This document shows positions 1-64,000 of a stretch of 64,000 nucleotides of DNA, piece by piece. Source of the DNA: Chishuiella changwenlii. Lineage in GTDB: Bacteria; Bacteroidota; Bacteroidia; Flavobacteriales; Weeksellaceae. The stretch lies in NCBI RefSeq assembly GCF_900142565.1, contig NZ_FRBH01000003.1, positions 124,001 to 188,000 on the forward strand. Direction: 5' to 3'. The translations under genes and the position numbers were made by a program. The notes under the pieces are model-generated. The model worked only from the letters and a program-made list of their open reading frames with translations. It was not told the origin of the DNA and did not search any database. Within the stretch, counting starts at the first letter, position 1, and every line of letters begins with the position of its first letter.

Positions 1-1
1 T

Positions 2-43
2 TATGATCCAGAAGATCCAAACTTTAACCCTGAAAAACATTAA
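2..43 (+). CDS. cydA: C-terminal end of cytochrome bd oxidase subunit I (partial)
   Basis: An open frame enters from the left edge and ends YDPEDPNFNPEKH-stop at 41-43, two bases before the cydB start. Only 13 residues are visible. Tight coupling to a clear cydB, and the usual cydA-cydB order, make this the cydA tail. The identification is by position, not by recognisable domain sequence. Confidence 0.7.
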   Translation, partial: YDPEDPNFNPEKH

Positions 44-45
44 AT

Positions 46-1053
46 ATGATATACGTAGTTACAGCATTTTTGTGGGTTTCCACTTGTTTATATTTAATTT
101 TGGGTGGAGCAGATTTTGGAGCAGGAATTGTCGAGTTATTTTCAGAGAAAAAGTATAAAAATCAGACGAAGAAAATCATGTATAATTCGATTGGTCCTAT
201 TTGGGAAGCCAATCATATGTGGTTAATTATTGCTATTGTTATACTTTTTGTAGGCTTTCCTAAAATGTATGCAGATGTTTCCAATTATTTGCACATTCCT
301 TTGGTTATAATGTTATTAGGGATTATTGCGAGAGGGACATCTTTTACATTCAGAAATTATGATGCAGTTAACGATAAATGGCACAATTTATACGATGTAA
401 TTTTTACTTATTCTAGTGTTGTTACACCGTTATTTTTGGGAATTATTTCAGGGTCTATAGTTTCTGGAAGTATTGATAATCAGGCAACATCTTTTCAAGA
501 CGCTTATATTTTCTCTTGGCTAAGTTGGTTTAATGTTTCAGTTGGCTTATTTACAGTCGTAATTTGTTCTTTTTTAGCTTCTGTTTATTCTATTCAATCG
601 GTAAATAACCAAGAAGATAAAACAAAATTAAGAAAGAGAGCCAAAATTTATACGACCTTAATTTTTGTTGCAGGAGGAATTGTTTTTGCTGTTTCAGTTT
701 GGAAAAATATCCCATTGTTAGAATGGATTACGAAACAAATTTATGGATACATTGCAGTTTCTTTGGCTACAATTTCTATTATAGCGCTTATCTATTCACT
801 AAATAAAAAGAAAGATCAGTTAACAAAAGTCTATGCAGGACTTATTGTTGTTATGATTTTATTTGCTGTTTCATATTCCCATTTTCCAAATCTAATTTTA
901 TTTAAAGATGGAACTAAATTATCCTTATTGAAAGATTTTGGAGCAGAAAGTACCATTAATATGTTGGCTTGGGCATTGCTATTAGGATCAGTTTTTATTC
1001 TTCCATTTTTATTTTACTTAATTTATTCTTTTAATCAGAGACAAAAAATATAG
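46..1053 (+). CDS. cydB: Cytochrome bd ubiquinol oxidase subunit II
   Basis: Membrane subunit of the cytochrome bd quinol oxidase, the high-affinity terminal oxidase used at low oxygen or under nitrosative stress. The 335-residue protein is almost entirely hydrophobic with about eight to nine membrane segments. Near the N-terminus it has the CydB hallmark GGADFGAGIVELF (about residues 20-32), followed by GPIWEANHMWLI (about 50-61). The length is normal for the short Bacteroidota CydB. The start at 46 lies two bases after the stop of the preceding frame, so it is co-transcribed and probably translationally coupled with cydA. A strong hairpin terminator follows at 1077-1114. It is expected to act with CydA in the inner membrane. 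Confidence 0.95.
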   Translation: MIYVVTAFLWVSTCLYLILGGADFGAGIVELFSEKKYKNQTKKIMYNSIGPIWEANHMWLIIAIVILFVGFPKMYADVSNYLHIPLVIMLLGIIARGTSFTFRNYDAVNDKWHNLYDVIFTYSSVVTPLFLGIISGSIVSGSIDNQATSFQDAYIFSWLSWFNVSVGLFTVVICSFLASVYSIQSVNNQEDKTKLRKRAKIYTTLIFVAGGIVFAVSVWKNIPLLEWITKQIYGYIAVSLATISIIALIYSLNKKKDQLTKVYAGLIVVMILFAVSYSHFPNLILFKDGTKLSLLKDFGAESTINMLAWALLLGSVFILPFLFYLIYSFNQRQKI

Positions 1054-1076
1054 ATTGATATAAACTAAATATAGAG

Positions 1077-1114
1077 GGTTTTTACATTAAAATGATGTAA
1101 AAACCTTTTTTTTT
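1077..1114 (+). terminator. Rho-independent terminator after cydB
   Basis: An 11-bp perfect stem, GGTTTTTACAT (1077-1087) with ATGTAAAAACC (1095-1105), is followed by nine T residues. It lies 24 bases after the cydB stop. The same hairpin recurs as part of the duplicated cassette at 2428-2465. Confidence 0.85.
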
Positions 1115-1128
1115 ATTTAAAAATTGAG

Positions 1129-1156
1129 TTTGGCATACCGTTTGTTAATATGGTTG
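1129..1156 (+). promoter_or_regulatory. Possible promoter inside cassette A
   Basis: TTTG (1129-1132) is followed after 16 nt by TATGGTTG (1149-1156), resembling the Bacteroidota -33 TTTG / -7 TANNTTTG pair with one mismatch. The whole block is conserved in copy B at 2480-2507. The spacing is shorter than usual, so this is a weak call supported mainly by conservation. Confidence 0.35.
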
Positions 1157-1241
1157 AAAATTAAAAAAGAAATATCTACTACCTAATTTTTCTACTACCT
1201 CTTTTCTTTTTTAATTTTTTTTATAATAAAATAAAATATAT

Positions 1242-1284
1242 AAAAATCATGACTTTGTTTAATTAAAACAAGTCATGATTTTTT
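1242..1284 (+). terminator. Long hairpin with T run ending cassette A
   Basis: ATCATGACTT (1246-1255) pairs with AAGTCATGAT (1270-1279). The stem extends by GTTT/AAAC with a one-base bulge and is flanked by A and T runs on both sides, so it can terminate in either direction. It lies only 35 bases upstream of the start codon at 1319. If the gene is expressed from the promoter inside the cassette, this would be an attenuator. Confidence 0.65.
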
Positions 1285-1318
1285 ATAAATGAGAAGTACT
1301 AACAACAACCTATATATT

Positions 1319-1813
1319 ATGAAATACTCAAATTTTATTTTTTTCTTGTTAATACCAATTTTTGGTTTTTCACAAGAAGCCCCAAGTTTAACTAAAAACT
1401 TAGAATTAAAAGCTGGAGTTGGTCAATATTTAGCGCATATAAATTACGAACAACCAATATCGAAAAAAGTGATAGTAGATTTCGGAACATCTGTTAATGG
1501 TTATTATTTAACTCTCAGAGATGAAGAAAAAGTAGATTTTGGTTTAACTAGTAATATAAAATATATCTATAATAGAGAAACAAGAGCTAGAAAAAATAAA
1601 AATCTAAAAAATAATGCAGGAAATTATATAAAAGGAGGTGTTACCTATAATATTAATAAAAATATATTTATACCTAATATTATGTGGGGCACTAAAACAA
1701 ATTTAGACGATAATTTTTCTTTTTTTGCAGAAATTGGTTTCGGAGCCAATCATGCATTATTAGTTCCAATGAATTTAGGATTTACTTATAGTATTCCTGT
1801 TTTTAAGAAATAA
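1319..1813 (+). CDS. Small secreted barrel-like protein, tandem copy 1
   Basis: A 164-residue protein with a clear signal peptide (MKYSNFIFFLLIPIFGFSQ, cleavage near residue 19). The mature part is rich in alternating polar/hydrophobic strands and ends in a hydrophobic-aromatic strand YSIPVFKK, consistent with a small outer-membrane beta-barrel. No known family is recognised. An in-frame ATG exists at 1289, but the start at 1319 is chosen because the paralogue at 1893 begins identically there. The 18-nt leader AACAACAACCTATATATT is also shared upstream of both ATGs. The paralogue is identical over the signal peptide and most of the C-terminal half. The two differ mainly around residues 30-70, suggesting a recent tandem duplication. 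Confidence 0.75.
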   Translation: MKYSNFIFFLLIPIFGFSQEAPSLTKNLELKAGVGQYLAHINYEQPISKKVIVDFGTSVNGYYLTLRDEEKVDFGLTSNIKYIYNRETRARKNKNLKNNAGNYIKGGVTYNINKNIFIPNIMWGTKTNLDDNFSFFAEIGFGANHALLVPMNLGFTYSIPVFKK

Positions 1814-1830
1814 TTTAATAATTACATTAT

Positions 1831-1865
1831 AAATAAGCTAATTTAATTTTGACTTAGCTTATTTT
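1831..1865 (+). terminator. Possible terminator between the tandem paralogues
   Basis: AAATAAGCTAA (1831-1841) pairs with TTAGCTTATTTT (1854-1865). The stem is AT-rich and the following T tract is short, so termination may be partial. Confidence 0.45.
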
Positions 1866-1892
1866 ATACAACCTAACAACAACCTATATATT

Positions 1893-2387
1893 ATGAAATA
1901 CTCAAATTTTATTTTTTTCTTGTTAATACCATTTTTTGGTTTTTCACAAGAAGCCCCAAGTTTAACCAAAAACTTAGAATTAAAATTAGCAATTGGCCAG
2001 TATTATGCGAATATCAATTATGAACAACCAATATCTAAAAAAGTGATATGGGATGTTGGAACTTCTCTTAATGGATTTTATTTAGATCAAAATGAGAATA
2101 AAAAAACAAGTTTTGGCTTAACAAGTAATCTTAAATATATCTATAATAGAGAGAGAAGGGCAGAAAAAAATAAAAGTTTAGAAAATAATGCGGGTAACTA
2201 TATTAAAGTAGGAGCAAACTACTATATTAATAACAATGTATTTATTCCTAATTTTATGTGGGGTACTAAAACAAACCTTGATGAAAATTTTTCATTTTTT
2301 GCAGAAGTTGGAATTGCAACTAATAAGGAATTTTTAATACCATTTAATGTAGGTTTCGTGTATAGCATACCTGTATTTAAGAAATAA
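1893..2387 (+). CDS. Small secreted barrel-like protein, tandem copy 2
   Basis: A 164-residue paralogue of the gene at 1319, with the same signal peptide (MKYSNFIFFLLIPFFGFSQ) and the same C-terminal strand YSIPVFKK. Shared blocks include NYEQPISKKVI, FGLTSN and YIYNRE. Divergence is concentrated around mature residues 15-60, with conservative changes elsewhere, as expected for two functional copies. It lies 79 bases after copy 1, preceded by the same short leader. The region downstream (2428-2634) repeats the non-coding cassette found upstream of copy 1. Function unknown; an outer-membrane or surface location is inferred from the signal peptide and strand pattern only. Confidence 0.75.
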   Translation: MKYSNFIFFLLIPFFGFSQEAPSLTKNLELKLAIGQYYANINYEQPISKKVIWDVGTSLNGFYLDQNENKKTSFGLTSNLKYIYNRERRAEKNKSLENNAGNYIKVGANYYINNNVFIPNFMWGTKTNLDENFSFFAEVGIATNKEFLIPFNVGFVYSIPVFKK

Positions 2388-2427
2388 TTTTACTTAAAAA
2401 ATTATTAGCTAATTCTAAAATTATAAA

Positions 2428-2465
2428 GGTTTTTACATTAAAAATAATGTAAAAATCTTTTTTTT
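2428..2465 (+). terminator. Terminator after tandem copy 2
   Basis: Stem GTTTTTACATT / AATGTAAAAA with a long T tract, 41 bases after the stop of the second paralogue. It is homologous to the cydB terminator at 1077. Confidence 0.75.
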
Positions 2466-2583
2466 ATTTAAATATTTAGTTTGGCATACCGTTTGTTAAT
2501 ATGGTTGAAAATTGAAAAAGAAATTCTACTACCTATTTCTACTACCTCTTTTTCTTTTTTAATTTTTATGAGAAAATAGAATA

Positions 2584-2629
2584 CAAAAAATCATGACTTT
2601 GTTTAATTAAAACAAGTCATGATTTTTTT
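2584..2629. terminator. Bidirectional hairpin between cassette B and the MFS gene
   Basis: Stem ATCATGACTT (2590-2599) / AAGTCATGAT (2613-2622), with A tract before and T tract after. It lies between plus-strand transcription from cassette B and the end of the minus-strand MFS gene, so it can serve both. Confidence 0.7.
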
Positions 2630-2662
2630 ATAAGTAAAAACTAACTAGTAACCTAAATATCA
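2630..2662 (+). other. Degenerate leader lacking its gene
   Basis: After hairpin 2, copy A continues as CTAACAACAACCTATATATT-ATG. Copy B continues as a recognisable but decayed version (CTAACTAGTAACCTAAATAT), in which the ATG has become CATAAT and no ORF follows. This looks like the remains of a third gene copy that was lost or never carried over. Confidence 0.4.
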
Positions 2663-2672
2663 TAATAAAACA

Positions 2673-3863
2673 TTAATGTTCCTCAATATATCTTGGTTTA
2701 GCAGCTTTTCTTCCGAAGACTGTCATTATAATAATCATTACAATTAAAAAATAAAAAGAGCTTTGCCATGAACTATCCCAATCATGTAAAACTCCAAAAA
2801 TAGGAGGTCCAAAAGCAGCAATTAAATAACCTACAGATTGTGCTTTACCAGAAATTTTAATCGTTCCATGCATTGTTTTACTTTTAAGAGAGAAAAATAA
2901 GATAGAAAGACTAAAAGCTAATCCACTTGAAGCTCCAATTAAAACTGCGGCTAAATAAATGAATTGTGCTTTAAAAAAGAATAAGACTGTTATTCCAGTA
3001 AACATTAAAAATCCAACACTATATACCATCCATTTTTGATCCTGAATTTTGGTTGCTATAATAGGACTAATAAACATAACTGGTAGCATAGATAGTTGAA
3101 TAACTAAAAGAACCAATCCTGTTTGTTCTTTAACCATACCATAATCAAGTAAAACGATTGGTAGCAAAGCGACTAAACAGTAATATACCAAAGATTGTAT
3201 TCCCATAAAAATACTAATATACCAAGCTTGTTTAGAGCGAAAGACATTAAAGCTATTTGTTGGTGCCTCTATTGTCGTTTTATTTTTAGTTTTTTTCTTT
3301 CCTATAAGTGTATCTGCACTTACAGCAATAAGTGCAAGTATAGCCCAAACAATCCATATAGATAAAGATCCTTTCCATTGCATATTTGTCCATTTTCCAA
3401 TAGCAATACTAAAACCCGAAGCTAGAGCAGCAACTAAATTCATCGCTACAGAAAAGATACCTGTAACTAGTCCAATTTTTTCGGGAAATATATTTTTTAT
3501 GTAAGCAGGAGTTGTAACATTCCCAATGCAAATCCCCAAACCAATTAATAAGGAACCTATGTATAACATTGTTATATTTCCATAAACTCTTAAATAAAGA
3601 CCTATTATAAGAAATAAAAGCGAATAGATTAAAGTATAATGAATGTTAGATTTGATAGCAATTTTACTAACCAATACAGAACAACTTGCAAATACGATTA
3701 ATGGAATAGAAGTAAGTAAACTACCTTCAAAATTATTTAAATTAAATACAGCTATAATTTCACTTAATACAGGACTAACTGAAGTAATAGGAGAACGTAA
3801 GCCTCCACCAACTAATATAACGACTACAATACTAAGTATAGATATTTTAACTTTATTACTCAT
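2673..3863 (-). CDS. MFS transporter, CynX/NimT-like
   Basis: A 396-residue inner-membrane protein with about 12 hydrophobic segments. The first segment ends GGGLRSPITSVSPVLSEI (about residues 19-36), matching the NLRPxxTSVGP signature of the CynX/NimT (cyanate / 2-nitroimidazole) branch of the major facilitator superfamily. Substrates in this branch are small anions, nitroimidazoles or amino-acid-like compounds; the substrate here is unknown. It is the last gene of a three-gene operon, starting 7 bases after the stop of the DapB-like gene. The transported compound is therefore probably the substrate or product of the two upstream enzymes. Confidence 0.85.
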   Translation of the reverse strand: MSNKVKISILSIVVVILVGGGLRSPITSVSPVLSEIIAVFNLNNFEGSLLTSIPLIVFASCSVLVSKIAIKSNIHYTLIYSLLFLIIGLYLRVYGNITMLYIGSLLIGLGICIGNVTTPAYIKNIFPEKIGLVTGIFSVAMNLVAALASGFSIAIGKWTNMQWKGSLSIWIVWAILALIAVSADTLIGKKKTKNKTTIEAPTNSFNVFRSKQAWYISIFMGIQSLVYYCLVALLPIVLLDYGMVKEQTGLVLLVIQLSMLPVMFISPIIATKIQDQKWMVYSVGFLMFTGITVLFFFKAQFIYLAAVLIGASSGLAFSLSILFFSLKSKTMHGTIKISGKAQSVGYLIAAFGPPIFGVLHDWDSSWQSSFYFLIVMIIIMTVFGRKAAKPRYIEEH

Positions 3864-3870
3864 TTTTCTT

Positions 3871-4671
3871 TTATAAATCCATTACTGTATCTAAACCTCT
3901 TTTTAATCCTTTAAAACTGTTTACTTTTTCAATAGCAAGTATAACACCATTAACATAAGGTTCTGCTCCATTTCCTGCATCATGTCTTAAAATTAATTTT
4001 TCATCTTGCATACCAAAAATAGCTTCAATACCTAATACGTGACCAGGAAGTCTTACCGAATGTACTTGTACATCATCTATAGTTGCACCGCGAGTTTCTT
4101 TTACTCCAATCGTATCTTCGATAGGTACTTCTATAGTAGATTTTTGTACAGCAGATAAACGATGAGCTAGTTCTGCAACAGAACCACTTGGAGCGTCTAC
4201 CTTATTTTGACTTGCGTAATCTATAAGTTCATAATTAGGGATGTATTTTGCTGCAATAGCTGCGAATTTAAATAATAATACTGCCGTAATCGCAAAGTTA
4301 CCAGCAGCAAGTACAGAAGCATTATTTTTATTCGCAATAGATTCTATTTCATTATAATCTTCATTTGATAATCCAGATGTACCGATAATAACATTTTTTC
4401 CTTTTTCTAAAGCAGTAATAATATTTTTTTTAGCAATATCTGGTTTAGTGAATTCAACTAAAACATCAAAATCAATTTTTTCTAATGCATTATCTATCGT
4501 GTCAAACAAAGGAATAGTAGCATTTTCTATTTGTAAAATATCAGCTAAGTTTTTTCCTTTATTAGAGCGTGATAATCCTCCAATCAATTGCATTCCGTCA
4601 TGATTAAAAATTCCTTTACTAATTGCAGAACCTGCCCATCCGGTAGCTCCTGCGACAAATACTTTTATCAT
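3871..4671 (-). CDS. DapB-like dihydrodipicolinate-reductase-family oxidoreductase, non-canonical active site
   Basis: A 266-residue protein with an N-terminal Rossmann fold, starting VFVAGATGWAG where canonical DapB has GxxGRMG. DapB landmarks follow: VEFTKP (about residue 95), VIIGTSG (about 114) and DAPSG at about 180. Canonical DapB has the catalytic HH in EAHHRHKVDAPSG. Here the equivalent stretch is DYASQNKVDAPSG, so the lysine and the substrate-phosphate-like loop remain but both histidines are gone. Flavobacteria also normally carry a shorter, separate DapB for lysine synthesis. Reduction of another cyclic or linear imine is therefore more likely than lysine biosynthesis; 2,4-diaminopentanoate dehydrogenase is a known DapB relative with another substrate. 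It sits 21 bases after the flavodoxin-RidA gene. Confidence 0.75.
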   Translation of the reverse strand: MIKVFVAGATGWAGSAISKGIFNHDGMQLIGGLSRSNKGKNLADILQIENATIPLFDTIDNALEKIDFDVLVEFTKPDIAKKNIITALEKGKNVIIGTSGLSNEDYNEIESIANKNNASVLAAGNFAITAVLLFKFAAIAAKYIPNYELIDYASQNKVDAPSGSVAELAHRLSAVQKSTIEVPIEDTIGVKETRGATIDDVQVHSVRLPGHVLGIEAIFGMQDEKLILRHDAGNGAEPYVNGVILAIEKVNSFKGLKRGLDTVMDL

Positions 4672-4692
4672 TTTGTATGTTTTTTTTATTGT

Positions 4693-5844
4693 TTATTCAA
4701 TTTCAAAAATAGCAGAGATAGAAACCGAAGAGCCAACTGGTAATGAATATGCTCCTTGTGTATTTCTTGTATGTTTACCTTTTTCTCCAAATATTTCTAC
4801 TGTAAGATCAGATGCTGTATTCATAAGATCTGCATGTTTAGTAAAGCTGTCTACCGTATTAAACGTTCCTATAAGTTGTACACATTGTTTTACTCGATTA
4901 AGATCACCTCCAGTTGCTTCTTTTAATATAGAAATGATATTTAACATGGTTACTCTTGTAGCTTCTTTTACTTGTTCTTCGTTTACATCAATACCTAGTT
5001 TTCCCGGATTTACAATTTTTCCATCTTTTAAAGCTACTTGATTGATGTATACTAAATTACCTGATTTTTTGAAAAGTTGATAATTTCCAACAGGTTGAGG
5101 TAAAGAAGGTAATTCTATATTCTTTTGTTTTAGAATCTGATTAATATCGATTTTACTTTCTTTAATAATTGTTTTATTATCATTTTCTATCACTTTGTTT
5201 TTTCTAAGAGCTAAAGCAACTTTTGCAAACTTTTTACCTTGTAATTCGGCTAAATAACGCTCACTTTTACTCGGTCTTTCTACATTGTTTAATGATACGA
5301 GACTTGTTGTTCCTAATACAGCGTTTCCTTGCGGAATTGTTTTATCAATATTTTCCATTCCGCTAATTCCATTGGGTACTAAAATCATTCCATGAACAGC
5401 AAGACTATTCCAAAAAGATTGTAGAGCAAGCTCTTTTCCGGCTCCGCTTCCAGCAGACATAAAAACTGTTGCAGGTGTACCTTCTAATGCATGTTTTGAC
5501 CACAGATTAGTTGTTTTTGCTAAAAATTCGCTCATACCTGTACTAATATTACCAAAATAAATAGGTGAACCAAAAGCAATACCATCATAGGTAATTAATT
5601 CTTCTACGCTTGCAATGGGAATATTTTTTAGTTTAGGATTGTCAGATTTTTTAACTTGTTTAATAATTGCTTCAACATTCTTGTAACTCTCTATTCCTTT
5701 CTTTACTTCTTTAGCTAACTCATACGTTCCACCATTATCTGAATGGATAAGCACTAAAACTTTTGCTGATTGTTCTTGTGCAGTAACATTACAAGTTGTA
5801 ACGAATAAAATAAAAGCTGTTAAAAAGCTATAAAATCTTTTCAT
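4693..5844 (-). CDS. Exported WrbA-like flavodoxin fused to a RidA-family domain
   Basis: A 383-residue two-domain protein. Residues 1-23 form a signal peptide (hydrophobic core then NVTAQEQ). Residues about 27-205 are a WrbA-type flavodoxin: FMN loop HSDNGGTYELA, then GSPIYFGNISTGMSEFL and SAGSGAGKELALQSFW, matching GTPTRFGNM and SSTGTGGGQE of WrbA quinone reductases. Residues about 235-383 are a RidA/YjgF domain of the long cd02199-like type: PVGNYQLFKKSGNLVYINQV, then GDLNRVKQCVQL and HTRNTQGAYSLPVG. The last of these keeps the arginine that binds the substrate carboxylate. RidA proteins hydrolyse reactive enamines/imines; WrbA reduces quinones. No downstream Met could start a cytosolic form of the flavodoxin, so export seems real. 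It is first gene of the operon with the DapB-like enzyme and MFS transporter. Confidence 0.8.
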   Translation of the reverse strand: MKRFYSFLTAFILFVTTCNVTAQEQSAKVLVLIHSDNGGTYELAKEVKKGIESYKNVEAIIKQVKKSDNPKLKNIPIASVEELITYDGIAFGSPIYFGNISTGMSEFLAKTTNLWSKHALEGTPATVFMSAGSGAGKELALQSFWNSLAVHGMILVPNGISGMENIDKTIPQGNAVLGTTSLVSLNNVERPSKSERYLAELQGKKFAKVALALRKNKVIENDNKTIIKESKIDINQILKQKNIELPSLPQPVGNYQLFKKSGNLVYINQVALKDGKIVNPGKLGIDVNEEQVKEATRVTMLNIISILKEATGGDLNRVKQCVQLIGTFNTVDSFTKHADLMNTASDLTVEIFGEKGKHTRNTQGAYSLPVGSSVSISAIFEIE

Positions 5845-5869
5845 AATCTATTGTTATTAAATTTATAAA

Positions 5870-5901
5870 CAAAATTAGTAATGTCGTTTTTATTATATTT
5901 G
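5870..5901. promoter_or_regulatory. Overlapping divergent promoters of the RidA operon and the AraC gene
   Basis: The 68-bp intergenic region holds TATATTTG at 5894-5901 on the plus strand, 11 nt before the araC-type ATG. It also holds CAAAATTA at 5870-5877, which reads TAATTTTG on the minus strand. Both are exact TANNTTTG -7 elements. The closeness of the two promoters allows one regulator site to control both directions. The AraC transcript would have an almost leaderless start. Confidence 0.6.
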
Positions 5902-5912
5902 CCAAAAAGTAT

Positions 5913-6728
5913 ATGCAAAACGACAAGGTGAAATGTGGTTTAACAGAAATTAAAGAAGGAAAGTATATTGATGATATTCCTATAGATGCCTATGTTTGGT
6001 TCGAAGAAAATTGGGAACACGATGAATATGAGCATAAACACACTCGTTATCAATTAACTTATGTCGCAGAAGGATACCAATATTTTCATATTGAAAAGAA
6101 GATATATTTGGTTCCACAAAATCATATTATTTGGATACCTACAGGCAAAGAACATCGTACAACTTCGGAAGCAAAAATGGTTCACCTTATGGTGGTACTT
6201 TTTAATTCTGTTCCCGATGATGATTTTTATAAAAATGTACATGTTTCTCTTGCACCAAGTGTTTTAAAAGAAATGCTTTTATATACCGCAAAATGGAATA
6301 AATTATTAGTTGAAGATAAAGAACAACAGCTTTTTTTAAAAGCAATGCTTCATAGTTTACCTAACTTTTGTGAAGAGAATAATGGTTTACAAATACCTGT
6401 ACCTACAGATAGTCGCTTAATACCAATTTGTAATTATATTAATACGAATTACAGATATAGTTTTGATAGTGATGATTTGGCTACAAAAGCAAAAATGTCT
6501 GTTCGCACATTACAGAGAATATTTAAACATGAAACGGGTATAACATTACAAAAGTATGTGCAATTAATTCGAATTTTGAAGAGTATAGAATTAATAGATA
6601 GTCAGCAATATACATTAAGTGAAATTGCATATCAAGTAGGTTATCAAAGTCTTTCTGCTTTTACGTCTTCTTATTCATCGATAATGAAAACAAAACCTAA
6701 ATTGAAGAAGGATATACTTAAAAAATAA
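5913..6728 (+). CDS. AraC-family transcriptional regulator
   Basis: A 271-residue cytosolic regulator. An N-terminal cupin-like sensing domain (about 20-150; HKHTRYQLTYV and HIIWIPTGKEHRT) is followed by a C-terminal double helix-turn-helix of AraC type (about 170-270). Recognisable parts are LATKAKMSVRTLQRIFKHET and LSEIAYQVGYQSLSAFTSSY. It is divergent from the flavodoxin-RidA / DapB-like / MFS operon across 68 bp, so it very likely regulates that operon in response to the substrate bound by its cupin domain. The start at 5913 lies 11 nt after an exact TANNTTTG element. Confidence 0.9.
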   Translation: MQNDKVKCGLTEIKEGKYIDDIPIDAYVWFEENWEHDEYEHKHTRYQLTYVAEGYQYFHIEKKIYLVPQNHIIWIPTGKEHRTTSEAKMVHLMVVLFNSVPDDDFYKNVHVSLAPSVLKEMLLYTAKWNKLLVEDKEQQLFLKAMLHSLPNFCEENNGLQIPVPTDSRLIPICNYINTNYRYSFDSDDLATKAKMSVRTLQRIFKHETGITLQKYVQLIRILKSIELIDSQQYTLSEIAYQVGYQSLSAFTSSYSSIMKTKPKLKKDILKK

Positions 6729-6729
6729 A

Positions 6730-6756
6730 CAACCTTTACTTTTATTGTAAAGGTTG
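6730..6756. terminator. Bidirectional terminator between AraC gene and pstS-like gene
   Basis: CAACCTTTAC (6730-6739) pairs with GTAAAGGTTG (6747-6756). The hairpin starts just after the AraC stop codon and overlaps the last four codons of the convergent minus-strand gene. Confidence 0.65.
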
Positions 6757-7686
6757 TTGTAATTGATTTATTTGAACATCTCTTTTATAAATAAAATAAG
6801 GTTGAAGACTTTCTCTTGTTACAATTTTCTGTCCACGTTGCGAACCAGCAAATCTTGAGAATCCAGCTCCAATCCCGAAACCTACTTCATTTTTAAGAAT
6901 ATAGATTTCTCTGTAAAAAGGATAAACACCATATTTCAAATTAGGAATAGTGGGTTTAATTTCATTTCCTTTGTCATCAAGAATAGCTAATATTTTAACT
7001 TTCTCTAAGTATTTTTCAACTTTAGGATCTATTTTATCACTTAGTACGTTTAAGCCAATAATTCCAATTGCTTTTTTATTTTGCTGTACATAATCAATAA
7101 CCTTTTCAGCAGTTCCCATTGCAGTAACTTTTGAGCCAGCATCTACATTTAATTTTAATTTTTCATTTAATGTATTAAAATTAGCAGAATTAGGATGATC
7201 GTAAACAAAAGTTGTAGAAGGATTTTGTTTGTATAAATTATCCTTTATTTCTTGTTTTGTAATAGCATTGATAGGGTTATCTACCGAAGTTATAAAGATA
7301 GTTGCATCTAAAGCAATTTTAGAATCAATGTACTTCGTTGTAGTCAAATCATACAAATGTTGTTGTTGCGCTTTTGTTAAAGGTTTACTTACCATTAACA
7401 AAGGGATTTTACCTTCGTAAAAATCTTTAATCGCCTTTTCTTCAATTTCTTCTTTTATAGAAATTTTCACATCAGGATAATCCGTAACATATGTATTTGC
7501 TAAAGATTGCGCTAAATTTTTAAAACTAGGATCAACAGTAATTGTTAGATTTCCATATTCATGTAAAGCTCTTTTAACAGGTGTTTTTTGCTCAGCTTTT
7601 GTAAGCGTCTCTTTTTTGTCTTTGCAATTAAAAGTTGTCAAACCAATTAAAATTGCAATTGATACTAAACTAATTTTTTTGATCAT
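6742..7686 (-). CDS. PstS-like phosphate-binding family lipoprotein
   Basis: A 314-residue lipoprotein with signal peptide and lipobox LTTFNC (Cys about 21). The rest has the periplasmic-binding-protein type 2 fold of the PstS family: NLTITVDPSF early, then LDATIFITSVDNPI and KKAIGIIGL, with YPFYREIYIL near the end, as in PstS-like proteins found beside TonB/ExbB genes in Bacteroidota. No pst ABC transporter genes are nearby, so a role linked to the TonB complex or envelope signalling is more likely than classical phosphate uptake; this is inference. Its start overlaps the 3' end of the small membrane-protein gene by 17 nt, indicating translational coupling. Confidence 0.75.
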   Translation of the reverse strand: MIKKISLVSIAILIGLTTFNCKDKKETLTKAEQKTPVKRALHEYGNLTITVDPSFKNLAQSLANTYVTDYPDVKISIKEEIEEKAIKDFYEGKIPLLMVSKPLTKAQQQHLYDLTTTKYIDSKIALDATIFITSVDNPINAITKQEIKDNLYKQNPSTTFVYDHPNSANFNTLNEKLKLNVDAGSKVTAMGTAEKVIDYVQQNKKAIGIIGLNVLSDKIDPKVEKYLEKVKILAILDDKGNEIKPTIPNLKYGVYPFYREIYILKNEVGFGIGAGFSRFAGSQRGQKIVTRESLQPYFIYKRDVQINQLQQPLQ

Positions 7687-7864
7687 CTTTATAAAGTTTT
7701 ATTGCTCGATAAACACGAAAAGCTCCATAAATAATGAATAAAATTCCAAACAACATCGCTTGTGTGGGATCTAATTTCACCCCAAAAAACTCGTACTTCC
7801 ACGTTAAAATTCCGATTAAAAGATAACCGAAACCAATTAATCCGTAAACAATATTCTTATTCAT
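7670..7864 (-). CDS. Small two-helix membrane protein
   Basis: A 64-residue protein (start MNKNIVYGLIGFGYLLIG) with two hydrophobic helices, about residues 5-23 and 32-52, and a basic C-terminus YRAIKLYKDDQKN. A longer frame begins at 7927, but residue 22 of that frame gives a typical membrane-protein N-terminus and is preferred. It overlaps the start of the PstS-like gene by 17 nt and is probably its operon partner. Small proteins of this shape often accompany this PstS-like gene in Flavobacteriia. Function unknown. Confidence 0.65.
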   Translation of the reverse strand: MNKNIVYGLIGFGYLLIGILTWKYEFFGVKLDPTQAMLFGILFIIYGAFRVYRAIKLYKDDQKN

Positions 7865-7991
7865 AATTCGATACGAAGTTACAATTTTATTGCGTGAAGA
7901 AAAGTTTAAAACAAAAATATCTTTCATTACAAAAGTTTTATAATTAAAATAGGAGTACTATTTTTTTATTTTTCCTATTCTGATAATAGAT

Positions 7992-8030
7992 AAAAGCGTT
8001 GTATTTATTCACGATAAATACAACGCTTTT
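7992..8030. terminator. Strong terminator after tonB
   Basis: A 17-bp perfect stem, AAAAGCGTTGTATTTAT (7992-8008) with ATAAATACAACGCTTTT (8014-8030), and a 5-nt loop. It follows the minus-strand tonB stop and separates tonB from the small-protein/pstS-like unit. Confidence 0.85.
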
Positions 8031-8043
8031 AATATTAAAAAAA

Positions 8044-9009
8044 TTATTGACCTGTTTGAAATTTAACTGGAATAGAGAAAATTAAATTCGCTTCAGAACC
8101 ATCTTGTAATAGAGCAGGTTTAATTTTTTTACCTCTTCTAATTAATTGTTTGTTGATTCTTTCTAATGCTATTTTAGCTTCTTTTCCTAAACTTTGGTGA
8201 CTTCCGTCTAAAGGTTTAATCTGAGAAATTTCGCCATCTTTATTAACAATAAACTGCATTTTTGCAACTGCAGAATTTACATTGTTTTGTGCAGCACTTT
8301 CTGCAAAATCAGTTAACTCATAACTTAATTCTTTTGAGATTTTATCACTCATACATCTTGTTAAAGCTTCATTTCCTTTTTTACTTTCGCTTTCACATCC
8401 AGGATAAATAGCCATAACAGCAGCATATTTTCCAGTAATTGTCTTAGTTACTTTCTCCACAGGTTTAGTTTCTTTCGGACCTTCTTTTGCATCTGTATTT
8501 TGTCCACCAACTTTATTTCCTGTATCACTAACTTCACCACCTCCAGTTTGTCCAGGACTTTTATCACCACGGCGATCAAAACCACCCAAATCCTTGTCTA
8601 CTAAATCTTCTTTAGGTCTTATCGTTTTTTCAACCTCTGGATTTTCTTTTGGAGTAGGCATAATATACTCCACTTGCTCTGTTGGTGCCTGAATTGTTTT
8701 TACTTCAGTAGGTGCTTTTTCTACTGGTGGTTCAACAGGTTTTTCTATTTCTTTTTCTTTTTCTTTTTCTATTGGTGGTTTTTCAACATCTATAACATCT
8801 ACAATAACTTTTCGTTCATTATTTGATGTAACAATAGTTTCTGATTTATAATTTGCATACAATGTACCTCCTGTTATTAAGGCAACAATTCCAACTCCAA
8901 TAAACAGAGATCGCATAAGGTCATAATTGGCGATTTGTCTTAATTGATAAGCGCCGTATTCTTTGTTTCGAGATTCGAATACAATGTCTAAAAATAGTTT
9001 GTTACTCAT
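8044..9009 (-). CDS. tonB: Energy transducer TonB
   Basis: A 321-residue TonB protein that couples the inner-membrane proton-motive force to outer-membrane receptors. The N-terminus MSNKLFLDIVFESRNKEYGAYQLR is the characteristic Bacteroidota TonB start. One membrane helix follows at about residues 35-55 (RSLFIGVGIVALITGGTLY). Then comes a long proline/lysine/glutamate-rich periplasmic spacer (about 75-190). The C-terminal TonB domain follows, with MQFIVNKDGEISQIKPLDG and FSIPVKFQTGQ. The frame extends upstream to 9066, but the Met at 9009 matches the family start. No exbB or exbD lies beside it. Two TonB-dependent receptors are in this window. Confidence 0.9.
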   Translation of the reverse strand: MSNKLFLDIVFESRNKEYGAYQLRQIANYDLMRSLFIGVGIVALITGGTLYANYKSETIVTSNNERKVIVDVIDVEKPPIEKEKEKEIEKPVEPPVEKAPTEVKTIQAPTEQVEYIMPTPKENPEVEKTIRPKEDLVDKDLGGFDRRGDKSPGQTGGGEVSDTGNKVGGQNTDAKEGPKETKPVEKVTKTITGKYAAVMAIYPGCESESKKGNEALTRCMSDKISKELSYELTDFAESAAQNNVNSAVAKMQFIVNKDGEISQIKPLDGSHQSLGKEAKIALERINKQLIRRGKKIKPALLQDGSEANLIFSIPVKFQTGQ

Positions 9010-9131
9010 AGCATAAAAAATTAGGGTTAATATTGTATTTTTCTTTATAGATTCCGAATGTTGCAAAAAGGTTGGTTGATGATTGAGATTTTTTTTAAAT
9101 TTTTGTAATTTTGATGATAATATTGTTTTTT

Positions 9132-9824
9132 ATGCAACTGAAAATAGATGAGAAATGCCAGCAAAACTGGGAGGAAATGGGATTAATTAGTAACCAAGAA
9201 AAATTTTGCGAATTGTGTGCGAAATCTGTACATGATTTGGATAATTATTCTTTTAAAGAGTTAAAAACCTTTATGAAATCTAATTCATCTGCATGCGTAA
9301 AAATTGAAAGAAGAAATTTAAATCAATTTAATTCTTTTGAAAACTCTCAATCTATTTCTCATCAAACAAAAAAGTGGTTTCAACTATCTTCTTTATTAGG
9401 ATTTTTAAGTTTTTCATCGATTACAAATGCTCAAGGAATAAAAGAAAATGATTCTATCGTATTAAAAGGAGTTATTAATGATGTAAATGATTTTCCTGAA
9501 GCAGATGTATTTGTAAATTTAAAAGGAAGCGAATTTACCGTTTATACAGATGAAAATGGGGAATTTGAATTGAAAATTCCTAAGAATGAATCAAATTATG
9601 AATTAGAGTTTGGCATTGTTAAAGAGAATAAACAATCATTTACAGTTATTAATTCTGTTGCAAGTGAATTGATTGTAATAAAAAGTAATTATAATATGTC
9701 TGATGAAGCTTTTCCTTTAATTGGGGAGGTCGCAATAGTTAAGCATTATAAAAGAAAAGTATTTTTTAGAAAAGTAGGAAGGACAATCGCTTGGCCGTTT
9801 AAACAAGTTGCTAGTGTTTTCTGA
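9132..9824 (+). CDS. Membrane protein with N-terminal CxxC-type motif and carboxypeptidase-regulatory-like domain
   Basis: A 230-residue protein (start MQLKIDEKC). The N-terminal ~50 residues carry C-x3-NWEEM ... KFCELCAKSVHDLDNYSF. This is the Bacteroidota pattern CxENWxxM...GRFCxxCxKxVxDF, whose four cysteines suggest metal or redox binding. A hydrophobic stretch follows (FQLSSLLGFLSFSSITNAQ, about residues 83-101), and then a beta-sandwich of the carboxypeptidase regulatory-like type (VLKGVINDVNDFPEADVFV). The usual CGRF motif after the cysteine domain is altered to ACVKIERRNL. Start chosen at the third in-frame Met because it opens the conserved motif region. Function unknown; it faces a TonB receptor gene across a shared terminator. 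Confidence 0.7.
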   Translation: MQLKIDEKCQQNWEEMGLISNQEKFCELCAKSVHDLDNYSFKELKTFMKSNSSACVKIERRNLNQFNSFENSQSISHQTKKWFQLSSLLGFLSFSSITNAQGIKENDSIVLKGVINDVNDFPEADVFVNLKGSEFTVYTDENGEFELKIPKNESNYELEFGIVKENKQSFTVINSVASELIVIKSNYNMSDEAFPLIGEVAIVKHYKRKVFFRKVGRTIAWPFKQVASVF

Positions 9825-9839
9825 ATGAGATAAATATAA

Positions 9840-9881
9840 TTGTTGTGCATTTTAAATTTAAATTATCAAAATGCACAACAA
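9840..9881. terminator. Bidirectional terminator between the Cys-motif gene and the TonB receptor
   Basis: TTGTTGTGCATTTT (9840-9853) pairs perfectly with AAAATGCACAACAA (9868-9881). It lies 15 bases after the plus-strand stop and 13 before the stop of the convergent receptor gene. Confidence 0.7.
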
Positions 9882-9894
9882 GTTACATCATCTC

Positions 9895-12483
9895 TTATTG
9901 CTTAAAATTATATCTAAAAGTAATGCCGTAAGTTCTAGGGTCAGCAATTACTCCTGCATATTGTCCATAGCTTCCAGGAGCAGCTAATAACTGTTCGTAA
10001 TAATCTTTGTTTGTTAAATTTCTACTCCAAATAAAAATAGAAATACCATTAGATCCTCTAAATCCTAATCGAGCATTTAATAAAGTATATCCATCAATGT
10101 TTAAGTATTTTGAAGGAGATGAACTTGATGAAAAATCTGAACGATGAAATACATCTGCTCCAATAAAATATGATCCATTAAGACCAATTAACTTTCCGCG
10201 TTTTGTTGCTTCTGTTCCTAAAGACCAAGACCACTTAGAAACACCAGGTAATACACCACCAGATACATCTTTAAATGCTTGTGAACCTCCAACTTCTTCT
10301 AATGGGACTGGCGCGTTAGTAAATTTTACATATTTTGCATCTGTGTAGGCTATTGCTCCATTTATCTTTAAAAATTTATAAAGTGAAATATTTCCATCTA
10401 ATTCAATTCCTCGAACTCGAACTTTTTCCGCATTAGCAAGATAACCTCTATTTACACCAGGTTCGGGAGTTTGAACTTGTGTTTGATAATCATTAATATT
10501 CGATTGATAAAATGTAACATTTAATAAACTATTTCGTGTAGGATTTGATTTAAAACCTGCTTCGAAATGATTAACTGTTTCAGGTTTTACTTGTGCCAAG
10601 TCTAACATAACTTGTCCATTACTTGTTGGTAATCCACCAACATTAACTCCAATTGGTTTATAACTGATAGAATAGGTTGCATACGCATTCCAATTTGATG
10701 TAAATTTATATTGAACAGAAAGTTGACCAGACCAATTGTCTGCATCCGCATTCACATTAAATGTTTGATTGGTGTATACTCCGTTTTTTAGAGCTATTAA
10801 TGCAGGATCATTCGTCTCTAAACCACCATACGTTTGACGATCATAATTTGCAGTTTTTTTGTCATAATTATAACGTATACCAGGAAGTATGTGAAGTTTA
10901 GATAAAGGATTCCAATCAATTTGTGTGTAAACAGCTAAGCTGGTACTTTTAATACCGTATTTTGTTTTAATTCCAAAACCATCAAATAATCTAGGAGTTT
11001 GCCATAAAGGACTATCGCTATTTTGTTGAAATCGCCATAATGCAGAACCAGCTTCTTCTATATGTACAGGATCAGTTCGTAAATCTTGCCATAAACCATA
11101 TACACCTACTACACCAGTTATTTTCTCATTTATTTTTCCAGAATATCTAAACTCTTGAGACCATTGATCGTGTACTGAATTACCCGAAGATACCGTGTAA
11201 ACAGGAATACCTAAATAATCTCTATCATTTAAAGGATCCCATTTCCAATGACGCCATGCAGATGTAGAAGTTAACGTTCCATTTCCAATTTTTATATCCG
11301 CATTTAAAGCAATTCCACCAAGTTTATTATCTGCCTTTGATTGTGTATCAAGATCAATTTTACGTTCAAAAGCATTCTTATAGGGAATTTCATATCCCAA
11401 ATCTTTTATAATAGCATCAAATTGTCTGTAGTCTGCTCGTTGTGTTTTTACAACTCCAGCAACTGCCCATCCGTAACCATCTGGTTTTTGAGCAGAATAA
11501 TCTCCCGATAAAACAAGTTTTATATCTTTTGTAGGAGTAAATAACAATTGACCTCTAAAACCTAAATTATTAATGTCATTTATTTTTCTATTTGTATAAA
11601 CATTATAAAGATTTCCATCTCTTTGTGTTCCAGAAAAAGAAATTCTACCTGCTAAATTTTTTGCTAATGGACCAGTAACAGATGTTTTTGCTTGAATAAA
11701 TCCTAAATTTCCATAACTAACTTCTACATTAGCTTCTGGAGAAAATTTAGGTAAACGAGAAGTGATATTAAATGCTCCTGCAGTAGTATTTTTCCCGAAA
11801 AGAGTTCCTTGCGGTCCTCTTAAAACTTCAATTTGTTCAATATCTATAAAATCTAACCATGTAGCTGCCGGTCTAGCGATGTACACACCATCTAAATAAA
11901 ACCCAACTCCAGGATCTATTCCATCGTTTGTTAACCCATAAGTAGAGCCTAATCCTCTGATATTTAAAGTAGTATTTCTAGCGTTAGAAGAATACAATTG
12001 TACTGTTGGAACAATTTCTTTTAGTCGATTAACATTAAATGCTCCCGCTTCTTCTAAAGCAGCGCCTTTTATTGTAGAAATAGGAATGGGAACTTCTTGT
12101 ATTTTTTCTTTACGACGACGAGATGTTACAAGGACTTGGTTTAGATTTTCAAATGGAGGAGATAATTCAATAATAGTTTCATTTGATTGTACTGTTATTG
12201 TTCTTTTTTCATAATCTTGATGAGAAACAATAATATTAATTGGTAGTTTTTGACCCGTTATAAATTTAAATTCACCATTCGTATCTGTTTTTGTTTGATG
12301 TGTAACACCTTCTAATTGAATTTTTACACCTACTAAAGGCTCTTTTGTATTGGTATCAATTACAGTTCCGATAATAGAATCATTAATAATAGGCTTGGGT
12401 GTTGTTTCTTGTGCGTGAATAAATTTGATGTTTGTGACTGTAACACTAAGTAATAAACTAATCTTGAAAATAGCTTTTTTCAT
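9895..12483 (-). CDS. TonB-dependent receptor (iron-siderophore type)
   Basis: An 862-residue outer-membrane receptor. It has a signal peptide (ending near IHAQE, residue ~25) and a carboxypeptidase-regulatory-like domain (about 33-115). A plug domain (about 130-245) contains VTSRRRKEKIQEVPIPISTI and the plug landmark IEQIEVLRGPQGTLFGKNTT. A 22-strand barrel ends in GITFRYNFKQ with a terminal aromatic strand. Plug and barrel style (GxGxxYGLTNDGIDPGVGFY, RNLTNKDYY) resemble FyuA/pesticin or ferric-siderophore receptors rather than SusC. No SusD partner is adjacent. The gene is monocistronic, with a promoter-palindrome region at 12545-12590. Substrate is inferred, not shown. Confidence 0.85.
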   Translation of the reverse strand: MKKAIFKISLLLSVTVTNIKFIHAQETTPKPIINDSIIGTVIDTNTKEPLVGVKIQLEGVTHQTKTDTNGEFKFITGQKLPINIIVSHQDYEKRTITVQSNETIIELSPPFENLNQVLVTSRRRKEKIQEVPIPISTIKGAALEEAGAFNVNRLKEIVPTVQLYSSNARNTTLNIRGLGSTYGLTNDGIDPGVGFYLDGVYIARPAATWLDFIDIEQIEVLRGPQGTLFGKNTTAGAFNITSRLPKFSPEANVEVSYGNLGFIQAKTSVTGPLAKNLAGRISFSGTQRDGNLYNVYTNRKINDINNLGFRGQLLFTPTKDIKLVLSGDYSAQKPDGYGWAVAGVVKTQRADYRQFDAIIKDLGYEIPYKNAFERKIDLDTQSKADNKLGGIALNADIKIGNGTLTSTSAWRHWKWDPLNDRDYLGIPVYTVSSGNSVHDQWSQEFRYSGKINEKITGVVGVYGLWQDLRTDPVHIEEAGSALWRFQQNSDSPLWQTPRLFDGFGIKTKYGIKSTSLAVYTQIDWNPLSKLHILPGIRYNYDKKTANYDRQTYGGLETNDPALIALKNGVYTNQTFNVNADADNWSGQLSVQYKFTSNWNAYATYSISYKPIGVNVGGLPTSNGQVMLDLAQVKPETVNHFEAGFKSNPTRNSLLNVTFYQSNINDYQTQVQTPEPGVNRGYLANAEKVRVRGIELDGNISLYKFLKINGAIAYTDAKYVKFTNAPVPLEEVGGSQAFKDVSGGVLPGVSKWSWSLGTEATKRGKLIGLNGSYFIGADVFHRSDFSSSSSPSKYLNIDGYTLLNARLGFRGSNGISIFIWSRNLTNKDYYEQLLAAPGSYGQYAGVIADPRTYGITFRYNFKQ

Positions 12484-12544
12484 ATTGAATGTAATTTTTC
12501 TAAATAAAGAGTAAATTTTACTCGGGTTGGTATTTAAATATATT

Positions 12545-12590
12545 AACTCTATAGTTTTAATAGAGTTTTCAAATATAATTACATATTTGA
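12545..12590 (-). promoter_or_regulatory. Promoter and palindromic operator candidate of the TonB receptor
   Basis: On the minus strand TATATTTG (plus 12570-12577) is an exact TANNTTTG element, about 90 nt before the receptor start. It lies inside the palindrome TCAAATAT-aattac-ATATTTGA (12569-12590). A second inverted repeat, AACTCTAT / ATAGAGTT (12545-12567), would form a hairpin at the very 5' end of the mRNA. The palindrome on the promoter suggests a repressor site, possibly iron-responsive; no exact Fur-box match was seen. Confidence 0.5.
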
Positions 12591-12703
12591 ATTGTGTAAT
12601 TATATTTTCTAAATTTTATACAAAATTTTTATAAACTGCTTTAATAGTTCTCTATGCAAAGGAAAAAAGTAAAGATACTTTAGCCCATATCATCTTTATG
12701 GTT

Positions 12704-12711
12704 TATATTTG
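12704..12711 (+). promoter_or_regulatory. trpS -7 promoter element
   Basis: TATATTTG, an exact TANNTTTG match 21 nt upstream of the trpS ATG. No clear -33 TTTG at ideal spacing (TTTAG at about 12680 is the nearest). Confidence 0.5.
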
Positions 12712-12732
12712 TCGTTCAAATTTTTAAATAAA

Positions 12733-13704
12733 ATGCCAAGAATACTTACAGGAGTTCAAGCGACTGGAACTCCGCACTTAGGAAATATTTTAGGAGCAAT
12801 ATCGCCAGCAATCGAATTAACTCAAAAAGAAGGAAATGATTCGTTTATCTTTATTGCAGACTTACACGCTTTAACTCAGATTAAAGAAGCAGAAGTTTTA
12901 AAACAAAATACGTACGAAGTTGCAGCAACTTGGCTGGCATTAGGTTTAGATCCATCAAAAGTTGTTTTTTATCGTCAGTCAGATGTTACAGAAACAACAG
13001 AATTAACATGGTATTTATTAAATTTCTTCCCATTTCAACGTTTAACTTTAGCACATTCTTTTAAAGATAAACAAGATTATTTAGCAGATGTTAATGCAGG
13101 ATTATTTACGTATCCAATTTTAATGGCAGCAGATATCTTGTTATACGATGCTGAGGTTGTTCCTGTAGGAAAAGATCAATTACAACATTTAGAAATTACA
13201 AGAAATGTTGCAGAAAGATTTAATCACCAAATGGGAGAAACATTTGTTTTACCACAAGCAGCAATCGACGAAGATATTATGTTGATTCCTGGTACAGATG
13301 GAAACAAAATGTCAAAATCAAGAAATAATTTTATTAATATTTTCTTACCAGAAAAACAGTTACGTAAACAAGTAATGTCTATCGAAACTGACTCAACTCC
13401 GTTAGAAGAGCCTAAAAATCCAGATACTGATAATGTTTTTGCTTTATATAAATTATTAGCAACTCCAGAAAAAGTAGAGGAAATGCGCCAAAATTATTTA
13501 AACGGTGGTTATGGTTACGGTCATGCTAAACAAGCATTATTTGAACTAATAATGGAAAAATATGCAGATGCTCGTATTCGTTTTGATGAATTAATGAATG
13601 ACAAAGAAACTTTAGATGCGTTCTTAGAAAACGGAGCATTAAAAGCAAGAGTTGTTGCACAGAAAGTTTTAAAAAGAACACGTACTAAATTAGGTTTAAA
13701 ATAA
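12733..13704 (+). CDS. trpS: Tryptophan--tRNA ligase
   Basis: A 323-residue class Ic aminoacyl-tRNA synthetase that charges tRNA-Trp in the cytosol. The N-terminus MPRILTGVQATGTPHLGN contains the HIGH-like ATP site (TPHLGN), and KMSKS appears as NKMSKSRNN at about residue 195. ADILLYDAEVVPVGKDQ matches the TrpRS tryptophan pocket region. The open frame extends to 12709, but the ATG at 12733 opens the conserved sequence and is 21 nt after a TANNTTTG element. Length is normal for bacterial TrpRS. Single gene. Confidence 0.95.
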   Translation: MPRILTGVQATGTPHLGNILGAISPAIELTQKEGNDSFIFIADLHALTQIKEAEVLKQNTYEVAATWLALGLDPSKVVFYRQSDVTETTELTWYLLNFFPFQRLTLAHSFKDKQDYLADVNAGLFTYPILMAADILLYDAEVVPVGKDQLQHLEITRNVAERFNHQMGETFVLPQAAIDEDIMLIPGTDGNKMSKSRNNFINIFLPEKQLRKQVMSIETDSTPLEEPKNPDTDNVFALYKLLATPEKVEEMRQNYLNGGYGYGHAKQALFELIMEKYADARIRFDELMNDKETLDAFLENGALKARVVAQKVLKRTRTKLGLK

Positions 13705-13776
13705 CCTTATAGATAGAATTAGTCAAGCTATTGTTAATATTTATATTGTAGTTTATTTAATCTCACTTTAAATAAG

Positions 13777-13784
13777 TAACTTTG
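13777..13784 (+). promoter_or_regulatory. suf operon -7 promoter element
   Basis: TAACTTTG is an exact TANNTTTG match, 21 nt before the sufA start; a start site near 13790 is predicted. TTG at 13746-13748 is somewhat far for a -33 element. No IscR-type site was recognised. Confidence 0.5.
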
Positions 13785-13805
13785 TAACATTAAATAGATA
13801 TCGTT

Positions 13806-14135
13806 ATGATTAAAGTATCAGAATCAGCAAAATCAAAAATAAATTCACTAATGCAAGAAGAAGGTTCATCAATAGAAGAATCTTTTGTTAGAGTAGGAGT
13901 GACAAGTGGAGGTTGTTCAGGTTTATCATATAATTTAGTATTTGATAAAGAAGAAAAATCGGAAGATAAAATGTTTGAAGATAATGGTGTAAGAATATTA
14001 GTTGATAAAAAATCATTTTTATACTTAGTTGGAATGACATTAGAATATTCAGGAGGATTAAACGGAAAAGGTTTCGTTTTTAATAATCCAAATGCCACTC
14101 GCACATGTGGTTGTGGAGAAAGTTTTGCAATATAA
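13806..14135 (+). CDS. sufA: Iron-sulfur cluster assembly A-type carrier
   Basis: A 109-residue A-type carrier (SufA/IscA/ErpA family) that accepts Fe-S clusters from the SufBCD scaffold and passes them to apoproteins. The three ligand cysteines are present: SGGCSG at about residues 34-39 and TCGCGES near the C-terminus. It is the first gene of the suf operon. The unknown gene at 14140 follows after 4 bases. SufA rather than ErpA is chosen because of the operon position. Confidence 0.9.
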   Translation: MIKVSESAKSKINSLMQEEGSSIEESFVRVGVTSGGCSGLSYNLVFDKEEKSEDKMFEDNGVRILVDKKSFLYLVGMTLEYSGGLNGKGFVFNNPNATRTCGCGESFAI

Positions 14136-14139
14136 TTTC

Positions 14140-14994
14140 ATGAAAAGAATCGCTTTATTTTTTATATTTCTTAGTTGTGCATTTACATATGCTCAGCAAA
14201 CAATAGTAGAAAAAGATTTAATGGTTTACCAACCATCAGAATCATCTACAAAATTGAATAAAGCCTATTCAGAAAATATGTTTTTTGGTTTGTTTGGAGT
14301 GAAACCTTTTATTAAAGCGCTTCATCCAAACGAATCAAAAATTAAAACACTTACAATTACGAATTCATCAACTAAGAAAGTCGCTTATAAAGCAGACTAT
14401 GATGAAATGAACAATCTAGTTAATTTAGAATTAACAGAGGAGGTTGCAAAACCAACTAAAGTAATTTATGTCTATAGAGATGGTGTAATCTCATCAGAAA
14501 CAATCGAGAAAAAGGGAGCTGAAAAAAAAGTAAATCAGTTTTTTTATAACCAAGATAAAATGTACATAAAAAATGCTAATCAGCTTTTTGATGTAATTTG
14601 GTTAGAAGGAGATGTTATGATGAAGAAAACGTATTTAGAACAAAAAATAGGTTTCGAAGATAGATTAATGCACGATTGTAGAATTACAAAATCATTAGGA
14701 CAGGATATTAACAAGATTTGTTATAGCAATTCAGCATTTAAGGTGCCATTTAAAGTAAAGGAATTTACACCAGATGTTGATCCAAAAACAGAGAAAATTA
14801 ATTTGATAGAAGGCTCTTGGTCAGAAATTAAATTGGTTTCATCTAATAAGTACCAAATTTTGAAAAACAATCAACCTCAATTTGAAGTTGAGTTAGATCA
14901 AAATCAAAGGTTAAAGAAGTTTAAATTTTTAGGTAATAAATCAGATAAACAACAACCAATGCAATTTGATTTTACCTATACATTTTATAAATAA
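14140..14994 (+). CDS. Secreted protein of unknown function encoded within the suf operon
   Basis: A 284-residue protein with a signal peptide ([13 protein letters not shown], cleavage near residue 18). The mature part has no recognised domain, and only two cysteines ([10 protein letters not shown] and INKICYS). The composition is rich in beta-strand-forming residues and lysine. An upstream in-frame ATG (14092) overlaps sufA, so the ATG four bases after the sufA stop is preferred. It ends 4 bases before sufB. A secreted protein in a cytosolic Fe-S assembly operon is unexpected. The tight spacing on both sides suggests it is a genuine operon member rather than an insertion. Confidence 0.75.
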
Positions 14995-14998
14995 TAAG

Positions 14999-16456
14999 AT
15001 GAGTAACACAAAATATACAGAAGACGATTTACGTGAAGATCTTGCGAGCCAAAAGCAATATGAATTTGGTTGGTCGACTGAGATGGAATATGAAGATTTC
15101 CCAGTTGGATTGAATGAAGATATCGTACGTGCTATTTCAGCCAAAAAAGAGGAGCCAGAATGGATGACCGAATGGCGTTTAGAGGCTTTCCGTGCTTGGC
15201 AAAAGATGGAAGAACCAGAATGGGCAAATGTAACTTATGAAAAACCAGATTTTCAGGCTATTCGTTATTACGCAGCTCCAAAAATAAAAAAGGAATTAGC
15301 TAGTTTAGACGAAGTTGATCCGGAATTATTAAAGACTTTTGAGAAGTTAGGAATTTCTTTAGATGAGCAAAAACGTTTATCTGGAGTGGCAATTGATGCC
15401 GTGATAGATTCTGTTTCTGTTAAAACTACATTTAGAGAGACATTAATGGAGAAAGGAATTATTTTCATGTCAATCTCTGAAGCGATTAAAGAACATCCTG
15501 AATTGGTGAAAAAATATATCGGACGTGTTGTTCCTCCGACAGATAACTTTTATGCAGCTTTAAACTCTGCGGTTTTCTCGGACGGATCATTCTGTTATAT
15601 ACCAAAAGGTGTTCGTTGTCCAATGGAATTATCAACATACTTCCGTATTAACTCTGCAGGAACAGGACAGTTCGAGCGTACTTTATTAGTTGCGGATGAA
15701 GGTTCTTACGTTTCTTATTTAGAGGGTTGTACTGCACCAATGCGTGATGAAAATCAATTACATGCTGCGGTTGTTGAGTTAATTATTATGGACGATGCTG
15801 AGATTAAATATTCTACAGTACAAAACTGGTATCCAGGTAATGAAGAAGGTTTAGGAGGTGTATTTAACTTTGTAACTAAACGTGCAGTTTGTGAAAAGAA
15901 CGCAAAAGTTTCTTGGACACAAGTTGAGACAGGTTCTGCTGTTACATGGAAATACCCATCTTGTATCTTAAAAGGAGATAATGCTGTAGGAGAATTTTAT
16001 TCTATTGCAGTAACAAATAATTATCAGCAAGCAGATACAGGAACTAAAATGATTCATATTGGTAAGAATACAAAATCGACAATTATTTCGAAAGGTATTT
16101 CTGCTGGTAAATCTCAAAATTCTTATCGTGGATTAGTAAAAGTAATGAAAGGAGCAGAGGGTGCAAGAAATTTCTCTCAGTGTGATTCATTATTAATGGG
16201 TAACGAATGTGGAGCTCATACTTTTCCTTATATCGAAATAGATAATAAATCAGCACAGTTAGAGCACGAAGCAACAACTTCTAAAATTGGTGAAGATCAA
16301 TTGTTCTATTGTAACCAACGTGGTATAGATACAGAAAAAGCAATTGCTTTAATTGTAAATGGATTTAGCCGCGAGGTATTAGATAAATTACCAATGGAAT
16401 TTGCTGTAGAGGCTAAAAAATTATTAGAAATCTCATTAGAAGGTTCTGTAGGATAA
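14999..16456 (+). CDS. sufB: Fe-S cluster scaffold protein SufB
   Basis: A 485-residue core subunit of the SufBC2D scaffold on which nascent Fe-S clusters are built. Conserved SufB blocks include [32 protein letters not shown]-like [18 protein letters not shown] and the C-terminal [20 protein letters not shown]. The start is the ATG at 14999; the frame extends upstream into the previous gene without similarity. The operon continues with sufC, but a four-helix-bundle gene bounded by inverted repeats intervenes. Confidence 0.97.
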
Positions 16457-16462
16457 GAATTT

Positions 16463-16869
16463 AATGAGTTGATGTGATAATTTTTTAATGAGTTAATGAT
16501 GAAGAAAGAGAATATTATTTTGACATTAACTTTAGAATTTTCACTTTTGATTATAGCATACTGTGAAGAACTTGAATTGAATAGAAAATTTGTTATTTCT
16601 AATCAATTATTAAAATCAGGAACTTCTATTGGTGCTAATATAAGAGAAGCTCAGAATGCTGAAAGTTTGAATGATTTTATTCATAAGTTTAAAATTGCAG
16701 CAAAAGAAATTGATGAAACCAATTATTGGTTAGAATTATGTCAATTATCTGAAAATTATCCAAATTCAGAAATGTTAACCGATAAGTTGGTTAATATTTC
16801 TAAAATAGTAAACAAGATTATAAGTACATCAAAAACAAAGTGATTATCAAATTATCACATTAACTAATT
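16463..16869 (+). mobile_element. Intervening-sequence-like element with terminal inverted repeats
   Basis: A 21-nt left arm (16463-16483, core GTTGATGTGATAATTT) and a 21-nt right arm (16849-16869, core AAATTATCACATTAAC) are complementary at 19 of 21 positions, and one of the two mismatches is a G-U wobble in RNA. They enclose the four-helix-bundle gene (16496-16843). The left side also has a 14-nt direct repeat, 13/14 identical, at 16461-16474 and 16485-16498. The layout is that of 23S rRNA intervening sequences, where a stem encloses an S23/four-helix-bundle ORF, but here it lies between two protein genes. No transposase is present. Confidence 0.65.
16496..16843 (+). CDS. Four-helix-bundle protein (S23 / 23S-rRNA-intervening-sequence family)
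   Basis: A 115-residue all-helical protein with the family signature: a helix with SLLIIAYCEEL, then ISNQLLKSGTSIGANIREAQNAES (SxxSixaNIaEG-like), then HKFKIAAKEIDETNYWLELC. Such proteins are encoded by intervening sequences of bacterial 23S rRNA genes and form pentameric, positively charged bundles; Avd of diversity-generating retroelements is a relative. The start may be 16496 or the next codon at 16499. The gene is bounded by inverted repeats and separates sufB from sufC, which are adjacent in most suf operons. It is unlikely to be part of Fe-S assembly. Confidence 0.85.
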   Translation: MMKKENIILTLTLEFSLLIIAYCEELELNRKFVISNQLLKSGTSIGANIREAQNAESLNDFIHKFKIAAKEIDETNYWLELCQLSENYPNSEMLTDKLVNISKIVNKIISTSKTK

Positions 16870-16882
16870 TACAAATTAGATT

Positions 16883-17638
16883 ATGTTATTAAATATAAAA
16901 GACTTACACGCTCGTATAGAAGAGCGCGAAATTTTAAAAGGTTTAAACCTTCAAATTAATCCAGGTGAAGTTCATGCGATTATGGGACCTAATGGAGCTG
17001 GAAAATCTACTTTATCTAATGTTATTACAGGTAAAGAAGAATACGAAGTAACAGATGGTGATATCGAATTTAAAAATGAATCTATCCTAGAGATGGCTCC
17101 AGAAGAAAGAGCTCAACAAGGGATTTTTATGTCTTTTCAATACCCAATAGAAATTCCAGGTGTTTCTGTTACTAATTTCATTAAAACATCAATTAATGAG
17201 ACACGTAAAGCACAAGGTTTAGAAGAAATGGGAGCTTCTGAAATGTTAAAATTAATTCGTGAGAAAGCAGATTTATTAGGAATTAAAAAAGATTTCTTAT
17301 CTCGTTCTTTAAACGAAGGTTTCTCTGGTGGTGAGAAAAAACGTAATGAGATTTTTCAAATGTTAATGTTAAATCCAACATTAGCAATTTTAGATGAAAC
17401 AGATTCGGGGTTAGATATCGATGCATTACGTATTGTTGCTGATGGTGTAAACGAATTTAAAAATGAAAACAATGGTGTGTTAGTTATTACGCACTACCAA
17501 CGTTTATTAGATTATATCGTTCCTGATTTTGTACACGTCTTAGCGGACGGAAAAATCATTAAATCTGGAGGTAAAGAATTAGCTTTAGAATTAGAAGCGA
17601 AAGGTTACGACTGGGTTAAAGAAGAAGCAGGAATCTAA
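16883..17638 (+). CDS. sufC: Fe-S assembly ATPase SufC
   Basis: A 251-residue ABC-type ATPase that drives conformational change of the SufB-SufD scaffold. Walker A is GPNGAGKST (about residues 35-43), the ABC signature is LNEGFSGGEKKRNEI, and Walker B is LAILDETDSGLDIDAL; all are intact. SufC is a soluble, not a transport, ABC protein, and no membrane partner is present. A short palindrome CTAATTT-ac-AAATTAG at 16864-16879 sits directly upstream of the start and may affect ribosome access. Confidence 0.97.
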   Translation: MLLNIKDLHARIEEREILKGLNLQINPGEVHAIMGPNGAGKSTLSNVITGKEEYEVTDGDIEFKNESILEMAPEERAQQGIFMSFQYPIEIPGVSVTNFIKTSINETRKAQGLEEMGASEMLKLIREKADLLGIKKDFLSRSLNEGFSGGEKKRNEIFQMLMLNPTLAILDETDSGLDIDALRIVADGVNEFKNENNGVLVITHYQRLLDYIVPDFVHVLADGKIIKSGGKELALELEAKGYDWVKEEAGI

Positions 17639-17641
17639 TAA

Positions 17642-17772
17642 TTTAGATATTAGAGATTAGAAATGAGAAGTTAGAGAAAGAAGATTAGAAAACTAGAAAT
17701 ATATCTATAATCTAAAAGTCGAAATCTAAGAATCAAAATCTATAATCTAAAATCTAAAGTCTAAAATCTAAA
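17642..17772 (+). repeat. Palindromic low-complexity insertion between sufC and sufD
   Basis: The left half (17642-17698) is built of TTAGA words and the right half (17702-17772) of TCTAA words, so the 130 nt fold into one long imperfect hairpin. It fills the sufC-sufD gap completely. It has no coding potential and no fixed repeat-plus-spacer period. Confidence 0.65.
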
Positions 17773-17777
17773 AAAAG

Positions 17778-19097
17778 ATGATTGATTTAAAAGAAAATTT
17801 AGTTTCTCGTCATTTGGTGTTTAACGAAAAAAATAAAGTGAATAAAGGAATCGAAGGTATGCGACAAGAAGCCATCGAAATCTTTAATCAAAAAGGTTTT
17901 CCAACACGTAAAGATGAGGAATGGAAATATACAAATCTTGCTCCTTTATTAAAGGTGGATTATAAACTATTCCCAGAAGATGAAGTAGCAGTAGAATACA
18001 AAGACATTAAGAAGTATTTAATTAATGAAATCGATACATATACTATTGTTTTCATTAATGGTAAATACTCAGCTTTTTTATCGAATACAACGCATGATGA
18101 AGCTGATATTTGCGTACTTTCTAGTGCAATTCACAAAACAAATCATCAAGGTGTAATTGAAAACTATTACGGTAAAATTGCAAAAAAAGATGAAAGTTTA
18201 GTGGCATTAAATACAGCTTTTGCTAAAGATGGTGCTTATATTTATGTACCTAATAATGTTATTTTATCTAAGCCAATTCAAATTATGTATTTCTCTACTG
18301 GAGCTTCACAAGAAGCAATGTACCAGCCAAGAAATTTAGTTGTAATTGGAGATAATGCGCAAGCACAAATTATCGAAAGACATCAAACATTAGATGCTAA
18401 AGCAAATTTAACAAATGTTGTAACAGAAGTTAATGTTGGAAGAAATGCTGAATTACATTGGTATAAATTCCAAAATGATACAGACGAAACTTCATTAATC
18501 GATAATACTTACATTAATCAAGAAAGAGATTCTCGTGCGAATGTATTTACATTTGCGTTTGGAGGAAAAATTGTTCGTAACAATTTAAACTTCTACCAAA
18601 ATGGAGAAAATTGTAATTCTGTTATGGACGGTATTACTGTGATTGATGGAAAACAACATGTAGATCATCATACATTTGTTGAGCATAACTTCCCGAATTG
18701 TGAATCTCATGAGTTATATAAAGGAATTTATGATGAAAAAGCACAAGGAGTTTTCAACGGAAAAATCTATGTACATAAAGAAGCACAAAAATTAAATGCA
18801 TTCCAACAAAATAATAATGTGTTATTATCAGATGGAGCTTCAATTTATACAAAACCGCAATTAGAAATTTTTGCTGATGATGTAAAATGTTCTCATGGAT
18901 GTACTGTAGGACAATTAGGAGAAGATTCTTTATTTTACATGCAACAAAGAGGTATTCCTAAAAAAGAAGCAAGAGCAATGTTATTATATGCTTTCGCATC
19001 TGATGCTTTAAGACATGTAGAAATTCCACAGATTTCTAATAGAGTAAATGCCTTAATTGCTAAAAAATTAGGTGTTAGTTTAGATTTCGAATTATAA
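17778..19097 (+). CDS. sufD: Fe-S cluster scaffold protein SufD
   Basis: A 439-residue SufB paralogue and third member of the SufBC2D complex. The N-terminal portion has GFPTRKDEEWKYTNLAPLLK, a SufD hallmark. The C-terminal beta-helix ends with KCSHGCTVGQLGEDSLFYMQQRGIP, containing the conserved CSHG and QRGIP motifs. The gene follows the palindromic insertion at 17642-17772 and is followed by a hairpin (19153-19190) that may end the sufA-sufD transcript. Confidence 0.97.
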   Translation: MIDLKENLVSRHLVFNEKNKVNKGIEGMRQEAIEIFNQKGFPTRKDEEWKYTNLAPLLKVDYKLFPEDEVAVEYKDIKKYLINEIDTYTIVFINGKYSAFLSNTTHDEADICVLSSAIHKTNHQGVIENYYGKIAKKDESLVALNTAFAKDGAYIYVPNNVILSKPIQIMYFSTGASQEAMYQPRNLVVIGDNAQAQIIERHQTLDAKANLTNVVTEVNVGRNAELHWYKFQNDTDETSLIDNTYINQERDSRANVFTFAFGGKIVRNNLNFYQNGENCNSVMDGITVIDGKQHVDHHTFVEHNFPNCESHELYKGIYDEKAQGVFNGKIYVHKEAQKLNAFQQNNNVLLSDGASIYTKPQLEIFADDVKCSHGCTVGQLGEDSLFYMQQRGIPKKEARAMLLYAFASDALRHVEIPQISNRVNALIAKKLGVSLDFEL

Positions 19098-19152
19098 GAT
19101 CTCATTTAGAGTAATCGTAATAAGTTTTTAAATTGAACTTATTTTAAAATAT

Positions 19153-19190
19153 AAAGTAAGTATTTAATTTTTTGAATGCTTACTTTTTTA
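19153..19190 (+). terminator. Probable terminator after sufD
   Basis: AAAGTAAG (19153-19160) pairs with CTTACTTT (19179-19186), followed by a T run. If used, sufS would be transcribed separately. Confidence 0.5.
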
Positions 19191-19217
19191 TTAAACTCAG
19201 TTTTGATGAATACTAAA

Positions 19218-19284
19218 TGTCATTCTGAGCCTGTCGAAGAATAATAAATTTTCTATATAATGTTTCGACAAGCTCAACATGACA
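19218..19284. repeat. Dispersed palindromic repeat, family A (complete copy)
   Basis: A left arm starting TGTCATTCTGAGC (19218-19238) and a right arm ending CTCAACATGACA (19264-19284) are complementary over 21 nt at 18 positions, both containing TGTCGAA / TTCGACA. Partial or decayed copies occur at 27388, 29355 and 34056, and a trace lies near 55595. Only the position between sufD and sufS carries both arms. Confidence 0.7.
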
Positions 19285-19373
19285 GAGCTAGTAAAACAAA
19301 ATTATTAAATATAAAATTTTAATAATGTACTTCTAAAATAGAACTAACATTATTTGATACAAAATACAGCAAA

Positions 19374-20597
19374 ATGTCAATAAATATTCAAGAAATAAGA
19401 AGTCAATTTCCCGTTTTAACAAGAGAAGTTAATGGTAAGCCATTAGTTTATTTAGACAATGGAGCTACCTCTCAAAAACCAAAATTTGTTTTAGATGTAT
19501 TGGATGAGTATTACGAAAAGTACAATGCAAATGTACATCGTGGAATTCACACATTAAGTCAAGAAGCAACAGATAAAATGGAGGAAGCACGTCGTAAGGT
19601 TCAACAGTTTATCAATGCAAAAAATGATTACGAAGTTATTTTTACGAGAGGAACAACAGAAGGAATTAATTTAATTTCTAATGTTCTAAGAGAAGTTTTG
19701 ACTGCTGAGGATGAAATTATTATTACAGAAATAGAACATCATTCAAACATTGTTCCTTGGCAAATTTTATGTCAAAGAACTGGAGCAAAGTTGAAATATA
19801 TTCCATTAACTAAAGAAGGTGTATTGGATATTGATCAATTGGATAATTTATTGACAGATAAAACAAAGCTAGTTTGTGTTAATCAAGTTTCGAATGCATT
19901 GGGAGTTGTAAACCCAATAGAAACAATTATTGAAAAAGCACATCAAAAAGGAGCTTGGGTTTTAATTGATGCTGCACAATCTGCGCCACATACAAAAGTA
20001 GATGTACAAGCAATGGATTGTGATTTCTTAGTTTTTTCTGGACATAAAATGTACGGACCAACTGGTATTGGAGTTTTATATGGAAAAGAAGATATCTTGA
20101 ATTCTTTACCACCTTTTCATGGAGGAGGAGAGATGATAAAAGATGTTTCTATGGAAGTTTCTACTTATGCTTGTTTACCATTTAAATTTGAAGCTGGAAC
20201 ACCAGATATCGCAGGTATTATAGGTTTAGGAGCTGCGGTGGATTTTATTAATTCTATCGGTATAGAAACTATCCATAATTATGAAAAAGAGTTGGTAGAT
20301 TATACGATTCAACGTTTATCTGAGTTTGAAGAAGTAGAAATATATGCGAAAGATGCAGAGCACTCTGGAGCCGTTTCTTTTAATTTAAAATTAGATGGAG
20401 TACATTCTTCAGACGTAGGAATGATTTTAGATAAAAAAGGAATTGCAGTTCGTACAGGACATCATTGTGCACAACCAATTATGCAACATTTTAATATACC
20501 TGGAACTGTTCGTGCTTCGTTTGCTGTTTATAATACAAAAGAAGAGGTTGATATTTTTATTGAAGGTTTAAAAACTGCAATAAGAATGTTAGGATAA
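19374..20597 (+). CDS. sufS: Cysteine desulfurase SufS
   Basis: A 407-residue PLP-dependent group II desulfurase that takes sulfur from cysteine for Fe-S assembly. The PLP lysine lies in FSGHKMYGPTG (K225), and the catalytic Cys in RTGHHCAQPIM (C365). The N-terminal QFPVLTREVNGKPLVYLDNG and the C-terminal extension are those of SufS rather than NifS/IscS. No sufE was found downstream; ssb is convergent. The partner sulfur acceptor must be elsewhere. Confidence 0.96.
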   Translation: MSINIQEIRSQFPVLTREVNGKPLVYLDNGATSQKPKFVLDVLDEYYEKYNANVHRGIHTLSQEATDKMEEARRKVQQFINAKNDYEVIFTRGTTEGINLISNVLREVLTAEDEIIITEIEHHSNIVPWQILCQRTGAKLKYIPLTKEGVLDIDQLDNLLTDKTKLVCVNQVSNALGVVNPIETIIEKAHQKGAWVLIDAAQSAPHTKVDVQAMDCDFLVFSGHKMYGPTGIGVLYGKEDILNSLPPFHGGGEMIKDVSMEVSTYACLPFKFEAGTPDIAGIIGLGAAVDFINSIGIETIHNYEKELVDYTIQRLSEFEEVEIYAKDAEHSGAVSFNLKLDGVHSSDVGMILDKKGIAVRTGHHCAQPIMQHFNIPGTVRASFAVYNTKEEVDIFIEGLKTAIRMLG

Positions 20598-20616
20598 TAA
20601 TATTTTAAAAGATAAT

Positions 20617-20649
20617 AAAAGGGGGATAAATTATATTTATCCCCCTTTT
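20617..20649. terminator. Bidirectional terminator between sufS and ssb
   Basis: AAAAGGGGGATAAA (20617-20630) pairs perfectly with TTTATCCCCCTTTT (20636-20649) around a 5-nt loop. It lies between convergent genes. Confidence 0.9.
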
Positions 20650-20661
20650 AAATTTGAAACG

Positions 20662-20988
20662 CTACAAAAGTATAATTTGGTCTATTACAATTTCAGTAAT
20701 ATTTTGAGTAACTCCATCCTTATCTTGATACTCTCGATAAGTTAACTTACCCTCAACAGCGAGTTGTTTTCCTTTTTCTACATGGTTTTCAATAACATCA
20801 ACAATAGAACCGTATGCAACAATGTTGTGCCATGTAGTTTGTTTAATTTTTTCACTTTTGTTATTTGTATAACTCTCATTTGTAGCTAGACTAAATTTAG
20901 CAAACTTTTTGTCGTCTTCAAATGTTCTAATTTCAGGGTCGTTTCCTACATTCCCTATTAATCGTACACTGTTTCTTAATGTGTTCAT
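20662..20988 (-). CDS. ssb: Single-stranded DNA-binding protein (short form)
   Basis: A 108-residue SSB consisting of one OB-fold: start MNTLRNSVRLIGNVGNDPEI, then KFAKFSLATNE, TTWHNIVAYG and KGKQLAVEGKLTYREY. It lacks the glycine-rich linker and the acidic C-terminal tip (DDDIPF-type) that recruits partner proteins in full-length SSB. It may therefore be a second, specialised SSB; Flavobacteriia usually encode a longer SSB elsewhere. Single gene between convergent sufS and the DUF3037 unit. Confidence 0.9.
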   Translation of the reverse strand: MNTLRNSVRLIGNVGNDPEIRTFEDDKKFAKFSLATNESYTNNKSEKIKQTTWHNIVAYGSIVDVIENHVEKGKQLAVEGKLTYREYQDKDGVTQNITEIVIDQIILL

Positions 20989-21067
20989 GGCAATAAATAA
21001 TTTTAAACTTTAATACAACGAAGTTATTAATTTAAAATTAATTTACTCAATTTTAAACACTTAAGTT

Positions 21068-21451
21068 TTATAAAACATGTTCTTTAAATAATTTTTCTAG
21101 TGTTTTATCAAGATTTTTTGTCATTCCTGGATGTGGTCGAGAACTTTGGATAGATGAACTACGAGTAGCTGTTAACCATCTAAAACGTTCGGCAACATCA
21201 AAATTAGAAATGGCAGATTCAGTGTAAATTCCTTCTGCAATTTTTGACAATGCATTTAAATTACTATCAATAAAATTTAAATCTAATTCATGACAGAATG
21301 CATTAATTCTATAGTCATTTATAAAATATTTTACTTTTAAATAATTTTCTTTCTTTGAGAAGAGAATTACGCCAATATTGATAAATTCTTCACGTTCAAC
21401 TTTAGGAACTAAACGAAGAATTGCATACTCATATAAGATTTTTTCTTGCAT
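21068..21451 (-). CDS. DUF3037 family protein, partner of the HipA-like kinase
   Basis: A 127-residue cytosolic protein with the DUF3037 pattern: YEYAILRLVPKVEREEFINIGVILF at the N-terminus, then FRWLTATRSSSIQSSRPHPG toward the C-terminus. No biochemical function is known for the family. Its 5' end overlaps the 3' end of the HipA-like gene by 23 nt in a different frame, so the two are co-translated. The fixed pairing suggests a partner or substrate of the kinase. Confidence 0.8.
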   Translation of the reverse strand: MQEKILYEYAILRLVPKVEREEFINIGVILFSKKENYLKVKYFINDYRINAFCHELDLNFIDSNLNALSKIAEGIYTESAISNFDVAERFRWLTATRSSSIQSSRPHPGMTKNLDKTLEKLFKEHVL

Positions 21452-22220
21452 TGTTTGCTTCGTTTATAAAAAGTTCTGTATGTTGTAATCTAGTTTTAAT
21501 AAATGTCTTGTAAACATTTCTCATCTCATCTTCTGTCGAGTTATAAGCTTCTGTTTCTAACCATTCGTCTGGAATAAGATCTACAATACTATCAATAATA
21601 TCATCGTTTAAAATTGCTTTAAACTCAGTATCAACCTCATTTAATTTTGTAGCATTTTTTAATAGCACATGATCTTTTATTGGCTGAAAAGGTGTTAATG
21701 CAGACTTTTCCCAATTATCCCATGTGTGGTGAAAGTAGAAAGATGCACCATGATCTATTAACCATAATTCTTTGTGCCACATTAGCATATTTGTATTACG
21801 AAAAGTACGATCTACATTTGTTAGGAAAGCATCTAGCCATACGATTTGAGAAGATAACTTATCATCAACTTTCATTACAGCAGGATCATAATTAATAGAT
21901 CCAGAAAGATAATGTAAAGCCAAGTTAGTTCCTTCACTAAACTTTAATAAGTCTTGGATTTCTTCATCAGCTTCCGACTGACCAAAATATTCATCTAATA
22001 AAGCAAAAACTAATTCTGGAACTTTAAATCCTAACACACGTGCGATTTCTCCACCTAATAGTTCAGAAATTAACATTCTCGGACCATGTCCTGCTCCTTT
22101 AAACTTTAAAACATATTTAAAACCATCATCCGCATCTGCCAATGCTGGTAAAGAACCTCCTTCTCGTAAAGGCTGTAAATATCGTTCCACAGTAACTGTT
22201 CTTAAATCTAGATTATTCAT
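21429..22220 (-). CDS. HipA-like kinase (HipA_2 type)
   Basis: A 263-residue protein resembling the kinase lobe of HipA. It has GFKYVLKFKGAGHG (nucleotide-loop and Lys), GGEIARVLGFKVPE, the catalytic loop DAFLTNVDRTFRNTNML and the metal-binding segment LWLIDHGASFYFHH. HipA toxins phosphorylate glutamyl-tRNA synthetase, with HipB as antitoxin. This protein lacks the HipA N-terminal domain and there is no HTH HipB next to it; instead DUF3037 overlaps its end. Whether it is a toxin is unknown. Gene order kinase then DUF3037, 23-nt overlap. Confidence 0.8.
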   Translation of the reverse strand: MNNLDLRTVTVERYLQPLREGGSLPALADADDGFKYVLKFKGAGHGPRMLISELLGGEIARVLGFKVPELVFALLDEYFGQSEADEEIQDLLKFSEGTNLALHYLSGSINYDPAVMKVDDKLSSQIVWLDAFLTNVDRTFRNTNMLMWHKELWLIDHGASFYFHHTWDNWEKSALTPFQPIKDHVLLKNATKLNEVDTEFKAILNDDIIDSIVDLIPDEWLETEAYNSTEDEMRNVYKTFIKTRLQHTELFINEANNARKNLI

Positions 22221-22317
22221 TTTCTAAAATTACGATGAAAAATTAAAATAACTTTTACATCATTTTTTTTTTAGTCTCATTAAACTTGCAGATTTTTGCT
22301 GATAGAAAAAATAGATT

Positions 22318-22968
22318 TTGGGTAAGTTCGTCAAAATAAGAAAATTTATTATTAGAAAGAGTCTTCTACTTGTAGGGTTAGTTATAGCTTTTACATTGTT
22401 AGTAGCACTTATCATACAAATATATACATCCTATTTCATTTATAATTATCAAGGGAATATTCCGCAAGATTATAGAATTGCGGTTGTTTTTGGAGCAAAA
22501 GTACAATCGGACAGAAATCCAACACGATTTCTTAAAGATCGTTTAGATGCTGCAATTAGGTTATATAAAGAAGATCAAATTGATGTTATTTTACTTTCTG
22601 GAGAAAAAATTCATGAAAATTTTAATGAAATTGATGTCATGGAGAAATACTTATTAGACAGAGGAGTTAAAATAGAAGACACTTATTTAGACGGTGCAGG
22701 ATTAGATACCTACAGTACTATTTACAGAACAAAGAATATTTATAAATTTAAAAAAGTAATATTAATCTCACAATCCTATCATTTAAAGCGAGCGTTATTC
22801 TTGGGAAAAGTGTTTGGTTTGGATTGTGTAGGGTACAATGCAGATAGCGGACCATATAAAACAGAAGGTAAACAAAGTTTTAGAGAGGTTTTGGCTAACA
22901 TTAAAGCATTATTAGATATTAGAAGTGATAGGGCGCCAGAAATAATTATAGAGCCTAAGAAAGAATAA
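22318..22968 (+). CDS. SanA/YdcF-like DUF218 envelope protein
   Basis: A 216-residue protein with one N-terminal membrane helix (KSLLLVGLVIAFTLLVALII, about residues 13-32) and an extracytoplasmic DUF218 domain. The domain signatures are RIAVVFGAKVQSDRNPTRFLKDR, VILLSGEK and VILISQSYHLKRALFLGK. E. coli SanA affects envelope barrier function (vancomycin exclusion at high temperature); the enzyme activity is unknown. The start is TTG: an in-frame TAG lies at 22312 and no ATG is available before the helix. Divergent from the HipA-like gene. Confidence 0.8.
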   Translation: MGKFVKIRKFIIRKSLLLVGLVIAFTLLVALIIQIYTSYFIYNYQGNIPQDYRIAVVFGAKVQSDRNPTRFLKDRLDAAIRLYKEDQIDVILLSGEKIHENFNEIDVMEKYLLDRGVKIEDTYLDGAGLDTYSTIYRTKNIYKFKKVILISQSYHLKRALFLGKVFGLDCVGYNADSGPYKTEGKQSFREVLANIKALLDIRSDRAPEIIIEPKKE

Positions 22969-22997
22969 AAAAAATCCACTGAAAAGTGGATTTTTTT
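22968..22997. terminator. Bidirectional terminator between sanA-like gene and apt
   Basis: AAAAAAATCCACT (22968-22980) pairs with AGTGGATTTTTTT (22985-22997) around a GAAA tetraloop, between convergent genes. Confidence 0.9.
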
Positions 22998-22998
22998 A

Positions 22999-23529
22999 TT
23001 AATATTCTGTTAGGGATATTATTTCTTCTGTAAATGGTGTTAGCTTGTCTTTACCATTTAAAAATGTAAGATCAACTATAAAAGAAAACTGAGAAATTTT
23101 ACCACCACATTTGTTGATTAATTTAGCACAAGCTTCTGCTGTTCCGCCAGTAGCTAAAACATCATCATGGATAAGTACTCTATCTCCTTCTTTTATATAA
23201 TTAGGATTAATCTCTATCGTTGCCTGTCCATATTCTAAATCATAAGATTCATTAATAGTAGGAGGAGGTAATTTACCTGCTTTACGAATTAAAACGAAAG
23301 GAACGTTTAATTTTTGGGCAATTTGTATTCCATATAAAAATCCACGACTTTCTATTCCGCAGACAACATCTACTTTTCCTTTTGCTTGTTTCACAAACTC
23401 ATCTACAATTTCACCAGAAAGAGTAGCATCTAAAAATAAAGGTGTGATATCTTTATAAACAATTCCTTCTTTAGGAAAATCGATTACATCTACAATAGTA
23501 TCATTGATTTTTTCTTGAAGTGTCGACAT
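22999..23529 (-). CDS. apt: Adenine phosphoribosyltransferase
   Basis: A 176-residue type I phosphoribosyltransferase that salvages adenine to AMP using PRPP. The PRPP-binding motif is VLIHDDVLATGGTAEA (about residues 118-133). FPKEGIVYKDITPLFLD and IESRGFLYGIQIA are typical Apt blocks. Standard length. Single gene, with a shared terminator at its 3' end. Confidence 0.96.
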   Translation of the reverse strand: MSTLQEKINDTIVDVIDFPKEGIVYKDITPLFLDATLSGEIVDEFVKQAKGKVDVVCGIESRGFLYGIQIAQKLNVPFVLIRKAGKLPPPTINESYDLEYGQATIEINPNYIKEGDRVLIHDDVLATGGTAEACAKLINKCGGKISQFSFIVDLTFLNGKDKLTPFTEEIISLTEY

Positions 23530-23610
23530 TTTAAACTGTTTTGTTAAGGTGCAAAGTTAACTAGAAATAATTCTTTAATTCTAGTTTCAGTAAATTATTA
23601 AGAAAAGTAT

Positions 23611-24042
23611 TTATAAACCTAAGCTTTCCCAAATACGTTCGGGTATTCTAACTGGTCTACGCGTTTCTGCATCCACACAACATAAAACAGTATAACCTTG
23701 GTTAATTATTTTACCAGCTTCATTGTAAATGTTATAATCAAAACGAATCTTTACACCTTTGTCGCGTTCTTTTACTGTCGCTTCAATTTCTATTAATTCA
23801 TCATATAAAGCGCTTCCTAAATACTTAGTATGCATTTCTATAATAGGCATCATAATTCCCATAGCTTCTAATTCAGCATAAGGAAAACCTCTTTCTCGCA
23901 TTAATTCTACACGACCAATTTCATAGAATTCAGGATAATTACCATAATAAACAACTTTCATTTGATCGGTATGCTTATATAAAATTCTAGTTTTTGTTCG
24001 AAATGTATTAAGTGATTCTTTTTGTTCAGTTTTTTCTATCAT
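23611..24042 (-). CDS. Hot-dog-fold acyl-CoA thioesterase (YbgC/FadM-like)
   Basis: A 143-residue cytosolic protein. TRILYKHTDQMKVVYYGNYPEFYEIGR corresponds to the YbgC/4-hydroxybenzoyl-CoA thioesterase signature, with the catalytic Asp in HTDQM. The rest (YDELIEIEATVKERDKGVKIRFDY, VLCCVDAETRRPVRIP) fits a single hot-dog domain. Likely hydrolyses acyl-CoA thioesters; the substrate is not predictable. Single gene near dnaA. Confidence 0.85.
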   Translation of the reverse strand: MIEKTEQKESLNTFRTKTRILYKHTDQMKVVYYGNYPEFYEIGRVELMRERGFPYAELEAMGIMMPIIEMHTKYLGSALYDELIEIEATVKERDKGVKIRFDYNIYNEAGKIINQGYTVLCCVDAETRRPVRIPERIWESLGL

Positions 24043-24123
24043 TTTATCAATGCCTCTAAATTCTGTTCAAAAGTAGAAAACAAAAAAAAGACTTTTTCAT
24101 TTTCTGTAAAAAAATAAAAAAGT

Positions 24124-24384
24124 CTATTCAGTAATTTTTTTGTAATCCATCCAACTAAAAGATGTTTGAGAAGAATCTTTCTGTTCTTCTTTTACAAAGT
24201 CGTATGCTATTTGAATAATTGTCTTGAAAGATGGATTAGCAATTTCATAACAAAATGTCCAACTAGTATCTTTTTCATTTTTCAGAATTTCTAAAAGAGA
24301 GAAATTATTTTTAATTCCTAAATCTTTTAAATGATTTTCTATTTTTTGCTGTGCTAAATCTATTTTTTCTTGTGTAATATCCAT
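24124..24384 (-). CDS. Small conserved-looking cytosolic protein, unknown
   Basis: An 86-residue acidic protein beginning MDITQEKIDLAQQKIENHLKDLG; the preceding Met at 24387 is an alternative start. It is predicted to have an N-terminal helix and an alpha/beta core, with no signal peptide and no recognised domain. It lies between the thioesterase and the dnaA upstream region on the strand opposite dnaA. Coding status is supported by strand-consistent codon use and lack of overlap with other genes. Confidence 0.55.
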   Translation of the reverse strand: MDITQEKIDLAQQKIENHLKDLGIKNNFSLLEILKNEKDTSWTFCYEIANPSFKTIIQIAYDFVKEEQKDSSQTSFSWMDYKKITE

Positions 24385-24440
24385 CATATAACAAAAGTAG
24401 TAATTATTCGTTTTACACTAAATATTTTAATTAAAAATAT

Positions 24441-24448
24441 TACATTTG
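24441..24448 (+). promoter_or_regulatory. dnaA -7 promoter element
   Basis: TACATTTG, an exact TANNTTTG match. A start near 24454 would give a leader of about 170 nt. The rest of the 24388-24626 gap is extremely AT-rich, and no run of TTATCCACA-type DnaA boxes was found in it. Confidence 0.45.
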
Positions 24449-24626
24449 TATCAACTTTTTGCGATATAAAAAATTGTCACTTTTTTTTCGATATACAAAG
24501 TATTTTTTAAAATATCAATACCCTTTTCATTTTTTTTATTAAAAATTTGTTCACAATTTTGTAAACGAGGCTCCTGAAAAAGTCTTGCTTGTTAATCAAT
24601 AACTTATACTTTAAATTTTAGCACTT

Positions 24627-26066
24627 TTGGATAATATAACTACTATAACTGCAAATTCTGTGTGGGATAAATGTCTGTCTTTTATAAAAGACAACATTGC
24701 AGAAGACGCATACAATACTTGGTTTTTACCTATTCGTCCTGGTAAACTAATTAATAATGTATTAACAATACAAGTACCAAGTAAATTTTTTTATGAGTGG
24801 TTAGAAGAGCATTATATTAAAATTTTAAAAAGTGCCTTACAAAAAGAATTAGGAGCTGATGCAAAATTAGTTTACAGTATTTTAATGGATCAGAAATCTG
24901 AAGGAAGAGAACCATTTACTGTACGTATCCCTAGTTCTAATAAAGAAAAGTTAAAGCCTCAAGAAATTGAAGCTCCGCTAAACTTGCAAGCAGGTAAGAT
25001 GATGAATCCTTTTATTATCCCAGGATTACAGAAACTTAAAATTGATTCGCAATTAAACCACAATTATACATTTAATAATTTTATAGAAGGAGAATCTAAC
25101 AGATTGGCTCGTGCAGCAGGTAGAGCTATTGCAAAACGCCCTGGAGGAACTTCTTTTAACCCACTGTTTATTTACGGAGGGGTAGGATTAGGAAAAACGC
25201 ATTTAGTACATGCAATTGGTTTAGAAGTAAAAGAATTGCATCCAGAAAAAACAGTTTTGTATGTTTCTACAGAGAAATTTACACAACAGTTTATAGAAGC
25301 TGTAAAAAATAATAACCAAAATGATTTTATACATTTCTATCAAATGATAGATGTATTAATTATGGATGATATTCAGTTTTTATCTGGAAAAACAAAAACA
25401 CAAGAAGTATTCTTCCATATATTTAATCATTTACACCAAAGAGGAAATCAAATTATTTTGACTTCTGATAAGTCTCCTGCGGAAATCCAAGACATGGAAG
25501 ATCGTTTAATCTCTCGTTTTAAATGGGGATTATCAGCAGACTTGCAAAATCCAGATTACAATACTCGACTTTCTATTTTAAAACAAAAATTAGAAAATGA
25601 TGGAATTGAATTTCCTGACGAAGTAATGGATTATATTGCTCAAAACATAGATACAAATGTGCGTGAATTAGAAGGGTCTTTAAACTCTATAATTGCACAA
25701 GCAACTTTAAATAAAAGAGAAATAACATTAGATCTTACGGCTCGTACTTTATCTAAATTAGTTCAAACAGCACGTAAAGAAATTTCTATAGATTATATTC
25801 AGAAAACTGTTTGTGAATACTTTAAAGTAAAAATAGAAGATATTCAATCTAAGACTCGTAAAAGAGATGTTGTTCAAGCTCGTCAATTGGCTATGTTCTT
25901 TGCAAAGCAATACACAAAGGCTTCTTTGGCAAGTATTGGAACACAAATTGGTAAACGAGATCATGCAACAGTTTTACATGCGTGTAAAACCGTTAAAAAC
26001 TTACAAGAAACAGATAAGGCTTTCCGAGGTTATATAGAAGATATTTCTCGTAAAATAGCTGATTAA
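24627..26066 (+). CDS. dnaA: Chromosomal replication initiator DnaA
   Basis: A 479-residue AAA+ initiator that binds DnaA boxes and opens oriC. Domain I begins VWDKCLSFIKDNIAEDAYNTW. The linker reaches about residue 140. The AAA+ domain has Walker A GGVGLGKTHLVHA (about 183-195), Walker B VLIMDDIQFLSG and sensor/arginine region EDRLISRFKWGL. C-terminal domain IV has the DNA-binding signature GKRDHATVLHACKTV. The start codon is TTG: an in-frame TAA lies five codons upstream and no ATG is available. Followed by a phosphatase gene 17 nt downstream. Confidence 0.97.
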   Translation: MDNITTITANSVWDKCLSFIKDNIAEDAYNTWFLPIRPGKLINNVLTIQVPSKFFYEWLEEHYIKILKSALQKELGADAKLVYSILMDQKSEGREPFTVRIPSSNKEKLKPQEIEAPLNLQAGKMMNPFIIPGLQKLKIDSQLNHNYTFNNFIEGESNRLARAAGRAIAKRPGGTSFNPLFIYGGVGLGKTHLVHAIGLEVKELHPEKTVLYVSTEKFTQQFIEAVKNNNQNDFIHFYQMIDVLIMDDIQFLSGKTKTQEVFFHIFNHLHQRGNQIILTSDKSPAEIQDMEDRLISRFKWGLSADLQNPDYNTRLSILKQKLENDGIEFPDEVMDYIAQNIDTNVRELEGSLNSIIAQATLNKREITLDLTARTLSKLVQTARKEISIDYIQKTVCEYFKVKIEDIQSKTRKRDVVQARQLAMFFAKQYTKASLASIGTQIGKRDHATVLHACKTVKNLQETDKAFRGYIEDISRKIAD

Positions 26067-26083
26067 TTTAAATTATTTTTCTG

Positions 26084-26530
26084 ATGAAAATATTAATGGT
26101 TTGTTTAGGAAACATTTGTCGTTCTCCATTAGCAGAAGGAATTTTACAATCAAAAGTTGGTGAACAACATTTGATAGATTCTGCTGGAACAGGAGATTGG
26201 CATGTTGGCGAACAACCAGACAGAAGATCAATTGCTGTAGCAAAAAAATACGGTGTTGATATTTCTGACCAACGTGCGATGCATTTTAATCCAATTTTTT
26301 TCGAAGAATTTGACTTGATTTTTGCAATGGATAAACAAAACTTGCTTGATATTAAGCAATTAGCAAGAACAGAAGAAGAAAAAAATAAGGTGAAATTAAT
26401 CTTAGAAGATGCTACGAATAATGCAGATAATGTTCCAGATCCTTACTACGATGGAGAGGAAGCGTTTGAGCATGTTTATCAATTACTAGATGATGCAACA
26501 GATGCAATCGTCGAAAAATACAATCTTTAA
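26084..26530 (+). CDS. Low-molecular-weight protein-tyrosine-phosphatase
   Basis: A 148-residue cytosolic phosphatase. The P-loop CLGNICRSP is at residues 7-15, and the general-acid loop DPYYDGEEAFEHVY lies near the C-terminus (about 126-139). All catalytic residues (Cys7, Arg13, the Asp of DPYY) are present. It sits 17 nt after dnaA and ends 10 nt before the RsmI-like gene. This dnaA-phosphatase-methyltransferase order is common in Flavobacteriia. The substrate is unknown. Confidence 0.92.
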   Translation: MKILMVCLGNICRSPLAEGILQSKVGEQHLIDSAGTGDWHVGEQPDRRSIAVAKKYGVDISDQRAMHFNPIFFEEFDLIFAMDKQNLLDIKQLARTEEEKNKVKLILEDATNNADNVPDPYYDGEEAFEHVYQLLDDATDAIVEKYNL

Positions 26531-26540
26531 TAAAATTCCC

Positions 26541-27251
26541 ATGAATACCGCTAAAGTATATTTAATTCCTTCACTTTTAGGTGAAAGTGAACACAGTAGA
26601 GTATTGCCTTTATATAATTTAGATGTCATAAAATCTTTGACAACTTTTGTTGTTGAAAATGAGAAATCTGCTCGAAAGTTTATTAAGCAAGTATGTCCAG
26701 AAAAAGTTCAGTCTGAATTAGATATTTATATCTTAAATAAAGATACAGAACCAGAAGAGATATTCGAATTAATGAAATTATTAGACAAAGGAATTTCCCT
26801 TGGTATTATTTCTGAGGCTGGTTTACCTGCTGTAGCAGATCCTGGGGCACAATTAGTGAATATTGCACAAAGTAAAAGAATTCAGGTTGTTCCATTGGTA
26901 GGACCATCATCTATTATGTTGGCGTTAATGGCTTCTGGAATGAATGGTCAAAATTTTGCATTTCATGGTTATTTACCAATAGATAAAACTGAGCGTAAAA
27001 AAAGATTAAGCTATTTAGAAAATGAAAGTTCTAAAACAGGGATAGCTCAAATTTTTATGGAAACACCCTATCGAAATAATCAAATGGTGGAAGATTTAAC
27101 AAATATTCTTAAATCAGATACTAAGATTTGTGTTGCTTGCCATATCACATTAGAGGATGAGGATATAAGAACATTAACTGCAAAAGAATGGAGTACAGAA
27201 AAATATGATTTTCATAAACGTCCTGCAATTTTTGTAATGCAAGTAGATTAG
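26541..27251 (+). CDS. RsmI-like SAM-dependent methyltransferase
   Basis: A 236-residue tetrapyrrole-methylase-fold protein similar to RsmI, which 2'-O-methylates C1402 of 16S rRNA. Blocks seen: KVYLIPSLLGES, GISLGIISEAGLPAVADPGAQLV, VPLVGPSSIMLALMASG and FMETPYRNNQM. The N-terminal region is shorter than E. coli RsmI, and the C-terminal HTH extension is missing, so it belongs to the short Bacteroidota subgroup often annotated only as SAM-dependent methyltransferase. The frame extends upstream into the phosphatase gene; the ATG at 26541 opens the conserved part. Confidence 0.85.
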   Translation: MNTAKVYLIPSLLGESEHSRVLPLYNLDVIKSLTTFVVENEKSARKFIKQVCPEKVQSELDIYILNKDTEPEEIFELMKLLDKGISLGIISEAGLPAVADPGAQLVNIAQSKRIQVVPLVGPSSIMLALMASGMNGQNFAFHGYLPIDKTERKKRLSYLENESSKTGIAQIFMETPYRNNQMVEDLTNILKSDTKICVACHITLEDEDIRTLTAKEWSTEKYDFHKRPAIFVMQVD

Positions 27252-27387
27252 GAAAGTAAGAATTAAGACACTTATGTTTCTGTTGTTCAGTTATAAGTGT
27301 TTACGTTTTTATTACATTGATTTCTATGACAAAACTAAATAATTAATTAGGATTATGCAGTATAAGTCTCGTACTTTATAGTAAATC

Positions 27388-27408
27388 TGTCAGATTGAGC
27401 TTGTCGAA
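27388..27408. repeat. Dispersed repeat family A, half copy
   Basis: TGTCAGATTGAGCTTGTCGA at 27388-27407 resembles the left arm of the element at 19218. The matching right arm is missing. It lies between rsmI-like gene and the shared terminator. Confidence 0.55.
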
Positions 27409-27433
27409 ATCTTAGATGAAAATGCTTAAATAT

Positions 27434-27467
27434 AAAAGCTCAAAATCAATCTTGATTTTGAGCTTTT
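27434..27467. terminator. Bidirectional terminator between rsmI-like gene and glutaminase
   Basis: AAAAGCTCAAAATCAA (27434-27449) pairs with TTGATTTTGAGCTTTT (27452-27467) around a 2-nt loop, between convergent genes. Confidence 0.85.
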
Positions 27468-27475
27468 ATATTTTC

Positions 27476-28504
27476 TTATTCAAATAAATTTAAATGATAT
27501 TCATTTACTAAATCTAAAATCATTTGATAGCCAGCTACAGAATTTCCGTGTGTATCTAATGATGGGTTAAATACGCCAATTCCCATCTTATTAGGCACTG
27601 CAACAGTAATTCCTCCACCAACACCAGATTTACTTGGTAAACCAACTCTACGGGCATATTCGCCACTATATTCATACATTCCAGCAATTAACATTTGCGA
27701 TTGTACTAACGTAGATATTTCAGAATTTTTGTAGGTTGTGTCACCATCAAAACGAGTACATTGATGCGCAAAGAAATAACCTATTTTAGCTAAATCCTCT
27801 GCAGTAACTTCTATAGAACATTGTTTAAAATAATTGTTCAATTTTTCTTCATCATTTGCTTCAATTAAACCACTATTTTTCATGATGTAAAACATTCCAC
27901 GATTACGATGACCAGTTTCTTTTTCAGACTCGTAAACAGATTTACTATAGTCAATTAAATCATTCTTTGTAATGTATCGAATCATTTTCAATATTTTCTG
28001 AAATCCAACTTCACCTTCACCTTCTATTAAAGATGTAGTTAAGATAGCTCCAGCATTCATTAACGGATTAAGAGGTTTCCCTGATTCTAAATTAGCAAAA
28101 TGATTAAACGGTTTATCTGTTCCGTAATAACCCATTTTGTCGAATACATTTTTTTCTCCCTTTTCATTAACCGCAACCATCAATGCAATAAGTTTTGAAA
28201 TACTTTGTATCGTAAATTTTTTATTCGTGTCACCAACGCTAATCACTTTTCCTTTTTCTGTTACTACAGAAAAAGCAATTGCTTTTGCATCCATTTTCCC
28301 TAATTCTGGAATATAATCGGCAACTTTTCCTTTCGTGTAAGCAGTTCTATTTTTCTCAAGAATTTCGGTTAATTTACTTTTCGTTATTTCTTTAGTAGTA
28401 GTTGATTTTTGAACAGTAGTTTGAGCAAAAGCAACGGTAGAGTTTATTGATAAACTCATTACAAATAGACTAAAAAGAATAGAATATGTTTTATTTTTTT
28501 TCAT
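27476..28504 (-). CDS. glsA: Exported glutaminase
   Basis: A 342-residue serine-dependent beta-lactamase-fold glutaminase converting glutamine to glutamate plus ammonia. Family motifs: FTIQSISKLIAL with the catalytic Ser-x-x-Lys, NAGAILTTSLI, and the C-terminal RVGLPSKSGVGGGITVAVPNKMGIGVFNPSLD. Unusually for GlsA it begins with a signal peptide (SILFSLFVMSLSINSTVAFAQ, cleavage about residue 28), followed by a short Thr/Lys-rich linker. It should therefore act in the periplasm or outside. Substrate scavenging or ammonia release are possible roles. Single gene. Confidence 0.9.
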   Translation of the reverse strand: MKKNKTYSILFSLFVMSLSINSTVAFAQTTVQKSTTTKEITKSKLTEILEKNRTAYTKGKVADYIPELGKMDAKAIAFSVVTEKGKVISVGDTNKKFTIQSISKLIALMVAVNEKGEKNVFDKMGYYGTDKPFNHFANLESGKPLNPLMNAGAILTTSLIEGEGEVGFQKILKMIRYITKNDLIDYSKSVYESEKETGHRNRGMFYIMKNSGLIEANDEEKLNNYFKQCSIEVTAEDLAKIGYFFAHQCTRFDGDTTYKNSEISTLVQSQMLIAGMYEYSGEYARRVGLPSKSGVGGGITVAVPNKMGIGVFNPSLDTHGNSVAGYQMILDLVNEYHLNLFE

Positions 28505-28599
28505 TTTATGATTATTGAAAATTGCTTGTCTAAAATAGAAACAATTTTTAATTAATAAATCATAATATTTAAATATGGTTTAATGTGAATTCTTTTTGG

Positions 28600-28681
28600 G
28601 CGACAACCGCGCTTTTTATTCCAATCTTTTTACTTCGCTAGCACGCATCGTAAAAAGGATTTCCATTACAATCGCTGTCGC
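28600..28681. repeat. Nested-palindrome intergenic repeat
   Basis: Outer arms GCGACA (28600-28605) and TGTCGC (28676-28681) enclose an inner stem CTTTTTAC (28626-28633) / GTAAAAAG (28650-28657). The centre reads TTCGCTAGCACGCATC and is clearly richer in G+C than its surroundings. This resembles extragenic palindromes common in flavobacterial genomes (pattern ...ATCCTTTTT...). It occupies the gap between glsA and the toxin gene. Confidence 0.55.
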
Positions 28682-28708
28682 ATTTTAAAGTCCTAAATAA
28701 TTATGAGG

Positions 28709-28726
28709 CTATGCTAGTTAGCATAG
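28709..28726. terminator. Short perfect hairpin downstream of yoeB
   Basis: CTATGCTA (28709-28716) and TAGCATAG (28719-28726) with a 2-nt loop. A T tract follows only on the plus strand, so its action as yoeB terminator is uncertain. Confidence 0.4.
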
Positions 28727-28730
28727 ATTT

Positions 28731-28988
28731 TTAATCATAATGAAAACGGCATTTAGCAATAAGTATTTGCCCTTCTTCATATTTGTATATTAAACGATGT
28801 TCATCATCTATTCTTCGAGACCAAAAACCTGAATATTTATGTTTTAGAGGTTCTGGTTTACCTATTCCTGTGAAAGGGGTTCTAGATATATCTTTTAAGA
28901 GATCATTGATTCGTTTTACTTTTTTCTTGTCTGTTTTTTGCCAAAACAAATAATCTTCCCAAGGTTCATCTACAAATATGTATTTCAT
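28731..28988 (-). CDS. yoeB: YoeB-type mRNA interferase toxin
   Basis: An 85-residue RelE/YoeB-superfamily ribosome-dependent endoribonuclease. It has the YoeB landmarks: an early WEDYLFWQKTDKKKVKRIN, GKPEPLKHKYSGFWSRRIDDEHRLIYK, and the C-terminal catalytic CRFHYD. Catalytic Glu, Arg, His and Tyr are present, so the toxin looks active. It begins immediately after the antitoxin stop (zero gap), allowing coupled translation. Confidence 0.93.
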   Translation of the reverse strand: MKYIFVDEPWEDYLFWQKTDKKKVKRINDLLKDISRTPFTGIGKPEPLKHKYSGFWSRRIDDEHRLIYKYEEGQILIAKCRFHYD

Positions 28989-29243
28989 TTATTCTTCGAT
29001 TAACTCTTTTTCAAAAGATTCATTACTCTTTAATTTTTCAATGGCTGAATCAAGTCTTAATTCGTTAATACGAGAAGATAATTCATAGTTTGTTGCCATT
29101 AGAGAGTTATACTCTTCAAGTGACATTATAACAATACCAGAATCTTTTCCACGGTTGATAATTAAGGTTTCAAAATTTTTTGAAACTTTATCTAAATAAG
29201 ATTTTATATCTTTTCTGAAATCTGAAACACTTGCTATTAGCAT
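28989..29243 (-). CDS. yefM: YefM-type antitoxin
   Basis: An 84-residue Phd/YefM antitoxin. The N-terminal DNA-binding domain begins MLIASVSDFRKDIKSYLDKV and includes the IMSLEEYNSLMAT segment. An acidic, flexible C-terminus (residues ~60-84, ending FEKELIEE) is expected to wrap YoeB. First gene of the operon. The upstream region carries a paired TGTACA operator at 29257-29274 that overlaps the promoter, consistent with autoregulation. Confidence 0.93.
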   Translation of the reverse strand: MLIASVSDFRKDIKSYLDKVSKNFETLIINRGKDSGIVIMSLEEYNSLMATNYELSSRINELRLDSAIEKLKSNESFEKELIEE

Positions 29244-29256
29244 AATAATTTATTTA

Positions 29257-29274
29257 TGTACAAAATTACGTACA
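29257..29274 (-). promoter_or_regulatory. yefM-yoeB operator overlapping the promoter
   Basis: TGTACA at 29257-29262 and CGTACA at 29269-29274 start exactly 12 bp apart. E. coli YefM-YoeB binds palindromes with TGTACA cores spaced 12 bp centre to centre (established knowledge). The minus-strand -7 element TAATTTTG (plus CAAAATTA, 29261-29268) lies between and across the two cores, so binding would block transcription. Confidence 0.75.
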
Positions 29275-29354
29275 AATATTTTAAAAATAAAAAGAATACT
29301 AAATAAAAATTTGTCTATCATTTCAATACATTTTTAACTTTTCATCGGAGTAAA

Positions 29355-29391
29355 ATGTGATTCTGAAAATTTCGACAAGCTTAATGTGATA
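29355..29391. repeat. Dispersed repeat family A, decayed copy
   Basis: ATGTGATTCTGAAAATTTCG and then ACAAGCTTAATGTGAT form a shortened version of the element at 19218, with both arms mutated. Located between yefM and purB. Confidence 0.45.
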
Positions 29392-29412
29392 AAACAATGG
29401 TATATAAAACAA

Positions 29413-29442
29413 AAAATGCTTCCAATTTATTGGAAGCATTTT
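29413..29442. terminator. Terminator after purB
   Basis: AAAATGCTTCCAA (29413-29425) pairs with TTGGAAGCATTTT (29430-29442), 23 bases after the minus-strand purB stop. Confidence 0.8.
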
Positions 29443-29465
29443 CAATATTTTAAAAAGTTTAAAAC

Positions 29466-30893
29466 TTATACTTTTAAATCTGTATGAGCACCTAAAAGAG
29501 CTTTGTTTTCTTCGATAATTGGATCTACTAAATCTTTTAAAAATTCTTCTGTTTGCTCAGATGCAAAACCAGTAAAGTTTTTAGGATCTAATAATTCAAC
29601 TAACTTTTCTTTGTCAATTTTTACATTATCGTCTGCAATAATTCTTTCAATTAAATCATTTGCTTTTCCTTCCATTTTAACTTGTCTAGCAGCTTCCATA
29701 GAATGTGTTCTGATAATTTCGTGTAACTCTTGACGGTCTCCACCATTTTTAACACCTTCCATAATAATATATTCAGTTGCCATAAATGGTAATTCCTCTG
29801 CGATATGTTTTTCGATGATTTTAGGATAAACAACTAATCCATCTAAAATGTTATTCCAGATAATTAAAATAGCATCTATTGCTAAGAATGCTTGCGGAAT
29901 AGCTAGACGCTTATTCGCAGAATCATCTAACGTTCTTTCAAACCATTGTGTTGCAGCAACCATAGCAGGAGAAGAAGCCAAAGACATTACATATTTAGCT
30001 AAAGACGATATACGCTCCGAACGCATAGGATTACGTTTGTATGCCATTGCAGAAGAACCAATTTGGTTTTTCTCGAAAGGCTCTTCAATCTCTTTTAAAT
30101 TTTGAAGTAAACGTAAATCGTTTGTAAACTTATGTGCAGATTGTGCAATGTTTGATAATAATTCTAATGCTTGTGCATCAACCTTACGATCATAAGTTTG
30201 TCCAGAAACTGCAAATACATTTTTGAAACCAAAACGTTCTGATAATTTTTTATCTAATGCTTTTACTTTAGAATAATCTCCGTCGAATAATTCTTTAAAA
30301 GAAGCAGCTGTACCAGTTGTTCCTTTAACACCACGAAAACGTAAAGTTTCTATTCTAAATTCTAATTCTTCTAAATCTAATAAAACAGATTGTAACCATA
30401 AAGTTGCACGTTTACCAACAGTTGTTAACTGTGCTGGCTGAAAATGAGTGAAACCTAATGTTGGTAAATCTTTGTATTCGCGAGCAAACTTTCCTAAACC
30501 ATCAATTACATTAATTAATTGTCCTTTGATATGTTGAAATCCGTCACGAATCTGAATTAAATCTGTGTTATCACCAACAAATGCAGAAGTAGCTCCTAAG
30601 TGGATAATCGCTTTTGCACTTGGAGCAACATCACCATAAGCATGTACGTGAGCCATAACATCATGACGAAATTTTTTCTCGTATGCTGCTGCAACTTCGT
30701 AATCTATATTTGTTGCGTTATCTTTTAGTTCCTGAATTTGTTCATCAGTAATATCTAAGCCAAGTTCTTTTTCAATCTCAGCTAAAGCAATCCAAAGTTG
30801 TCTCCATGTTGAAAATTTCTTGTCAGGAGAAAAGATATATAGCATTTCGTCGCTACAATATCTAGATTCTAAAGGATTTTGATATTTGTTCAT
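29466..30893 (-). CDS. purB: Adenylosuccinate lyase
   Basis: A 475-residue fumarase/aspartase-superfamily lyase catalysing two steps of purine synthesis (SAICAR to AICAR, adenylosuccinate to AMP). The superfamily signature is GSSAMAYKRNPMRSE. The N-terminus MNKYQNPLESRYCSDEMLYIFS and HVHAYGDVAPSAKAIIHLGATSAFVGDN are characteristic of the longer, eukaryote-like PurB. Soluble tetramer. It follows the fructosamine-kinase-like gene by 20 nt, with purA further upstream on the same strand. Confidence 0.96.
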   Translation of the reverse strand: MNKYQNPLESRYCSDEMLYIFSPDKKFSTWRQLWIALAEIEKELGLDITDEQIQELKDNATNIDYEVAAAYEKKFRHDVMAHVHAYGDVAPSAKAIIHLGATSAFVGDNTDLIQIRDGFQHIKGQLINVIDGLGKFAREYKDLPTLGFTHFQPAQLTTVGKRATLWLQSVLLDLEELEFRIETLRFRGVKGTTGTAASFKELFDGDYSKVKALDKKLSERFGFKNVFAVSGQTYDRKVDAQALELLSNIAQSAHKFTNDLRLLQNLKEIEEPFEKNQIGSSAMAYKRNPMRSERISSLAKYVMSLASSPAMVAATQWFERTLDDSANKRLAIPQAFLAIDAILIIWNNILDGLVVYPKIIEKHIAEELPFMATEYIIMEGVKNGGDRQELHEIIRTHSMEAARQVKMEGKANDLIERIIADDNVKIDKEKLVELLDPKNFTGFASEQTEEFLKDLVDPIIEENKALLGAHTDLKV

Positions 30894-30913
30894 TGTATTG
30901 TTGTTTGTTTTGT

Positions 30914-31768
30914 TTAAAATTTCTTTAAAATAGTTTGTACATCTTTCACGTAATAACCTTCGAAAAGATATGCATGAATTAATAATGGAAACAATTGTGC
31001 AATTGGTAAACGTTCTTCACTATTTTTTTCTAATGGAAATGCTTCTTGATAAGCATCAAAAAAAGCATCATCAAAACCACCAAAAAGTTTAGCAAGTGCA
31101 ATATCCATTTCTCGATGTCCGTAATATATGGCAGGATCTATAATGGTAAAATCACCTTCTTGATTAGCTAAAATATTTCCATTCCAAAAATCGCCATGTA
31201 TAAGCGATGGTTTTTCTTTAGGAAAAATAGAACCAAGTTGTTTACACATATTTTCAGCAGATTTTACTTGTTTAGAAGTAATAAGTTGTTTGTTTTGCAA
31301 CAACTTCATCATTGGCATAATGCGGTTATTTGCATAAAATTCGCTCCAAGAATCTGTCTGTTTATTAGGTTGAAGAACAATTGCCATATAATTGTCTTCA
31401 TTCCAACCGAATTGTTTCGCTGTATTTTGATGTAATTTCGCTAAGTTTCTTCCAAAATTTTCCCAGTCGATAATAGTAGGAGTAGAAGTTTCTATCCATT
31501 CTAAAAGTAAATACTGGAAATCTTTTCCTATTTCTCCGATGTTTAAAATTTTCGGAGTAGAAAAAGTATTGGTTTTGTTTAATGCATCTAAACCTCTTGC
31601 TTCTTTTTTAAGAAGATTAGGAAAGTTTGCAGATGAATTTACTTTTAAGAAATATTTTTTATCAAACGATTCAAGTCGAAAAGCATCGTTAATATCGCCG
31701 CCTTTTATTGGGACTATAGTTTCTATGCCTAAATCTAATTGCTTTAATCGTTCTAAAATTTCATTCAT
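30914..31768 (-). CDS. Fructosamine kinase family protein
   Basis: A 284-residue protein-kinase-like fold enzyme. It has GGDINDAFRLES with KKYFLKVN (ATP-binding Lys), the Brenner motif SLIHGDFWNGNILAN, and IIDPAIYYGHREMDIALAKLFGG, the hallmark of fructosamine-3-kinase/ketosamine kinases. These phosphorylate sugars on glycated lysines for deglycation repair. The frame extends to 31801, but the Met at 31768 (MNEILERLKQ) fits the family. It is placed between purA and purB, an order that suggests co-expression with AMP synthesis but not a purine function. Confidence 0.88.
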   Translation of the reverse strand: MNEILERLKQLDLGIETIVPIKGGDINDAFRLESFDKKYFLKVNSSANFPNLLKKEARGLDALNKTNTFSTPKILNIGEIGKDFQYLLLEWIETSTPTIIDWENFGRNLAKLHQNTAKQFGWNEDNYMAIVLQPNKQTDSWSEFYANNRIMPMMKLLQNKQLITSKQVKSAENMCKQLGSIFPKEKPSLIHGDFWNGNILANQEGDFTIIDPAIYYGHREMDIALAKLFGGFDDAFFDAYQEAFPLEKNSEERLPIAQLFPLLIHAYLFEGYYVKDVQTILKKF

Positions 31769-31787
31769 AAAAAATATATCAAAAAAG

Positions 31788-31814
31788 TTATAGCCCAACA
31801 AAGTTAGGCTATAA
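31788..31814 (-). terminator. Terminator after purA
   Basis: TTATAGCC (31788-31795) and GGCTATAA (31807-31814); on the minus strand the stem is followed by CTTTTTTG. It separates purA from the kinase-purB unit. Confidence 0.65.
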
Positions 31815-31825
31815 ACTATAATTTA

Positions 31826-33115
31826 TTAAAATAAAGTTGTTCTAATAATGTTCTGAGAACGCTCTGGTCCAACAGAAACTAAGTAAACCTCGATACCAAG
31901 ATATTGTTCAATATAATGAATATATTCTTGTGCAGTTTGAGGTAACTCTTCAAAAGATTTTACATCAGAAATGTCCTCTGTCCATCCTGGTAATTCTTCG
32001 TATTGTGCTTCGTATTGCTCTAATTTTGTAGTTGAAGAAGTAAAGTAATCAATAATTTTATCATCTTCAGTTTTGTAAGCAGTACAAACTTTTATTGTAT
32101 CAATATTAGATAATACATCTAATTTAGTAATTACTAAATGTGTAATACCATTAATCATACAAGCATGTTTTAAAGCAACTAAATCTAACCATCCTGTACG
32201 ACGAGGACGACCAGTAGATGCACCAAATTCGTGACCAACTTTACGAATTTGTTCTCCTAATTCGTTATCTAACTCTGTAGGGAATGGTCCATTTCCTACA
32301 CGTGTACAATACGCTTTAGAAACTCCGATTAAATTTTGTAATTTAGTTGGAGGAACACCAGCACCAACACAAACTCCACCAGTTGTTGGAGAAGATGAAG
32401 TAACAAATGGATATGTACCAAAGTCGATGTCTAACATTAATGCTTGAGCACCTTCGAATAATACATTTTTACCTTCGTCTATTGCTTGGTTAATTTCTAA
32501 TTCAGAATCTAAGATACGCTCTTTTAAACGCTCACCATATTCTAAATATTTCTCGTAAATATCTTCGAATTTTAATGGTTCTTTATCAAATAATTTTTCG
32601 AATAAAGCATTTTTAACCACTAAATTTTCTTTAATTTTTTCTGCTAAAACTTCAGGATTTAATAAATCAATTGCTCTAATACCAACACGCGCAACTTTAT
32701 CCTCATAACAAGGACCAATTCCACGTTTAGTTGTTCCAATTTGATTATCTTTTCCTGCAAATTCCTCACGGTATTCGTCTAATAAAATGTGGTAAGGCAT
32801 AATGATATGTGCTCTTCTAGAGATAAACACATGATCTGTAGATAAACCTTTTGCTTCTAATGTTCCAATTTCATTAAAAAAAGCTTCCGGATTTACTACA
32901 ACTCCATTTGCTATAATACATTTTCCTTTACATTGTAAAACACCAGAAGGTAATAAGTGTAATACAAATTTATCATCACCTACATAAACCGTATGACCAG
33001 CATTGTTACCACCTTGGTAGCGTACAACGTAATCTGATTTTTCGGCTAATACATCTGTAATTTTTCCTTTTCCCTCGTCACCCCATTGAAGACCGACTAC
33101 TACGTGTGTTGACAT
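31826..33115 (-). CDS. purA: Adenylosuccinate synthetase
   Basis: A 429-residue GTP-dependent enzyme making adenylosuccinate from IMP and aspartate. Signatures: GLQWGDEGKGKITD at the N-terminus, the catalytic QGGNNAGHTV, GIGPCYEDKVAR and TTGRPRRTGW-like ASTGRPRRTGWLDLVAL. Complete length. Transcribed from its own promoter region (33116-33343 holds no other gene); a terminator follows. Confidence 0.97.
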   Translation of the reverse strand: MSTHVVVGLQWGDEGKGKITDVLAEKSDYVVRYQGGNNAGHTVYVGDDKFVLHLLPSGVLQCKGKCIIANGVVVNPEAFFNEIGTLEAKGLSTDHVFISRRAHIIMPYHILLDEYREEFAGKDNQIGTTKRGIGPCYEDKVARVGIRAIDLLNPEVLAEKIKENLVVKNALFEKLFDKEPLKFEDIYEKYLEYGERLKERILDSELEINQAIDEGKNVLFEGAQALMLDIDFGTYPFVTSSSPTTGGVCVGAGVPPTKLQNLIGVSKAYCTRVGNGPFPTELDNELGEQIRKVGHEFGASTGRPRRTGWLDLVALKHACMINGITHLVITKLDVLSNIDTIKVCTAYKTEDDKIIDYFTSSTTKLEQYEAQYEELPGWTEDISDVKSFEELPQTAQEYIHYIEQYLGIEVYLVSVGPERSQNIIRTTLF

Positions 33116-33343
33116 ATTATTTTTTTCGTTATTTGTTTTGAAATAAAAATGATAACTTCATTCTTTTGGTTCTATGCAAAGGTAACTCAAACCTCGTCTT
33201 AAACAAATTTTATAATCAAATTAGCACAATTATTTTTCAAAAGAATGTTAATAAATTTTAAAGTTTAAATTAAGTAAAAAATAACCAAGAGCATTAAAAT
33301 AATTGACGTATTTTTACAGACTTTTACACCTAAAATTTTGTGT

Positions 33344-34036
33344 ATGAAAATAGAAATTTGGTCGGATGTAATGTGTCCGTTTTGCTATATAGGAAAAAAA
33401 CATTTTGAAACTGCTTTAGAAAACATTCCATATAAAGATAAAATCGAAGTAGAATGGAAAAGCTTTCAGTTAAATCCCGATTTATCAAAAACAGAAGTAA
33501 CTTCGGTTAAGGAGTATTTAATAGAGTCGAAAGGTGTTTCTGAAGAACAGGTTGTTGGAATGAATAATCAGATTGCAGAAATGGGAAAAACTGTTGGAAT
33601 AGATTTTAATCAAGAAAATTCTAAAGTTGTTAATACCAGTGATGCACATAGATTAATTCATTTTGCTCAATCTAAAGGAAAAGGGAATGAGATAGAAGAA
33701 GCTTTATTTAAGGCTTATTTTACAGATGGAAAAAATGTAGCTGATTATAATACTTTATCAGAAATAGGAGAAGAAATAGGTCTAAATAAAACAGAAATTT
33801 TAGAGATGTTAAATTCTGATGCTTATGTTTTTGATGTTGCTTCTGATATTTTAGATGCTCGTAACATTGGAGTTTCTGGCGTTCCATTTTTTGTTGTAGA
33901 TAGAAAATATGCAATGTCTGGTGCACAACCAGTAGAATATTTTGTTTCTGCATTAACACAAGCATACGAAAAAGATCATTTACAAGATAATGCTGATAAT
34001 AATGGTGCTTCTTGTGATGTAGACGGAAATTGCTAG
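33344..34036 (+). CDS. DsbA-family oxidoreductase, FrnE-like
   Basis: A 230-residue cytosolic thioredoxin-fold protein of the FrnE/DsbA subgroup. IEIWSDVMCPFCYIGKKHFE has the CPFC redox motif, followed by the inserted helical domain. GVSGVPFFVVDRKYAMSGAQP is the cis-Pro loop and substrate face. No signal peptide. FrnE proteins act in disulfide isomerisation or oxidative-stress tolerance. A TTG two codons upstream (33338) is an alternative start. The C-terminal tail ASCDVDGNC adds two cysteines that may bind metal or form a second redox pair. Confidence 0.88.
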   Translation: MKIEIWSDVMCPFCYIGKKHFETALENIPYKDKIEVEWKSFQLNPDLSKTEVTSVKEYLIESKGVSEEQVVGMNNQIAEMGKTVGIDFNQENSKVVNTSDAHRLIHFAQSKGKGNEIEEALFKAYFTDGKNVADYNTLSEIGEEIGLNKTEILEMLNSDAYVFDVASDILDARNIGVSGVPFFVVDRKYAMSGAQPVEYFVSALTQAYEKDHLQDNADNNGASCDVDGNC

Positions 34037-34055
34037 AATAATATTTTATAAAATG

Positions 34056-34077
34056 TTTCGAGAGCCTCAACATGACA
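34056..34077. repeat. Dispersed repeat family A, right-arm half copy
   Basis: TTTCGAGAGCCTCAACATGA followed by CA matches the right arm of the 19218 element, including downstream similarity (GACAGAGC...). The left arm is absent. Lies after the frnE-like gene. Confidence 0.55.
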
Positions 34078-34148
34078 GAGCGTTGTAAAAACAAGATTTT
34101 TATTAAAAATTATTGAATAAAATAAATTAGTTTAAAGAAACTTAATTC

Positions 34149-34185
34149 AAAAAAGGTGTTTACAATTGTAAACACCTTTTTTTGA
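34149..34185. terminator. Bidirectional terminator after frnE-like gene
   Basis: AAAAAAGGTGTTTACAA (34149-34165) pairs with TTGTAAACACCTTTTTT (34166-34182). It separates the convergent frnE-like and lipoprotein genes. Confidence 0.85.
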
Positions 34186-34269
34186 TAAACTTGTCAATAA
34201 TCTATTGTCTTTATAGTACTTAAATTGTATAGTAATCGTTTTAAATACCGTATTTATTAAATATTCAAT

Positions 34270-34746
34270 TTATAAAGAATATTGTTTAGAAAAGTCAGCA
34301 CCGTCTCCAGAAAGCGTTAAATCTTCGTTTACGATAACTTCATTTCCTTTTTCAATTTTATATTTTATTGGTAAACTTGGACCGTAGTTAATAATTTGTA
34401 CTCCACCAGCAAAAGCTCTAATTGGTTGAGTTGTTTCTATTACATAAGTTTTTGTTGCACCAGCAAAATCATTTTTGTTTAAACCAATTGCAGATTCACC
34501 AGGTCTTACAACTTGGTTAACTTTCCATACATCTGTTTTTCCATTTAAAGTTCCTCCAGATACAACAACAGAAACAAAATCTTCGTCAGGATTAACGTTA
34601 TCCAATGTAACTGTTATTCTATAATTAGTTCCTTCTGGAGTAGAGATATCACCACTATTGTCATCGCTACTACAGCTTGTTAATGTTCCAAATGCTAAAA
34701 CTGATAATACTCCTAAGAAAGCAAATCTTTTGTTCATTTTTTTCAT
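34270..34746 (-). CDS. Lipoprotein of unknown function
   Basis: A 158-residue lipoprotein (start MKKMNKRFAFLGVLSVLAFG, lipobox LTSC then SSDDNSGD, an acidic tail after the cysteine as in surface-exported Bacteroidota lipoproteins). The mature part is a beta-rich domain with no recognised family (NYRITVTLDNVNPDEDFVSV, WKVNQVVRPGESAIGL). The frame extends upstream to 34818, but the lipobox geometry fixes the start at 34746 or 34737. It is divergent from the TPR sensor kinase. Confidence 0.7.
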   Translation of the reverse strand: MKKMNKRFAFLGVLSVLAFGTLTSCSSDDNSGDISTPEGTNYRITVTLDNVNPDEDFVSVVVSGGTLNGKTDVWKVNQVVRPGESAIGLNKNDFAGATKTYVIETTQPIRAFAGGVQIINYGPSLPIKYKIEKGNEVIVNEDLTLSGDGADFSKQYSL

Positions 34747-34912
34747 ATTGTTGTTTTTATAGTTATTTATAAAACAAATTTCAAAAAACCAGCATTTTAA
34801 TACAATAATCGTAAACAATGATTTTTTTCTAATGGTTTACCATGAATTTTTAAAAACAACATTCAATAAAATATTTTTTATTCAGATATTTAACGTTTAA
34901 TTATACAATAAA

Positions 34913-36871
34913 ATGATTAAGCATATTTTTTTAATGTTGATTGTTCTGCTTTTTAATACAGTTGTTAAAGCACAACAATTAGTACCATTAGATGAGGACA
35001 AATATTTAGATGAGATTACTACAAATATTTCTTCTACTGATGAAAGAATTAAACTACAAAACTATCTTTTATTATCAGAATATTGGTCACAAACAGATCC
35101 AGTAAAAAGTAGTAGAGCACTTAATGTGGTTTTACAATCAACTAAAAAAAATGTTATTCCGAAAGGAATTATAGCATATTATCAGGGAATATTTTATGCA
35201 AACCAAGGAAATAAAGTAGAAGGAAAGAAGTATTTAGAAAAAGCTATAACGCTACTTGAAAAAGATCCTAAAAACACAGCGTATTTAATAAAAGCAATCT
35301 ATTATGATGCTTATATACAGATAGAGAAAAAAGGATATGATTTTTTTGTAAAAGCATTAACAGAGAAATGTATTCCATTAGCCGAAAAATCTAGAAATAT
35401 AGAATTACTTACCTATAGTTATACACAGTTAGGTATAACATTTATGTCTGTGGGACAATTAGAAACAGCAGAAGAATATCATACCAAGGCAATACAATTA
35501 TTGGATAAAATTCCTACTGATAAAACAATTCATTTAATTGTTTACCACAATTTGGTAAGTAACTATTGTTATAAACCAGATAGCCAGACGGCTAAAAAAT
35601 ATTTAGATAAAGCTAAAAATCTTATTCAAGATTATCCAAATTCACAACATTATCCAAATTATTTTTATCAAGAAGGATTGTATTATACAACAAAGCAAAA
35701 TTATGATGAAGCTTTAACTAGTTTGAGAAAAGGTGCATTATTAGCACAAGGAAAAAAGCAAGATAAATTATTACATATGTTATATTTTAGAATGTATAAT
35801 GTTTATCTAATGCAAAAGGATTACGAAAAAGCACGTCTACAATTAGAGAAAATTTTAAAGGAGAATGTATTAAGCAAAGAATCTGTAAATAGAAAAATTA
35901 CATATACACAATTAGCTTCTGTTAATGAGGTTTTAGGAGATTACAAACAAGCTTATGATTGGTTGAAAAAATCGAGTGCATTAAATGATAGTTTACAACA
36001 AGAGAAACTTCTTGAAAAAATGAATGAGTTTGAGATGCTACATCAAACATCTGTTAAAGAGCAAACGATTAATCAATTAGAACAAGATAAAAAGGCCAAT
36101 CAACTACTTGTTAAGAATAGAAATTTACGTGTTATGTTTTTAGGTATTGCACTTTGTTTAGCTTTAATAATTGCTTGTTTAATTTATCTTAACTATAAAA
36201 AACAACAAAAACTGAATAAACAGATTAATATTAGCCATCAACAAAAATTATTGCATATTGATAATGAACGTAAATACGAAGCAACACAAGCTATTTTACA
36301 AGGAGAAGAACAAGAGAGGCAACGTATAGCACAAGATTTACATGATAGCATGGGTGGGATGTTAGCGAATATAAGAATGTCTATTTCTTCTTCTCAAGGA
36401 AAAAAATCAATCTATTTGTTAGAAAAAATAGATCAGTCTATTGCGGAGATGAGAAGAATCTCTAGAAATTTAATGCCCGAAACATTAAAAAATCTAGGAT
36501 TAGAAATCGCACTAAAAGAACTTTGTGAATCGATGAGTTATAAAAACTTTTTTATTCAGTTCGAATCTTTTAATTTATCGAATGATATTCCATTTCAGAC
36601 ACAATTAGCACTTTATCGAATTACACAAGAAGCAATTAGTAATGTTATAAAATATGCACATGCAAGTAATGTTATTGTCCAAATTAGTCAGAATGATAAT
36701 CTATTAAATCTTACAATAGAAGATGATGGAATTGGGTTTAATAAAGATGAGGTTGTGTTAGGTTTAGGATTAAAAAATATAGAAAACAGAGGACGATTGA
36801 TAAATGGAACTGTTGATATTATTACAGCCAAAGGAGAAGGAACGACTATAAATGTTGAATGTTATGTATAG
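34913..36871 (+). CDS. TPR-containing NarL-type sensor histidine kinase
   Basis: A 652-residue sensor. A signal peptide (residues 1-21) is followed by a periplasmic region of tetratricopeptide-type repeats (about 60-380) and a single membrane helix (about 403-425, VMFLGIALCLALIIACLIYL). Next are a coiled coil, a HisKA_3 dimerisation/phosphoacceptor domain with EERQRIAQDLHDSMGG (His477) and a HATPase domain (DDGIGFNKDEVVLGLGLKNI). This is the Bacteroidota hybrid of TPR sensing and LuxR-type kinase. It overlaps none of the regulator: the next ATG is 5 nt after its stop. It probably controls the neighbouring TonB receptor operon. Confidence 0.9.
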   Translation: MIKHIFLMLIVLLFNTVVKAQQLVPLDEDKYLDEITTNISSTDERIKLQNYLLLSEYWSQTDPVKSSRALNVVLQSTKKNVIPKGIIAYYQGIFYANQGNKVEGKKYLEKAITLLEKDPKNTAYLIKAIYYDAYIQIEKKGYDFFVKALTEKCIPLAEKSRNIELLTYSYTQLGITFMSVGQLETAEEYHTKAIQLLDKIPTDKTIHLIVYHNLVSNYCYKPDSQTAKKYLDKAKNLIQDYPNSQHYPNYFYQEGLYYTTKQNYDEALTSLRKGALLAQGKKQDKLLHMLYFRMYNVYLMQKDYEKARLQLEKILKENVLSKESVNRKITYTQLASVNEVLGDYKQAYDWLKKSSALNDSLQQEKLLEKMNEFEMLHQTSVKEQTINQLEQDKKANQLLVKNRNLRVMFLGIALCLALIIACLIYLNYKKQQKLNKQINISHQQKLLHIDNERKYEATQAILQGEEQERQRIAQDLHDSMGGMLANIRMSISSSQGKKSIYLLEKIDQSIAEMRRISRNLMPETLKNLGLEIALKELCESMSYKNFFIQFESFNLSNDIPFQTQLALYRITQEAISNVIKYAHASNVIVQISQNDNLLNLTIEDDGIGFNKDEVVLGLGLKNIENRGRLINGTVDIITAKGEGTTINVECYV

Positions 36872-36875
36872 TAAA

Positions 36876-37493
36876 ATGAAATTAGCTATTGTAGACGATC
36901 ATCCAATGATCTTAGAAGGATTAAAATCTCTTTTTCTACAACATACAAATTATACAATTTTCTCTTTTACAAAAGGAGCTGCTATAGTCGATTTTATTCA
37001 AGAAAATGAAATTGATATAGTCTTACTTGATATTGTTTTAAGCGATGGAAGTGGATTGGATTTCTGTAAAACGATTAAGCAAAAATCTCCACAAACTATT
37101 GTAATTGCAATAAGTAATCAAGCTGAAAGAAGCATTATTTTTCGATTCTTAGAAAATGGAGGAAATGGATATATTTTGAAAAATGCAGATGCAGAAGAGA
37201 TTATTAAATGTATAGAAAATTCGATTAATGGAGACCTTGCTTTGAGTAGGGAAGTACATGAGATTATGCTAAAACCTGCAATAAATAATTTCGAAGTACC
37301 ACGAATAACAAAAAGAGAACAACAAATTCTACAAGCTATTGCACAAGGATTTACATCTGCAGAAATTGCAGAAAAGCTTTTTATTTCTATTGTTACAGTT
37401 GAAACACATCGTAGAAACTTACTACAAAAATTTGCTGCAAAGAATATGATTGAATTGGTAAGGATAGCGACTGAGAATAATTTAATTACCTAA
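36876..37493 (+). CDS. LuxR/NarL-family response regulator
   Basis: A 205-residue regulator. The receiver domain (MKLAIVDDHPMILEGLKSLF) has the phosphoacceptor Asp52 in IVLLDIVLSDGSG and Lys in GYILKNADAEEI. The C-terminal LuxR HTH is ITKREQQILQAIAQGFTSAEIAEKLFISIVTVETHRRNLL. ATGs at 36852 and 36864 overlap the kinase gene; the start at 36876 gives the standard receiver N-terminus. Cognate partner of the upstream kinase. Confidence 0.93.
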   Translation: MKLAIVDDHPMILEGLKSLFLQHTNYTIFSFTKGAAIVDFIQENEIDIVLLDIVLSDGSGLDFCKTIKQKSPQTIVIAISNQAERSIIFRFLENGGNGYILKNADAEEIIKCIENSINGDLALSREVHEIMLKPAINNFEVPRITKREQQILQAIAQGFTSAEIAEKLFISIVTVETHRRNLLQKFAAKNMIELVRIATENNLIT

Positions 37494-37522
37494 AAATGAA
37501 TTAGAAATCAGATTATTTATAA

Positions 37523-37606
37523 TTAGACTAAATTATGATTTATATCAATTTTATTTAAATTTGGTCTAAATAAATAACATGTTACGAAAATGTTAACTTA
37601 AATTTG
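37523..37606 (+). promoter_or_regulatory. Promoter region of the TonB receptor/DUF4876/DUF6850/peroxidase operon
   Basis: TAAATTTG at 37599-37606, an exact TANNTTTG match, lies 17 nt before the receptor ATG. A second exact match lies at 37556-37563. Upstream, TTAGACTAAATT (37523-37534) and AAATTTGGTCTAA (37557-37569) form an imperfect inverted repeat, a candidate binding site for the adjacent response regulator or a weak terminator of it. Confidence 0.45.
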
Positions 37607-37623
37607 CCTTCCTAATTATTTTA

Positions 37624-40392
37624 ATGATGGTGAGTCGGTTGGTGAAGAGCGTAATGTTTGTAGGTACAATTTGTTGTTTTGTTGCTGTAAATGCGCAAGA
37701 AAATAAATATAAAATAAATATACAAGTTGTTGATGAAGATAGTATTGCATTAAAAAATGTAAATATATTAATTGACAAAACTTCTAAAATTAATACAGAT
37801 ATAAATGGTGAGATAAATCTTGAATTATTACAAGGTCATCATATTATTAATTTATCGTACGATAACTATCACTCAAAAGAAATAAATCCAATTCTTACTA
37901 AAGATCAATCTTTCATAATTGTATTGCAATCAAATAACATAGCATTGCAAGAGGTTATTTTAACTGCAAGAGAAGATAAAGGATTAACAACAAAATCTAT
38001 TATTAATAGGAAAGCAATGGAGCATTTACAACCATCAAGCTTTTCAGATTTAATGGAATTGCTACCAGGAGGATTGGCAAAAACACCAAATCTTAGTTCT
38101 ACTAATCGTGCTTTAATTAGAGAGAATTCAGGCGTTCCAACTGGTTATGCGACTTCATCTTTAGGAATTCAGTTTATGGTAGATGATAATATCCTAAATA
38201 CCAATTCGGATATGCAACGATCAATTAACCAATCACAAATGGGATATGCACCAAGTGCTCATAATAAAATAGCTACTGGAGTTGATATGCGTTCATTATC
38301 TACAAATGATATAGAAAGTGTGGAAATTGTTAGAGGTATTCCTTCTGCAGAATATGGAGATTTAACAACAGGTTTAATAAAAATAGAGCGTAAATTAGGA
38401 AAAACACCTTTACAAGCACGTCTAAAAGTAGATGGATTTAGTAAGCAATATTATATAGGTAAAGGTTTTAAAGTAAAAGACAATTGGAGTTTAAATACGT
38501 CTTTTGATTTTTTAGATGCACAATCGGATCCTAGCGATGATACACAAAACTATCAGCGTATTTCTGCTTCTATACGTTCAGATTTAAAATTAAAATTATT
38601 TAATTATCCATTAAGATGGAAAACGAATTTAGATTTTGCAGGAAATTTAGATAATGTAAAATTAGATCCAGATAACTCTTTAGCAGGAATAGATTCTTAC
38701 AAATCATACTCGAGAAGAGTAAGTGTAGCAAATAACTTTATCTACACTTTACCTAAAAAATACTTTTTCAACGATGTAACATTTAATACGTCTATACAGC
38801 AAGGGTTAGATAGAATAGAGCAAACACAATTTGTACAATATTCGGGGCCACGAGCTTTGCCTACTTCAACAGAAGCAGGAGAAAGTGTAGGAATTTATGC
38901 TAAACCAACTTTTATAGCAAATTACATGACAGATGGTAAGCCTCTGGATATAAATGCTAGATTTCGTACAAGTGGAAAGAGAGTATTGCTAGGAATGACT
39001 CATGCGTATGAACTTGGTTCTGATTGGAGATACAGTAAAAATAATGGTAGAGGAGATGTATATGATGTAACACAACCACCGAGTCCTACAATGACTACTC
39101 GACCAAGAGCTTTTAAAGACATTCCAGCTACACAGAATTTAGCAGCTTTTGTAGGAGATAAAATAGATTATAAAATAAACAATCATGCTTTTACATTGTA
39201 TGCTGGTTTACGTGTAAGCAAATTATTAGGCGTAGATAAATCTTATAAAATAAGCAAACAAGTTTTTGCAGAACCACGTTTAAATTTCCAATATGGACTA
39301 CCTCAATTTATGATTGCTGGTAAACCTCTTCAAGTAGATGTAACGTTAGGATACGGACAGTTTTATAAACAACCAACAACTTATTATTTATATCCAAATA
39401 AGCAGTTTAGAGATTATGTGCAGTTGAACTATTATCATAATGATGAGCAATACCGCTATGTAAACTATATGACTTATGTGCAGTCTGTAGAAAACAAAGA
39501 ATTAACTGCTGCAAAAAATATTAAGAAAGAGATAAGAGTAGATTTTACTTACAATCATCATAATTTTTTCGTGTCATATTACAATGAAGGGATGAGAAAT
39601 GGTTTCCGTTCAGTTAACCAATATACCGTTAACTCTTATAGAAGATATGATGCAACAAAAGTAGATATTAATAATTGGACAGCAAACGGACCAGATTTAT
39701 CTAATGTGCCTTATAGTATTGTTACAGAACATTCTGCTTATTCTCAAACAGCAAATGGAAGTGTAACAAAAAAACAAGGTATCGAGTTCCAATATAGTTC
39801 TCCTCGTTTTAAAGGAATAAATACTCGTTTCACATTAAGTGGAGCATGGTTCGAAACAAAGTATTACAATGATATACCAGTTTACGAAAAACCAAGTGTT
39901 TCTATTGGTGGAGCTATAGGATCATTTCCTTATATAGGAATTTATGAAAACGATGATTCTTACAAAAACTCAAATTTAAACTACAATTTAATGATGGATA
40001 CGTATGTACCAAGTTTAGATTTAACGTTTTCAGCTTCTGTTCAGGGTTCAATCTTTAATCACAATATAAGAGAAAAAATAATTGGTAAACCAACGGGATA
40101 TATAGATTTAGAAGGACAAACACATGCTTATACAATTGCTGATGAGAGCGATTTATATAAGCAATGGTTAATAAGAAACGTGGCAACTACAAATCCACTT
40201 TCACGTAAAGCAAGTTACACACTAAATGTAAATCTTAAAGTAACAAAAAGTATATATAAAGCTTTAAGAGCCTCAATGTTTGTTACTCGCATATATAATT
40301 ACGAAAATCCTTACTACTACAATAATGTAAGAGTTGAACAAGAAAGAAAGCCAGCTCCATATTTTGGAATGGAATTAAACTATAATTTTTAA
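37624..40392 (+). CDS. TonB-dependent receptor of a DUF4876/peroxidase operon
   Basis: A 922-residue outer-membrane receptor. A signal peptide (ending VNAQE, ~25) is followed by a carboxypeptidase-regulatory-like domain (~30-108) and a plug domain (about 120-265; FSDLMELLPGGLAK, SIESVEIVRG-like NDIESVEIVRGIPSAEYGDL). A barrel of about 650 residues ends FGMELNYNF with a terminal Phe. It is not a SusC with SusD partner; instead it is followed by a lipoprotein, a second barrel and a di-haem peroxidase. Substrate possibly a metal or haem compound (inference from the peroxidase). Confidence 0.88.
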   Translation: MMVSRLVKSVMFVGTICCFVAVNAQENKYKINIQVVDEDSIALKNVNILIDKTSKINTDINGEINLELLQGHHIINLSYDNYHSKEINPILTKDQSFIIVLQSNNIALQEVILTAREDKGLTTKSIINRKAMEHLQPSSFSDLMELLPGGLAKTPNLSSTNRALIRENSGVPTGYATSSLGIQFMVDDNILNTNSDMQRSINQSQMGYAPSAHNKIATGVDMRSLSTNDIESVEIVRGIPSAEYGDLTTGLIKIERKLGKTPLQARLKVDGFSKQYYIGKGFKVKDNWSLNTSFDFLDAQSDPSDDTQNYQRISASIRSDLKLKLFNYPLRWKTNLDFAGNLDNVKLDPDNSLAGIDSYKSYSRRVSVANNFIYTLPKKYFFNDVTFNTSIQQGLDRIEQTQFVQYSGPRALPTSTEAGESVGIYAKPTFIANYMTDGKPLDINARFRTSGKRVLLGMTHAYELGSDWRYSKNNGRGDVYDVTQPPSPTMTTRPRAFKDIPATQNLAAFVGDKIDYKINNHAFTLYAGLRVSKLLGVDKSYKISKQVFAEPRLNFQYGLPQFMIAGKPLQVDVTLGYGQFYKQPTTYYLYPNKQFRDYVQLNYYHNDEQYRYVNYMTYVQSVENKELTAAKNIKKEIRVDFTYNHHNFFVSYYNEGMRNGFRSVNQYTVNSYRRYDATKVDINNWTANGPDLSNVPYSIVTEHSAYSQTANGSVTKKQGIEFQYSSPRFKGINTRFTLSGAWFETKYYNDIPVYEKPSVSIGGAIGSFPYIGIYENDDSYKNSNLNYNLMMDTYVPSLDLTFSASVQGSIFNHNIREKIIGKPTGYIDLEGQTHAYTIADESDLYKQWLIRNVATTNPLSRKASYTLNVNLKVTKSIYKALRASMFVTRIYNYENPYYYNNVRVEQERKPAPYFGMELNYNF

Positions 40393-40413
40393 TAACAACA
40401 AATAAATAACAAT

Positions 40414-41637
40414 ATGAAGAAAAGAATTTTATTACTAAGCTTTTTAGCTTTATCTGCTACTTATACATTAGTATCATGTTCTAATGATGATGATTTTGGG
40501 ACAGAAGTTGTTCAGAAAAGTACTTTAACAGTTTCTTTCAAAGGAGATAATATCAAAACATATAAATTATTAGAGATTGAAGCTGTAGAATTAAATACAG
40601 GAGCAAAAACAACTAACACAGTTCAAGATGCGAATGCATATAGTTTAGAGCTTCCTAAAGGATCTTATAAAATTACTATTAATGGAACAGTTGTTACAAC
40701 AGAAAATGAAGAAGTTAAAATAGGAGGTAGTGCTTCTGTAGACATTACAGCTGCTACTGCAAATCTTTCTGTTTCTTTATATATTAAACAATTTAACGAA
40801 GATTTTATTATTGAAGAGGCTTTCTATACAGGAGTAAAAACACCAGAAGGAAAGAACTACAATTCAAGTCGTTATTTTAAAATCACAAACAATACAGATA
40901 AAGTATTATACGCTGATAAATTAATTTTAGGACAATCAGAATTTGTATCTCAAGTAGATAATAATGTAACTCCTTACAACAGAGACAAAGCTTTTGCAGT
41001 AAAAGGAGTTATGGTATTACCAGGTAATGGAACAGATTACCCAGTACAACCAGGAGACTTTATTGTAATTGCTGATAATGCAATTAATCATAATTCAGTT
41101 ACTAGTACAGCATTTGATTTGAGTAAAGCAGATTTTGAATTTCCATCAGAAAATCCATCTTTAGGTCAAGTTGATAATCCAGCAGTACCAAATGTAACAG
41201 TTATATATTCTCAAATGAATTTTAATATGTTTTTCCTACACAGTAGTGGAGTAGAATCTTATGTACTTGCTCGTTTTCCAGAAGGAGAAACTTCAACAAC
41301 TTTCTTAGAGAAATACAAATACAGCTATGAGTATGTAAACTCTGCGGGTAATATCACAAAGAAAAGTACGTATGAAATTCCAAATACTTGGATTGTAGAT
41401 GGAATGAATAATAGTGTAACAGATCGTTTTGCTCAATTATTATTAGGATCTTCAATAGATGCAGGTTGGGCAAGTGTTGGTACATGGAATAGTGCAGATC
41501 GTTTAGGGAAATCAGTACGTCGTCACACGTTAGGTAAAATGGAAAATGGTAAAAATGTTTATAAAGATACAAACAACTCTACTGTAGATTTTATCAGAAG
41601 TGCTGAGCCTAGTTTAAAAAATGGTATCGTTCATTAA
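40414..41637 (+). CDS. DUF4876-type lipoprotein
   Basis: A 407-residue lipoprotein (lipobox LVSC, Cys22, followed by SNDDDFG, an acidic surface-export-like sequence). An N-terminal Ig-like domain (~35-125) is followed by a long region with the DUF4876 character: IEEAFYTGVKTPEGKNY, SSRYFKITNNTDKVLYADKL, GDFIVIADNAINHN and DRLGKSVRRHTLGKMENGK. It sits 21 nt after the TonB receptor and 12 nt before the next barrel. The position matches that of a surface ligand-binding lipoprotein, analogous to SusD or HmuY, delivering to the receptor. Confidence 0.8.
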   Translation: MKKRILLLSFLALSATYTLVSCSNDDDFGTEVVQKSTLTVSFKGDNIKTYKLLEIEAVELNTGAKTTNTVQDANAYSLELPKGSYKITINGTVVTTENEEVKIGGSASVDITAATANLSVSLYIKQFNEDFIIEEAFYTGVKTPEGKNYNSSRYFKITNNTDKVLYADKLILGQSEFVSQVDNNVTPYNRDKAFAVKGVMVLPGNGTDYPVQPGDFIVIADNAINHNSVTSTAFDLSKADFEFPSENPSLGQVDNPAVPNVTVIYSQMNFNMFFLHSSGVESYVLARFPEGETSTTFLEKYKYSYEYVNSAGNITKKSTYEIPNTWIVDGMNNSVTDRFAQLLLGSSIDAGWASVGTWNSADRLGKSVRRHTLGKMENGKNVYKDTNNSTVDFIRSAEPSLKNGIVH

Positions 41638-41649
41638 TAAAAATAACTG

Positions 41650-43179
41650 ATGTTGAAAACATTAAAAATCTTTCAAATTTTTTTGATTACGTTGTGTTTT
41701 TGTTCAATAACAAAGGCACAAGATAGTCTATCACTTTTTCAAAATTTCAAAAATCAATATGATGCTGAAAGAGATTTTAAACAACAGATTTACTATAATC
41801 CAGCAAATATGCTGGATTATAGTTCTTCTTCTTTTTCCGAATTAAATGCAACCACTTTTTCTCAAAAAGATAAAGTATATCGTCAGCAGAAAGGCTCTGG
41901 AGAAAAGGGATTTGGTGTTTTTACCAATTCTTTTCAAAAACTAAATGACAGAAAAGTAATCTGGGGAAATGCTTCTTATGAAAATCTAAAACTTAAACAG
42001 GTAAAATGGAACGAAAATTTAGATTTTGATCGAGTAGCACCTTATATTTCATCAGATTCTGTTGGTGGAGATATCGACGTTGAACGTTATCAGTTTTTAG
42101 GAGGATATGCGCAAAGATTTAACAAATTATCTTTTGGAGCACAAATAGGTTATCAATCTCAACTTGGTTCTAGATCTCGAGATCCAAGATTAAATAATAC
42201 AACATCTGAGTTAAAAGCTCAATTAGGTTTAGGTTATAATTTTTATAAAAATTTAGCTTTAGGTGCTTTTGTAGAAGGATATAAATACCAACAAAATAGT
42301 TCAACACGTTTTGTTAGTCAATTAGGTCAACCTTTGGTTTATCAAATGACTGGACTTGGGATTTATAATAATCTTTTTAGTGGAGGATCATCTATATTAA
42401 GTACAGTAAATGAAGAATATAGTTATAAAGTAGGAGGAAAGATTAGTAATAGAAATTCTCAAGATTTTTATATTCTAGCTCAATTTGGTCAATCTGCTAT
42501 GGAGAGAAGTTATAGAGGAAGTGGAAATCGCTTTTTCTATGTTGGAGACTTAGACAAAGATTTAGTTGAGGTTGAAGGAGCAAAATTCTTTCAATTTAAT
42601 CAGAACCGTGTTGGTTTAAAAGTAAATTATTTTTCTCGAAAAACGAAAGGAATAGAATATGGTTATTCTAATAATACACAGTTAATCTCGCTTATTTACA
42701 AACGCTTATCTTACAAAAGAGACGAGGAAGCGACTACTTTTTCATTGTTTTATTCTCTTAATAAAGAAAAGTTTAGATTATCATTTATTCCTTACTATAG
42801 CTTTCAGGAAATTACAGAACAGAGAGTTTATCCTAACAGTGGACAAAAATTCCAGTACAATAATATAGGAGCAAGTATAGATTATGTGCAACAAATCGCA
42901 ACAAATCAAACACTTTCTTTCCGACCTTTTTTTGATTATAAGTCCGTTTCATCAGCAAAAAATGCATTAAGCAGACCAAATGAGGCATCTATTAATACAT
43001 GGATTTTAAATGACTTTAATTACTTAGCAAGTGATATTACAACAATAGGTGCTAACTTGCGCTATGATATAAAATTGGAAAAATTACCAACAATGTTTGT
43101 TAGTGGAAATTTTATTCAGTCAAAAATTCAATCAAAAAATAATAATTATTCCTCACTATCTGTAGGAATTATCTTTTAA
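41650..43179 (+). CDS. DUF6850-type outer-membrane beta-barrel protein
   Basis: A 509-residue protein with a signal peptide (LKIFQIFLITLCFCSITKAQ) and a beta-barrel body: repeated alternating strands, many Tyr/Phe/Gly, and a final strand LSVGIIF. No plug domain is present, so it is not itself a TonB receptor. It is recognised by context as the DUF6850 partner in TonB receptor/DUF4876/peroxidase operons of Bacteroidota. Possibly a channel or assembly partner in the outer membrane; function unknown. Confidence 0.72.
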   Translation: MLKTLKIFQIFLITLCFCSITKAQDSLSLFQNFKNQYDAERDFKQQIYYNPANMLDYSSSSFSELNATTFSQKDKVYRQQKGSGEKGFGVFTNSFQKLNDRKVIWGNASYENLKLKQVKWNENLDFDRVAPYISSDSVGGDIDVERYQFLGGYAQRFNKLSFGAQIGYQSQLGSRSRDPRLNNTTSELKAQLGLGYNFYKNLALGAFVEGYKYQQNSSTRFVSQLGQPLVYQMTGLGIYNNLFSGGSSILSTVNEEYSYKVGGKISNRNSQDFYILAQFGQSAMERSYRGSGNRFFYVGDLDKDLVEVEGAKFFQFNQNRVGLKVNYFSRKTKGIEYGYSNNTQLISLIYKRLSYKRDEEATTFSLFYSLNKEKFRLSFIPYYSFQEITEQRVYPNSGQKFQYNNIGASIDYVQQIATNQTLSFRPFFDYKSVSSAKNALSRPNEASINTWILNDFNYLASDITTIGANLRYDIKLEKLPTMFVSGNFIQSKIQSKNNNYSSLSVGIIF

Positions 43180-43185
43180 AATAAA

Positions 43186-44337
43186 ATGAAAAATAAAGTC
43201 GTTGTTCTTTTTTTAATTATCAGTGCTTACTTTTTAGTAAGTTTTGCTCCAGTAGTAAAAAATGATTTAAACAATATAGAAGATCCAACTATTCAAGAAA
43301 TTATTAATAGTTACAAGAAAAATATTTCTCTTTGGCCAAAACCTACAATTGATAAAGGTGTTGAATGGAAAGAATTTGCTTCTATACAAAGAGATACAGC
43401 TTATTTTACAACACATGATAGACCAGAAGTTATATTAGGAAAGATGCTTTTTTTCGACCCAAAACTTTCAGGATCTAATCAGATTTCGTGTAGTTCTTGC
43501 CATGATCCAGAAATGGGATGGACAGACAGAAGAAAAGTTTCTTTAGGAAATAATCATTTAGAAGGAACTAGAAATACACAGTCACTTTACAACATTGCAG
43601 AAAGAACTTCTTTTTTCTGGGATGGTAGAGCTTCTACTTTAGAAGATCAAGCCAATGGACCACTTTCTGCTTTGCATGAAATGGATATGGACGTGAATAA
43701 ATTGCCAGAAAAATTAAGCCAATACAAAGGGTATAAAAAATTATTTAAAGATGCTTTTGGAGACGAAAAAGTAACCAATAAAAGAATTAATAATGCTTTG
43801 GCAGCTTTCCAAAAATCTATTAAAAGTCAACCAAGTCGTTTTGATAAGTTTATTGATGGAGATTATAACAAATTAACAGATCAAGAAATTTATGGAATGC
43901 ATTTGTTTCGTACTAAGGCGAGATGTATGAACTGTCATAACGGAAAATATTTAACAGATGAGTCTTTTCATAATATTGGATTAACTTATTACAAGCGTAA
44001 GTTTGAGGATTTAGGACGTTACGAAATCACGAAGAAAGCAGAAGATGTAGGAAGGTTTAAAACGCCATCTTTAAGAGATTTATTAAACACAAGTCCTTGG
44101 ATGCACAATGGCTTCTTTGACGATTTAGACGGATTAATTAATCTGTACAATAGTGGAATGCACATGATAGATCCTACAGCAGAAGAAAAAGCAAAAGATC
44201 CACTTTATCCTTATACGGATCCACTTCTTAAACCTCTTTCATTAACAAGAGATGAAAAGGCTGCTTTAAAATCTTTTTTAGAAGCAATGAATGGTTCGAA
44301 ATTTAAAATGGATCGACCAAAATTTCCATTAGAATAA
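43186..44337 (+). CDS. Di-haem cytochrome c peroxidase (MauG/CcpA family)
   Basis: A 383-residue exported protein (N-terminal hydrophobic segment VVVLFLIISAYFLVSFAPV). There are two c-type haem motifs, CSSCH at residues 102-106 and CMNCH at 247-251. PEVILGKMLFFDPKLSGSNQ and FKTPSLRDLLNTSPWMHNGFF are CCP/MauG blocks. Bacterial CCPs reduce hydrogen peroxide; MauG-like relatives oxidise protein or organic substrates. Last gene of the operon, 6 nt after the barrel gene, so it probably acts on the compound handled by the receptor, or detoxifies peroxide during its uptake. Confidence 0.9.
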   Translation: MKNKVVVLFLIISAYFLVSFAPVVKNDLNNIEDPTIQEIINSYKKNISLWPKPTIDKGVEWKEFASIQRDTAYFTTHDRPEVILGKMLFFDPKLSGSNQISCSSCHDPEMGWTDRRKVSLGNNHLEGTRNTQSLYNIAERTSFFWDGRASTLEDQANGPLSALHEMDMDVNKLPEKLSQYKGYKKLFKDAFGDEKVTNKRINNALAAFQKSIKSQPSRFDKFIDGDYNKLTDQEIYGMHLFRTKARCMNCHNGKYLTDESFHNIGLTYYKRKFEDLGRYEITKKAEDVGRFKTPSLRDLLNTSPWMHNGFFDDLDGLINLYNSGMHMIDPTAEEKAKDPLYPYTDPLLKPLSLTRDEKAALKSFLEAMNGSKFKMDRPKFPLE

Positions 44338-44350
44338 AGTTATTCAATTC

Positions 44351-44395
44351 AACGATTATCTATTTAAATAGAAAATCATAAAATAGATAATCGTT
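44351..44395. terminator. Hairpin after the peroxidase gene
   Basis: AACGATTATCTATTT (44351-44365) pairs perfectly with AAATAGATAATCGTT (44381-44395). The T tract is poor, so it may act as a 3'-stabilising stem as well as a terminator. Confidence 0.6.
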
Positions 44396-44401
44396 TATAA
44401 T

Positions 44402-44409
44402 TATTTTTG
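44402..44409 (+). promoter_or_regulatory. lplA -7 promoter element
   Basis: TATTTTTG, an exact TANNTTTG match, 24 nt before the lplA start. Confidence 0.4.
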
Positions 44410-44433
44410 GATTAATACTTAAATAAAATACAA

Positions 44434-45417
44434 ATGCTAATTATAGACTCTCCTTCTCATGATGCTTATTTTAATATTGCATTAGAGGAATATTTATTAT
44501 ATCAATATCCGACAGAAGATATATTCTTGTTATATGTAAATGCACCTTCTATTATTGTAGGAAAATTTCAAAATACATTGGCAGAGATTAACTTAGATTA
44601 TGTAAAAGAACAACATATAAAAGTTGTTCGTAGAATGTCTGGTGGAGGATCAGTTTATCATGATTTAGGTAATCTAAATTTTTCCTTTCATACCTTATTA
44701 GGTAAAAATGACTTCATGGATTTTTCACAATTTACATCTCCAGTCGTTAAATTACTAAATGAATTAAATGTGCCAGCTAAATTAGAAGGCAGAAATGATT
44801 TATTAATTGAGGGTAAAAAATTTAGTGGAAATGCGAAACTAGCAAAGAATGGAAAAATGATTCAGCATGGAACCATATTATTTAATTCGGATATGTCTGT
44901 ATTGGGAGATGCTCTAAAGATTAATCCACTTAAATATGTAGATAAAGCAATAAAATCTAATCGTTCTCGTGTTACGAATTTAATTGATTATCTGCCAGCT
45001 GAAATGACTACAGAAGATTTAAAAAGCTTATTGATAGATGAAATTGCTAAATCAGATGAGCAATCTATTTTTTACACATTAACAGATCAAGATTTAGTTG
45101 GAGTAGAAGAGTTGATAAAAACAAAATATCAAACATGGGATTGGAATTTTGGTTTTTCGCCTAACTATAATTTTAAAAATGCTAAAAAAATACCGGCTGG
45201 TTTCATTGAAGTTCATTTAGATGTTGAAAAAGGAATTATTAAAAAAGCAAAAATCTTTGGAGACTTCTTTGCTTCAGCACCTATCGAAGAGTTAGAAAGT
45301 CTATTAATAGATACTAAACATGAAACTAAAGTTATAAAAGATGTCTTACTTAAACAAGATTTGACAACCTATTTTGGGAAAGTAACTACAGAAGAGATCA
45401 TAGAATTATTTGAATGA
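44434..45417 (+). CDS. lplA: Lipoate--protein ligase A
   Basis: A 327-residue ligase that activates free lipoate with ATP and transfers it to E2 and GcvH domains. Motifs: RRMSGGGSVYHDLGNLNFSF (lipoate-binding RRxSGGGxVxHDxGNxN), the catalytic Lys in GKKFSGNAKLAKNG, and a C-terminal accessory domain (about 245-327, WDWNFGFSPNYNFKNAKKIP). Full-length with both domains. Cytosolic. Single gene. Confidence 0.95.
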   Translation: MLIIDSPSHDAYFNIALEEYLLYQYPTEDIFLLYVNAPSIIVGKFQNTLAEINLDYVKEQHIKVVRRMSGGGSVYHDLGNLNFSFHTLLGKNDFMDFSQFTSPVVKLLNELNVPAKLEGRNDLLIEGKKFSGNAKLAKNGKMIQHGTILFNSDMSVLGDALKINPLKYVDKAIKSNRSRVTNLIDYLPAEMTTEDLKSLLIDEIAKSDEQSIFYTLTDQDLVGVEELIKTKYQTWDWNFGFSPNYNFKNAKKIPAGFIEVHLDVEKGIIKKAKIFGDFFASAPIEELESLLIDTKHETKVIKDVLLKQDLTTYFGKVTTEEIIELFE

Positions 45418-45432
45418 TGATAGCTTAGAATT

Positions 45433-45473
45433 AAAAAGAGTAATAAACTATAAAATAGGTTATTACTCTTTTT
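45433..45473. terminator. Terminator after lplA
   Basis: AAAAAGAGTAATAA (45433-45446) pairs with TTATTACTCTTTTT (45460-45473). Confidence 0.85.
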
Positions 45474-45555
45474 ATCTCTTAAGTTGATTATAGGTTAATC
45501 ACTGCGACTAAAATATAATAGGTTTAAGAATAGTCTTTATAAGTTGTTATTCAAA

Positions 45556-46269
45556 TTAGTTTGATATTTTGTATATAGAGAAAGAGGCTGTACTAGCACC
45601 GAGTAACCCTACGTCTAATGCCGTAGAACCAGTTAAACCAAATGATATTCTATCATTTGCTTGGAAAGAGTATATAGAACTTATACCCGTTTCAGAAATA
45701 GTTAAACTTAATAAAACTAAATTGGCACCAGAAAAAGGCCTGTTATCTATAGTTGTTGCTACACCAGCCCTGGTACGAACAATACCAATTCCTGGAGAGT
45801 TAGCTAATAAAGAGGCTTGCAAACCTGTACCATATTTAAAAGTAAAATTAACTGCATAAATACCATCTGATGGAATAATATACGTATTATCTGTATCGCT
45901 AAATAAGGTTGCAGCACCCAAAGATCTTTCTGCAGCTAAAAAGTTTACAGCCCTAAAACCAGAAGGAAATAATCCTAAAGATAATAAAGACATTCCACTA
46001 GTCTTTTTTGCAGCATAAACTGTCGTGTTTGTTGTTGTTGGGAGTGTAGTGAATAAGGTTGCTGGTGTTACCATTGTAACTTCTGTAGTACCATCGTTAA
46101 TTGCAAGAACGTGATAATTTGTCATCGTAGTTGATGTTGGAACTGTAGAAACTTTAAGGTTTCCTCTAACATCTAATGTAGCTTGAGGATTATCAGTACC
46201 AATCCCTACCTGAGCGTTAATAGGATGAAAAAATAATCCTAAAACTAAAAAAATAATAAATCTCTTCAT
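45556..46269 (-). CDS. Secreted C1q/TNF-like protein of the VGIGT family
   Basis: A 237-residue protein with a signal peptide (FIIFLVLGLFFHPINAQ). The Bacteroidota motif VGIGTDNPQATLDVRGNLKV follows directly, as found at the start of many cell-surface fibre-like proteins. The C-terminal ~130 residues form a beta-sandwich resembling C1q/TNF-like domains (IPSDGIYAVNFTFKYGTG, ISETGISSIYSFQANDRISF). It lacks a T9SS tail. Possibly a surface adhesin or structural protein; function unknown. Confidence 0.65.
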   Translation of the reverse strand: MKRFIIFLVLGLFFHPINAQVGIGTDNPQATLDVRGNLKVSTVPTSTTMTNYHVLAINDGTTEVTMVTPATLFTTLPTTTNTTVYAAKKTSGMSLLSLGLFPSGFRAVNFLAAERSLGAATLFSDTDNTYIIPSDGIYAVNFTFKYGTGLQASLLANSPGIGIVRTRAGVATTIDNRPFSGANLVLLSLTISETGISSIYSFQANDRISFGLTGSTALDVGLLGASTASFSIYKISN

Positions 46270-46404
46270 AACTTATAAATTTGTTTTTCATGATGCATAT
46301 TATTTAAATGGTTGATATATAGTTATAAAGTTAGGTAAAAAATTAATACAATAATAATATTAGGTAAAATATATTTTTACTCAATACCAATATGGGAATA
46401 AAAA

Positions 46405-46432
46405 AAAGGTCAGAAGTTAACCTCTGACCTTT
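46405..46432. terminator. Terminator after the endonuclease gene
   Basis: AAAGGTCAGA (46405-46414) pairs with TCTGACCTTT (46423-46432), 22 bases beyond the minus-strand stop. Confidence 0.75.
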
Positions 46433-46453
46433 CTCTGCAAGAATAAAATATTC

Positions 46454-48217
46454 TTAGTTTATAATAACCTTAGTTGATTGTTTTTTTGTTTTAACAATAT
46501 AAACACCTTTAGGTAATTTGTTTAATCTTACTTTGCTATCTGTGTTAACATTACGAATAGTTTGTACCAATTGACCACTTAAATTGTAAATATCAATTGT
46601 TTCATTTTTTTCTAGTCCTTTAATGTAAAACTCACTGTTTGTAATAGGATTAGGATAAACAGTTAATGTATTTTTATTGTTTGATAAATCATCTGTTCCT
46701 AATTCTTTTTCATAACAAGTCCAAGAAACATTATCCATTAATACACGATTAGATGTACTATCATTCGTTAATTCAATAATAACATTTCCTTCAACATTAA
46801 TATCGTTAATTTCTACTGTTTTAGCATCAGCAGAATAAGCTAATTTTCCTTTTTCTACTCCGTTAACTTTTAATGTAAAAGTTCCTGAAGTTCCACTGTA
46901 AATTAAAGATAATCTAACGCTTAAAGAACCAATTCCACTAGTAATTGTAGAAGAAGTAAGAGAACCATTTCTAATTATGATTGCTCTACCATCCATTGTT
47001 TGGTCTGTTCTTGCATCTGTAGCTTTCCATGTAATTCCTCTGTTAGTCCATTCTCTTTGTGTGTAAGAAGAGTTAGCATTTGGCATATTTTCAAAATCTT
47101 CAGTACCACAGCTTGTTCCTTGTCCTGGATCTGGATTTCCTGGGTTTGGGTTACTACCATCTTTAGTTGTTGCTTCTATAGCTAAACTATTATCAGATTC
47201 ATTTCCTGAAAAATCTTTTGCAACTACATAGAAAGAATAAGTTGTAGCAGGGTTTAATCCGTTTACAGTAGCACTATTACTGTAAGATGTCGTATTGTAT
47301 ACATTATTTACGTAAACGTCATAAGCTCCGATACCGTTGTTATCTGTAGAAGCTGTCCAAGATAATGATACACTATTTGCTTCAACAGCTGTCGTTTTTA
47401 AGTCTGTTGGAGTAGAAGGTTTTTCAGTATCTGCTTCTCCACCACCGTTAAATGAACTTGGCCAAGTATTTTGAGCAGCTGGTCCTCCCCAAATAACTGT
47501 AGCTAAATATGGGTTATCAATAAATGGGTTTCTATTTCCTTGGAAATCTGCAACCACATTATTTCTTTGTCTTTCAAAATCAGAAACAGGATCTTCAACA
47601 TTCCATTTAATTAAAACGTCAGGAATATCAGAAGAATATGTACTTGTTCCCATTGCGATTCTGTCAGGAGCACATTGGTTTCCATATCTAAGGTACATGT
47701 ACATTAAGATTCTTGCTACATCACCTTTCCATTCGTCACCAGGATACCATCCTCCACCAGTTTTACCAGCATTTCCTCTACCATCAGTAAAATGTATATT
47801 ACTTCTTTCACTGTTAAAAGAAATATCTGCAGGGCGTAAGTGGTGTCCATCTGCACCAGGTCCAGCAGTTCCTAAATTTGGACTAGCTTGAGATTTAGCA
47901 AAAACGTGTTCTCTGTTCCAGTTACTTACAGGAGAGCTAGCTCTACTTCTTTGGTATTTTCCTGAACTATCAGAATAACCATAGATGAGTAACATATTTT
48001 TAGGATTTTGTGGATCAGCATCACTTTTAGGTAAAAGCTGTCTTAACTCATCATAAGTTGTTTTATTTGTATGAGTTCTTGTAATTAAAGAGACTAAATC
48101 TTCTTTTAAGTCGTTTCTTGTTTTGCTAAAATTAACGCCGTTATAATATGCTGGTGCAGTTTGCGCATATATAAACAATGCTAAAAATAAACTGAAGAAT
48201 GTAAATCTTAGTTTCAT
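46454..48217 (-). CDS. Secreted endonuclease I with fibronectin-III and T9SS sorting domains
   Basis: A 587-residue modular secreted nuclease. Signal peptide (1-18). Endonuclease I domain (~20-260): SNWNREHVFAKSQA and GADGHHLRPADISFNSERSN carry the His/Asn metal-site residues of the NucM/Vvn family. Fibronectin-III domain (~270-355, PSTPTDLKTTAVEANSVSLS). Pro/Gly linker, a jelly-roll-like domain (~370-500), and a type A T9SS C-terminal sorting domain (LTVYPNPITNSEFYIKGL ... VYIVKTKKQSTKVIIN). Released or surface-attached through T9SS; probable role in DNA scavenging or biofilm turnover. Confidence 0.92.
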   Translation of the reverse strand: MKLRFTFFSLFLALFIYAQTAPAYYNGVNFSKTRNDLKEDLVSLITRTHTNKTTYDELRQLLPKSDADPQNPKNMLLIYGYSDSSGKYQRSRASSPVSNWNREHVFAKSQASPNLGTAGPGADGHHLRPADISFNSERSNIHFTDGRGNAGKTGGGWYPGDEWKGDVARILMYMYLRYGNQCAPDRIAMGTSTYSSDIPDVLIKWNVEDPVSDFERQRNNVVADFQGNRNPFIDNPYLATVIWGGPAAQNTWPSSFNGGGEADTEKPSTPTDLKTTAVEANSVSLSWTASTDNNGIGAYDVYVNNVYNTTSYSNSATVNGLNPATTYSFYVVAKDFSGNESDNSLAIEATTKDGSNPNPGNPDPGQGTSCGTEDFENMPNANSSYTQREWTNRGITWKATDARTDQTMDGRAIIIRNGSLTSSTITSGIGSLSVRLSLIYSGTSGTFTLKVNGVEKGKLAYSADAKTVEINDINVEGNVIIELTNDSTSNRVLMDNVSWTCYEKELGTDDLSNNKNTLTVYPNPITNSEFYIKGLEKNETIDIYNLSGQLVQTIRNVNTDSKVRLNKLPKGVYIVKTKKQSTKVIIN

Positions 48218-48230
48218 GCTCTAATTTGTT

Positions 48231-48761
48231 TTAATATTTATTGATTGTTGCAACTTTTTCATTTTCATAAAAAAGCTCGATTAAGTAATTTCTGAAATGT
48301 ATTGAAATCTCTGTGTCAAATTCTAGAAAAATGTCATTTCCAAATTTGTAAAGATGTGCGGGTTGTTCTGAATTGAATAATTTACAATTAACTTTAAGTT
48401 GAAATTCATCACTTAAATTTAAATCTTTTATCCAAGTAATATCATTAGAAGAGAATTTAAAAATAGTAGAAAATAATCCTGGATGATTTTTTCCTTGTCC
48501 TACAAATAAGCGATTATCGTGTTTATCAATTGCAATAATATAAACAGATTCTGCTTTTCCACTAATGTTTAGACCTTTGCTTTGTCCTAAGATAAAATTT
48601 TCTACACCATCATGTCCACCTACAAGAAAGCCATCAAAAAGAGAATATTCTCTTTGGGAAGCATTCCATGTAAGTTCTTCTTTTTTAGAAGAGAAGAACG
48701 GTTTTTCATGGATATAAATAGAAGAATCTTTTGGTATCTCTACAATCTGTCCTATCATCAT
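48231..48761 (-). CDS. Free-standing MnmA C-terminal-like protein
   Basis: A 176-residue protein resembling only the central and C-terminal beta-barrel domains of tRNA 2-thiouridylase MnmA. It starts MIGQIVEI (MnmA: PGxIVD), then GGHDGVENFILGQSKGLNIS (MnmA: GEHxGxxxYTIGQRKGLGI), VYIIAIDKHDNRLFVGQGK (MnmA: YVxxID...NxxxVG), and a last part QPAHLYKFGNDIFLEFDTEI like the C-terminal barrel. The PP-loop ATPase and the catalytic cysteines of MnmA are entirely missing. The gene begins exactly at a domain boundary, so it is a real domain gene rather than a fragment. 13 nt upstream of the endonuclease start, same strand. Confidence 0.65.
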   Translation of the reverse strand: MMIGQIVEIPKDSSIYIHEKPFFSSKKEELTWNASQREYSLFDGFLVGGHDGVENFILGQSKGLNISGKAESVYIIAIDKHDNRLFVGQGKNHPGLFSTIFKFSSNDITWIKDLNLSDEFQLKVNCKLFNSEQPAHLYKFGNDIFLEFDTEISIHFRNYLIELFYENEKVATINKY

Positions 48762-48871
48762 TCAAATTTCTATCTACCTTCTCGTTAATCATATCGAGAA
48801 AGGACAGCAAAGGTAAATATAGAACGTTAATTAAATGTTAAGAGAATATTAAGAATTAAATAATTAATAAA

Positions 48872-48903
48872 TAAAAAAGCACCTCGATCGAGGTGCTTTT
48901 TTT
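48872..48903. terminator. Terminator after the amidase gene
   Basis: GCACCTCGA and TCGAGGTGC form a loop-less perfect palindrome inside A and T runs (48873-48902). It overlaps the last codon of the minus-strand amidase gene. Confidence 0.8.
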
Positions 48904-49513
48904 ATCTTAAAGATTGATATATTTTCTGAGCAATTTTTGGATAATTGTTTTCATCAATTAAAAATTTTCGATCATCGTTATTTGTTAAATAACCAATTTC
49001 TAACATGATAATTGGAACTTTAGAATCTCTTAGAATTTTAGAATTTGTTTCTATTATTCCTAAATTTTCTAGTCCTAAAGCTGTAATATTAGCTTCTATT
49101 ATTTCTCCTAATTTTTTAGATTCTTCAAAGTGAGGATTCATAGGCGAAATATGTACTTCAGTACCCTTTTTAGTATTTTTTACATTGTAATTTGCATGTA
49201 TAGATAAAACCAAGTCTGGTTTTATTTCATTAATTAAATTAGCACGATTGGTATTAATAATTTGTTCGTCATCTTCGCGTAATAAAACAAAATCAATATC
49301 ACTAAATGGATTTTCGTCTTTAATTACTTTTGCTATTTTAAGAACAATATTTTTTTCCTCAAAACCATCTTCTTTTACACCTGTGTCTGTTCCTCCATGA
49401 CCTGCGTCTAATAGTATAATTCGTTTTTTTGTTGGGATAGAGTCTAATGTTGTTGTTTGACCATATACATTACCTATGATGAACAGAAGAGTAATAGCAA
49501 AAAGATTTTTCAT
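48902..49513 (-). CDS. N-acetylmuramoyl-L-alanine amidase
   Basis: A 203-residue exported Amidase_3 enzyme that cleaves the bond between MurNAc and the stem peptide. Signal peptide (FAITLLFIIGNVYGQ). The zinc-site motifs are present: LLDAGHGGTDTG (His), the Glu in GFEEKNIVLKIAK, the second His in LVLSIHANYN, and the catalytic Glu in PIIMLEIGYLTN. Compact single-domain form, no SPOR or LysM domain. Likely a cell-separation or wall-turnover hydrolase. Confidence 0.92.
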   Translation of the reverse strand: MKNLFAITLLFIIGNVYGQTTTLDSIPTKKRIILLDAGHGGTDTGVKEDGFEEKNIVLKIAKVIKDENPFSDIDFVLLREDDEQIINTNRANLINEIKPDLVLSIHANYNVKNTKKGTEVHISPMNPHFEESKKLGEIIEANITALGLENLGIIETNSKILRDSKVPIIMLEIGYLTNNDDRKFLIDENNYPKIAQKIYQSLR

Positions 49514-49588
49514 TTTTAATTAATTATTTTCAGAACAAAAGCAATAACTGTGCATTTTTTTTTGAAATTCTATGCTTCACTAAAAAAA

Positions 49589-50917
49589 TTAAAATAGTCC
49601 TCTTGCTTTTATTTCTAAGTATTTATTAATTAAGTTTATAGATAAATCTTTTGGCTCGCAATAAATTGTTAAAATTCCTATTTGATGTAATCTCTGAATA
49701 ATTAATTCTTTATCATAGCTAAATTTTTCTGCAATTGTCTGGTTATAGATATCCGTTGTAGAAGTTGCTTTTTGTGTTGTTAGCGTTTTTAATTCAGAAT
49801 TTTTGAAAGAAATTAATACAACAACGTGCGATTTTTTAATCAATTTTAGATAAGGTAATTGTCTTTCTAAACCATCAATCGTTTCAAAATTTGTGTAAAT
49901 AAATAATAAAGAACGTTGTGTTAATTTACGTTTCAGATAAACATACAATTGCCCAAAATCAGTTTCTAAAAAATTCGTTTCAACATTGTACAATTTTTCT
50001 AAAATTAATTGCATTTGATGATTTTTTCTATCAGCAACTACAAAATCTTGTATGTTCTTATTAAACGTGATTAAACCTGCTTTTTCGTTCTTTTGTAAAG
50101 AAATATTTGCAATTACTAAACTAGAGTTTATCGCATAGTCTAATAATTTTAAACCATCAAAAGGCATTCGCATTGTTCGTCCAACATCAATAATAGAATA
50201 AACGGGTTGCGATTTTTCTTCTTGATATTGATTTACCATTAATCGACTTGCTTTTGCTGTCGCTTTCCAGTTAATTAAACGATATTCATCGCCAATGGTA
50301 TAATTTTTTATATTTTCGAATTCGGTATTGGTACCAATTTTTCGAATACGTTTCATTCCAAACTGATTATGATGCTGAGCAGTTGAATACAATTGGAATT
50401 GTTTTAATTGTAAATAAGAAGGGTAGGAAGCTATTGTCAAAGGCTCGTTTGTTTTAATTCTTTTTTCAATTAATCCAAAAACAGAAATATAAATATTTAT
50501 AATCCCAAACTGATAAGAACCACGATCTGTAGGACGTAATTTATAACCAAATTTGGTTGATTGATTTTGTTTGAAATGTTTAAAGAATTGCAAATTTCTA
50601 ATTTGAAATTGAATAGGCAACTCCTCAATAATTCTTACATAAATAGGAAATTGATAATGATTAGTTACTAAAAGTTCTAATTCATTATCGTCTCCATTAG
50701 AAAAACGTTCTGGATAATTTCGTGTAACATCAATTGAAATTTTGGTTAAAAAAATTAAAAAAGAGTCCAGTATAACCGAAATACATAATGCAAATAAAAG
50801 AATTTTAGCCACAATGAGAAATGGTGATAGGAAAAATCCAATCACAAAACAAAATGCAACTAAAAAACCTGCGTAGAACAGTCTATCTGTAAGAAAAATA
50901 CTTCTGAAAAATTTCAT
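49589..50917 (-). CDS. DUF58 membrane-anchored protein
   Basis: A 442-residue protein with two N-terminal membrane helices (~14-55), an extracellular/periplasmic-like beta region, and the DUF58 core: RLINWKATAKASRLMVNQYQ and PVYSIIDVGRTMRMPFDGL (vWA-like DxGxxM). It overlaps by one base with the MoxR ATPase gene. DUF58 proteins are standard partners of MoxR AAA ATPases, possibly as substrate adaptors. Last gene of the five-gene minus-strand operon. Confidence 0.9.
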   Translation of the reverse strand: MKFFRSIFLTDRLFYAGFLVAFCFVIGFFLSPFLIVAKILLFALCISVILDSFLIFLTKISIDVTRNYPERFSNGDDNELELLVTNHYQFPIYVRIIEELPIQFQIRNLQFFKHFKQNQSTKFGYKLRPTDRGSYQFGIINIYISVFGLIEKRIKTNEPLTIASYPSYLQLKQFQLYSTAQHHNQFGMKRIRKIGTNTEFENIKNYTIGDEYRLINWKATAKASRLMVNQYQEEKSQPVYSIIDVGRTMRMPFDGLKLLDYAINSSLVIANISLQKNEKAGLITFNKNIQDFVVADRKNHQMQLILEKLYNVETNFLETDFGQLYVYLKRKLTQRSLLFIYTNFETIDGLERQLPYLKLIKKSHVVVLISFKNSELKTLTTQKATSTTDIYNQTIAEKFSYDKELIIQRLHQIGILTIYCEPKDLSINLINKYLEIKARGLF

Positions 50918-51906
50918 TAACGAGGAATTTCTACACGATCAATAATTTGCTGAATAATGTGATGAGTTGAGAAACCTTCCATTTCCTTTTCTGGAATTAA
51001 CACCACACGATGTCCTAAAATTGCATAAGCAACTTGTTTAATATCTTCTGGAATAACAAAGTCTCTACCATTAATTGCAGCATTAGATTTTGAGGCATCT
51101 AAAATTGCTATTGAAGCTCTAGGTGATGCACCCATGTATAAAGATTGGTCAATACGTGTTTGATGAACAATTGTTGCAATATAATTAATTAAAGACTCGT
51201 GAATATAAATAGATTTTACACGGTGTTGAAATGCTGTAATTTCTGTACCATTAATCACACTTTCTACCAATGTTTCTTTGTCAAGATCTTTACGTTCGTG
51301 TTGTTCTTTTAAAAGTTCAATTTCATTTTCTAAAGAAGGATATTGAACAATAATTTTAAACATAAAACGGTCTAATTGCGCTTCTGGTAAACGATAAGTT
51401 CCTTCTTGCTCTATAGGATTTTGTGTTGCAAAAACTAAAAACGGTGGTTGTAATGGATAAGTAGTTCCATCTACAGTAACTTGTCTTTCCGACATACACT
51501 CAAATAAAGCAGCTTGTGTTTTTGCTGGCGAACGATTAATTTCATCAATAAGAACAATGTTGGCGAAAATTGGACCTTTTTTAAACTCAAACTCATTAAT
51601 TTTTGAATTTAAAATAGATGTTCCAATTACATCCGATGGCATTAAATCTGGTGTAAACTGAATTCTACTAAAATCAGAATCAATAGTTTTTGCTAATAAT
51701 TTTGCCATCATTGTTTTGGCAACTCCTGGTAAACCTTCTATAAGAGAATGTCCGTCAGATAATAATGCTAAGATTAATTGATCGATAACATCATCTTGTC
51801 CAACAATAACTTTTTTTAACTCATTTTTTACAGCATACATTTTTTCTTGTACATCTGTAAAATCAATTCTATTTTCGAATGGTTGATATGTCTGTTCGTA
51901 GCTCAT
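50917..51906 (-). CDS. MoxR-family AAA+ ATPase
   Basis: A 329-residue AAA+ chaperone-like ATPase. Walker A is EGLPGVAKTMMAKLL (about 57-71), Walker B IVLIDEINRSPAKTQ, sensor 1 FATQNPIEQEGTY, and a C-terminal helical lid GASPRASIAILDASKSNA. MoxR proteins help mature or activate partner proteins carrying vWA domains. Its start overlaps the DUF4350 stop and its stop overlaps the DUF58 start, each by one base (translational coupling). Confidence 0.95.
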   Translation of the reverse strand: MSYEQTYQPFENRIDFTDVQEKMYAVKNELKKVIVGQDDVIDQLILALLSDGHSLIEGLPGVAKTMMAKLLAKTIDSDFSRIQFTPDLMPSDVIGTSILNSKINEFEFKKGPIFANIVLIDEINRSPAKTQAALFECMSERQVTVDGTTYPLQPPFLVFATQNPIEQEGTYRLPEAQLDRFMFKIIVQYPSLENEIELLKEQHERKDLDKETLVESVINGTEITAFQHRVKSIYIHESLINYIATIVHQTRIDQSLYMGASPRASIAILDASKSNAAINGRDFVIPEDIKQVAYAILGHRVVLIPEKEMEGFSTHHIIQQIIDRVEIPR

Positions 51907-53132
51907 TAGATGTTTGCTTTTAGTTTATAGTTTTCAATAATTTCATGCACTTGTTTTAAATCATGTGCATTAGGTTTATTTTTATTTTGAATGCTTTTTA
52001 TGAATTGGAAATTTTTGAATGCTTCTTCTTCGGTTATATTCGCTTTGTGAGCAACAACTTCAATAAATAGTTTATTGGTAAGATCTGAGGTTTCTATTCT
52101 AAAATTCTTTCTCAATCTATATAAGAAATAATCAATTTTCTTCTCTACAATATCTTTTATTTCACCACTTTCTTGATAAAGAGAAGAAATTGTTTTGGCA
52201 AATTCTACTGTATGATTTTCTTCTTTCTCAAGAATTGGAATAATTCTTTGCTCTCGCTTACTTCTAAATAATAAGAAAAGAAACAACATTACAAGTAAGA
52301 TTATCCAAGCTGTTTTTAATGCAGGTTGAGACATAATGAAGCGCATCGTAGATGTATTTTTTGCACCAGAATATGTTTTGTTCGGATTATACCACAAAAT
52401 GTTTTTCCCTTTAAATTGTTTTAAAACAGATTTTGCATAGAAGTAACTGTCTTCATTTAAGAGATAATAATTAGAAAAATAAATAGGTTCTGCGTGATAT
52501 AAATAATATCCTTTAGAATCTTCTATACCAATTTTAATGTAATTGGGATAAGTTTTATTCCCATGTGTAATTGTACCAATAACTTCTATATCATCGTCCT
52601 TTAAATCGCTAAAATAATGATGTTCAAATTCTTTCTTCTTTTTGATTTTAAATTTGTCTTTCGTTGCCAATTCAAAATCATTTTTAATGCTAGCTGTTTC
52701 AGTATATAGGATATTATCTTCTTCTTCTTTTACATTAACGGTGTCTATGTTAGATTTCTTAGTATCATCAGAACCAAAATTATCGTAATAATCGGCTAAG
52801 AAAACAACTCCTCCGTTCTTAGCTAAATTACTTAAATGATCTTTTGCAATTGAATCAAAAAGAATGTCAGAACCTATGGCAATCACCACATAATTTTTAG
52901 CATCCTTAGCAGGAATATTTAAATCAGAGAGTTTATCTACTTCTTTTAATTTTCCGCCAGATAAATTACCAACTTCCTTATGCGCAACATACAAACCATA
53001 AGGATCTGTATTTTCTTGTAATAAATTTACATCCCAAGATTTGGGTAAATTCAAAGTTAATTTAGAAAAAGCAAATAAAGTAAGCCCAATTAAAGTAACA
53101 ACACCTAAAACAATTAAAAACTTCTTTTTCAT
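51906..53132 (-). CDS. DUF4350 membrane protein
   Basis: A 408-residue protein with an N-terminal membrane helix (VLGVVTLIGLTLFAFS). It has a periplasmic GATase-like region typical of DUF4350 (TDPYGLYVAHKEVGNLSGGK, GGVVFLADYYDNFGSDD). A second helix at about 272-292 (ALKTAWIILLVMLFLFLLFR) is followed by a C-terminal cytosolic helical domain. Part of the MoxR cluster, overlapping both neighbours by one base. Function unknown. Confidence 0.82.
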   Translation of the reverse strand: MKKKFLIVLGVVTLIGLTLFAFSKLTLNLPKSWDVNLLQENTDPYGLYVAHKEVGNLSGGKLKEVDKLSDLNIPAKDAKNYVVIAIGSDILFDSIAKDHLSNLAKNGGVVFLADYYDNFGSDDTKKSNIDTVNVKEEEDNILYTETASIKNDFELATKDKFKIKKKKEFEHHYFSDLKDDDIEVIGTITHGNKTYPNYIKIGIEDSKGYYLYHAEPIYFSNYYLLNEDSYFYAKSVLKQFKGKNILWYNPNKTYSGAKNTSTMRFIMSQPALKTAWIILLVMLFLFLLFRSKREQRIIPILEKEENHTVEFAKTISSLYQESGEIKDIVEKKIDYFLYRLRKNFRIETSDLTNKLFIEVVAHKANITEEEAFKNFQFIKSIQNKNKPNAHDLKQVHEIIENYKLKANI

Positions 53133-53785
53133 TATCTTAAGTTTTGATTAAATTGATTAAACATTCCCTTAAAAGTCTGATATTTTTCTGCATCAATTTC
53201 AAATTCACCAAACCAAACTTGGTTGAATATTTTTGTGTTTTGACGGAATGTAATTCGATTATTTTCGTCTTCTATCTGATTAATTAATTGTTGATTTGTT
53301 TTCTTCGGGTCCCATTCAATTAATCCTTTTTCGTTTAATATCTGCAAACTTTGGTAATGCAAATAACGAATTGCTAAAGGGAAATTCCCTTCATTCTCAG
53401 CTTTATTAATTAGATGATTTAAATCTATATAAGCTAAATTTTCTTCGATATAATCAAAATCGCTATCGCTATATATTTTCTTTGCATTGGATTTTAGAAA
53501 GCTTCCATTTTTGTAAATACTGTAAGCAATCATAATTAAGAGTAAACCAATAACAGCATAAAAAATAAATGTCCATGGTAAACTAGCGAGAACTTGGAAT
53601 ATAACTTGAAGAATCTTCATAAAGAAACCTGGTTCAACTTCTTTTGGAGGTTTTTCTGTATAATCAAACTTATTAGAAGAATATTTCTCTTTAAACTGAT
53701 TAAATTCTTCTGTTTTAGCTTGAGCGAAAAGCAGACATTGATTCGTAAAAAATAGAAAAGAAAAAAGTAGTCTATGTTGTTTCAT
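53132..53785 (-). CDS. DUF4129-type membrane protein
   Basis: A 217-residue protein with a signal peptide (MKQHRLLFSFLFFTNQCLLFAQ), a membrane helix (~78-98, ASLPWTFIFYAVIGLLLIMI), and a C-terminal cytosolic domain with NFPLAIRYLHYQSLQILNEKGLIEWDPKKTN, the DUF4129 signature. The frame extends to 53863, but the Met at 53785 gives the signal peptide. Overlaps the SpoIIM-like gene by 14 nt. Confidence 0.82.
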   Translation of the reverse strand: MKQHRLLFSFLFFTNQCLLFAQAKTEEFNQFKEKYSSNKFDYTEKPPKEVEPGFFMKILQVIFQVLASLPWTFIFYAVIGLLLIMIAYSIYKNGSFLKSNAKKIYSDSDFDYIEENLAYIDLNHLINKAENEGNFPLAIRYLHYQSLQILNEKGLIEWDPKKTNQQLINQIEDENNRITFRQNTKIFNQVWFGEFEIDAEKYQTFKGMFNQFNQNLR

Positions 53786-54767
53786 TTGTTGTATAAGTTT
53801 GATGAAACGAAAAAGATGATACTCTATTTTTTCTAATTGGATAAATAATATAATACCAAACAATTAAAATTAGAGACAGAAAAATTACAGCTAAACTGAA
53901 GTAAAGATTTACATCGTATAATCGAGTAACAAATCCTTCTATAAATCCAGCAACCATAAACAATGGAACGGTACTTAAAAGAATCATAACTGCTTCTTTT
54001 GCTTTTTTTACAAGCGACTTTCTTCGAGATAAAGTTTTAGGAAATAAAAACCCATTTCCTAACATTAAGCCACAAGCACCAGCAATTATAATAACGGAAA
54101 TTTCTATTGTTCCATGCATCCAAATTGCTGTCATTGCCTTTCCTAAAACACCTTCTTTAAAGAAAATATAATGAAAAGCACCTAACATAACTCCATTAGA
54201 AAATAAGATGTAACCAGAACCAACACTAAATAATAAGCCCATTGCAAATGCATAAAAGGCAACTTTTATATTGTTGATTGTAATGGCTAACGTGGAACCT
54301 GTTTGGCTTCCTGATTTATAAATTGCAGCAGGATCTCCCTTTTTTATGTTAACTAAAGTTTGTTCTACATAATCATTTCCCATTATAAGACGCGTAAAAT
54401 CTGCATCGAAATGAGAAGATAAAATTCCAATTAGTACAGCAAAACTAAAAATTAGAAATGCATATAAAAACATTCTATGATTTTGATAAACAGTATTGGG
54501 AACATCATTCTTAAAAAATTCAATTAATTGATTAGTTGAAGAACGTTGATCTTTATAAATTGATTGATGAGCAAACAAAGCAAGCTCATTTAAATAGTCT
54601 TTTGTTTTACTTTTTGAATAATATGTTTGAGCAAATGCCAAATCATTCGTAATTTCGATATAGTTTTTGGCCAATGTATCAGGATGAACATTAATTTTAT
54701 TTTTCAAATTATATTCAATCTCCGACCATTTCGCCTTATTTTTATCAATAAAATGCGCTTCTCTCAT
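53772..54767 (-). CDS. Stage II sporulation protein M-like membrane protein
   Basis: A 331-residue protein of the SpoIIM (DUF95) family with about six membrane helices (FLYAFLIFSFAVLIGILSSHF, VAFYAFAMGLLFSVGSGYIL and others). The conserved block MTAIWMHGTIEISVIIIAGACGLMLGNG, with its HGxxE motif, is characteristic. The organism does not sporulate by gene content here; in Bacteroidota the gene belongs to the MoxR/RDD cluster. First gene of the minus-strand operon, divergent from RDD across 29 bp. Confidence 0.88.
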   Translation of the reverse strand: MREAHFIDKNKAKWSEIEYNLKNKINVHPDTLAKNYIEITNDLAFAQTYYSKSKTKDYLNELALFAHQSIYKDQRSSTNQLIEFFKNDVPNTVYQNHRMFLYAFLIFSFAVLIGILSSHFDADFTRLIMGNDYVEQTLVNIKKGDPAAIYKSGSQTGSTLAITINNIKVAFYAFAMGLLFSVGSGYILFSNGVMLGAFHYIFFKEGVLGKAMTAIWMHGTIEISVIIIAGACGLMLGNGFLFPKTLSRRKSLVKKAKEAVMILLSTVPLFMVAGFIEGFVTRLYDVNLYFSLAVIFLSLILIVWYYIIYPIRKNRVSSFSFHQTYTTNETT

Positions 54768-54796
54768 TGTAGAGTAGTTGTTAGTAGTCCAAATAT

Positions 54797-55522
54797 ATGA
54801 ATAAACTTTTAGTCAATACACCACAAAATGTTCAAATTGCATACAATATTGCTCCTTTTGGAAAACGTATGCTTGCTTTTATTATAGATTTAATTATAAG
54901 AGTAATTCTAATCTTTGCGCTTTTATATTTCTCGTATGGTGCAATTAATAAACAAGACGGTTGGTTTGTAATGGGGATTTACAGTTTGATTGGTTTTATA
55001 TTTTTACTTTATCCTTTGATTTTAGAAATAGTAATGAAAGGGCAAACCATTGGAAAGTGGTTGTTTAAAATTAGAGTAATTAGAATGGATGGTAACAGAG
55101 CAAATAATTTTGATTACTTTTTACGTTGGGTAATTGGAATTGTAGAGCTATATATGTTTTCTGGTTTAATAGCTTTAGTTGTAGCTATTGCAAGTAAAAA
55201 TCATCAACGTTTAGGTGATATTGTAGCCAATACATGTTTAATAGACTTAAAGCCAAGATTAGATTTATCTCAGACTATTTTTTCAGAATTATCAGAAACT
55301 TATACCATTCGTTTTCCAGAAGTTTATAGACTTTCGGATAGAGATATAAACATTGTAAAAGAGAATTTTACGATTGCATTAGATCGTAATAATTATGATA
55401 TTTTACAAAAATTAACTAGAAAATTAGAAGAAATTATGGATGTGAAAAGTGATGGCTTAGGTAATATTGATTTTATACAAATTATTATTCAAGACCATTA
55501 TCATTACCATAAAGATAAATAA
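54797..55522 (+). CDS. RDD-family membrane protein
   Basis: A 241-residue protein with an RDD domain: GKRMLAFIIDLIIRVILIFA (Arg-x-x-Ala...Asp) with three to four membrane helices up to about residue 145 (TIGKWLFKIRVIRMDG between them). A cytosolic C-terminal helical region follows. It is divergent from the SpoIIM-like gene by 29 bp, the standard organisation of this cluster. Role unknown; transport or membrane-protein partner function is proposed for RDD proteins. Confidence 0.88.
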   Translation: MNKLLVNTPQNVQIAYNIAPFGKRMLAFIIDLIIRVILIFALLYFSYGAINKQDGWFVMGIYSLIGFIFLLYPLILEIVMKGQTIGKWLFKIRVIRMDGNRANNFDYFLRWVIGIVELYMFSGLIALVVAIASKNHQRLGDIVANTCLIDLKPRLDLSQTIFSELSETYTIRFPEVYRLSDRDINIVKENFTIALDRNNYDILQKLTRKLEEIMDVKSDGLGNIDFIQIIIQDHYHYHKDK

Positions 55523-55523
55523 T

Positions 55524-55556
55524 AAAAAAACCGATTTCAAAGAAATCGGTTTTTTT
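55524..55556. terminator. Terminator after the RDD gene
   Basis: AAAAAAACCGATTTC (55524-55538) and GAAATCGGTTTTTTT (55542-55556), 3-nt loop, directly after the stop codon. Confidence 0.9.
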
Positions 55557-55646
55557 ATTATTTGAAGTTATCTAATTTTTATTCATACGAAATGGCATCC
55601 TGAGCTAAATCGAAATGTCGTTTCATAAACACGTTATAATAGAAAA

Positions 55647-55772
55647 TGTCAGTTCGAGTGAAATTCGTTTAGAATTTTGTATCGAGAACTTAGACAGTTT
55701 ATTAATTTTCTTATCTAAGTTCTCGATAAAATTTTTCTTCATTTTCATTTCAAAAAATCACTCGAACTGACA
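55647..55772. repeat. Nested palindromic element, family B, copy 1
   Basis: A 126-bp element with outer inverted repeats TGTCAGTTCGAGTGA (55647-55661) and TCACTCGAACTGACA (55758-55772) and an inner inverted repeat TATCGAGAACTTAGA (55680-55694) / TCTAAGTTCTCGATA (55714-55728). It has no ORF. Near-identical copy 2 lies 112 bp downstream, and both are followed by GAAAATTGTG. Confidence 0.8.
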
Positions 55773-55884
55773 GAAAATTGTGTTGAATTTTCAACATAAC
55801 ACGAGGTGTTTTTAAACTATTTATTAGTCTAGTTTACCAGTCTAATATATCATCCTGATTTCTATGACACCTTATGCTAGAAAC

Positions 55885-56009
55885 TGTCAGTTCGAGTGAA
55901 ATTCGTTTAGAATTTTGTATCGAGAACTTAGACAGTTTATTAATTTTCTTGTCTAAGTTCTCGATACAATTTTTTTTCATTTCATTTCAAAAAATCACTC
56001 GAACTGACA
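55885..56009. repeat. Nested palindromic element, family B, copy 2
   Basis: A 125-bp copy with the same 15-nt outer arms (55885-55899, 55995-56009). The inner stem is longer: TATCGAGAACTTAGAC (55918-55933) with GTCTAAGTTCTCGATA (55951-55966). The whole gap 55557-56058 between convergent genes consists of these two copies plus decayed fragments (CATCCTGAGC at about 55597, ATCATCCTGATTTC at about 55850). Confidence 0.8.
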
Positions 56010-56058
56010 GAAAATTGTGCTACATAATAATATTATCATTAAATATTAAACAACTTTA

Positions 56059-56559
56059 CTATTCTGTAACAGTTATTTTTAATGTCTTACTTCCTTTAAT
56101 TTCGTTTATAGAAACTTGATTGTAATTTATTTTATATACACCTGGTTTCACAATTTCGTAACCTTTTTTCAACGAGAATTTTACACTTTTGCTTTCTCCT
56201 GGTTGTAAAGTATGGTAAGAACTTTCTGGTGGTGGCATCATACGTTTTGCCATTGCACCAATGTAATTCATTTCATTTCCATTGCTATCTGTTACATCTA
56301 GAAATTTACTCATCATTCCTTCAAAAGGAGTGTGGTACTGTGTAAAACGAATTATTTCCTTAGTAGGATTTGTTACAGTAAACTCTAAAGAAATAGTATC
56401 ATTCAAAGAATAACTTTCTTGTGTAGCTTTTAAACTAGATACTAATTTACTTGCAGCAGTTTTCATTTCTGTTTGTTGACTATTGTTTGTTTTATTTGTT
56501 GAACAAGCTGTTGCTCCAAGCAAAAGCATTATTCCAATTGCAAAACTTATCTTTTTCAT
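56059..56559 (-). CDS. Lipoprotein resembling the N-terminal domain of M35 deuterolysin-type proteases
   Basis: A 166-residue lipoprotein (lipobox LGATAC, Cys19). The mature part is a single beta-sandwich: ISLEFTVTNPTKEIIRFTQY, then HTPFEGMMSKFLDV, NYIGAMAKRMMPPPESSYHT and LQPGESKSVKFSLKKGYEIV. This order (NTPFEG, DxF.V, YIGxxxKR, LxPGES, GYDL) is that of the N-domain preceding the metalloprotease in secreted M35 peptidases. No HExxH catalytic domain follows. It could be a stand-alone inhibitor-like or binding domain. Confidence 0.65.
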   Translation of the reverse strand: MKKISFAIGIMLLLGATACSTNKTNNSQQTEMKTAASKLVSSLKATQESYSLNDTISLEFTVTNPTKEIIRFTQYHTPFEGMMSKFLDVTDSNGNEMNYIGAMAKRMMPPPESSYHTLQPGESKSVKFSLKKGYEIVKPGVYKINYNQVSINEIKGSKTLKITVTE

Positions 56560-56623
56560 ATTGATGTTTTATAAAGTAAAAATAAGCTTAATTAGGGATA
56601 CGTTTATCACTATTAACGCATAT

Positions 56624-57016
56624 TTAACGAAGTACTAACGTAATATTTTCATGTGATTTAAAAACATCAAGCAATATTTCAAAGTAAGTTTCTCCTGTTC
56701 CTTCTTCTAAATTTTTTAATTTTTCTTGGAACAATTTAACATTAAAGTACTCAGGCTGATTTATTTTATTCAAATAATAAGCTCTTGTAGCATCAATTCC
56801 TAAAACAGTTCTACTTTTCTCTGAATCTAACCAAATAAAATGTGGAGAATCGATGCCTATTAACTCACCATAACCTCCATAAAGTGCATCATCTAAAGCA
56901 TCAAGACTTTCACCTAATTGCCAATCTTCGTTTTTCATTAATAAACGATTTATTTCATTGTAAAAATCTGAAATGTTGCTGATAGAGCTTCCGTTGATAA
57001 TAAATGATTCATTCAT
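56624..57016 (-). CDS. Barstar-family protein (ribonuclease inhibitor fold)
   Basis: A 130-residue cytosolic protein with barstar features: FIINGSSISNISDFYNEINRLL at the N-terminus, GESLDALDDALYGGYGELIG (barstar: NLDALxDxLxG) and FIWLDSEKSRTVLG. A C-terminal extension (FKSHENITLVLR) ends as barstars do. Barstars inhibit barnase-type RNases. No barnase-like toxin gene was found in the window, so it is an orphan immunity-like gene or has another role. Confidence 0.85.
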   Translation of the reverse strand: MNESFIINGSSISNISDFYNEINRLLMKNEDWQLGESLDALDDALYGGYGELIGIDSPHFIWLDSEKSRTVLGIDATRAYYLNKINQPEYFNVKLFQEKLKNLEEGTGETYFEILLDVFKSHENITLVLR

Positions 57017-57136
57017 TAGAGATATTTTATTTTAAAAGTAGAAAAACTTTCTAAAATGAAAAAGACTTATGTTTTTAATTTTGATGAATGTTTAAGCAGT
57101 TTTAACATTGTATCTTTGTAGAAAATAAATTATCCG

Positions 57137-57511
57137 ATGAATTGTCCTTGTTGTTCACAAAAGAAATACAAAGATTGTTGTGAACCTTATCATTTAAATA
57201 AAGCTTTACCATTATTTCCAGAAGAATTAATGCGTTCTCGTTATACTGCATTCGCTCTTCATTTGGTTGATTATTTAGTAGAAACAACACACGTTAGCCA
57301 ACGCCCTTATCATTCTAAAAAAGAAATAGAGCATTGGGCAAAGTCAAATAAATGGTTAAAATTGGATGTTGTAAAAGCATGGGATAATTTTGTTCATTTT
57401 AAAGCATTTTACCAAGATTCTTTGGGCGATGTGTATGAGCATGAAGAATTATCAACCTTTAAAAAAGAAGGAGAGAAGTGGTTTTATGTTGATGGTAAAT
57501 TCGATTTTTAA
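57137..57511 (+). CDS. YchJ-like protein with SEC-C zinc motif
   Basis: A 124-residue cytosolic protein beginning MNCPCCSQKKYKDCCEPYH, a SEC-C-type zinc-binding motif. The YchJ/UPF0225 domain follows (EELMRSRYTAFALHLVDYLV, FVHFKAFYQD, EHEELSTFKKEGEKWFYVDG), an NTF2-like fold. Compared with E. coli YchJ it lacks a second C-terminal SEC-C motif. Function unknown. Confidence 0.88.
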   Translation: MNCPCCSQKKYKDCCEPYHLNKALPLFPEELMRSRYTAFALHLVDYLVETTHVSQRPYHSKKEIEHWAKSNKWLKLDVVKAWDNFVHFKAFYQDSLGDVYEHEELSTFKKEGEKWFYVDGKFDF

Positions 57512-57518
57512 AAATAAA

Positions 57519-57538
57519 AGCCTCTGAAAATAGAGGCT
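57519..57538. terminator. Bidirectional terminator between ychJ-like and PEGA genes
   Basis: AGCCTCT (57519-57525) pairs with AGAGGCT (57532-57538), flanked by A and T runs, between convergent genes. Confidence 0.7.
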
Positions 57539-57545
57539 AAAAATT

Positions 57546-58007
57546 TTAATTTGATAACTGTCCTACTTTTTCCCAAGATGGATCAATTTCTAATTTTACA
57601 GCAATAAAAACATCATCTCCTTTTGTTTTGAAAGCCGTACCTTCATGTAATTCAGCTTGAATTTGATCTGGTGTTAACTTATACAAAGCTCCAGTAACTG
57701 GATCTACAATTAAACCGATGACACCTCCAAAAAGAATATTTCCAATATACCAAGCATTAAATTTTCTTGATATTTTAGTTTCGTAAGTTTTATAGCCATC
57801 TAACTTAATCATTACATCATAATTCTTTTTACGTTCTAACTTTTTTTCTATTGGAGTAGTTCCAATTTCAATTTCGTTAATGTAAACAGTCGCTTGTGAT
57901 GGTGTACTTTTAAAATTTACAGTTTGCTTTGAGCCAGATACAATTGTAGCGCAACTTGTAAAGGCTAATAATGATCCAGTGAATAGGATCATAAATGATT
58001 TTTTCAT
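57546..58007 (-). CDS. PEGA-domain lipoprotein
   Basis: A 153-residue lipoprotein (lipobox FTSC, Cys19, then ATIVSGSKQ). Residues ~28-85 are a PEGA-like beta-sandwich (VNFKSTPSQATVYINEIEIGTTP, KLDGYKTYETKI). A hydrophobic segment follows, with GNILFGGVIGLIVDPVTGALYKLTP (Gly-zipper-like), as in other bacterial CATIVSGS lipoproteins. Envelope location; function unknown. Followed upstream (same strand) by another small lipoprotein gene. Confidence 0.8.
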   Translation of the reverse strand: MKKSFMILFTGSLLAFTSCATIVSGSKQTVNFKSTPSQATVYINEIEIGTTPIEKKLERKKNYDVMIKLDGYKTYETKISRKFNAWYIGNILFGGVIGLIVDPVTGALYKLTPDQIQAELHEGTAFKTKGDDVFIAVKLEIDPSWEKVGQLSN

Positions 58008-58030
58008 ATAGGTAGTTTTAGTAAAATATT

Positions 58031-58414
58031 CTAATCAAGTGTAAGTCTATACTGCTGAAGAGATTTTATATCTCCATCATAGTAATAGTAATCAATATCC
58101 ATTCTAGTACAAGTGCTCCATAGATCAGCTCCTTTAGAGTTAACTACTTTAATAATATTTGCACCATTATCACGAGCAATTTTTCTAAGCTTTTCTAAAT
58201 TAGAATTATAACTACAATCTGTAGAAAAACCTGAATCTTTTACTTGTGAAGATCCAATTTTAACAGATCCAGCTGGAACTTTATGTTTTTCAGCTAAAAA
58301 AGCAAATGATTGTTCTCTAGAAATAGATGGTTTTATTTCAGAAAAATTAGTTTTAATTGATGCTCCACAACTTACTAATGAAGCAATAATGATAGTATAG
58401 AATAATATTTTCAT
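58031..58414 (-). CDS. Small lipoprotein, unknown
   Basis: A 127-residue lipoprotein (lipobox LVSC, Cys16). The mature sequence contains two further cysteines (STDCSYNSN, WSTCTRMD) likely to form a disulfide, and a helix KLRKIARDNGANIIKVV as in RcsF-like or DUF4156-like alpha/beta envelope proteins. The tail carries a run of tyrosines (DYYYYDG). 23 nt upstream of the PEGA lipoprotein on the same strand; probably co-transcribed. Confidence 0.65.
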   Translation of the reverse strand: MKILFYTIIIASLVSCGASIKTNFSEIKPSISREQSFAFLAEKHKVPAGSVKIGSSQVKDSGFSTDCSYNSNLEKLRKIARDNGANIIKVVNSKGADLWSTCTRMDIDYYYYDGDIKSLQQYRLTLD

Positions 58415-58526
58415 TTAAAAATTTGAGCAAAAATAACTTGTTTTTAATAAAACAAAGCAATATAAACGTTTAGTTTTTAAATAGATATATTGATAGAGTA
58501 GTTGATTGTTGTAAAAATAAAATAAT

Positions 58527-58561
58527 AAAAAACGCTCAATTCAATGAATTGAGCGTTTTTT
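58527..58561. terminator. Terminator after the murU-like gene
   Basis: AAAAAACGCTCAATTCA (58527-58543) pairs with TGAATTGAGCGTTTTTT (58545-58561), a 17-bp stem around a single-base turn, directly at the minus-strand stop. Confidence 0.9.
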
Positions 58562-58562
58562 A

Positions 58563-59276
58563 TTATTTAAAAATTTCTTCTGCTTCTAAAACACTAGATG
58601 GTCGACCCACATCAATTAAGACTCCTCCCGAATGATCAAAGCCTAAAATAGTATCAACTTTCATTAATTCCATGTAAACTTTCATAATAGAAAATTTTCC
58701 TTGGAAATGAATAGATTCAAACAATTTTGGTTGTATAAGATGAATACCAGAAAAAGCCAATTCTTTTAAATTCTCGGTATTATCTGTTGCTAAAATCTCT
58801 TCATTAGAAGATAAATTTCTCCAACCTTTTAATTGATTTTTTTCATCAAACAACAATTTACGAGAAGAGTTTCTATCAGAAACCGCCAACGAAACAATTG
58901 CATTTTCTTCTTGATGAGCTTTAATGAAATGAGATAAATTTAAATCTGTCAAAATATCAACATTCATTACTAAAAAATCATCATCAAAAAAGTGTTGAGC
59001 ATTTACCAATCCACCTCCAGTTTCAAGAACTTCTGGGCGTTCATCAGAAATATGAATGGTGATTCCGAAATTATTATTCTCTTGTAAGAAATCAATAATT
59101 TGATCTGCAAAATGGAAAACATTTACAACAATTTCTGTAATACCATAAGATTTTAAATACTCAATATTACGTTGTAACAAAGGTTTTCCATTAACAGGAG
59201 CTAACGCTTTGGGATGATTTTCTGTAAATGGTTTTAATCTTGTGCCTAAACCGGCAGCAAAAAGCATTGCTTTCAT
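58563..59276 (-). CDS. murU: Nucleotidyltransferase, MurNAc-1-phosphate uridylyltransferase-like
   Basis: A 237-residue NTP-transferase-fold enzyme: MKAMLFAAGLGTRLKPFTENHPKALAPV (nucleotide-binding GxGTRLxP and KAL/KPM-like PKAL), then VMNVDILTDLNL and GVLIDVGRPSSVLEAEEI. This matches MurU of the Pseudomonas-type peptidoglycan recycling route, which converts MurNAc-1-P to UDP-MurNAc. The role is supported by the AmgK-like kinase gene two positions upstream in the same operon. Starts 3 nt after the RapZ-like stop. Confidence 0.85.
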   Translation of the reverse strand: MKAMLFAAGLGTRLKPFTENHPKALAPVNGKPLLQRNIEYLKSYGITEIVVNVFHFADQIIDFLQENNNFGITIHISDERPEVLETGGGLVNAQHFFDDDFLVMNVDILTDLNLSHFIKAHQEENAIVSLAVSDRNSSRKLLFDEKNQLKGWRNLSSNEEILATDNTENLKELAFSGIHLIQPKLFESIHFQGKFSIMKVYMELMKVDTILGFDHSGGVLIDVGRPSSVLEAEEIFK

Positions 59277-59279
59277 TAA

Positions 59280-59702
59280 TTAGTATGCTTCGTTAATCCA
59301 ATTTTTTTCTTCTTGTACAACATGCTGTACGGTAACTTGTACTTCTGGAAATTTATTTTCTATGTATTTTGCAGTTGTATCAGCAGAATAAACAGAACGA
59401 TGTTGTCCTCCAGTACATCCAAAATTAATTTCTAAATTCTCGAATCCACGTTGAATATAATCTTCGATAGAAATATCAATTACTTGAAAAACACCTTCTA
59501 AAAAAAGAGCAATTTTAGTTTCCGTTTCTAGGTATTTAATAACTGCTTCGTCTCTACCAGTTTGTGTTTTAAATTCTTCTTTTCGACCAGGATTTAAAAT
59601 TCCTCTACAATCAAATACAAATCCTCCTCCGTTTCCTGTAGGATCTGTTGGAATTCCTTTTTTATATGAAAAACTGCGTACGTTAATGTTTAATTTAGCC
59701 AT
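59280..59702 (-). CDS. Stand-alone RapZ C-terminal domain protein
   Basis: A 140-residue protein equal to the C-terminal half of RapZ. It has INVRSFSYKKGIPTDPTGNG, FVFDCRGILNPGR, and the diagnostic NFGCTGGQHRSVYSADTTAKYI. In E. coli the RapZ C-terminal domain binds glucosamine-6-phosphate and interacts with RNase E and QseE/GlmY partners (established). The N-terminal Walker-A kinase domain is absent, and the gene begins exactly at the domain boundary. It lies between AmgK-like (8-nt overlap) and MurU-like (3-nt gap) genes. Confidence 0.9.
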   Translation of the reverse strand: MAKLNINVRSFSYKKGIPTDPTGNGGGFVFDCRGILNPGRKEEFKTQTGRDEAVIKYLETETKIALFLEGVFQVIDISIEDYIQRGFENLEINFGCTGGQHRSVYSADTTAKYIENKFPEVQVTVQHVVQEEKNWINEAY

Positions 59703-60711
59703 TTATTTTATTATTTATTTTTTCTATAGTTTCTGGTTGAATTAAAACTGTTATAATGTGTTTTAATTCTGGGTAATTTTGTAAAATAGGATAATCTACG
59801 ATTGCTTTTAAATTCTCTAAACCAAAAGAAATACTCTCAATAAAATGTGGCTTTCTTTCAATAATTCCTCGCAAACCATAAGCTCCTAATACTTGTATTA
59901 GTCTTGCGACAACACAATATTCATAAGATACTTTACAATCTATTGGAACAATTGTATTGTCTAATTCCTGCAATTCTTGAAGGTAAAAATTATACAAATC
60001 ATTTTTAAATTCAGTTGATAAATTAGCTTTTGCTTGCCAAATTAATGAAACCAAATCGTAGAAAATTGGACCATATAAACCTCCTTGATAATCAATGAAA
60101 TAAGGTTCATTGTTTTTAACCATGATATTTCTTGACTGGAAATCTCTAAAAACAAAACCTTTTGGTGAAAGTTGATCGAATTGTGAGGCAAATAAATCAA
60201 AATCTTTAATTAATTTACCTTGATTAAAATCGATTCCTATAACATTAAGAAAGTAAAATTTAAACTGAAATAAATCTCTTAGAATTAATGTTTTATCTAA
60301 TTTTGGATAAGAAAATGCTTGATTGAAGTCAATTTCTTTTCCTGCTTCTATTTGCGCTTTTACTAATAATTTAATGCTGTCGAAATAATATTTCTTTGCT
60401 TCTTCAAAATCATTTTCTAAAACATTCATTAATGTTTTATCACCTAAATCTGTTTGTGTATATAAAGTGAAATCGTCGCTTATTTGCCAAATTTTCGGAA
60501 TGTTTGGTAAAATTTTATTCAAGATATCTGTATAATAAAAGAATGTTTTATTCTCTTCTATATTACTACTTTCAGCAAGAATATAAGAGTGATTTTGATC
60601 AAAAAATCGATAGTATTTTCGAGAAGAACCACCACCAGATAATAATTGAACTGAATCTGCCACTTCTTGAGAATAATGTTGTGTTAAAAACGAAATAATT
60701 TTCGAATCCAT
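59695..60711 (-). CDS. amgK: AmgK-like amino-sugar kinase (aminoglycoside phosphotransferase fold)
   Basis: A 338-residue kinase of the APH/choline-kinase fold. It has LSGGGSSRKYYRFF (nucleotide loop, as in AmgK), KGFVFRDFQSRNIMVKNNEP (Brenner motif HxDxxxxN with FRDFQ as in AmgK) and FIDYQGGLYGPIFYDLVSLI (DxQ metal site typical of AmgK). AmgK phosphorylates MurNAc/GlcNAc at C1. The frame extends to 60729; the Met at 60711 is preferred. First gene of the three-gene operon; stop overlaps the RapZ-like start by 8 nt. Confidence 0.88.
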   Translation of the reverse strand: MDSKIISFLTQHYSQEVADSVQLLSGGGSSRKYYRFFDQNHSYILAESSNIEENKTFFYYTDILNKILPNIPKIWQISDDFTLYTQTDLGDKTLMNVLENDFEEAKKYYFDSIKLLVKAQIEAGKEIDFNQAFSYPKLDKTLILRDLFQFKFYFLNVIGIDFNQGKLIKDFDLFASQFDQLSPKGFVFRDFQSRNIMVKNNEPYFIDYQGGLYGPIFYDLVSLIWQAKANLSTEFKNDLYNFYLQELQELDNTIVPIDCKVSYEYCVVARLIQVLGAYGLRGIIERKPHFIESISFGLENLKAIVDYPILQNYPELKHIITVLIQPETIEKINNKING

Positions 60712-60822
60712 TTTTACAATTTTCTGCAATTTACATCGAATCTTTGAGTTGATTTCTCTTTAAAAAGATTTTTTGTAACCTTTTTCTATCTTTTGCATCT
60801 ATAAACTATAAAAGATACTAAT

Positions 60823-61290
60823 ATGAAGAAAATAGCAGTTTTAATTATCGCAATATTTACACTACAATCGTGTATTTCTGTTCGTGTAAATGCAGACATA
60901 GATCCAAATGCTCATTATACAAAAGCAGAAAATCCGAATATAAAAGTACAAGGAACTTATTTTGTTGAAGGTTTTTCTGATGAGAAATGGTCTAATTCTA
61001 ACAATTCTAATTCTACAAAAGCAAAATTTGAAAAATCTACGGGTACAACTTATGTAAAGTTAGATGTAAAAAAGAAAACGTCGGTAGAGTTTCGTTCTGT
61101 TATTAAACTAAAAGGAGATTTGAATTTTAAGATTATAGATAAAAATGAAAACGTTTTGTTTGAACGTAATTTAAACGATTCTAAGGAAGAGGTTTTTACA
61201 GTTGATTTTTCAAAATCAGGTGAATATCAAATTATTTGGAATCAGCAAGCTGCAACAGGAAGTTATTTCCTAGAGTGGAAAGAGAATTAA
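60823..61290 (+). CDS. Lipoprotein of unknown function
   Basis: A 155-residue lipoprotein (lipobox LQSC, Cys17, followed by ISVRVNADIDPNAHYTKAE). The mature beta-rich domain contains a Ser/Asn stretch (WSNSNNSNSTKAK) and a C-terminal strand pattern (GEYQIIWNQQAATGSYFLEW). No family recognised. Divergent from amgK; own terminator downstream. Confidence 0.7.
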   Translation: MKKIAVLIIAIFTLQSCISVRVNADIDPNAHYTKAENPNIKVQGTYFVEGFSDEKWSNSNNSNSTKAKFEKSTGTTYVKLDVKKKTSVEFRSVIKLKGDLNFKIIDKNENVLFERNLNDSKEEVFTVDFSKSGEYQIIWNQQAATGSYFLEWKEN

Positions 61291-61325
61291 TAGTAGGGAT
61301 TATTTGTTTAATCAAAAATGGTTAG

Positions 61326-61357
61326 AGGATTGAAATTTTTTTTTCAATCCTTTTTTT
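61326..61357 (+). terminator. Terminator after the lipoprotein gene
   Basis: AGGATTGAAA (61326-61335) pairs with TTTCAATCCT (61342-61351), followed by seven T. Confidence 0.85.
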
Positions 61358-61466
61358 GTTTATAATATGTTTTGAAGTAAACAAGACATATATCATTATA
61401 GAAAATTATTTTATTTAAAAATTATTGTCAAATATTTGCAATAATAATTTAGACTAAATAAAAATA

Positions 61467-63194
61467 ATGAAAAGAATATTTATCCCTTTCGTTTTAATAA
61501 CGGTATCGCTTAATGCTCAGATTTTTCAAGAAGTGCAAACTGATATTTCAAATTATGGTTATGCTTCTTTAAGTGTTGGAGATTTTGATGCAGACGGTTT
61601 CCAAGATTTATTAATTTGTGGAGACGATTTTTTAAGCAATACGCAATGTGATATATATAAAAACAATAACGGTGTTTTTCAATTTTATCAAGGATTGCAA
61701 CAAGGTACATATCTTGGAGATTTACGATTTGTAAACCTTAGAAATGATAATACGTTGGATATTGTAATGACAGGTCAGAATCGTGAGAATATTACGGCTT
61801 ATAAAACACATCAATTTAAATTTAATGGCTCTAATTATGAATTAGATAATACGAGTAACATTGGAAAAATTTACGCTAGTTTAGGTGAAGGAGATTTAGA
61901 TCATGATGGTAAGTTAGATTTATTTCTTAACGGTGCAGATAACGCTGCACACGGAGAACAAGGACGAACTGTTTTAGATTTATATAAAAACGAAGGTGCT
62001 AAATTAACTTCTTCAGAGTTAGTTGGAGGAAGCCAAAATGGAGATTTTGTAATTGCTGATTTTAATAATGATGGATTACTTGATGTTGCTATTTTTGGTT
62101 TAAATGGAGAAAATGAAACCGAAACAGATTACGGTGCATTTTTCAAAGTTTACACAAATCAAAATGGAAATTTAGTACAAAGTCAAGAATTATATGGAAT
62201 GTTATATGGTTCTATGGTTTCTGCCGATTTTAATGCAGATGGTTTTCAGGACCTTGTTGTAACAGGTATCGGAAAAAGTGTAGAAGATGCTCCAACAACT
62301 TTATATTTAGAAAATGATGGTGCAGGAAATTTTATTACACATGACTTGTTACAAGGTGTGCAGAATTTTAGCTCTGTAAAATCAATTGATAAAGGAGATA
62401 TAAATAACGATGGTTATTACGATTTTGTAATGGTAGGAGAGGATGAAACAGGTTCACCATCATCAAAAGTATTTTTATACGATCCATCTACTGATACATT
62501 TAATTTGGATGAAAACTCTGGTTTAGCAAATTATGTAATATCTGCTAGTTTACGATTATTCGATTATGATAACGATAACAACTTAGATTTAATTTTAGTT
62601 AGTGCGGATGAAAATTATGATCCAAAAACTTCATTGTACAGAAACTTAACAACTGTAAAAAATGAAGCTCCAAATGCGCCAACAATTTTTGATACTCAAG
62701 TTTCTGACGATAAAATAACTTTTTCTTGGGACGGAGCATCGGACGATAAAACACCAAATAATGCACTACAATATGAACTATCTGTAGGTTCTGCTTCAGG
62801 AAAAGCAGATATCGCAAAATACGTTGTAACAACCAAAAATTGGTTTTTAAATAAAGAAAATATGCCATCAACTTTTTACTGGTCAGTAAAAGCAATAGAC
62901 GCTTCAGCTGTACACTCTTTAAGTTCGGAAGAACAAGTTTATTCTAGCTTATCTACGAATGATGTTACAAAGAAAAATATTTCTATTTATCCAAATCCAA
63001 CAAGTGATGTGGTAAATATTAAAGCCAACCAATCGGTTGTAAAAGTTAATGTTTACAATTTAGCTGGACAGCAAGTATTCTCGAGAGCAGATGCATCTCA
63101 AATTAATATTCAATCATTAAATAAAGGAGTTTATTTAGTAGAAGTGATATTAAAAGACGGACAAAAAATCCAAACTAAATTAATTAAGAAATAG
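61467..63194 (+). CDS. FG-GAP/VCBS-repeat protein secreted by T9SS
   Basis: A 575-residue secreted protein. Signal peptide (FIPFVLITVSLNAQ). Residues ~30-400 are seven or so FG-GAP/VCBS-type blades with calcium-like loops DFDADGFQDLLI, DLDHDGKLDLFL, DFNNDGLLDVAI, DFNADGFQDLVV, DINNDGYYDFVM and DYDNDNNLDLIL. A fibronectin-III-like domain (~400-490) follows, then a type A T9SS sorting domain (ISIYPNPTSDVVNIKANQ ... VYLVEVILKDGQKIQTKLIKK). Likely a surface adhesin or glycan-binding beta-propeller. Confidence 0.9.
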   Translation: MKRIFIPFVLITVSLNAQIFQEVQTDISNYGYASLSVGDFDADGFQDLLICGDDFLSNTQCDIYKNNNGVFQFYQGLQQGTYLGDLRFVNLRNDNTLDIVMTGQNRENITAYKTHQFKFNGSNYELDNTSNIGKIYASLGEGDLDHDGKLDLFLNGADNAAHGEQGRTVLDLYKNEGAKLTSSELVGGSQNGDFVIADFNNDGLLDVAIFGLNGENETETDYGAFFKVYTNQNGNLVQSQELYGMLYGSMVSADFNADGFQDLVVTGIGKSVEDAPTTLYLENDGAGNFITHDLLQGVQNFSSVKSIDKGDINNDGYYDFVMVGEDETGSPSSKVFLYDPSTDTFNLDENSGLANYVISASLRLFDYDNDNNLDLILVSADENYDPKTSLYRNLTTVKNEAPNAPTIFDTQVSDDKITFSWDGASDDKTPNNALQYELSVGSASGKADIAKYVVTTKNWFLNKENMPSTFYWSVKAIDASAVHSLSSEEQVYSSLSTNDVTKKNISIYPNPTSDVVNIKANQSVVKVNVYNLAGQQVFSRADASQINIQSLNKGVYLVEVILKDGQKIQTKLIKK

Positions 63195-63232
63195 AATCTC
63201 AACTCATTTACTTTAATACTTACTTTAATTAA

Positions 63233-63270
63233 CACAGAAATTGTAGAATTGCAGTTTCTGTGTTTTTTTA
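63233..63270 (+). terminator. Terminator after the FG-GAP gene
   Basis: ACACAGAAA (63233-63241) pairs with TTTCTGTGT (63256-63264), followed by a T run. Confidence 0.8.
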
Positions 63271-63313
63271 TTTGCTTAATAATTGTTTAATTTTGCTCTA
63301 GAATTTATATTTT

Positions 63314-64000
63314 ATGAAACAATTACAATTGATGCTAGGAAGTGCTATCCTTTTAGGATTTACAGCATGTCAAACACCTAAAGTAGCGACAGAGCAGCAA
63401 CAAACAAAAAATAATTATCATAGTTTACAGGTTGATGGAAAAATTTATGCAGCATTTTACCAACAACGTGCAGCAGAATATCAAGCATTAAGTCAACAAG
63501 CTTACAATATTGCCAAGTTACGTTTAGATGAGGCGATAGCTAAAAAAGGAGCAAAACCTTTGGCTATTGTAACAGATATAGATGAAACATTTTTAGATAA
63601 TTCTTATTATGCTGTAGAAATGGCCAAACAAGGAAAAACTTGGTCACAAGATTCTTGGGCAAATTGGACATCTAAAGGAGTTGCAACACCATTAGCTGGT
63701 TCGTTAGATTTCTTTAACTATGCAGCAAGTAAAGGTGTGCAAATTTTTTATATTACAAATCGTTACGAAGTAGAAAGACCAGGGACATTAGCTAATTTAG
63801 AGAAGTATAAATATCCTGTGCAAAGCGCAAATAACTTAATTTTAAGAAGTAAAGAAAGTAGTAAAGAAGCTCGTCGCCAAAACGTCGCGAAAGATTACGA
63901 TATCGTTTTACTTTTAGGAGATAGTTTAACGGATTTTTCTTCTTTATTTGACAATCATAAATCAGAAAAGGAGAGAGCAGATGCTGTTGAAACTTTGAAA
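63314..64000 (+). CDS. HAD-type acid phosphatase / 5'-nucleotidase, lipoprotein e(P4) family (partial)
   Basis: An open frame from ATG 63314 runs off the right edge; 229 codons are visible. Lipobox LLGFTAC (Cys19). The HAD class C acid-phosphatase motif is AIVTDIDETFLDNSYY (DxD nucleophile region, about residues 85-100), followed by TWSQDSWANWTSKGVATPLAG and VQIFYITNRYEVERPGTLANL (motif II) and YDIVLLLGDSLTDFSSLFD (motif IV). e(P4) proteins dephosphorylate NMN and nucleotides at the outer membrane. About 35-40 residues are missing at the C-terminus. Confidence 0.92.
   Translation, partial: MKQLQLMLGSAILLGFTACQTPKVATEQQQTKNNYHSLQVDGKIYAAFYQQRAAEYQALSQQAYNIAKLRLDEAIAKKGAKPLAIVTDIDETFLDNSYYAVEMAKQGKTWSQDSWANWTSKGVATPLAGSLDFFNYAASKGVQIFYITNRYEVERPGTLANLEKYKYPVQSANNLILRSKESSKEARRQNVAKDYDIVLLLGDSLTDFSSLFDNHKSEKERADAVETLK

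Follow-up and report, generated by a model that had tools for sequence, protein, structure and literature searches.

E. coli WrbA is an NAD(P)H:quinone oxidoreductase with a flavodoxin fold. Each of its active sites is built by three subunits (PMC3430622), so assembly matters, and modelling points to His133 as a key residue of the quinone site (PMC12247152). Among Rid proteins, a conserved arginine defines the imine-hydrolyzing subfamilies (PMC4433059), and imine deamination in vitro is documented for two Rid1 proteins, PA0814 and ACIAD3089 (PMC5619798); the literature that we consulted names no natural substrate for a Rid1 protein. Flavodoxin-type proteins outside the cytosol tend to carry covalent flavin: the extracytosolic flavodoxins studied so far bear signs of flavinylation, and holding FMN non-covalently outside the cytoplasm is unusual (PMC11334425). 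Finally, in E. coli, a 2-nitroimidazole exporter (NimT) and its AraC-family repressor (NimR) are encoded by the divergent genes nimR-nimT (PMC8249747).

We analyzed a stretch of 64,000 nucleotides from Chishuiella changwenlii (the window). At 4693..5844 on the minus strand, it encodes a 383-residue protein in which a WrbA-type flavodoxin, predicted to be exported, is joined to a Rid1 domain. Both domains are of known kinds; the novelty is the exported fusion together with its regulatory circuit. We found no earlier description of the fusion in the open-access literature. With a regulator, an operator, and an exporter beside it, this conserved exported fusion offers a concrete way to approach the natural role of a Rid domain and the question of how free FMN could serve a protein exported by Sec.

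Read from 5844 to 4693, the fusion gene has 383 codons, begins with ATG, and contains no internal stops. Profiles, PDB matches, a structural model, and the alignment all place a WrbA-like flavodoxin domain at residues 27–214 (5203..5766, minus). Within it, Pfam's FMN_red (PF03358) matches residues 28–164 (E = 2e-9), and two NCBIfam models of WrbA match residues 27–214 (E = 3e-33 and 2e-28). The scores lie below the curated equivalog cut-offs (99.7 vs. 132.5 bits for TIGR01755 and 115.3 vs. 141 for PRK03767). A linker at residues 215–241 (5122..5202, minus; low model confidence at 218–230) leads to the Rid1-type domain at residues 242–383 (4696..5121, minus), which is supported by structure matches and by Pfam's YjgF_endoribonc (PF14588; residues 242–372, E = 1e-18, 67.8 bits vs. 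a cut-off of 35). The protein's relatives in the PDB are E. coli WrbA (over residues 27–213) and the PF14588 protein 3d01 (over residues 236–383). An AlphaFold2 model from a 42-sequence alignment (mean pLDDT of 79, pTM of 0.61) recovered both the WrbA-type flavodoxin fold and the Rid fold: with Foldseek and VIA-align, residues 26–216 matched PnpB and WrbA with Z of about 25, and residues 232–383 matched Rid structures with Z of 21–24.

The best VIA-align match of the flavodoxin domain is the WrbA-like protein PnpB (4laf, Z = 25.7). PnpB is cytosolic, and unlike the fusion, its solved chain has neither a Rid domain nor a signal peptide. E. coli WrbA (3b6i, 2r96) is 36–38% identical and shares the fold, the FMN loops, and Trp98, but it is not exported or fused to a Rid domain, and the fusion has a shorter insert. 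The Rid domain shares its fold and an invariant arginine with PA0814, ACIAD3089, Atu1372 (3d01), and SO_1960 (2otm), and PA0814 and ACIAD3089 are its relatives; unlike the fusion, all four are stand-alone proteins. We found no other homologue of WrbA in the whole genome of C. changwenlii. The genome also contains three stand-alone genes of the Rid family.

The preliminary description of this locus held that the protein is exported, and not by Tat, and the alignment of 85 homologues agrees. Residues 1–22 (5779..5844, minus) form a predicted signal peptide. Residue 22 is alanine in 82 of the 85 sequences and glycine in the other 3, and the residue right after the predicted SPase I site, Gln23, is glutamine in all 85. 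Glutamine after the cleavage site is the Q-rule of the Bacteroidetes for Sec/SPI substrates (PMC5837995). Because the fusion sequences follow this rule and contain no twin-arginine motif and no lipobox, export by Sec is most likely. (The missing motifs led us to reject the Tat pathway and export as a lipoprotein.) One homologue, at locus L068, lacks a signal-peptide start in its ORF call.

The FMN loops were also correctly described as retained. The phosphate loop (S35, D36, and G38–Y41), the G92-S-P-x-Y-F-G-N-I-S-T loop (G92–P94 and Y96–T102), and the S-A-G-S-G loop (G132–G134) are invariant or nearly so in the 85 homologues. It had further been suggested that the protein acquires FMN as Na-NQR-type systems do, which implies covalent flavinylation. 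We searched for D-x-x-[ST]-[GAS]-[AGS]-[ST], which we take to be the form of the flavinylation motif used by ApbE, and it is absent from all 85 homologues. So covalent, Na-NQR-like FMN is unlikely on sequence grounds, and we rejected it as a candidate. In this respect, the fusion differs from the ApbE-flavinylated FMN_red and Flavodoxin_4 proteins, which have the same type of domain outside the cytosol and for which a Rid domain is not mentioned (PMC11334425). An apbE gene is present elsewhere in the genome.

The part of the site that handles quinones in WrbA is changed. The equivalent of Trp98 is present in all 85 homologues, but the position of His133 is valine in all 85 (Val150 in the window's copy), and the arginine of WrbA's PTRFGN is tyrosine. 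His133 is kept in the WrbA proteins that we compared and in yeast Pst2p. Given this altered site, and with no NAD(P)H to be expected beyond the cytoplasm, the fusion is unlikely to work as WrbA ordinarily does, and a reduction of quinones by NAD(P)H is doubtful.

In the Rid domain, the substrate arginine had been noted within HTRNTQG. This arginine, Arg360 (4765..4767, minus), is invariant in the 85 homologues, and it aligns with the PAR arginine of the genome's own canonical RidA; it is the equivalent of RidA's Arg105. The active site is not fully retained in the window's copy: at the position of Glu120 of E. coli TdcF/RidA, it has Ser375 (4720..4722, minus), a change that the preliminary description did not mention. 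This position is Glu in 75 of the homologues, Ser in 9, and Gly in 1. The coupled motif HTRNT...SSVSI marks a clade of 10 members (the nine with Ser and the one with Gly), while the other 75 are HAR-type sequences with Glu. PA0814, ACIAD3089, and 3d01 also keep the glutamate. Ser375 does not disprove imine hydrolysis, because changing this Glu to Ala in Salmonella RidA had little effect on activity (PMC4433059).

A gene for an AraC-family regulator (5913..6728, plus strand; AraC_binding cupin and HTH_18 domains) is divergent to the fusion gene, with 68 nucleotides between them. This pairing recurs at 63 or more of the 80 loci. Between the two genes, the alignment predicts a conserved 27-bp operator, TTTTTGGCAAATATAATAAAAACGACA (5882..5908, minus). 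Intergenic TTTTTGGCAAAnnTAATAAAAACGnCA, followed by a -7 box of the type TAnnTTTG (which we take to be the consensus for Bacteroidota), varies hardly at all among the Flavobacteriia, Sphingobacteriia, and Chitinophagia. In the window, TAATTTTG (5870..5877, minus) matches this box for the fusion gene, and TATATTTG (5894..5901, plus), which lies within the operator, is a candidate -7 box for the AraC gene. In loci from Elizabethkingia and Sphingobacterium where AraC is not adjacent, the operator is degenerate, with TGTCGTTTT at its left. Allowing up to 3 mismatches, we found no second copy of the operator in the genome of C. changwenlii, so the regulon there seems to be the fusion locus alone.

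The same operator faces a gene for a CynX/NimT transporter, with no fusion, at four loci from Empedobacter (L116–L119, in genomes G002, G003, G007, and G009). Three of these have an adjacent paralogue of AraC that is 61–63% identical to the window's regulator; L118 has no AraC gene nearby. Six additional genomes, among them Elizabethkingia, Chryseobacterium, Sphingobacterium, and Myroides, contain more distant AraC-CynX pairs, and four of these have a degenerate operator. We considered whether the regulators of fusions and of exporters form two clades, but in the tree, the exporter regulators from Empedobacter nest among the fusion regulators. That one operator precedes both the fusion and the exporter points to a common control system, and this predicted shared control of the fusion and an exporter-like gene is the strongest clue to function. 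The preliminary description of the fusion did not include the regulator, the operator, or the exporter.

In the window, the fusion is followed by two genes on the same strand. The first (3871..4671, minus; 21 nucleotides downstream) encodes a DapB-like reductase. It scores above the curated cut-off for DapB, but DapB's His-His motif is replaced (DYASQNKVDAPSGS instead of the EIHHTQKLDAPSGT of the genome's second, canonical DapB), and it is probably not an enzyme of the lysine pathway. The second (2673..3863, minus; 7 nucleotides downstream of the DapB-like gene) encodes an MFS transporter of the CynX/NimT family that is 30% identical to E. coli NimT and scores under the cut-off of TIGR00896. 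The window's module thus appears to resemble E. coli NimR-NimT with an exported enzyme added: the divergent layout of AraC and CynX/NimT is alike, and NimR has weak local similarity to the window's regulator, but the fusion is the first gene of the operon, and there is a DapB-like gene as well. At six loci from other genera (Flavobacterium microcysteis, Sphingobacterium psychroaquaticum, Chitinophaga dinghuensis, and three from Chryseobacterium), the gene right after the fusion is either the transporter or the DapB-like one. We rejected a universal operon of fusion, DapB-like gene, and CynX, as most loci from Chryseobacterium have other genes downstream. In many copies from Chryseobacterium (such as L020:9339-12421), a MocR-type regulator, a cupin, and an aldolase of the DHDPS family follow the fusion.

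We propose, as the account with the best support, that the fusion provides an exported enzyme for an inducible response to small molecules, one that at other loci has just an exporter. The divergent AraC-type regulator would sense a toxicant and act via the conserved operator, inducing the fusion and, in C. changwenlii, the cytosolic DapB-like reductase and the NimT-like exporter. Once exported from the cytoplasm, the flavodoxin domain would hold FMN non-covalently and carry out a two-electron step on an electrophile, and the Rid1 domain would hydrolyze this compound, or its product, in the imine form. For instance, Rid might convert a quinone-imine to a quinone, which the flavodoxin might reduce to a hydroquinone. 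The likely toxicants would be quinoid, nitro, or imine-type compounds. Our best reading, then, is an inducible and mobile module that detoxifies imine- or quinoid-type toxicants outside the cytoplasm. The sequence itself shows the fusion, its export signal, the FMN loops, the Rid arginine, the operator, and the control shared with the exporter; we infer the chemistry, including which class of substrate is attacked, which way the redox step runs, what donates the electrons (NAD(P)H is an improbable donor), and how the domains are coupled. We are far surer of export and of the shared regulation than of this chemistry. That the fusion combines a flavin step with imine hydrolysis in an inducible, AraC-controlled detoxification of a small molecule is possible, at somewhat less than an even chance.

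Several observations weigh against detoxification. No electron donor is evident where NAD(P)H is not expected. In most Chryseobacterium loci, neither the exporter nor the DapB-like gene is adjacent. His133 and the PTRFGN arginine of the flavodoxin and the glutamate of the Rid domain have been replaced, and non-covalent FMN would be unusual. Also, the tetramer of WrbA and the trimer of Rid must be reconciled in one protein. It is rather improbable that the fusion represents an undescribed class of periplasmic enzyme, in which flavin redox chemistry and imine hydrolysis occur on one chain, with non-covalent FMN and a donor other than NAD(P)H, within a mobile AraC-controlled module that has a NimT-like exporter.

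We also considered that the FMN domain might dehydrogenate an extracellular amine, with O2 or the respiratory chain as the electron acceptor, while the Rid domain hydrolyzes the resulting imine to a carbonyl compound and ammonia, for use as nutrients. This would not require NAD(P)H and would fit the invariance of Arg360. Also, Rid genes often cluster with genes for flavin-dependent amine oxidases, and Rid proteins speed the hydrolysis of the imines that these oxidases form (PMC4433059). However, flavodoxins of the WrbA/FMN_red type reduce quinones and related compounds and do not have an amine-oxidase fold, and regulation ties the fusion to an exporter-like family, so we think that this alternative is unlikely.

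Or, catalysis might have been lost in one or both domains, and the fusion might sequester flavin, quinones, or other small ligands. The valine at the position of His133 and the serine or glycine in the 10-member Rid clade would be explained, as would the missing flavinylation motif. But the FMN loops and Arg360 are conserved far beyond the needs of loose binding, and the loss of the Rid glutamate has little effect in Salmonella (PMC4433059). We consider binding without turnover to be quite unlikely.

The copy from Mesonia (L084:6376-11271) lies in a stress-type neighborhood, flanked by genes for DUF417 (presumably RclC-like), CMD, and DoxX proteins and by two other AraC genes. This raises the idea of an envelope guardian against reactive chlorine or other oxidants, with a Rid domain that is activated by chlorination, as is reported for other Rid proteins, and a flavodoxin that repairs damage or scavenges oxidants. 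A chlorination-dependent function is described for the Rid protein YabJ (PMC6435465). However, this neighborhood is seen at one locus only, and the fusion's common partners are AraC and CynX/NimT, which makes a guardian very improbable.

A frameshift, an assembly artefact, or a fortuitous ORF has a negligible chance of explaining the fusion: we found nothing in its favor, the two domains are modelled confidently, and 84 other sequences, which come from independent genomes, have the same architecture without a break in the reading frame. A search for the same combination of domains, as the preliminary description had advised, found a single open frame at 80 loci in our collection of genome contigs and in three further genomes of Empedobacter, which bears out a genuine fusion of a WrbA-type flavodoxin with a RidA-type domain. 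The proteins from the 80 loci are 63–77% identical to the window's. The fusion is thus present in at least 80 genome contigs from four families of Bacteroidota (the genera are Chryseobacterium, Elizabethkingia, Empedobacter, Flavobacterium, Myroides, Tenacibaculum, Maribacter, Mesonia, Psychroserpens, Sphingobacterium, and Chitinophaga) and on a plasmid from Sphingobium.

Its distribution is patchy. The fusion is present in 4 of the 14 genomes of its own genus (the three others are Empedobacter) and, counting C. changwenlii itself, in 6 of 395 evenly drawn genomes of Bacteroidota. In the protein tree, the clade that contains the window's copy (support 100/99) mixes Weeksellaceae, Flavobacteriaceae, Sphingobacteriaceae, and Chitinophagaceae, which fits horizontal transfer. 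One fusion-AraC pair from Empedobacter (L009:1-13001) is found among genes for a relaxase, MobC, a TraG-type coupling protein, and ParA, and is probably within a conjugative element. Our search of viral contigs found no relative of the fusion. Among plasmids, the sole full-length homologue is on pYGP1 from Sphingobium (58% identical). It is annotated merely as "NAD(P)H:quinone oxidoreductase," a label that can conceal both an export signal and a further catalytic domain. The plasmid copy (L091:6213-9609) lies downstream of an SDR oxidoreductase and upstream of a DMT transporter, and it has a regulator named GcvA in place of AraC.

We also noticed that the window contains, at 1289-1813 and 1893-2387 (both on the plus strand), tandem genes for very similar secreted proteins of 164–174 amino acids (MKYSNFIFFLLIP...), which apparently arose by a recent duplication.

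Follow-up and report, generated by a model that had tools for sequence, protein, structure and literature searches.

MurNAc salvage of the Pseudomonas type relies on AmgK, MurU and MupP. AmgK acts on MurNAc and not on MurNAc-6P, and the HAD enzyme MupP supplies the MurNAc (PMC5371407, in excerpt). The proteobacterial MupP was discovered through its co-occurrence with amgK and the absence of murQ, and E. coli without murQ accumulates MurNAc-6P (same excerpt). Among Bacteroidota, Tannerella forsythia likewise salvages MurNAc with AmgK and MurU (PMC7670621, in excerpt), and its AmgK and MurU genes have served to label MurNAc in E. coli (PMC13041923, in excerpt). The available portions of these two accounts mention no RapZ domain.

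The second described system is the RapZ/YvcJ/HpaP family. E. coli RapZ touches GlmZ and RNase E chiefly via its C-terminal domain, the substitutions C247A and C247S abolish its activity, for which the authors suggest a catalytic -SH, and GlcN6P appears chemically transformed in the crystal (PMC9841335, in excerpt). The isolated C-terminal domain dimerises alone and binds GlcN6P with a KD of 10 nM, and this binding frees GlmY (PMC7073468, in excerpt). Its loop C247-T-G-G-x-H-R253 holds sulfate or malonate (PMC5737377, in excerpt). YvcJ is stated to possess phosphatase activity (PMC7525490, in excerpt), and a title in the reference list of PMC7073468 attributes ATPase and phosphatase activity to HpaP. 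In our literature search, which covers few subscription journals, no paper brings RapZ and AmgK together; the available part of PMC10216114, on RapZ, MurNAc and phosphatase, holds nothing on RapZ-C as a MurNAc phosphatase.

The locus described here shares its two core genes with the Pseudomonas-type system and, like it, depends on unphosphorylated MurNAc. However, the Pseudomonas phosphatase MupP is a separate HAD protein, whereas the candidate in Bacteroidota is a RapZ C-terminal domain (RapZ-C) that is fused to the kinase.

A three-gene unit of AmgK, RapZ-C and MurU

We analysed a window of 64,000 nucleotides, by which we mean the whole stretch of Chishuiella changwenlii DNA. As the preliminary description had proposed, a free RapZ-C lies between AmgK and MurU, and all three genes are found at the positions given in Table 1. 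On the minus strand the gene order is AmgK, RapZ-C, MurU, with a spacing of 3 bases between RapZ-C and MurU. The reading frame of the AmgK-like protein extends, still open, to a TTG at 60729. The three genes are one unit, closed by a terminator-like hairpin.

Table 1. Features of the AmgK, RapZ-C and MurU unit in window coordinates.
Feature	Position	Strand	Details
AmgK-like anomeric MurNAc/GlcNAc kinase	59695-60711	minus	338 aa from ATG
Overlap of AmgK stop and RapZ-C start	59695-59702	minus	8 bases; seam at which the fusion is split
Free RapZ C-terminal domain (RapZ-C)	59280-59702	minus	140 aa; anion loop C96-T-G-G-Q-H-R102
MurU-like MurNAc-1-phosphate uridylyltransferase	58563-59276	minus	237 aa
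Terminator-like hairpin, strong, 3' of MurU	58523-58565	minus	three overlapping predictions against 0.8 expected

The assignment of the 140-aa protein to RapZ-C is firm (PF22740, E 3.9e-32, 111.4 bits against a cut-off of 27), and in the PDB the protein matches the C-terminal domain of E. coli RapZ. Conversely, the protein scores 97.7 bits with the NCBIfam equivalog for full-length RapZ, under its cut-off of 244. The RapZ N-terminal P-loop domain PF03668 has no match across the entire genome from which the window derives, and RapZ-C is present there in a single copy, with no second one found.

The two flanking enzymes are named by homology. The putative AmgK matches the APH family PF01636 (E 9e-10, 39.1 bits against a cut-off of 23.2) and the NCBIfam AmgK family NF045759 (E 8e-20, 71 bits, under the equivalog cut-off of 550), and it scores 403 bits against an alignment built from the AmgK parts of its relatives; its name draws on this homology together with fusion and linkage to MurU. 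The putative MurU matches NTP_transferase PF00483 (E 6e-17) and, as its top-scoring NCBIfam family, MurU NF045761 (E 1.6e-41, 142.6 bits, under the equivalog cut-off of 250). It also matches the MurU structure 8hhd in the PDB (E 1.5e-18).

Fusion and splitting of AmgK and RapZ-C in Bacteroidota

To place the window among its relatives we used a draw of 296 Bacteroidota genomes. What the window encodes as a free RapZ-C is one part of an AmgK-RapZ-C(-MurU) enzyme that has come apart, and this enzyme is spread over many lineages of the phylum (36 of the 296 genomes). Thirty of these places, including the window, were examined as loci, and AmgK and RapZ-C form one frame in 26 of the 30, mostly of about 480-515 residues. 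The two are consecutive genes in the window and in locus L014, and RapZ-C stands alone in L027 and L030. The other six genomes carry free frames of 139-155 residues; in all four of those read, AmgK and RapZ-C are consecutive and MurU comes next. Two RapZ-C genes (L124:7435-7836 and L125:7583-7993) are distant from AmgK and MurU, and AmgK is elsewhere in both genomes.

A second set comprised 80 loci from named genomes, with titles nearly all from Bacteroidota and two from Ignavibacteria. AmgK and RapZ-C are fused in 71 of the 80. Two of these 71 (L101 and L119, from rumen and colon Bacteroidaceae, 751 and 760 residues) are triple fusions with MurU, in which RapZ-C is placed between kinase and uridylyltransferase. 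The split form is found in five Chryseobacterium-type loci and in L068, and a further three (L053 and L056 from Epilithonimonas, and L090) have RapZ-C and MurU without AmgK inside about 8 kb upstream. In 52 of the 80 loci MurU either follows immediately or is part of the fusion, several of the stretches ending early. Beyond the three genes, no neighbour is generally conserved across the 80 loci. Seven Chryseobacterium/Epilithonimonas loci (within L053-L064) share two genes 3' of MurU, which in L053 encode roughly 236 and 157 residues.

RapZ-C is present throughout the genus of the window (14 of 14 genomes), and in the window as well as the 13 other loci read from this genus AmgK, RapZ-C and MurU are separate genes in this order. 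On a tree of 105 joined AmgK and RapZ-C rows (midpoint root, support as SH-aLRT only), the split state needs three changes, and the split clade of the window comprises 12 rows with a support of 97. Because the split state nests inside fused rows, the free RapZ-C of the window is a secondary split of an AmgK-RapZ-C fusion. The preliminary description had seen in the free domain a pointer to the ancestral role of RapZ-C; we rejected the idea that the free state is ancestral, since on this midpoint-rooted, SH-aLRT-supported tree the split arises three times inside fused relatives. On a tree of RapZ-C only (128 columns) all Bacteroidota copies form one clade against nine outgroup rows, with a support of 99; the two unlinked free copies are not placeable on it.

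Parabacteroides distasonis, which belongs to the same family as Tannerella forsythia, has an AmgK-RapZ-C fusion of 476 residues (WP_005858754.1, L138:1981-3411). Residues 1-330 score as AmgK and the final part alone as RapZ, and the next gene is recorded as a nucleotidyltransferase. The fusion is recorded as 'RNase adapter RapZ', a public label that hides its kinase part.

Fold and conserved residues of RapZ-C

The AlphaFold model of RapZ-C (pLDDT 93.7) has as its PDB match the E. coli RapZ C-terminal domain, both by Foldseek (E 1.4e-9, TM 0.83) and by VIA-align (Z 19.7, rmsd 1.4 Å, 126 residues aligned). The two proteins share this fold, the C-T-G-G-x-H-R loop, R184, D182, K170 and H276 (E. 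coli numbering). Unlike the RapZ/YvcJ/HpaP proteins, however, the RapZ-C of the window has no N-terminal P-loop domain and is of a kind fused or linked to AmgK instead. It also lacks the basic C-terminal RNA-binding tail of E. coli RapZ, with K270, K281 and K283 not kept, and has glutamine in place of K251. For the AmgK-RapZ-C fusion, structure prediction gives a pLDDT of 93.0 and a pTM of 0.73.

We compared 17 RapZ-C sequences from Gammaproteobacteria, Alphaproteobacteria, Bacillota, Fusobacteriota, Actinomycetota and Bacteroidota. Across all 17 sequences, which cover five phyla, eight residues do not vary (C247, G249, G250, H252, R253, R184, D182 and H276). The ligand pocket of RapZ, formed by H190, T248, G249, H252 and R253 together with C247, is retained at five of its six positions. 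The exception is H190, which is glycine in all eight Bacteroidota rows, and the same eight rows carry a GNGGG-type insert ahead of the FVFD strand. This glycine and the insert together could make space for the lactyl group of MurNAc.

The C-x5-R anion loop, C96 to R102 in the window, is invariant. In the AlphaFold model it joins strand 89-96 to helix 102-117, so that the loop cysteine is the end of the strand and the loop arginine the start of the helix. Cysteine phosphatases are marked by the motif C-x-x-G-x-x-R-[ST]. The best natural fold matches other than RapZ are phosphofructokinases (VIA, Z 6.9), while the dual-specificity phosphatase DUSP10 falls within background (VIA, Z 4.8, rmsd 3.6, 88 aligned). 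No PTP-like fold stands above background in the VIA list for RapZ-C, an absent match being no proof, and phosphofructokinase resembles the overall modelled fold more closely than PTPs do. The fold of RapZ-C is that of RapZ rather than a HAD fold, and the domain is not a member of the MupP family.

Co-occurrence of RapZ-C with AnmK, MurQ and AmgK

AnmK forms MurNAc-6P, and the etherase MurQ is an exit of MurNAc-6P. Across the 296 genomes, AnmK was found in 207, MurQ in 211 (threshold E 1e-40) and AmgK in 100, 37 of them strong. A strong AmgK is present in all 36 RapZ-C genomes, including both with an unlinked RapZ-C. Every one of the 207 AnmK genomes has MurQ or RapZ-C, and none is without both. 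Where AnmK occurs without AmgK, MurQ is present in 182 of 182 genomes; where AnmK and AmgK occur together, RapZ-C is present in 25 of 25, and 13 of these lack MurQ. Thus RapZ-C is found in 13/13 genomes with AnmK and without MurQ, the window's genome included, versus 12/194 with both AnmK and MurQ. The 13 genomes represent six family codes, with seven in the window's own, in counts that are uncorrected for phylogeny. Fisher's test gives p values of 4e-14 and 2e-15 for the contrasts among AnmK, MurQ, AmgK and RapZ-C, uncorrected for kinship. RapZ-C also coexists with MurQ in 16 genomes.

Conversely, neither AnmK nor MurQ occurs in any of the 64 genomes with AmgK and without RapZ-C. Of these, 63 are from one family with a distant AmgK, and this contrast rests mainly on clade. 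The sole genome of this group with the same kind of AmgK as the RapZ-C genomes is G009, in which AmgK and MurU are adjacent.

The genome of the window has AnmK (232 bits). MurQ was not found in it, the only MurQ-like matches scoring 35 and 19 bits in frames of 617 and 339 residues; we take the 617-residue frame for the SIS domain of GlmS. We used TIGR01449 as a proxy for MupP-like HADs. It gave a weak match in 44 of 45 genomes and none over the cut-off, with a best score in the window's genome of 53 bits against a cut-off of 180. The profile NF045760 was dropped as a MupP profile, NF045760 being YtpR.

Candidate sources of MurNAc-6P beyond AnmK

Eleven of the RapZ-C genomes were scored AnmK-negative, and all eleven have a BadF-type kinase over the family cut-off. 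Because AnmK or a BadF-type kinase occurs in all 36, none of the RapZ-C genomes is without a candidate enzyme for forming MurNAc-6P. A partial AnmK match in G216 (E 1.2e-10) just misses the 1e-10 cut, and this genome was scored AnmK-negative. The kinase is strong in ten of the eleven (85-227 bits). One was read per genome of these ten (292-329 aa), and each adjoins an MFS-type transporter, or in one case is near it, some also a GH3 hydrolase. Six of the transporters (five from the ten genomes and one from G132) and one GH3 hydrolase were Pfam-tested, the others being named by sequence likeness. The one BadF-type kinase tested against the PDB is closest to the MurNAc/GlcNAc kinase 8zo3 (E 6e-37). 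In the eleventh genome, G230, the kinase is weak and adjacent to MurQ.

We read the loci with a BadF-type kinase, MFS transporter and GH3 hydrolase as recycling operons of a MurK-AmpG-NagZ-like kind, the transporter and hydrolase neighbours presumably being AmpG and NagZ. Such loci of BadF-type MurNAc/GlcNAc kinase and MFS transporter (L159-L167, L169 and L170) are mostly in genomes without AnmK. Among the 15 AnmK-positive RapZ-C genomes in the BadF search, some hold such a kinase too, G132 strongly, and the two sources are not mutually exclusive. On contig C5 of the window's own genome (L171:2050-2961) a 303-residue kinase is close to the solved putative MurNAc/GlcNAc kinases 8ow9 and 8oqk. 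Given this kinase and AnmK, MurNAc-6P may have two routes of formation in this genome, from which MurQ is absent.

In the three genomes tested that have AmgK without RapZ-C, no BadF-type kinase passes the cut-off (G009 and G010 none, G015 20 bits). Four loci of family code f17 were read, and AmgK and MurU are adjacent in all four. Two of these (L151 and L157) belong to another type of AmgK-MurU cluster, one that lacks RapZ-C; Pfam tests place the exo-muramidase NamZ beside AmgK-MurU in both and identify an SSF transporter in L151. With NamZ beside AmgK-MurU, MurNAc may arrive unphosphorylated in the f17 loci.

A candidate phosphatase and its alternatives

The unit, the fusions and the co-occurrence bear out the earlier proposal that RapZ-C belongs to the AmgK-MurU salvage route. 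Since AmgK takes MurNAc and not MurNAc-6P, the 6-phosphate needs to be removed in RapZ-C genomes. We therefore hypothesized that AmgK, RapZ-C and MurU act as one functional unit that would convert recycled MurNAc-6P to UDP-MurNAc. AnmK or a MurK-like kinase would yield MurNAc-6P; RapZ-C would then strip the 6-phosphate, with the invariant cysteine of the C-x5-R loop as the nucleophile and the loop amides and arginine holding the phosphate. AmgK would phosphorylate the freed MurNAc at C1 and MurU would produce UDP-MurNAc. RapZ-C would thus fill the role of the Pseudomonas MupP, to which it is unrelated, with phosphatase and kinase being one polypeptide in most RapZ-C-bearing Bacteroidota and split in the window's family.

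We give an even chance to RapZ-C being a cysteine-dependent amino-sugar-6-phosphate phosphatase that replaces MupP, inferring both the catalysis and MurNAc-6P as the substrate. The fusion to AmgK, the co-occurrence, the need for an exit of MurNAc-6P and the catalytic signature support this reading, as do the published findings on the E. coli cysteine and GlcN6P and on phosphatase activity in YvcJ and HpaP, and they make a good circumstantial case for RapZ-C as the MurNAc-6P phosphatase in the AmgK-MurU route of Bacteroidota. Several observations weaken it. Glycine replaces the H190 on which E. coli RapZ depends in all aligned Bacteroidota sequences, the best natural fold matches outside RapZ are phosphofructokinases, and RapZ-C also occurs alongside MurQ. 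Moreover, the key contrast draws on six family lineages and one AmgK genome of the same clade (G009).

Alternatively, RapZ-C may be a built-in sensor, as the preliminary description had suggested for amino sugars, that binds MurNAc-6P, GlcNAc-6P or GlcN6P and turns AmgK, and through AmgK also MurU, on or off with no chemistry of its own. The nanomolar affinity of the isolated E. coli domain for GlcN6P (PMC7073468, in excerpt) suits a sensor better than a phosphatase, fusion to an enzyme fits regulation in cis, and a sensor of MurNAc-6P would be expected to show the identical pattern with AnmK and MurK-like kinases. We nevertheless consider a sensor unlikely, though it keeps a real chance. It would leave MurNAc-6P with no known exit in the 13 genomes with AnmK and without MurQ, and would not require the invariant cysteine, yet the E. 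coli C247S protein is inactive (PMC9841335, in excerpt). If it responded to GlcN6P only, the absence of RapZ-C from AmgK genomes without a MurNAc-6P source would be unexplained. The sensing proposal thus keeps some probability, yet an enzyme that works on the sugar 6-phosphate accounts better for the genome-wide pattern and for the invariant C-x5-R loop.

HAD proteins are common, and the near-universal weak matches to TIGR01449 admit a MupP-like HAD as the phosphatase. RapZ-C would then be a scaffold or dimerisation module that joins AmgK and MurU and passes on MurNAc-1P, in line with the dimerisation of the E. coli domain alone (PMC7073468, in excerpt) and with its physical position in the triple fusions. 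A scaffold would not, however, be expected to track a MurNAc-6P-forming kinase or to preserve a complete anion pocket, and AmgK is out of reach in the three loci with RapZ-C beside MurU and away from RapZ-C in two genomes; we regard this arrangement as improbable. Most improbable by far is that the free RapZ-C has kept its RNA binding and directs RNase E/G, the salvage genes simply lying next to it. Such a role would accord with the contacts of E. coli RapZ to GlmZ and RNase E, made mostly via the C-terminal domain (PMC9841335, in excerpt), but the RNA-binding tail and K251 are missing, the N-terminal domain of RapZ was not found in the window's genome, and RapZ-C is fused to a kinase in most relatives. 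An Rfam scan of window positions 53000-64000 has no match to GlmY or GlmZ, as the preliminary description had anticipated, while the RNase link that it raised found no support.

A broader form of the phosphatase reading, in our estimate somewhat short of an even chance, is that RapZ-C founds a new family of cysteine-dependent sugar-6-phosphate phosphatases with a fold of its own. In Bacteroidota it would be the MurNAc-6P phosphatase welded to AmgK, while in E. coli and Bacillus the enzyme would have given rise to roles in sensing and with RNA. If these roles grew out of an enzyme, the thiol requirement of E. coli RapZ would be explained. The phosphatase reading, if true, would fill the phosphatase gap in the MurNAc salvage of Bacteroidota, a kind of route that the MurNAc auxotroph Tannerella forsythia reportedly uses. 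It offers a direct test of the role of the conserved RapZ cysteine, a question raised by the E. coli structural work. Part of the 'RNase adapter RapZ' database entries in gut Bacteroides and Parabacteroides would be a cell-wall recycling kinase.

RapZ-C on viral contigs and plasmids

On viral contigs there is one weak relative. Among 80 plasmid records matched by RapZ-C, 29 are from Streptomyces or Nocardiopsis, some perhaps with full-length proteins. Streptomyces plasmids carry free RapZ-C of 127-160 residues (L144:3001-3483 and L145:3013-3396), likewise named 'RNase adapter RapZ', and the loop is largely retained in the actinobacterial plasmid copies.
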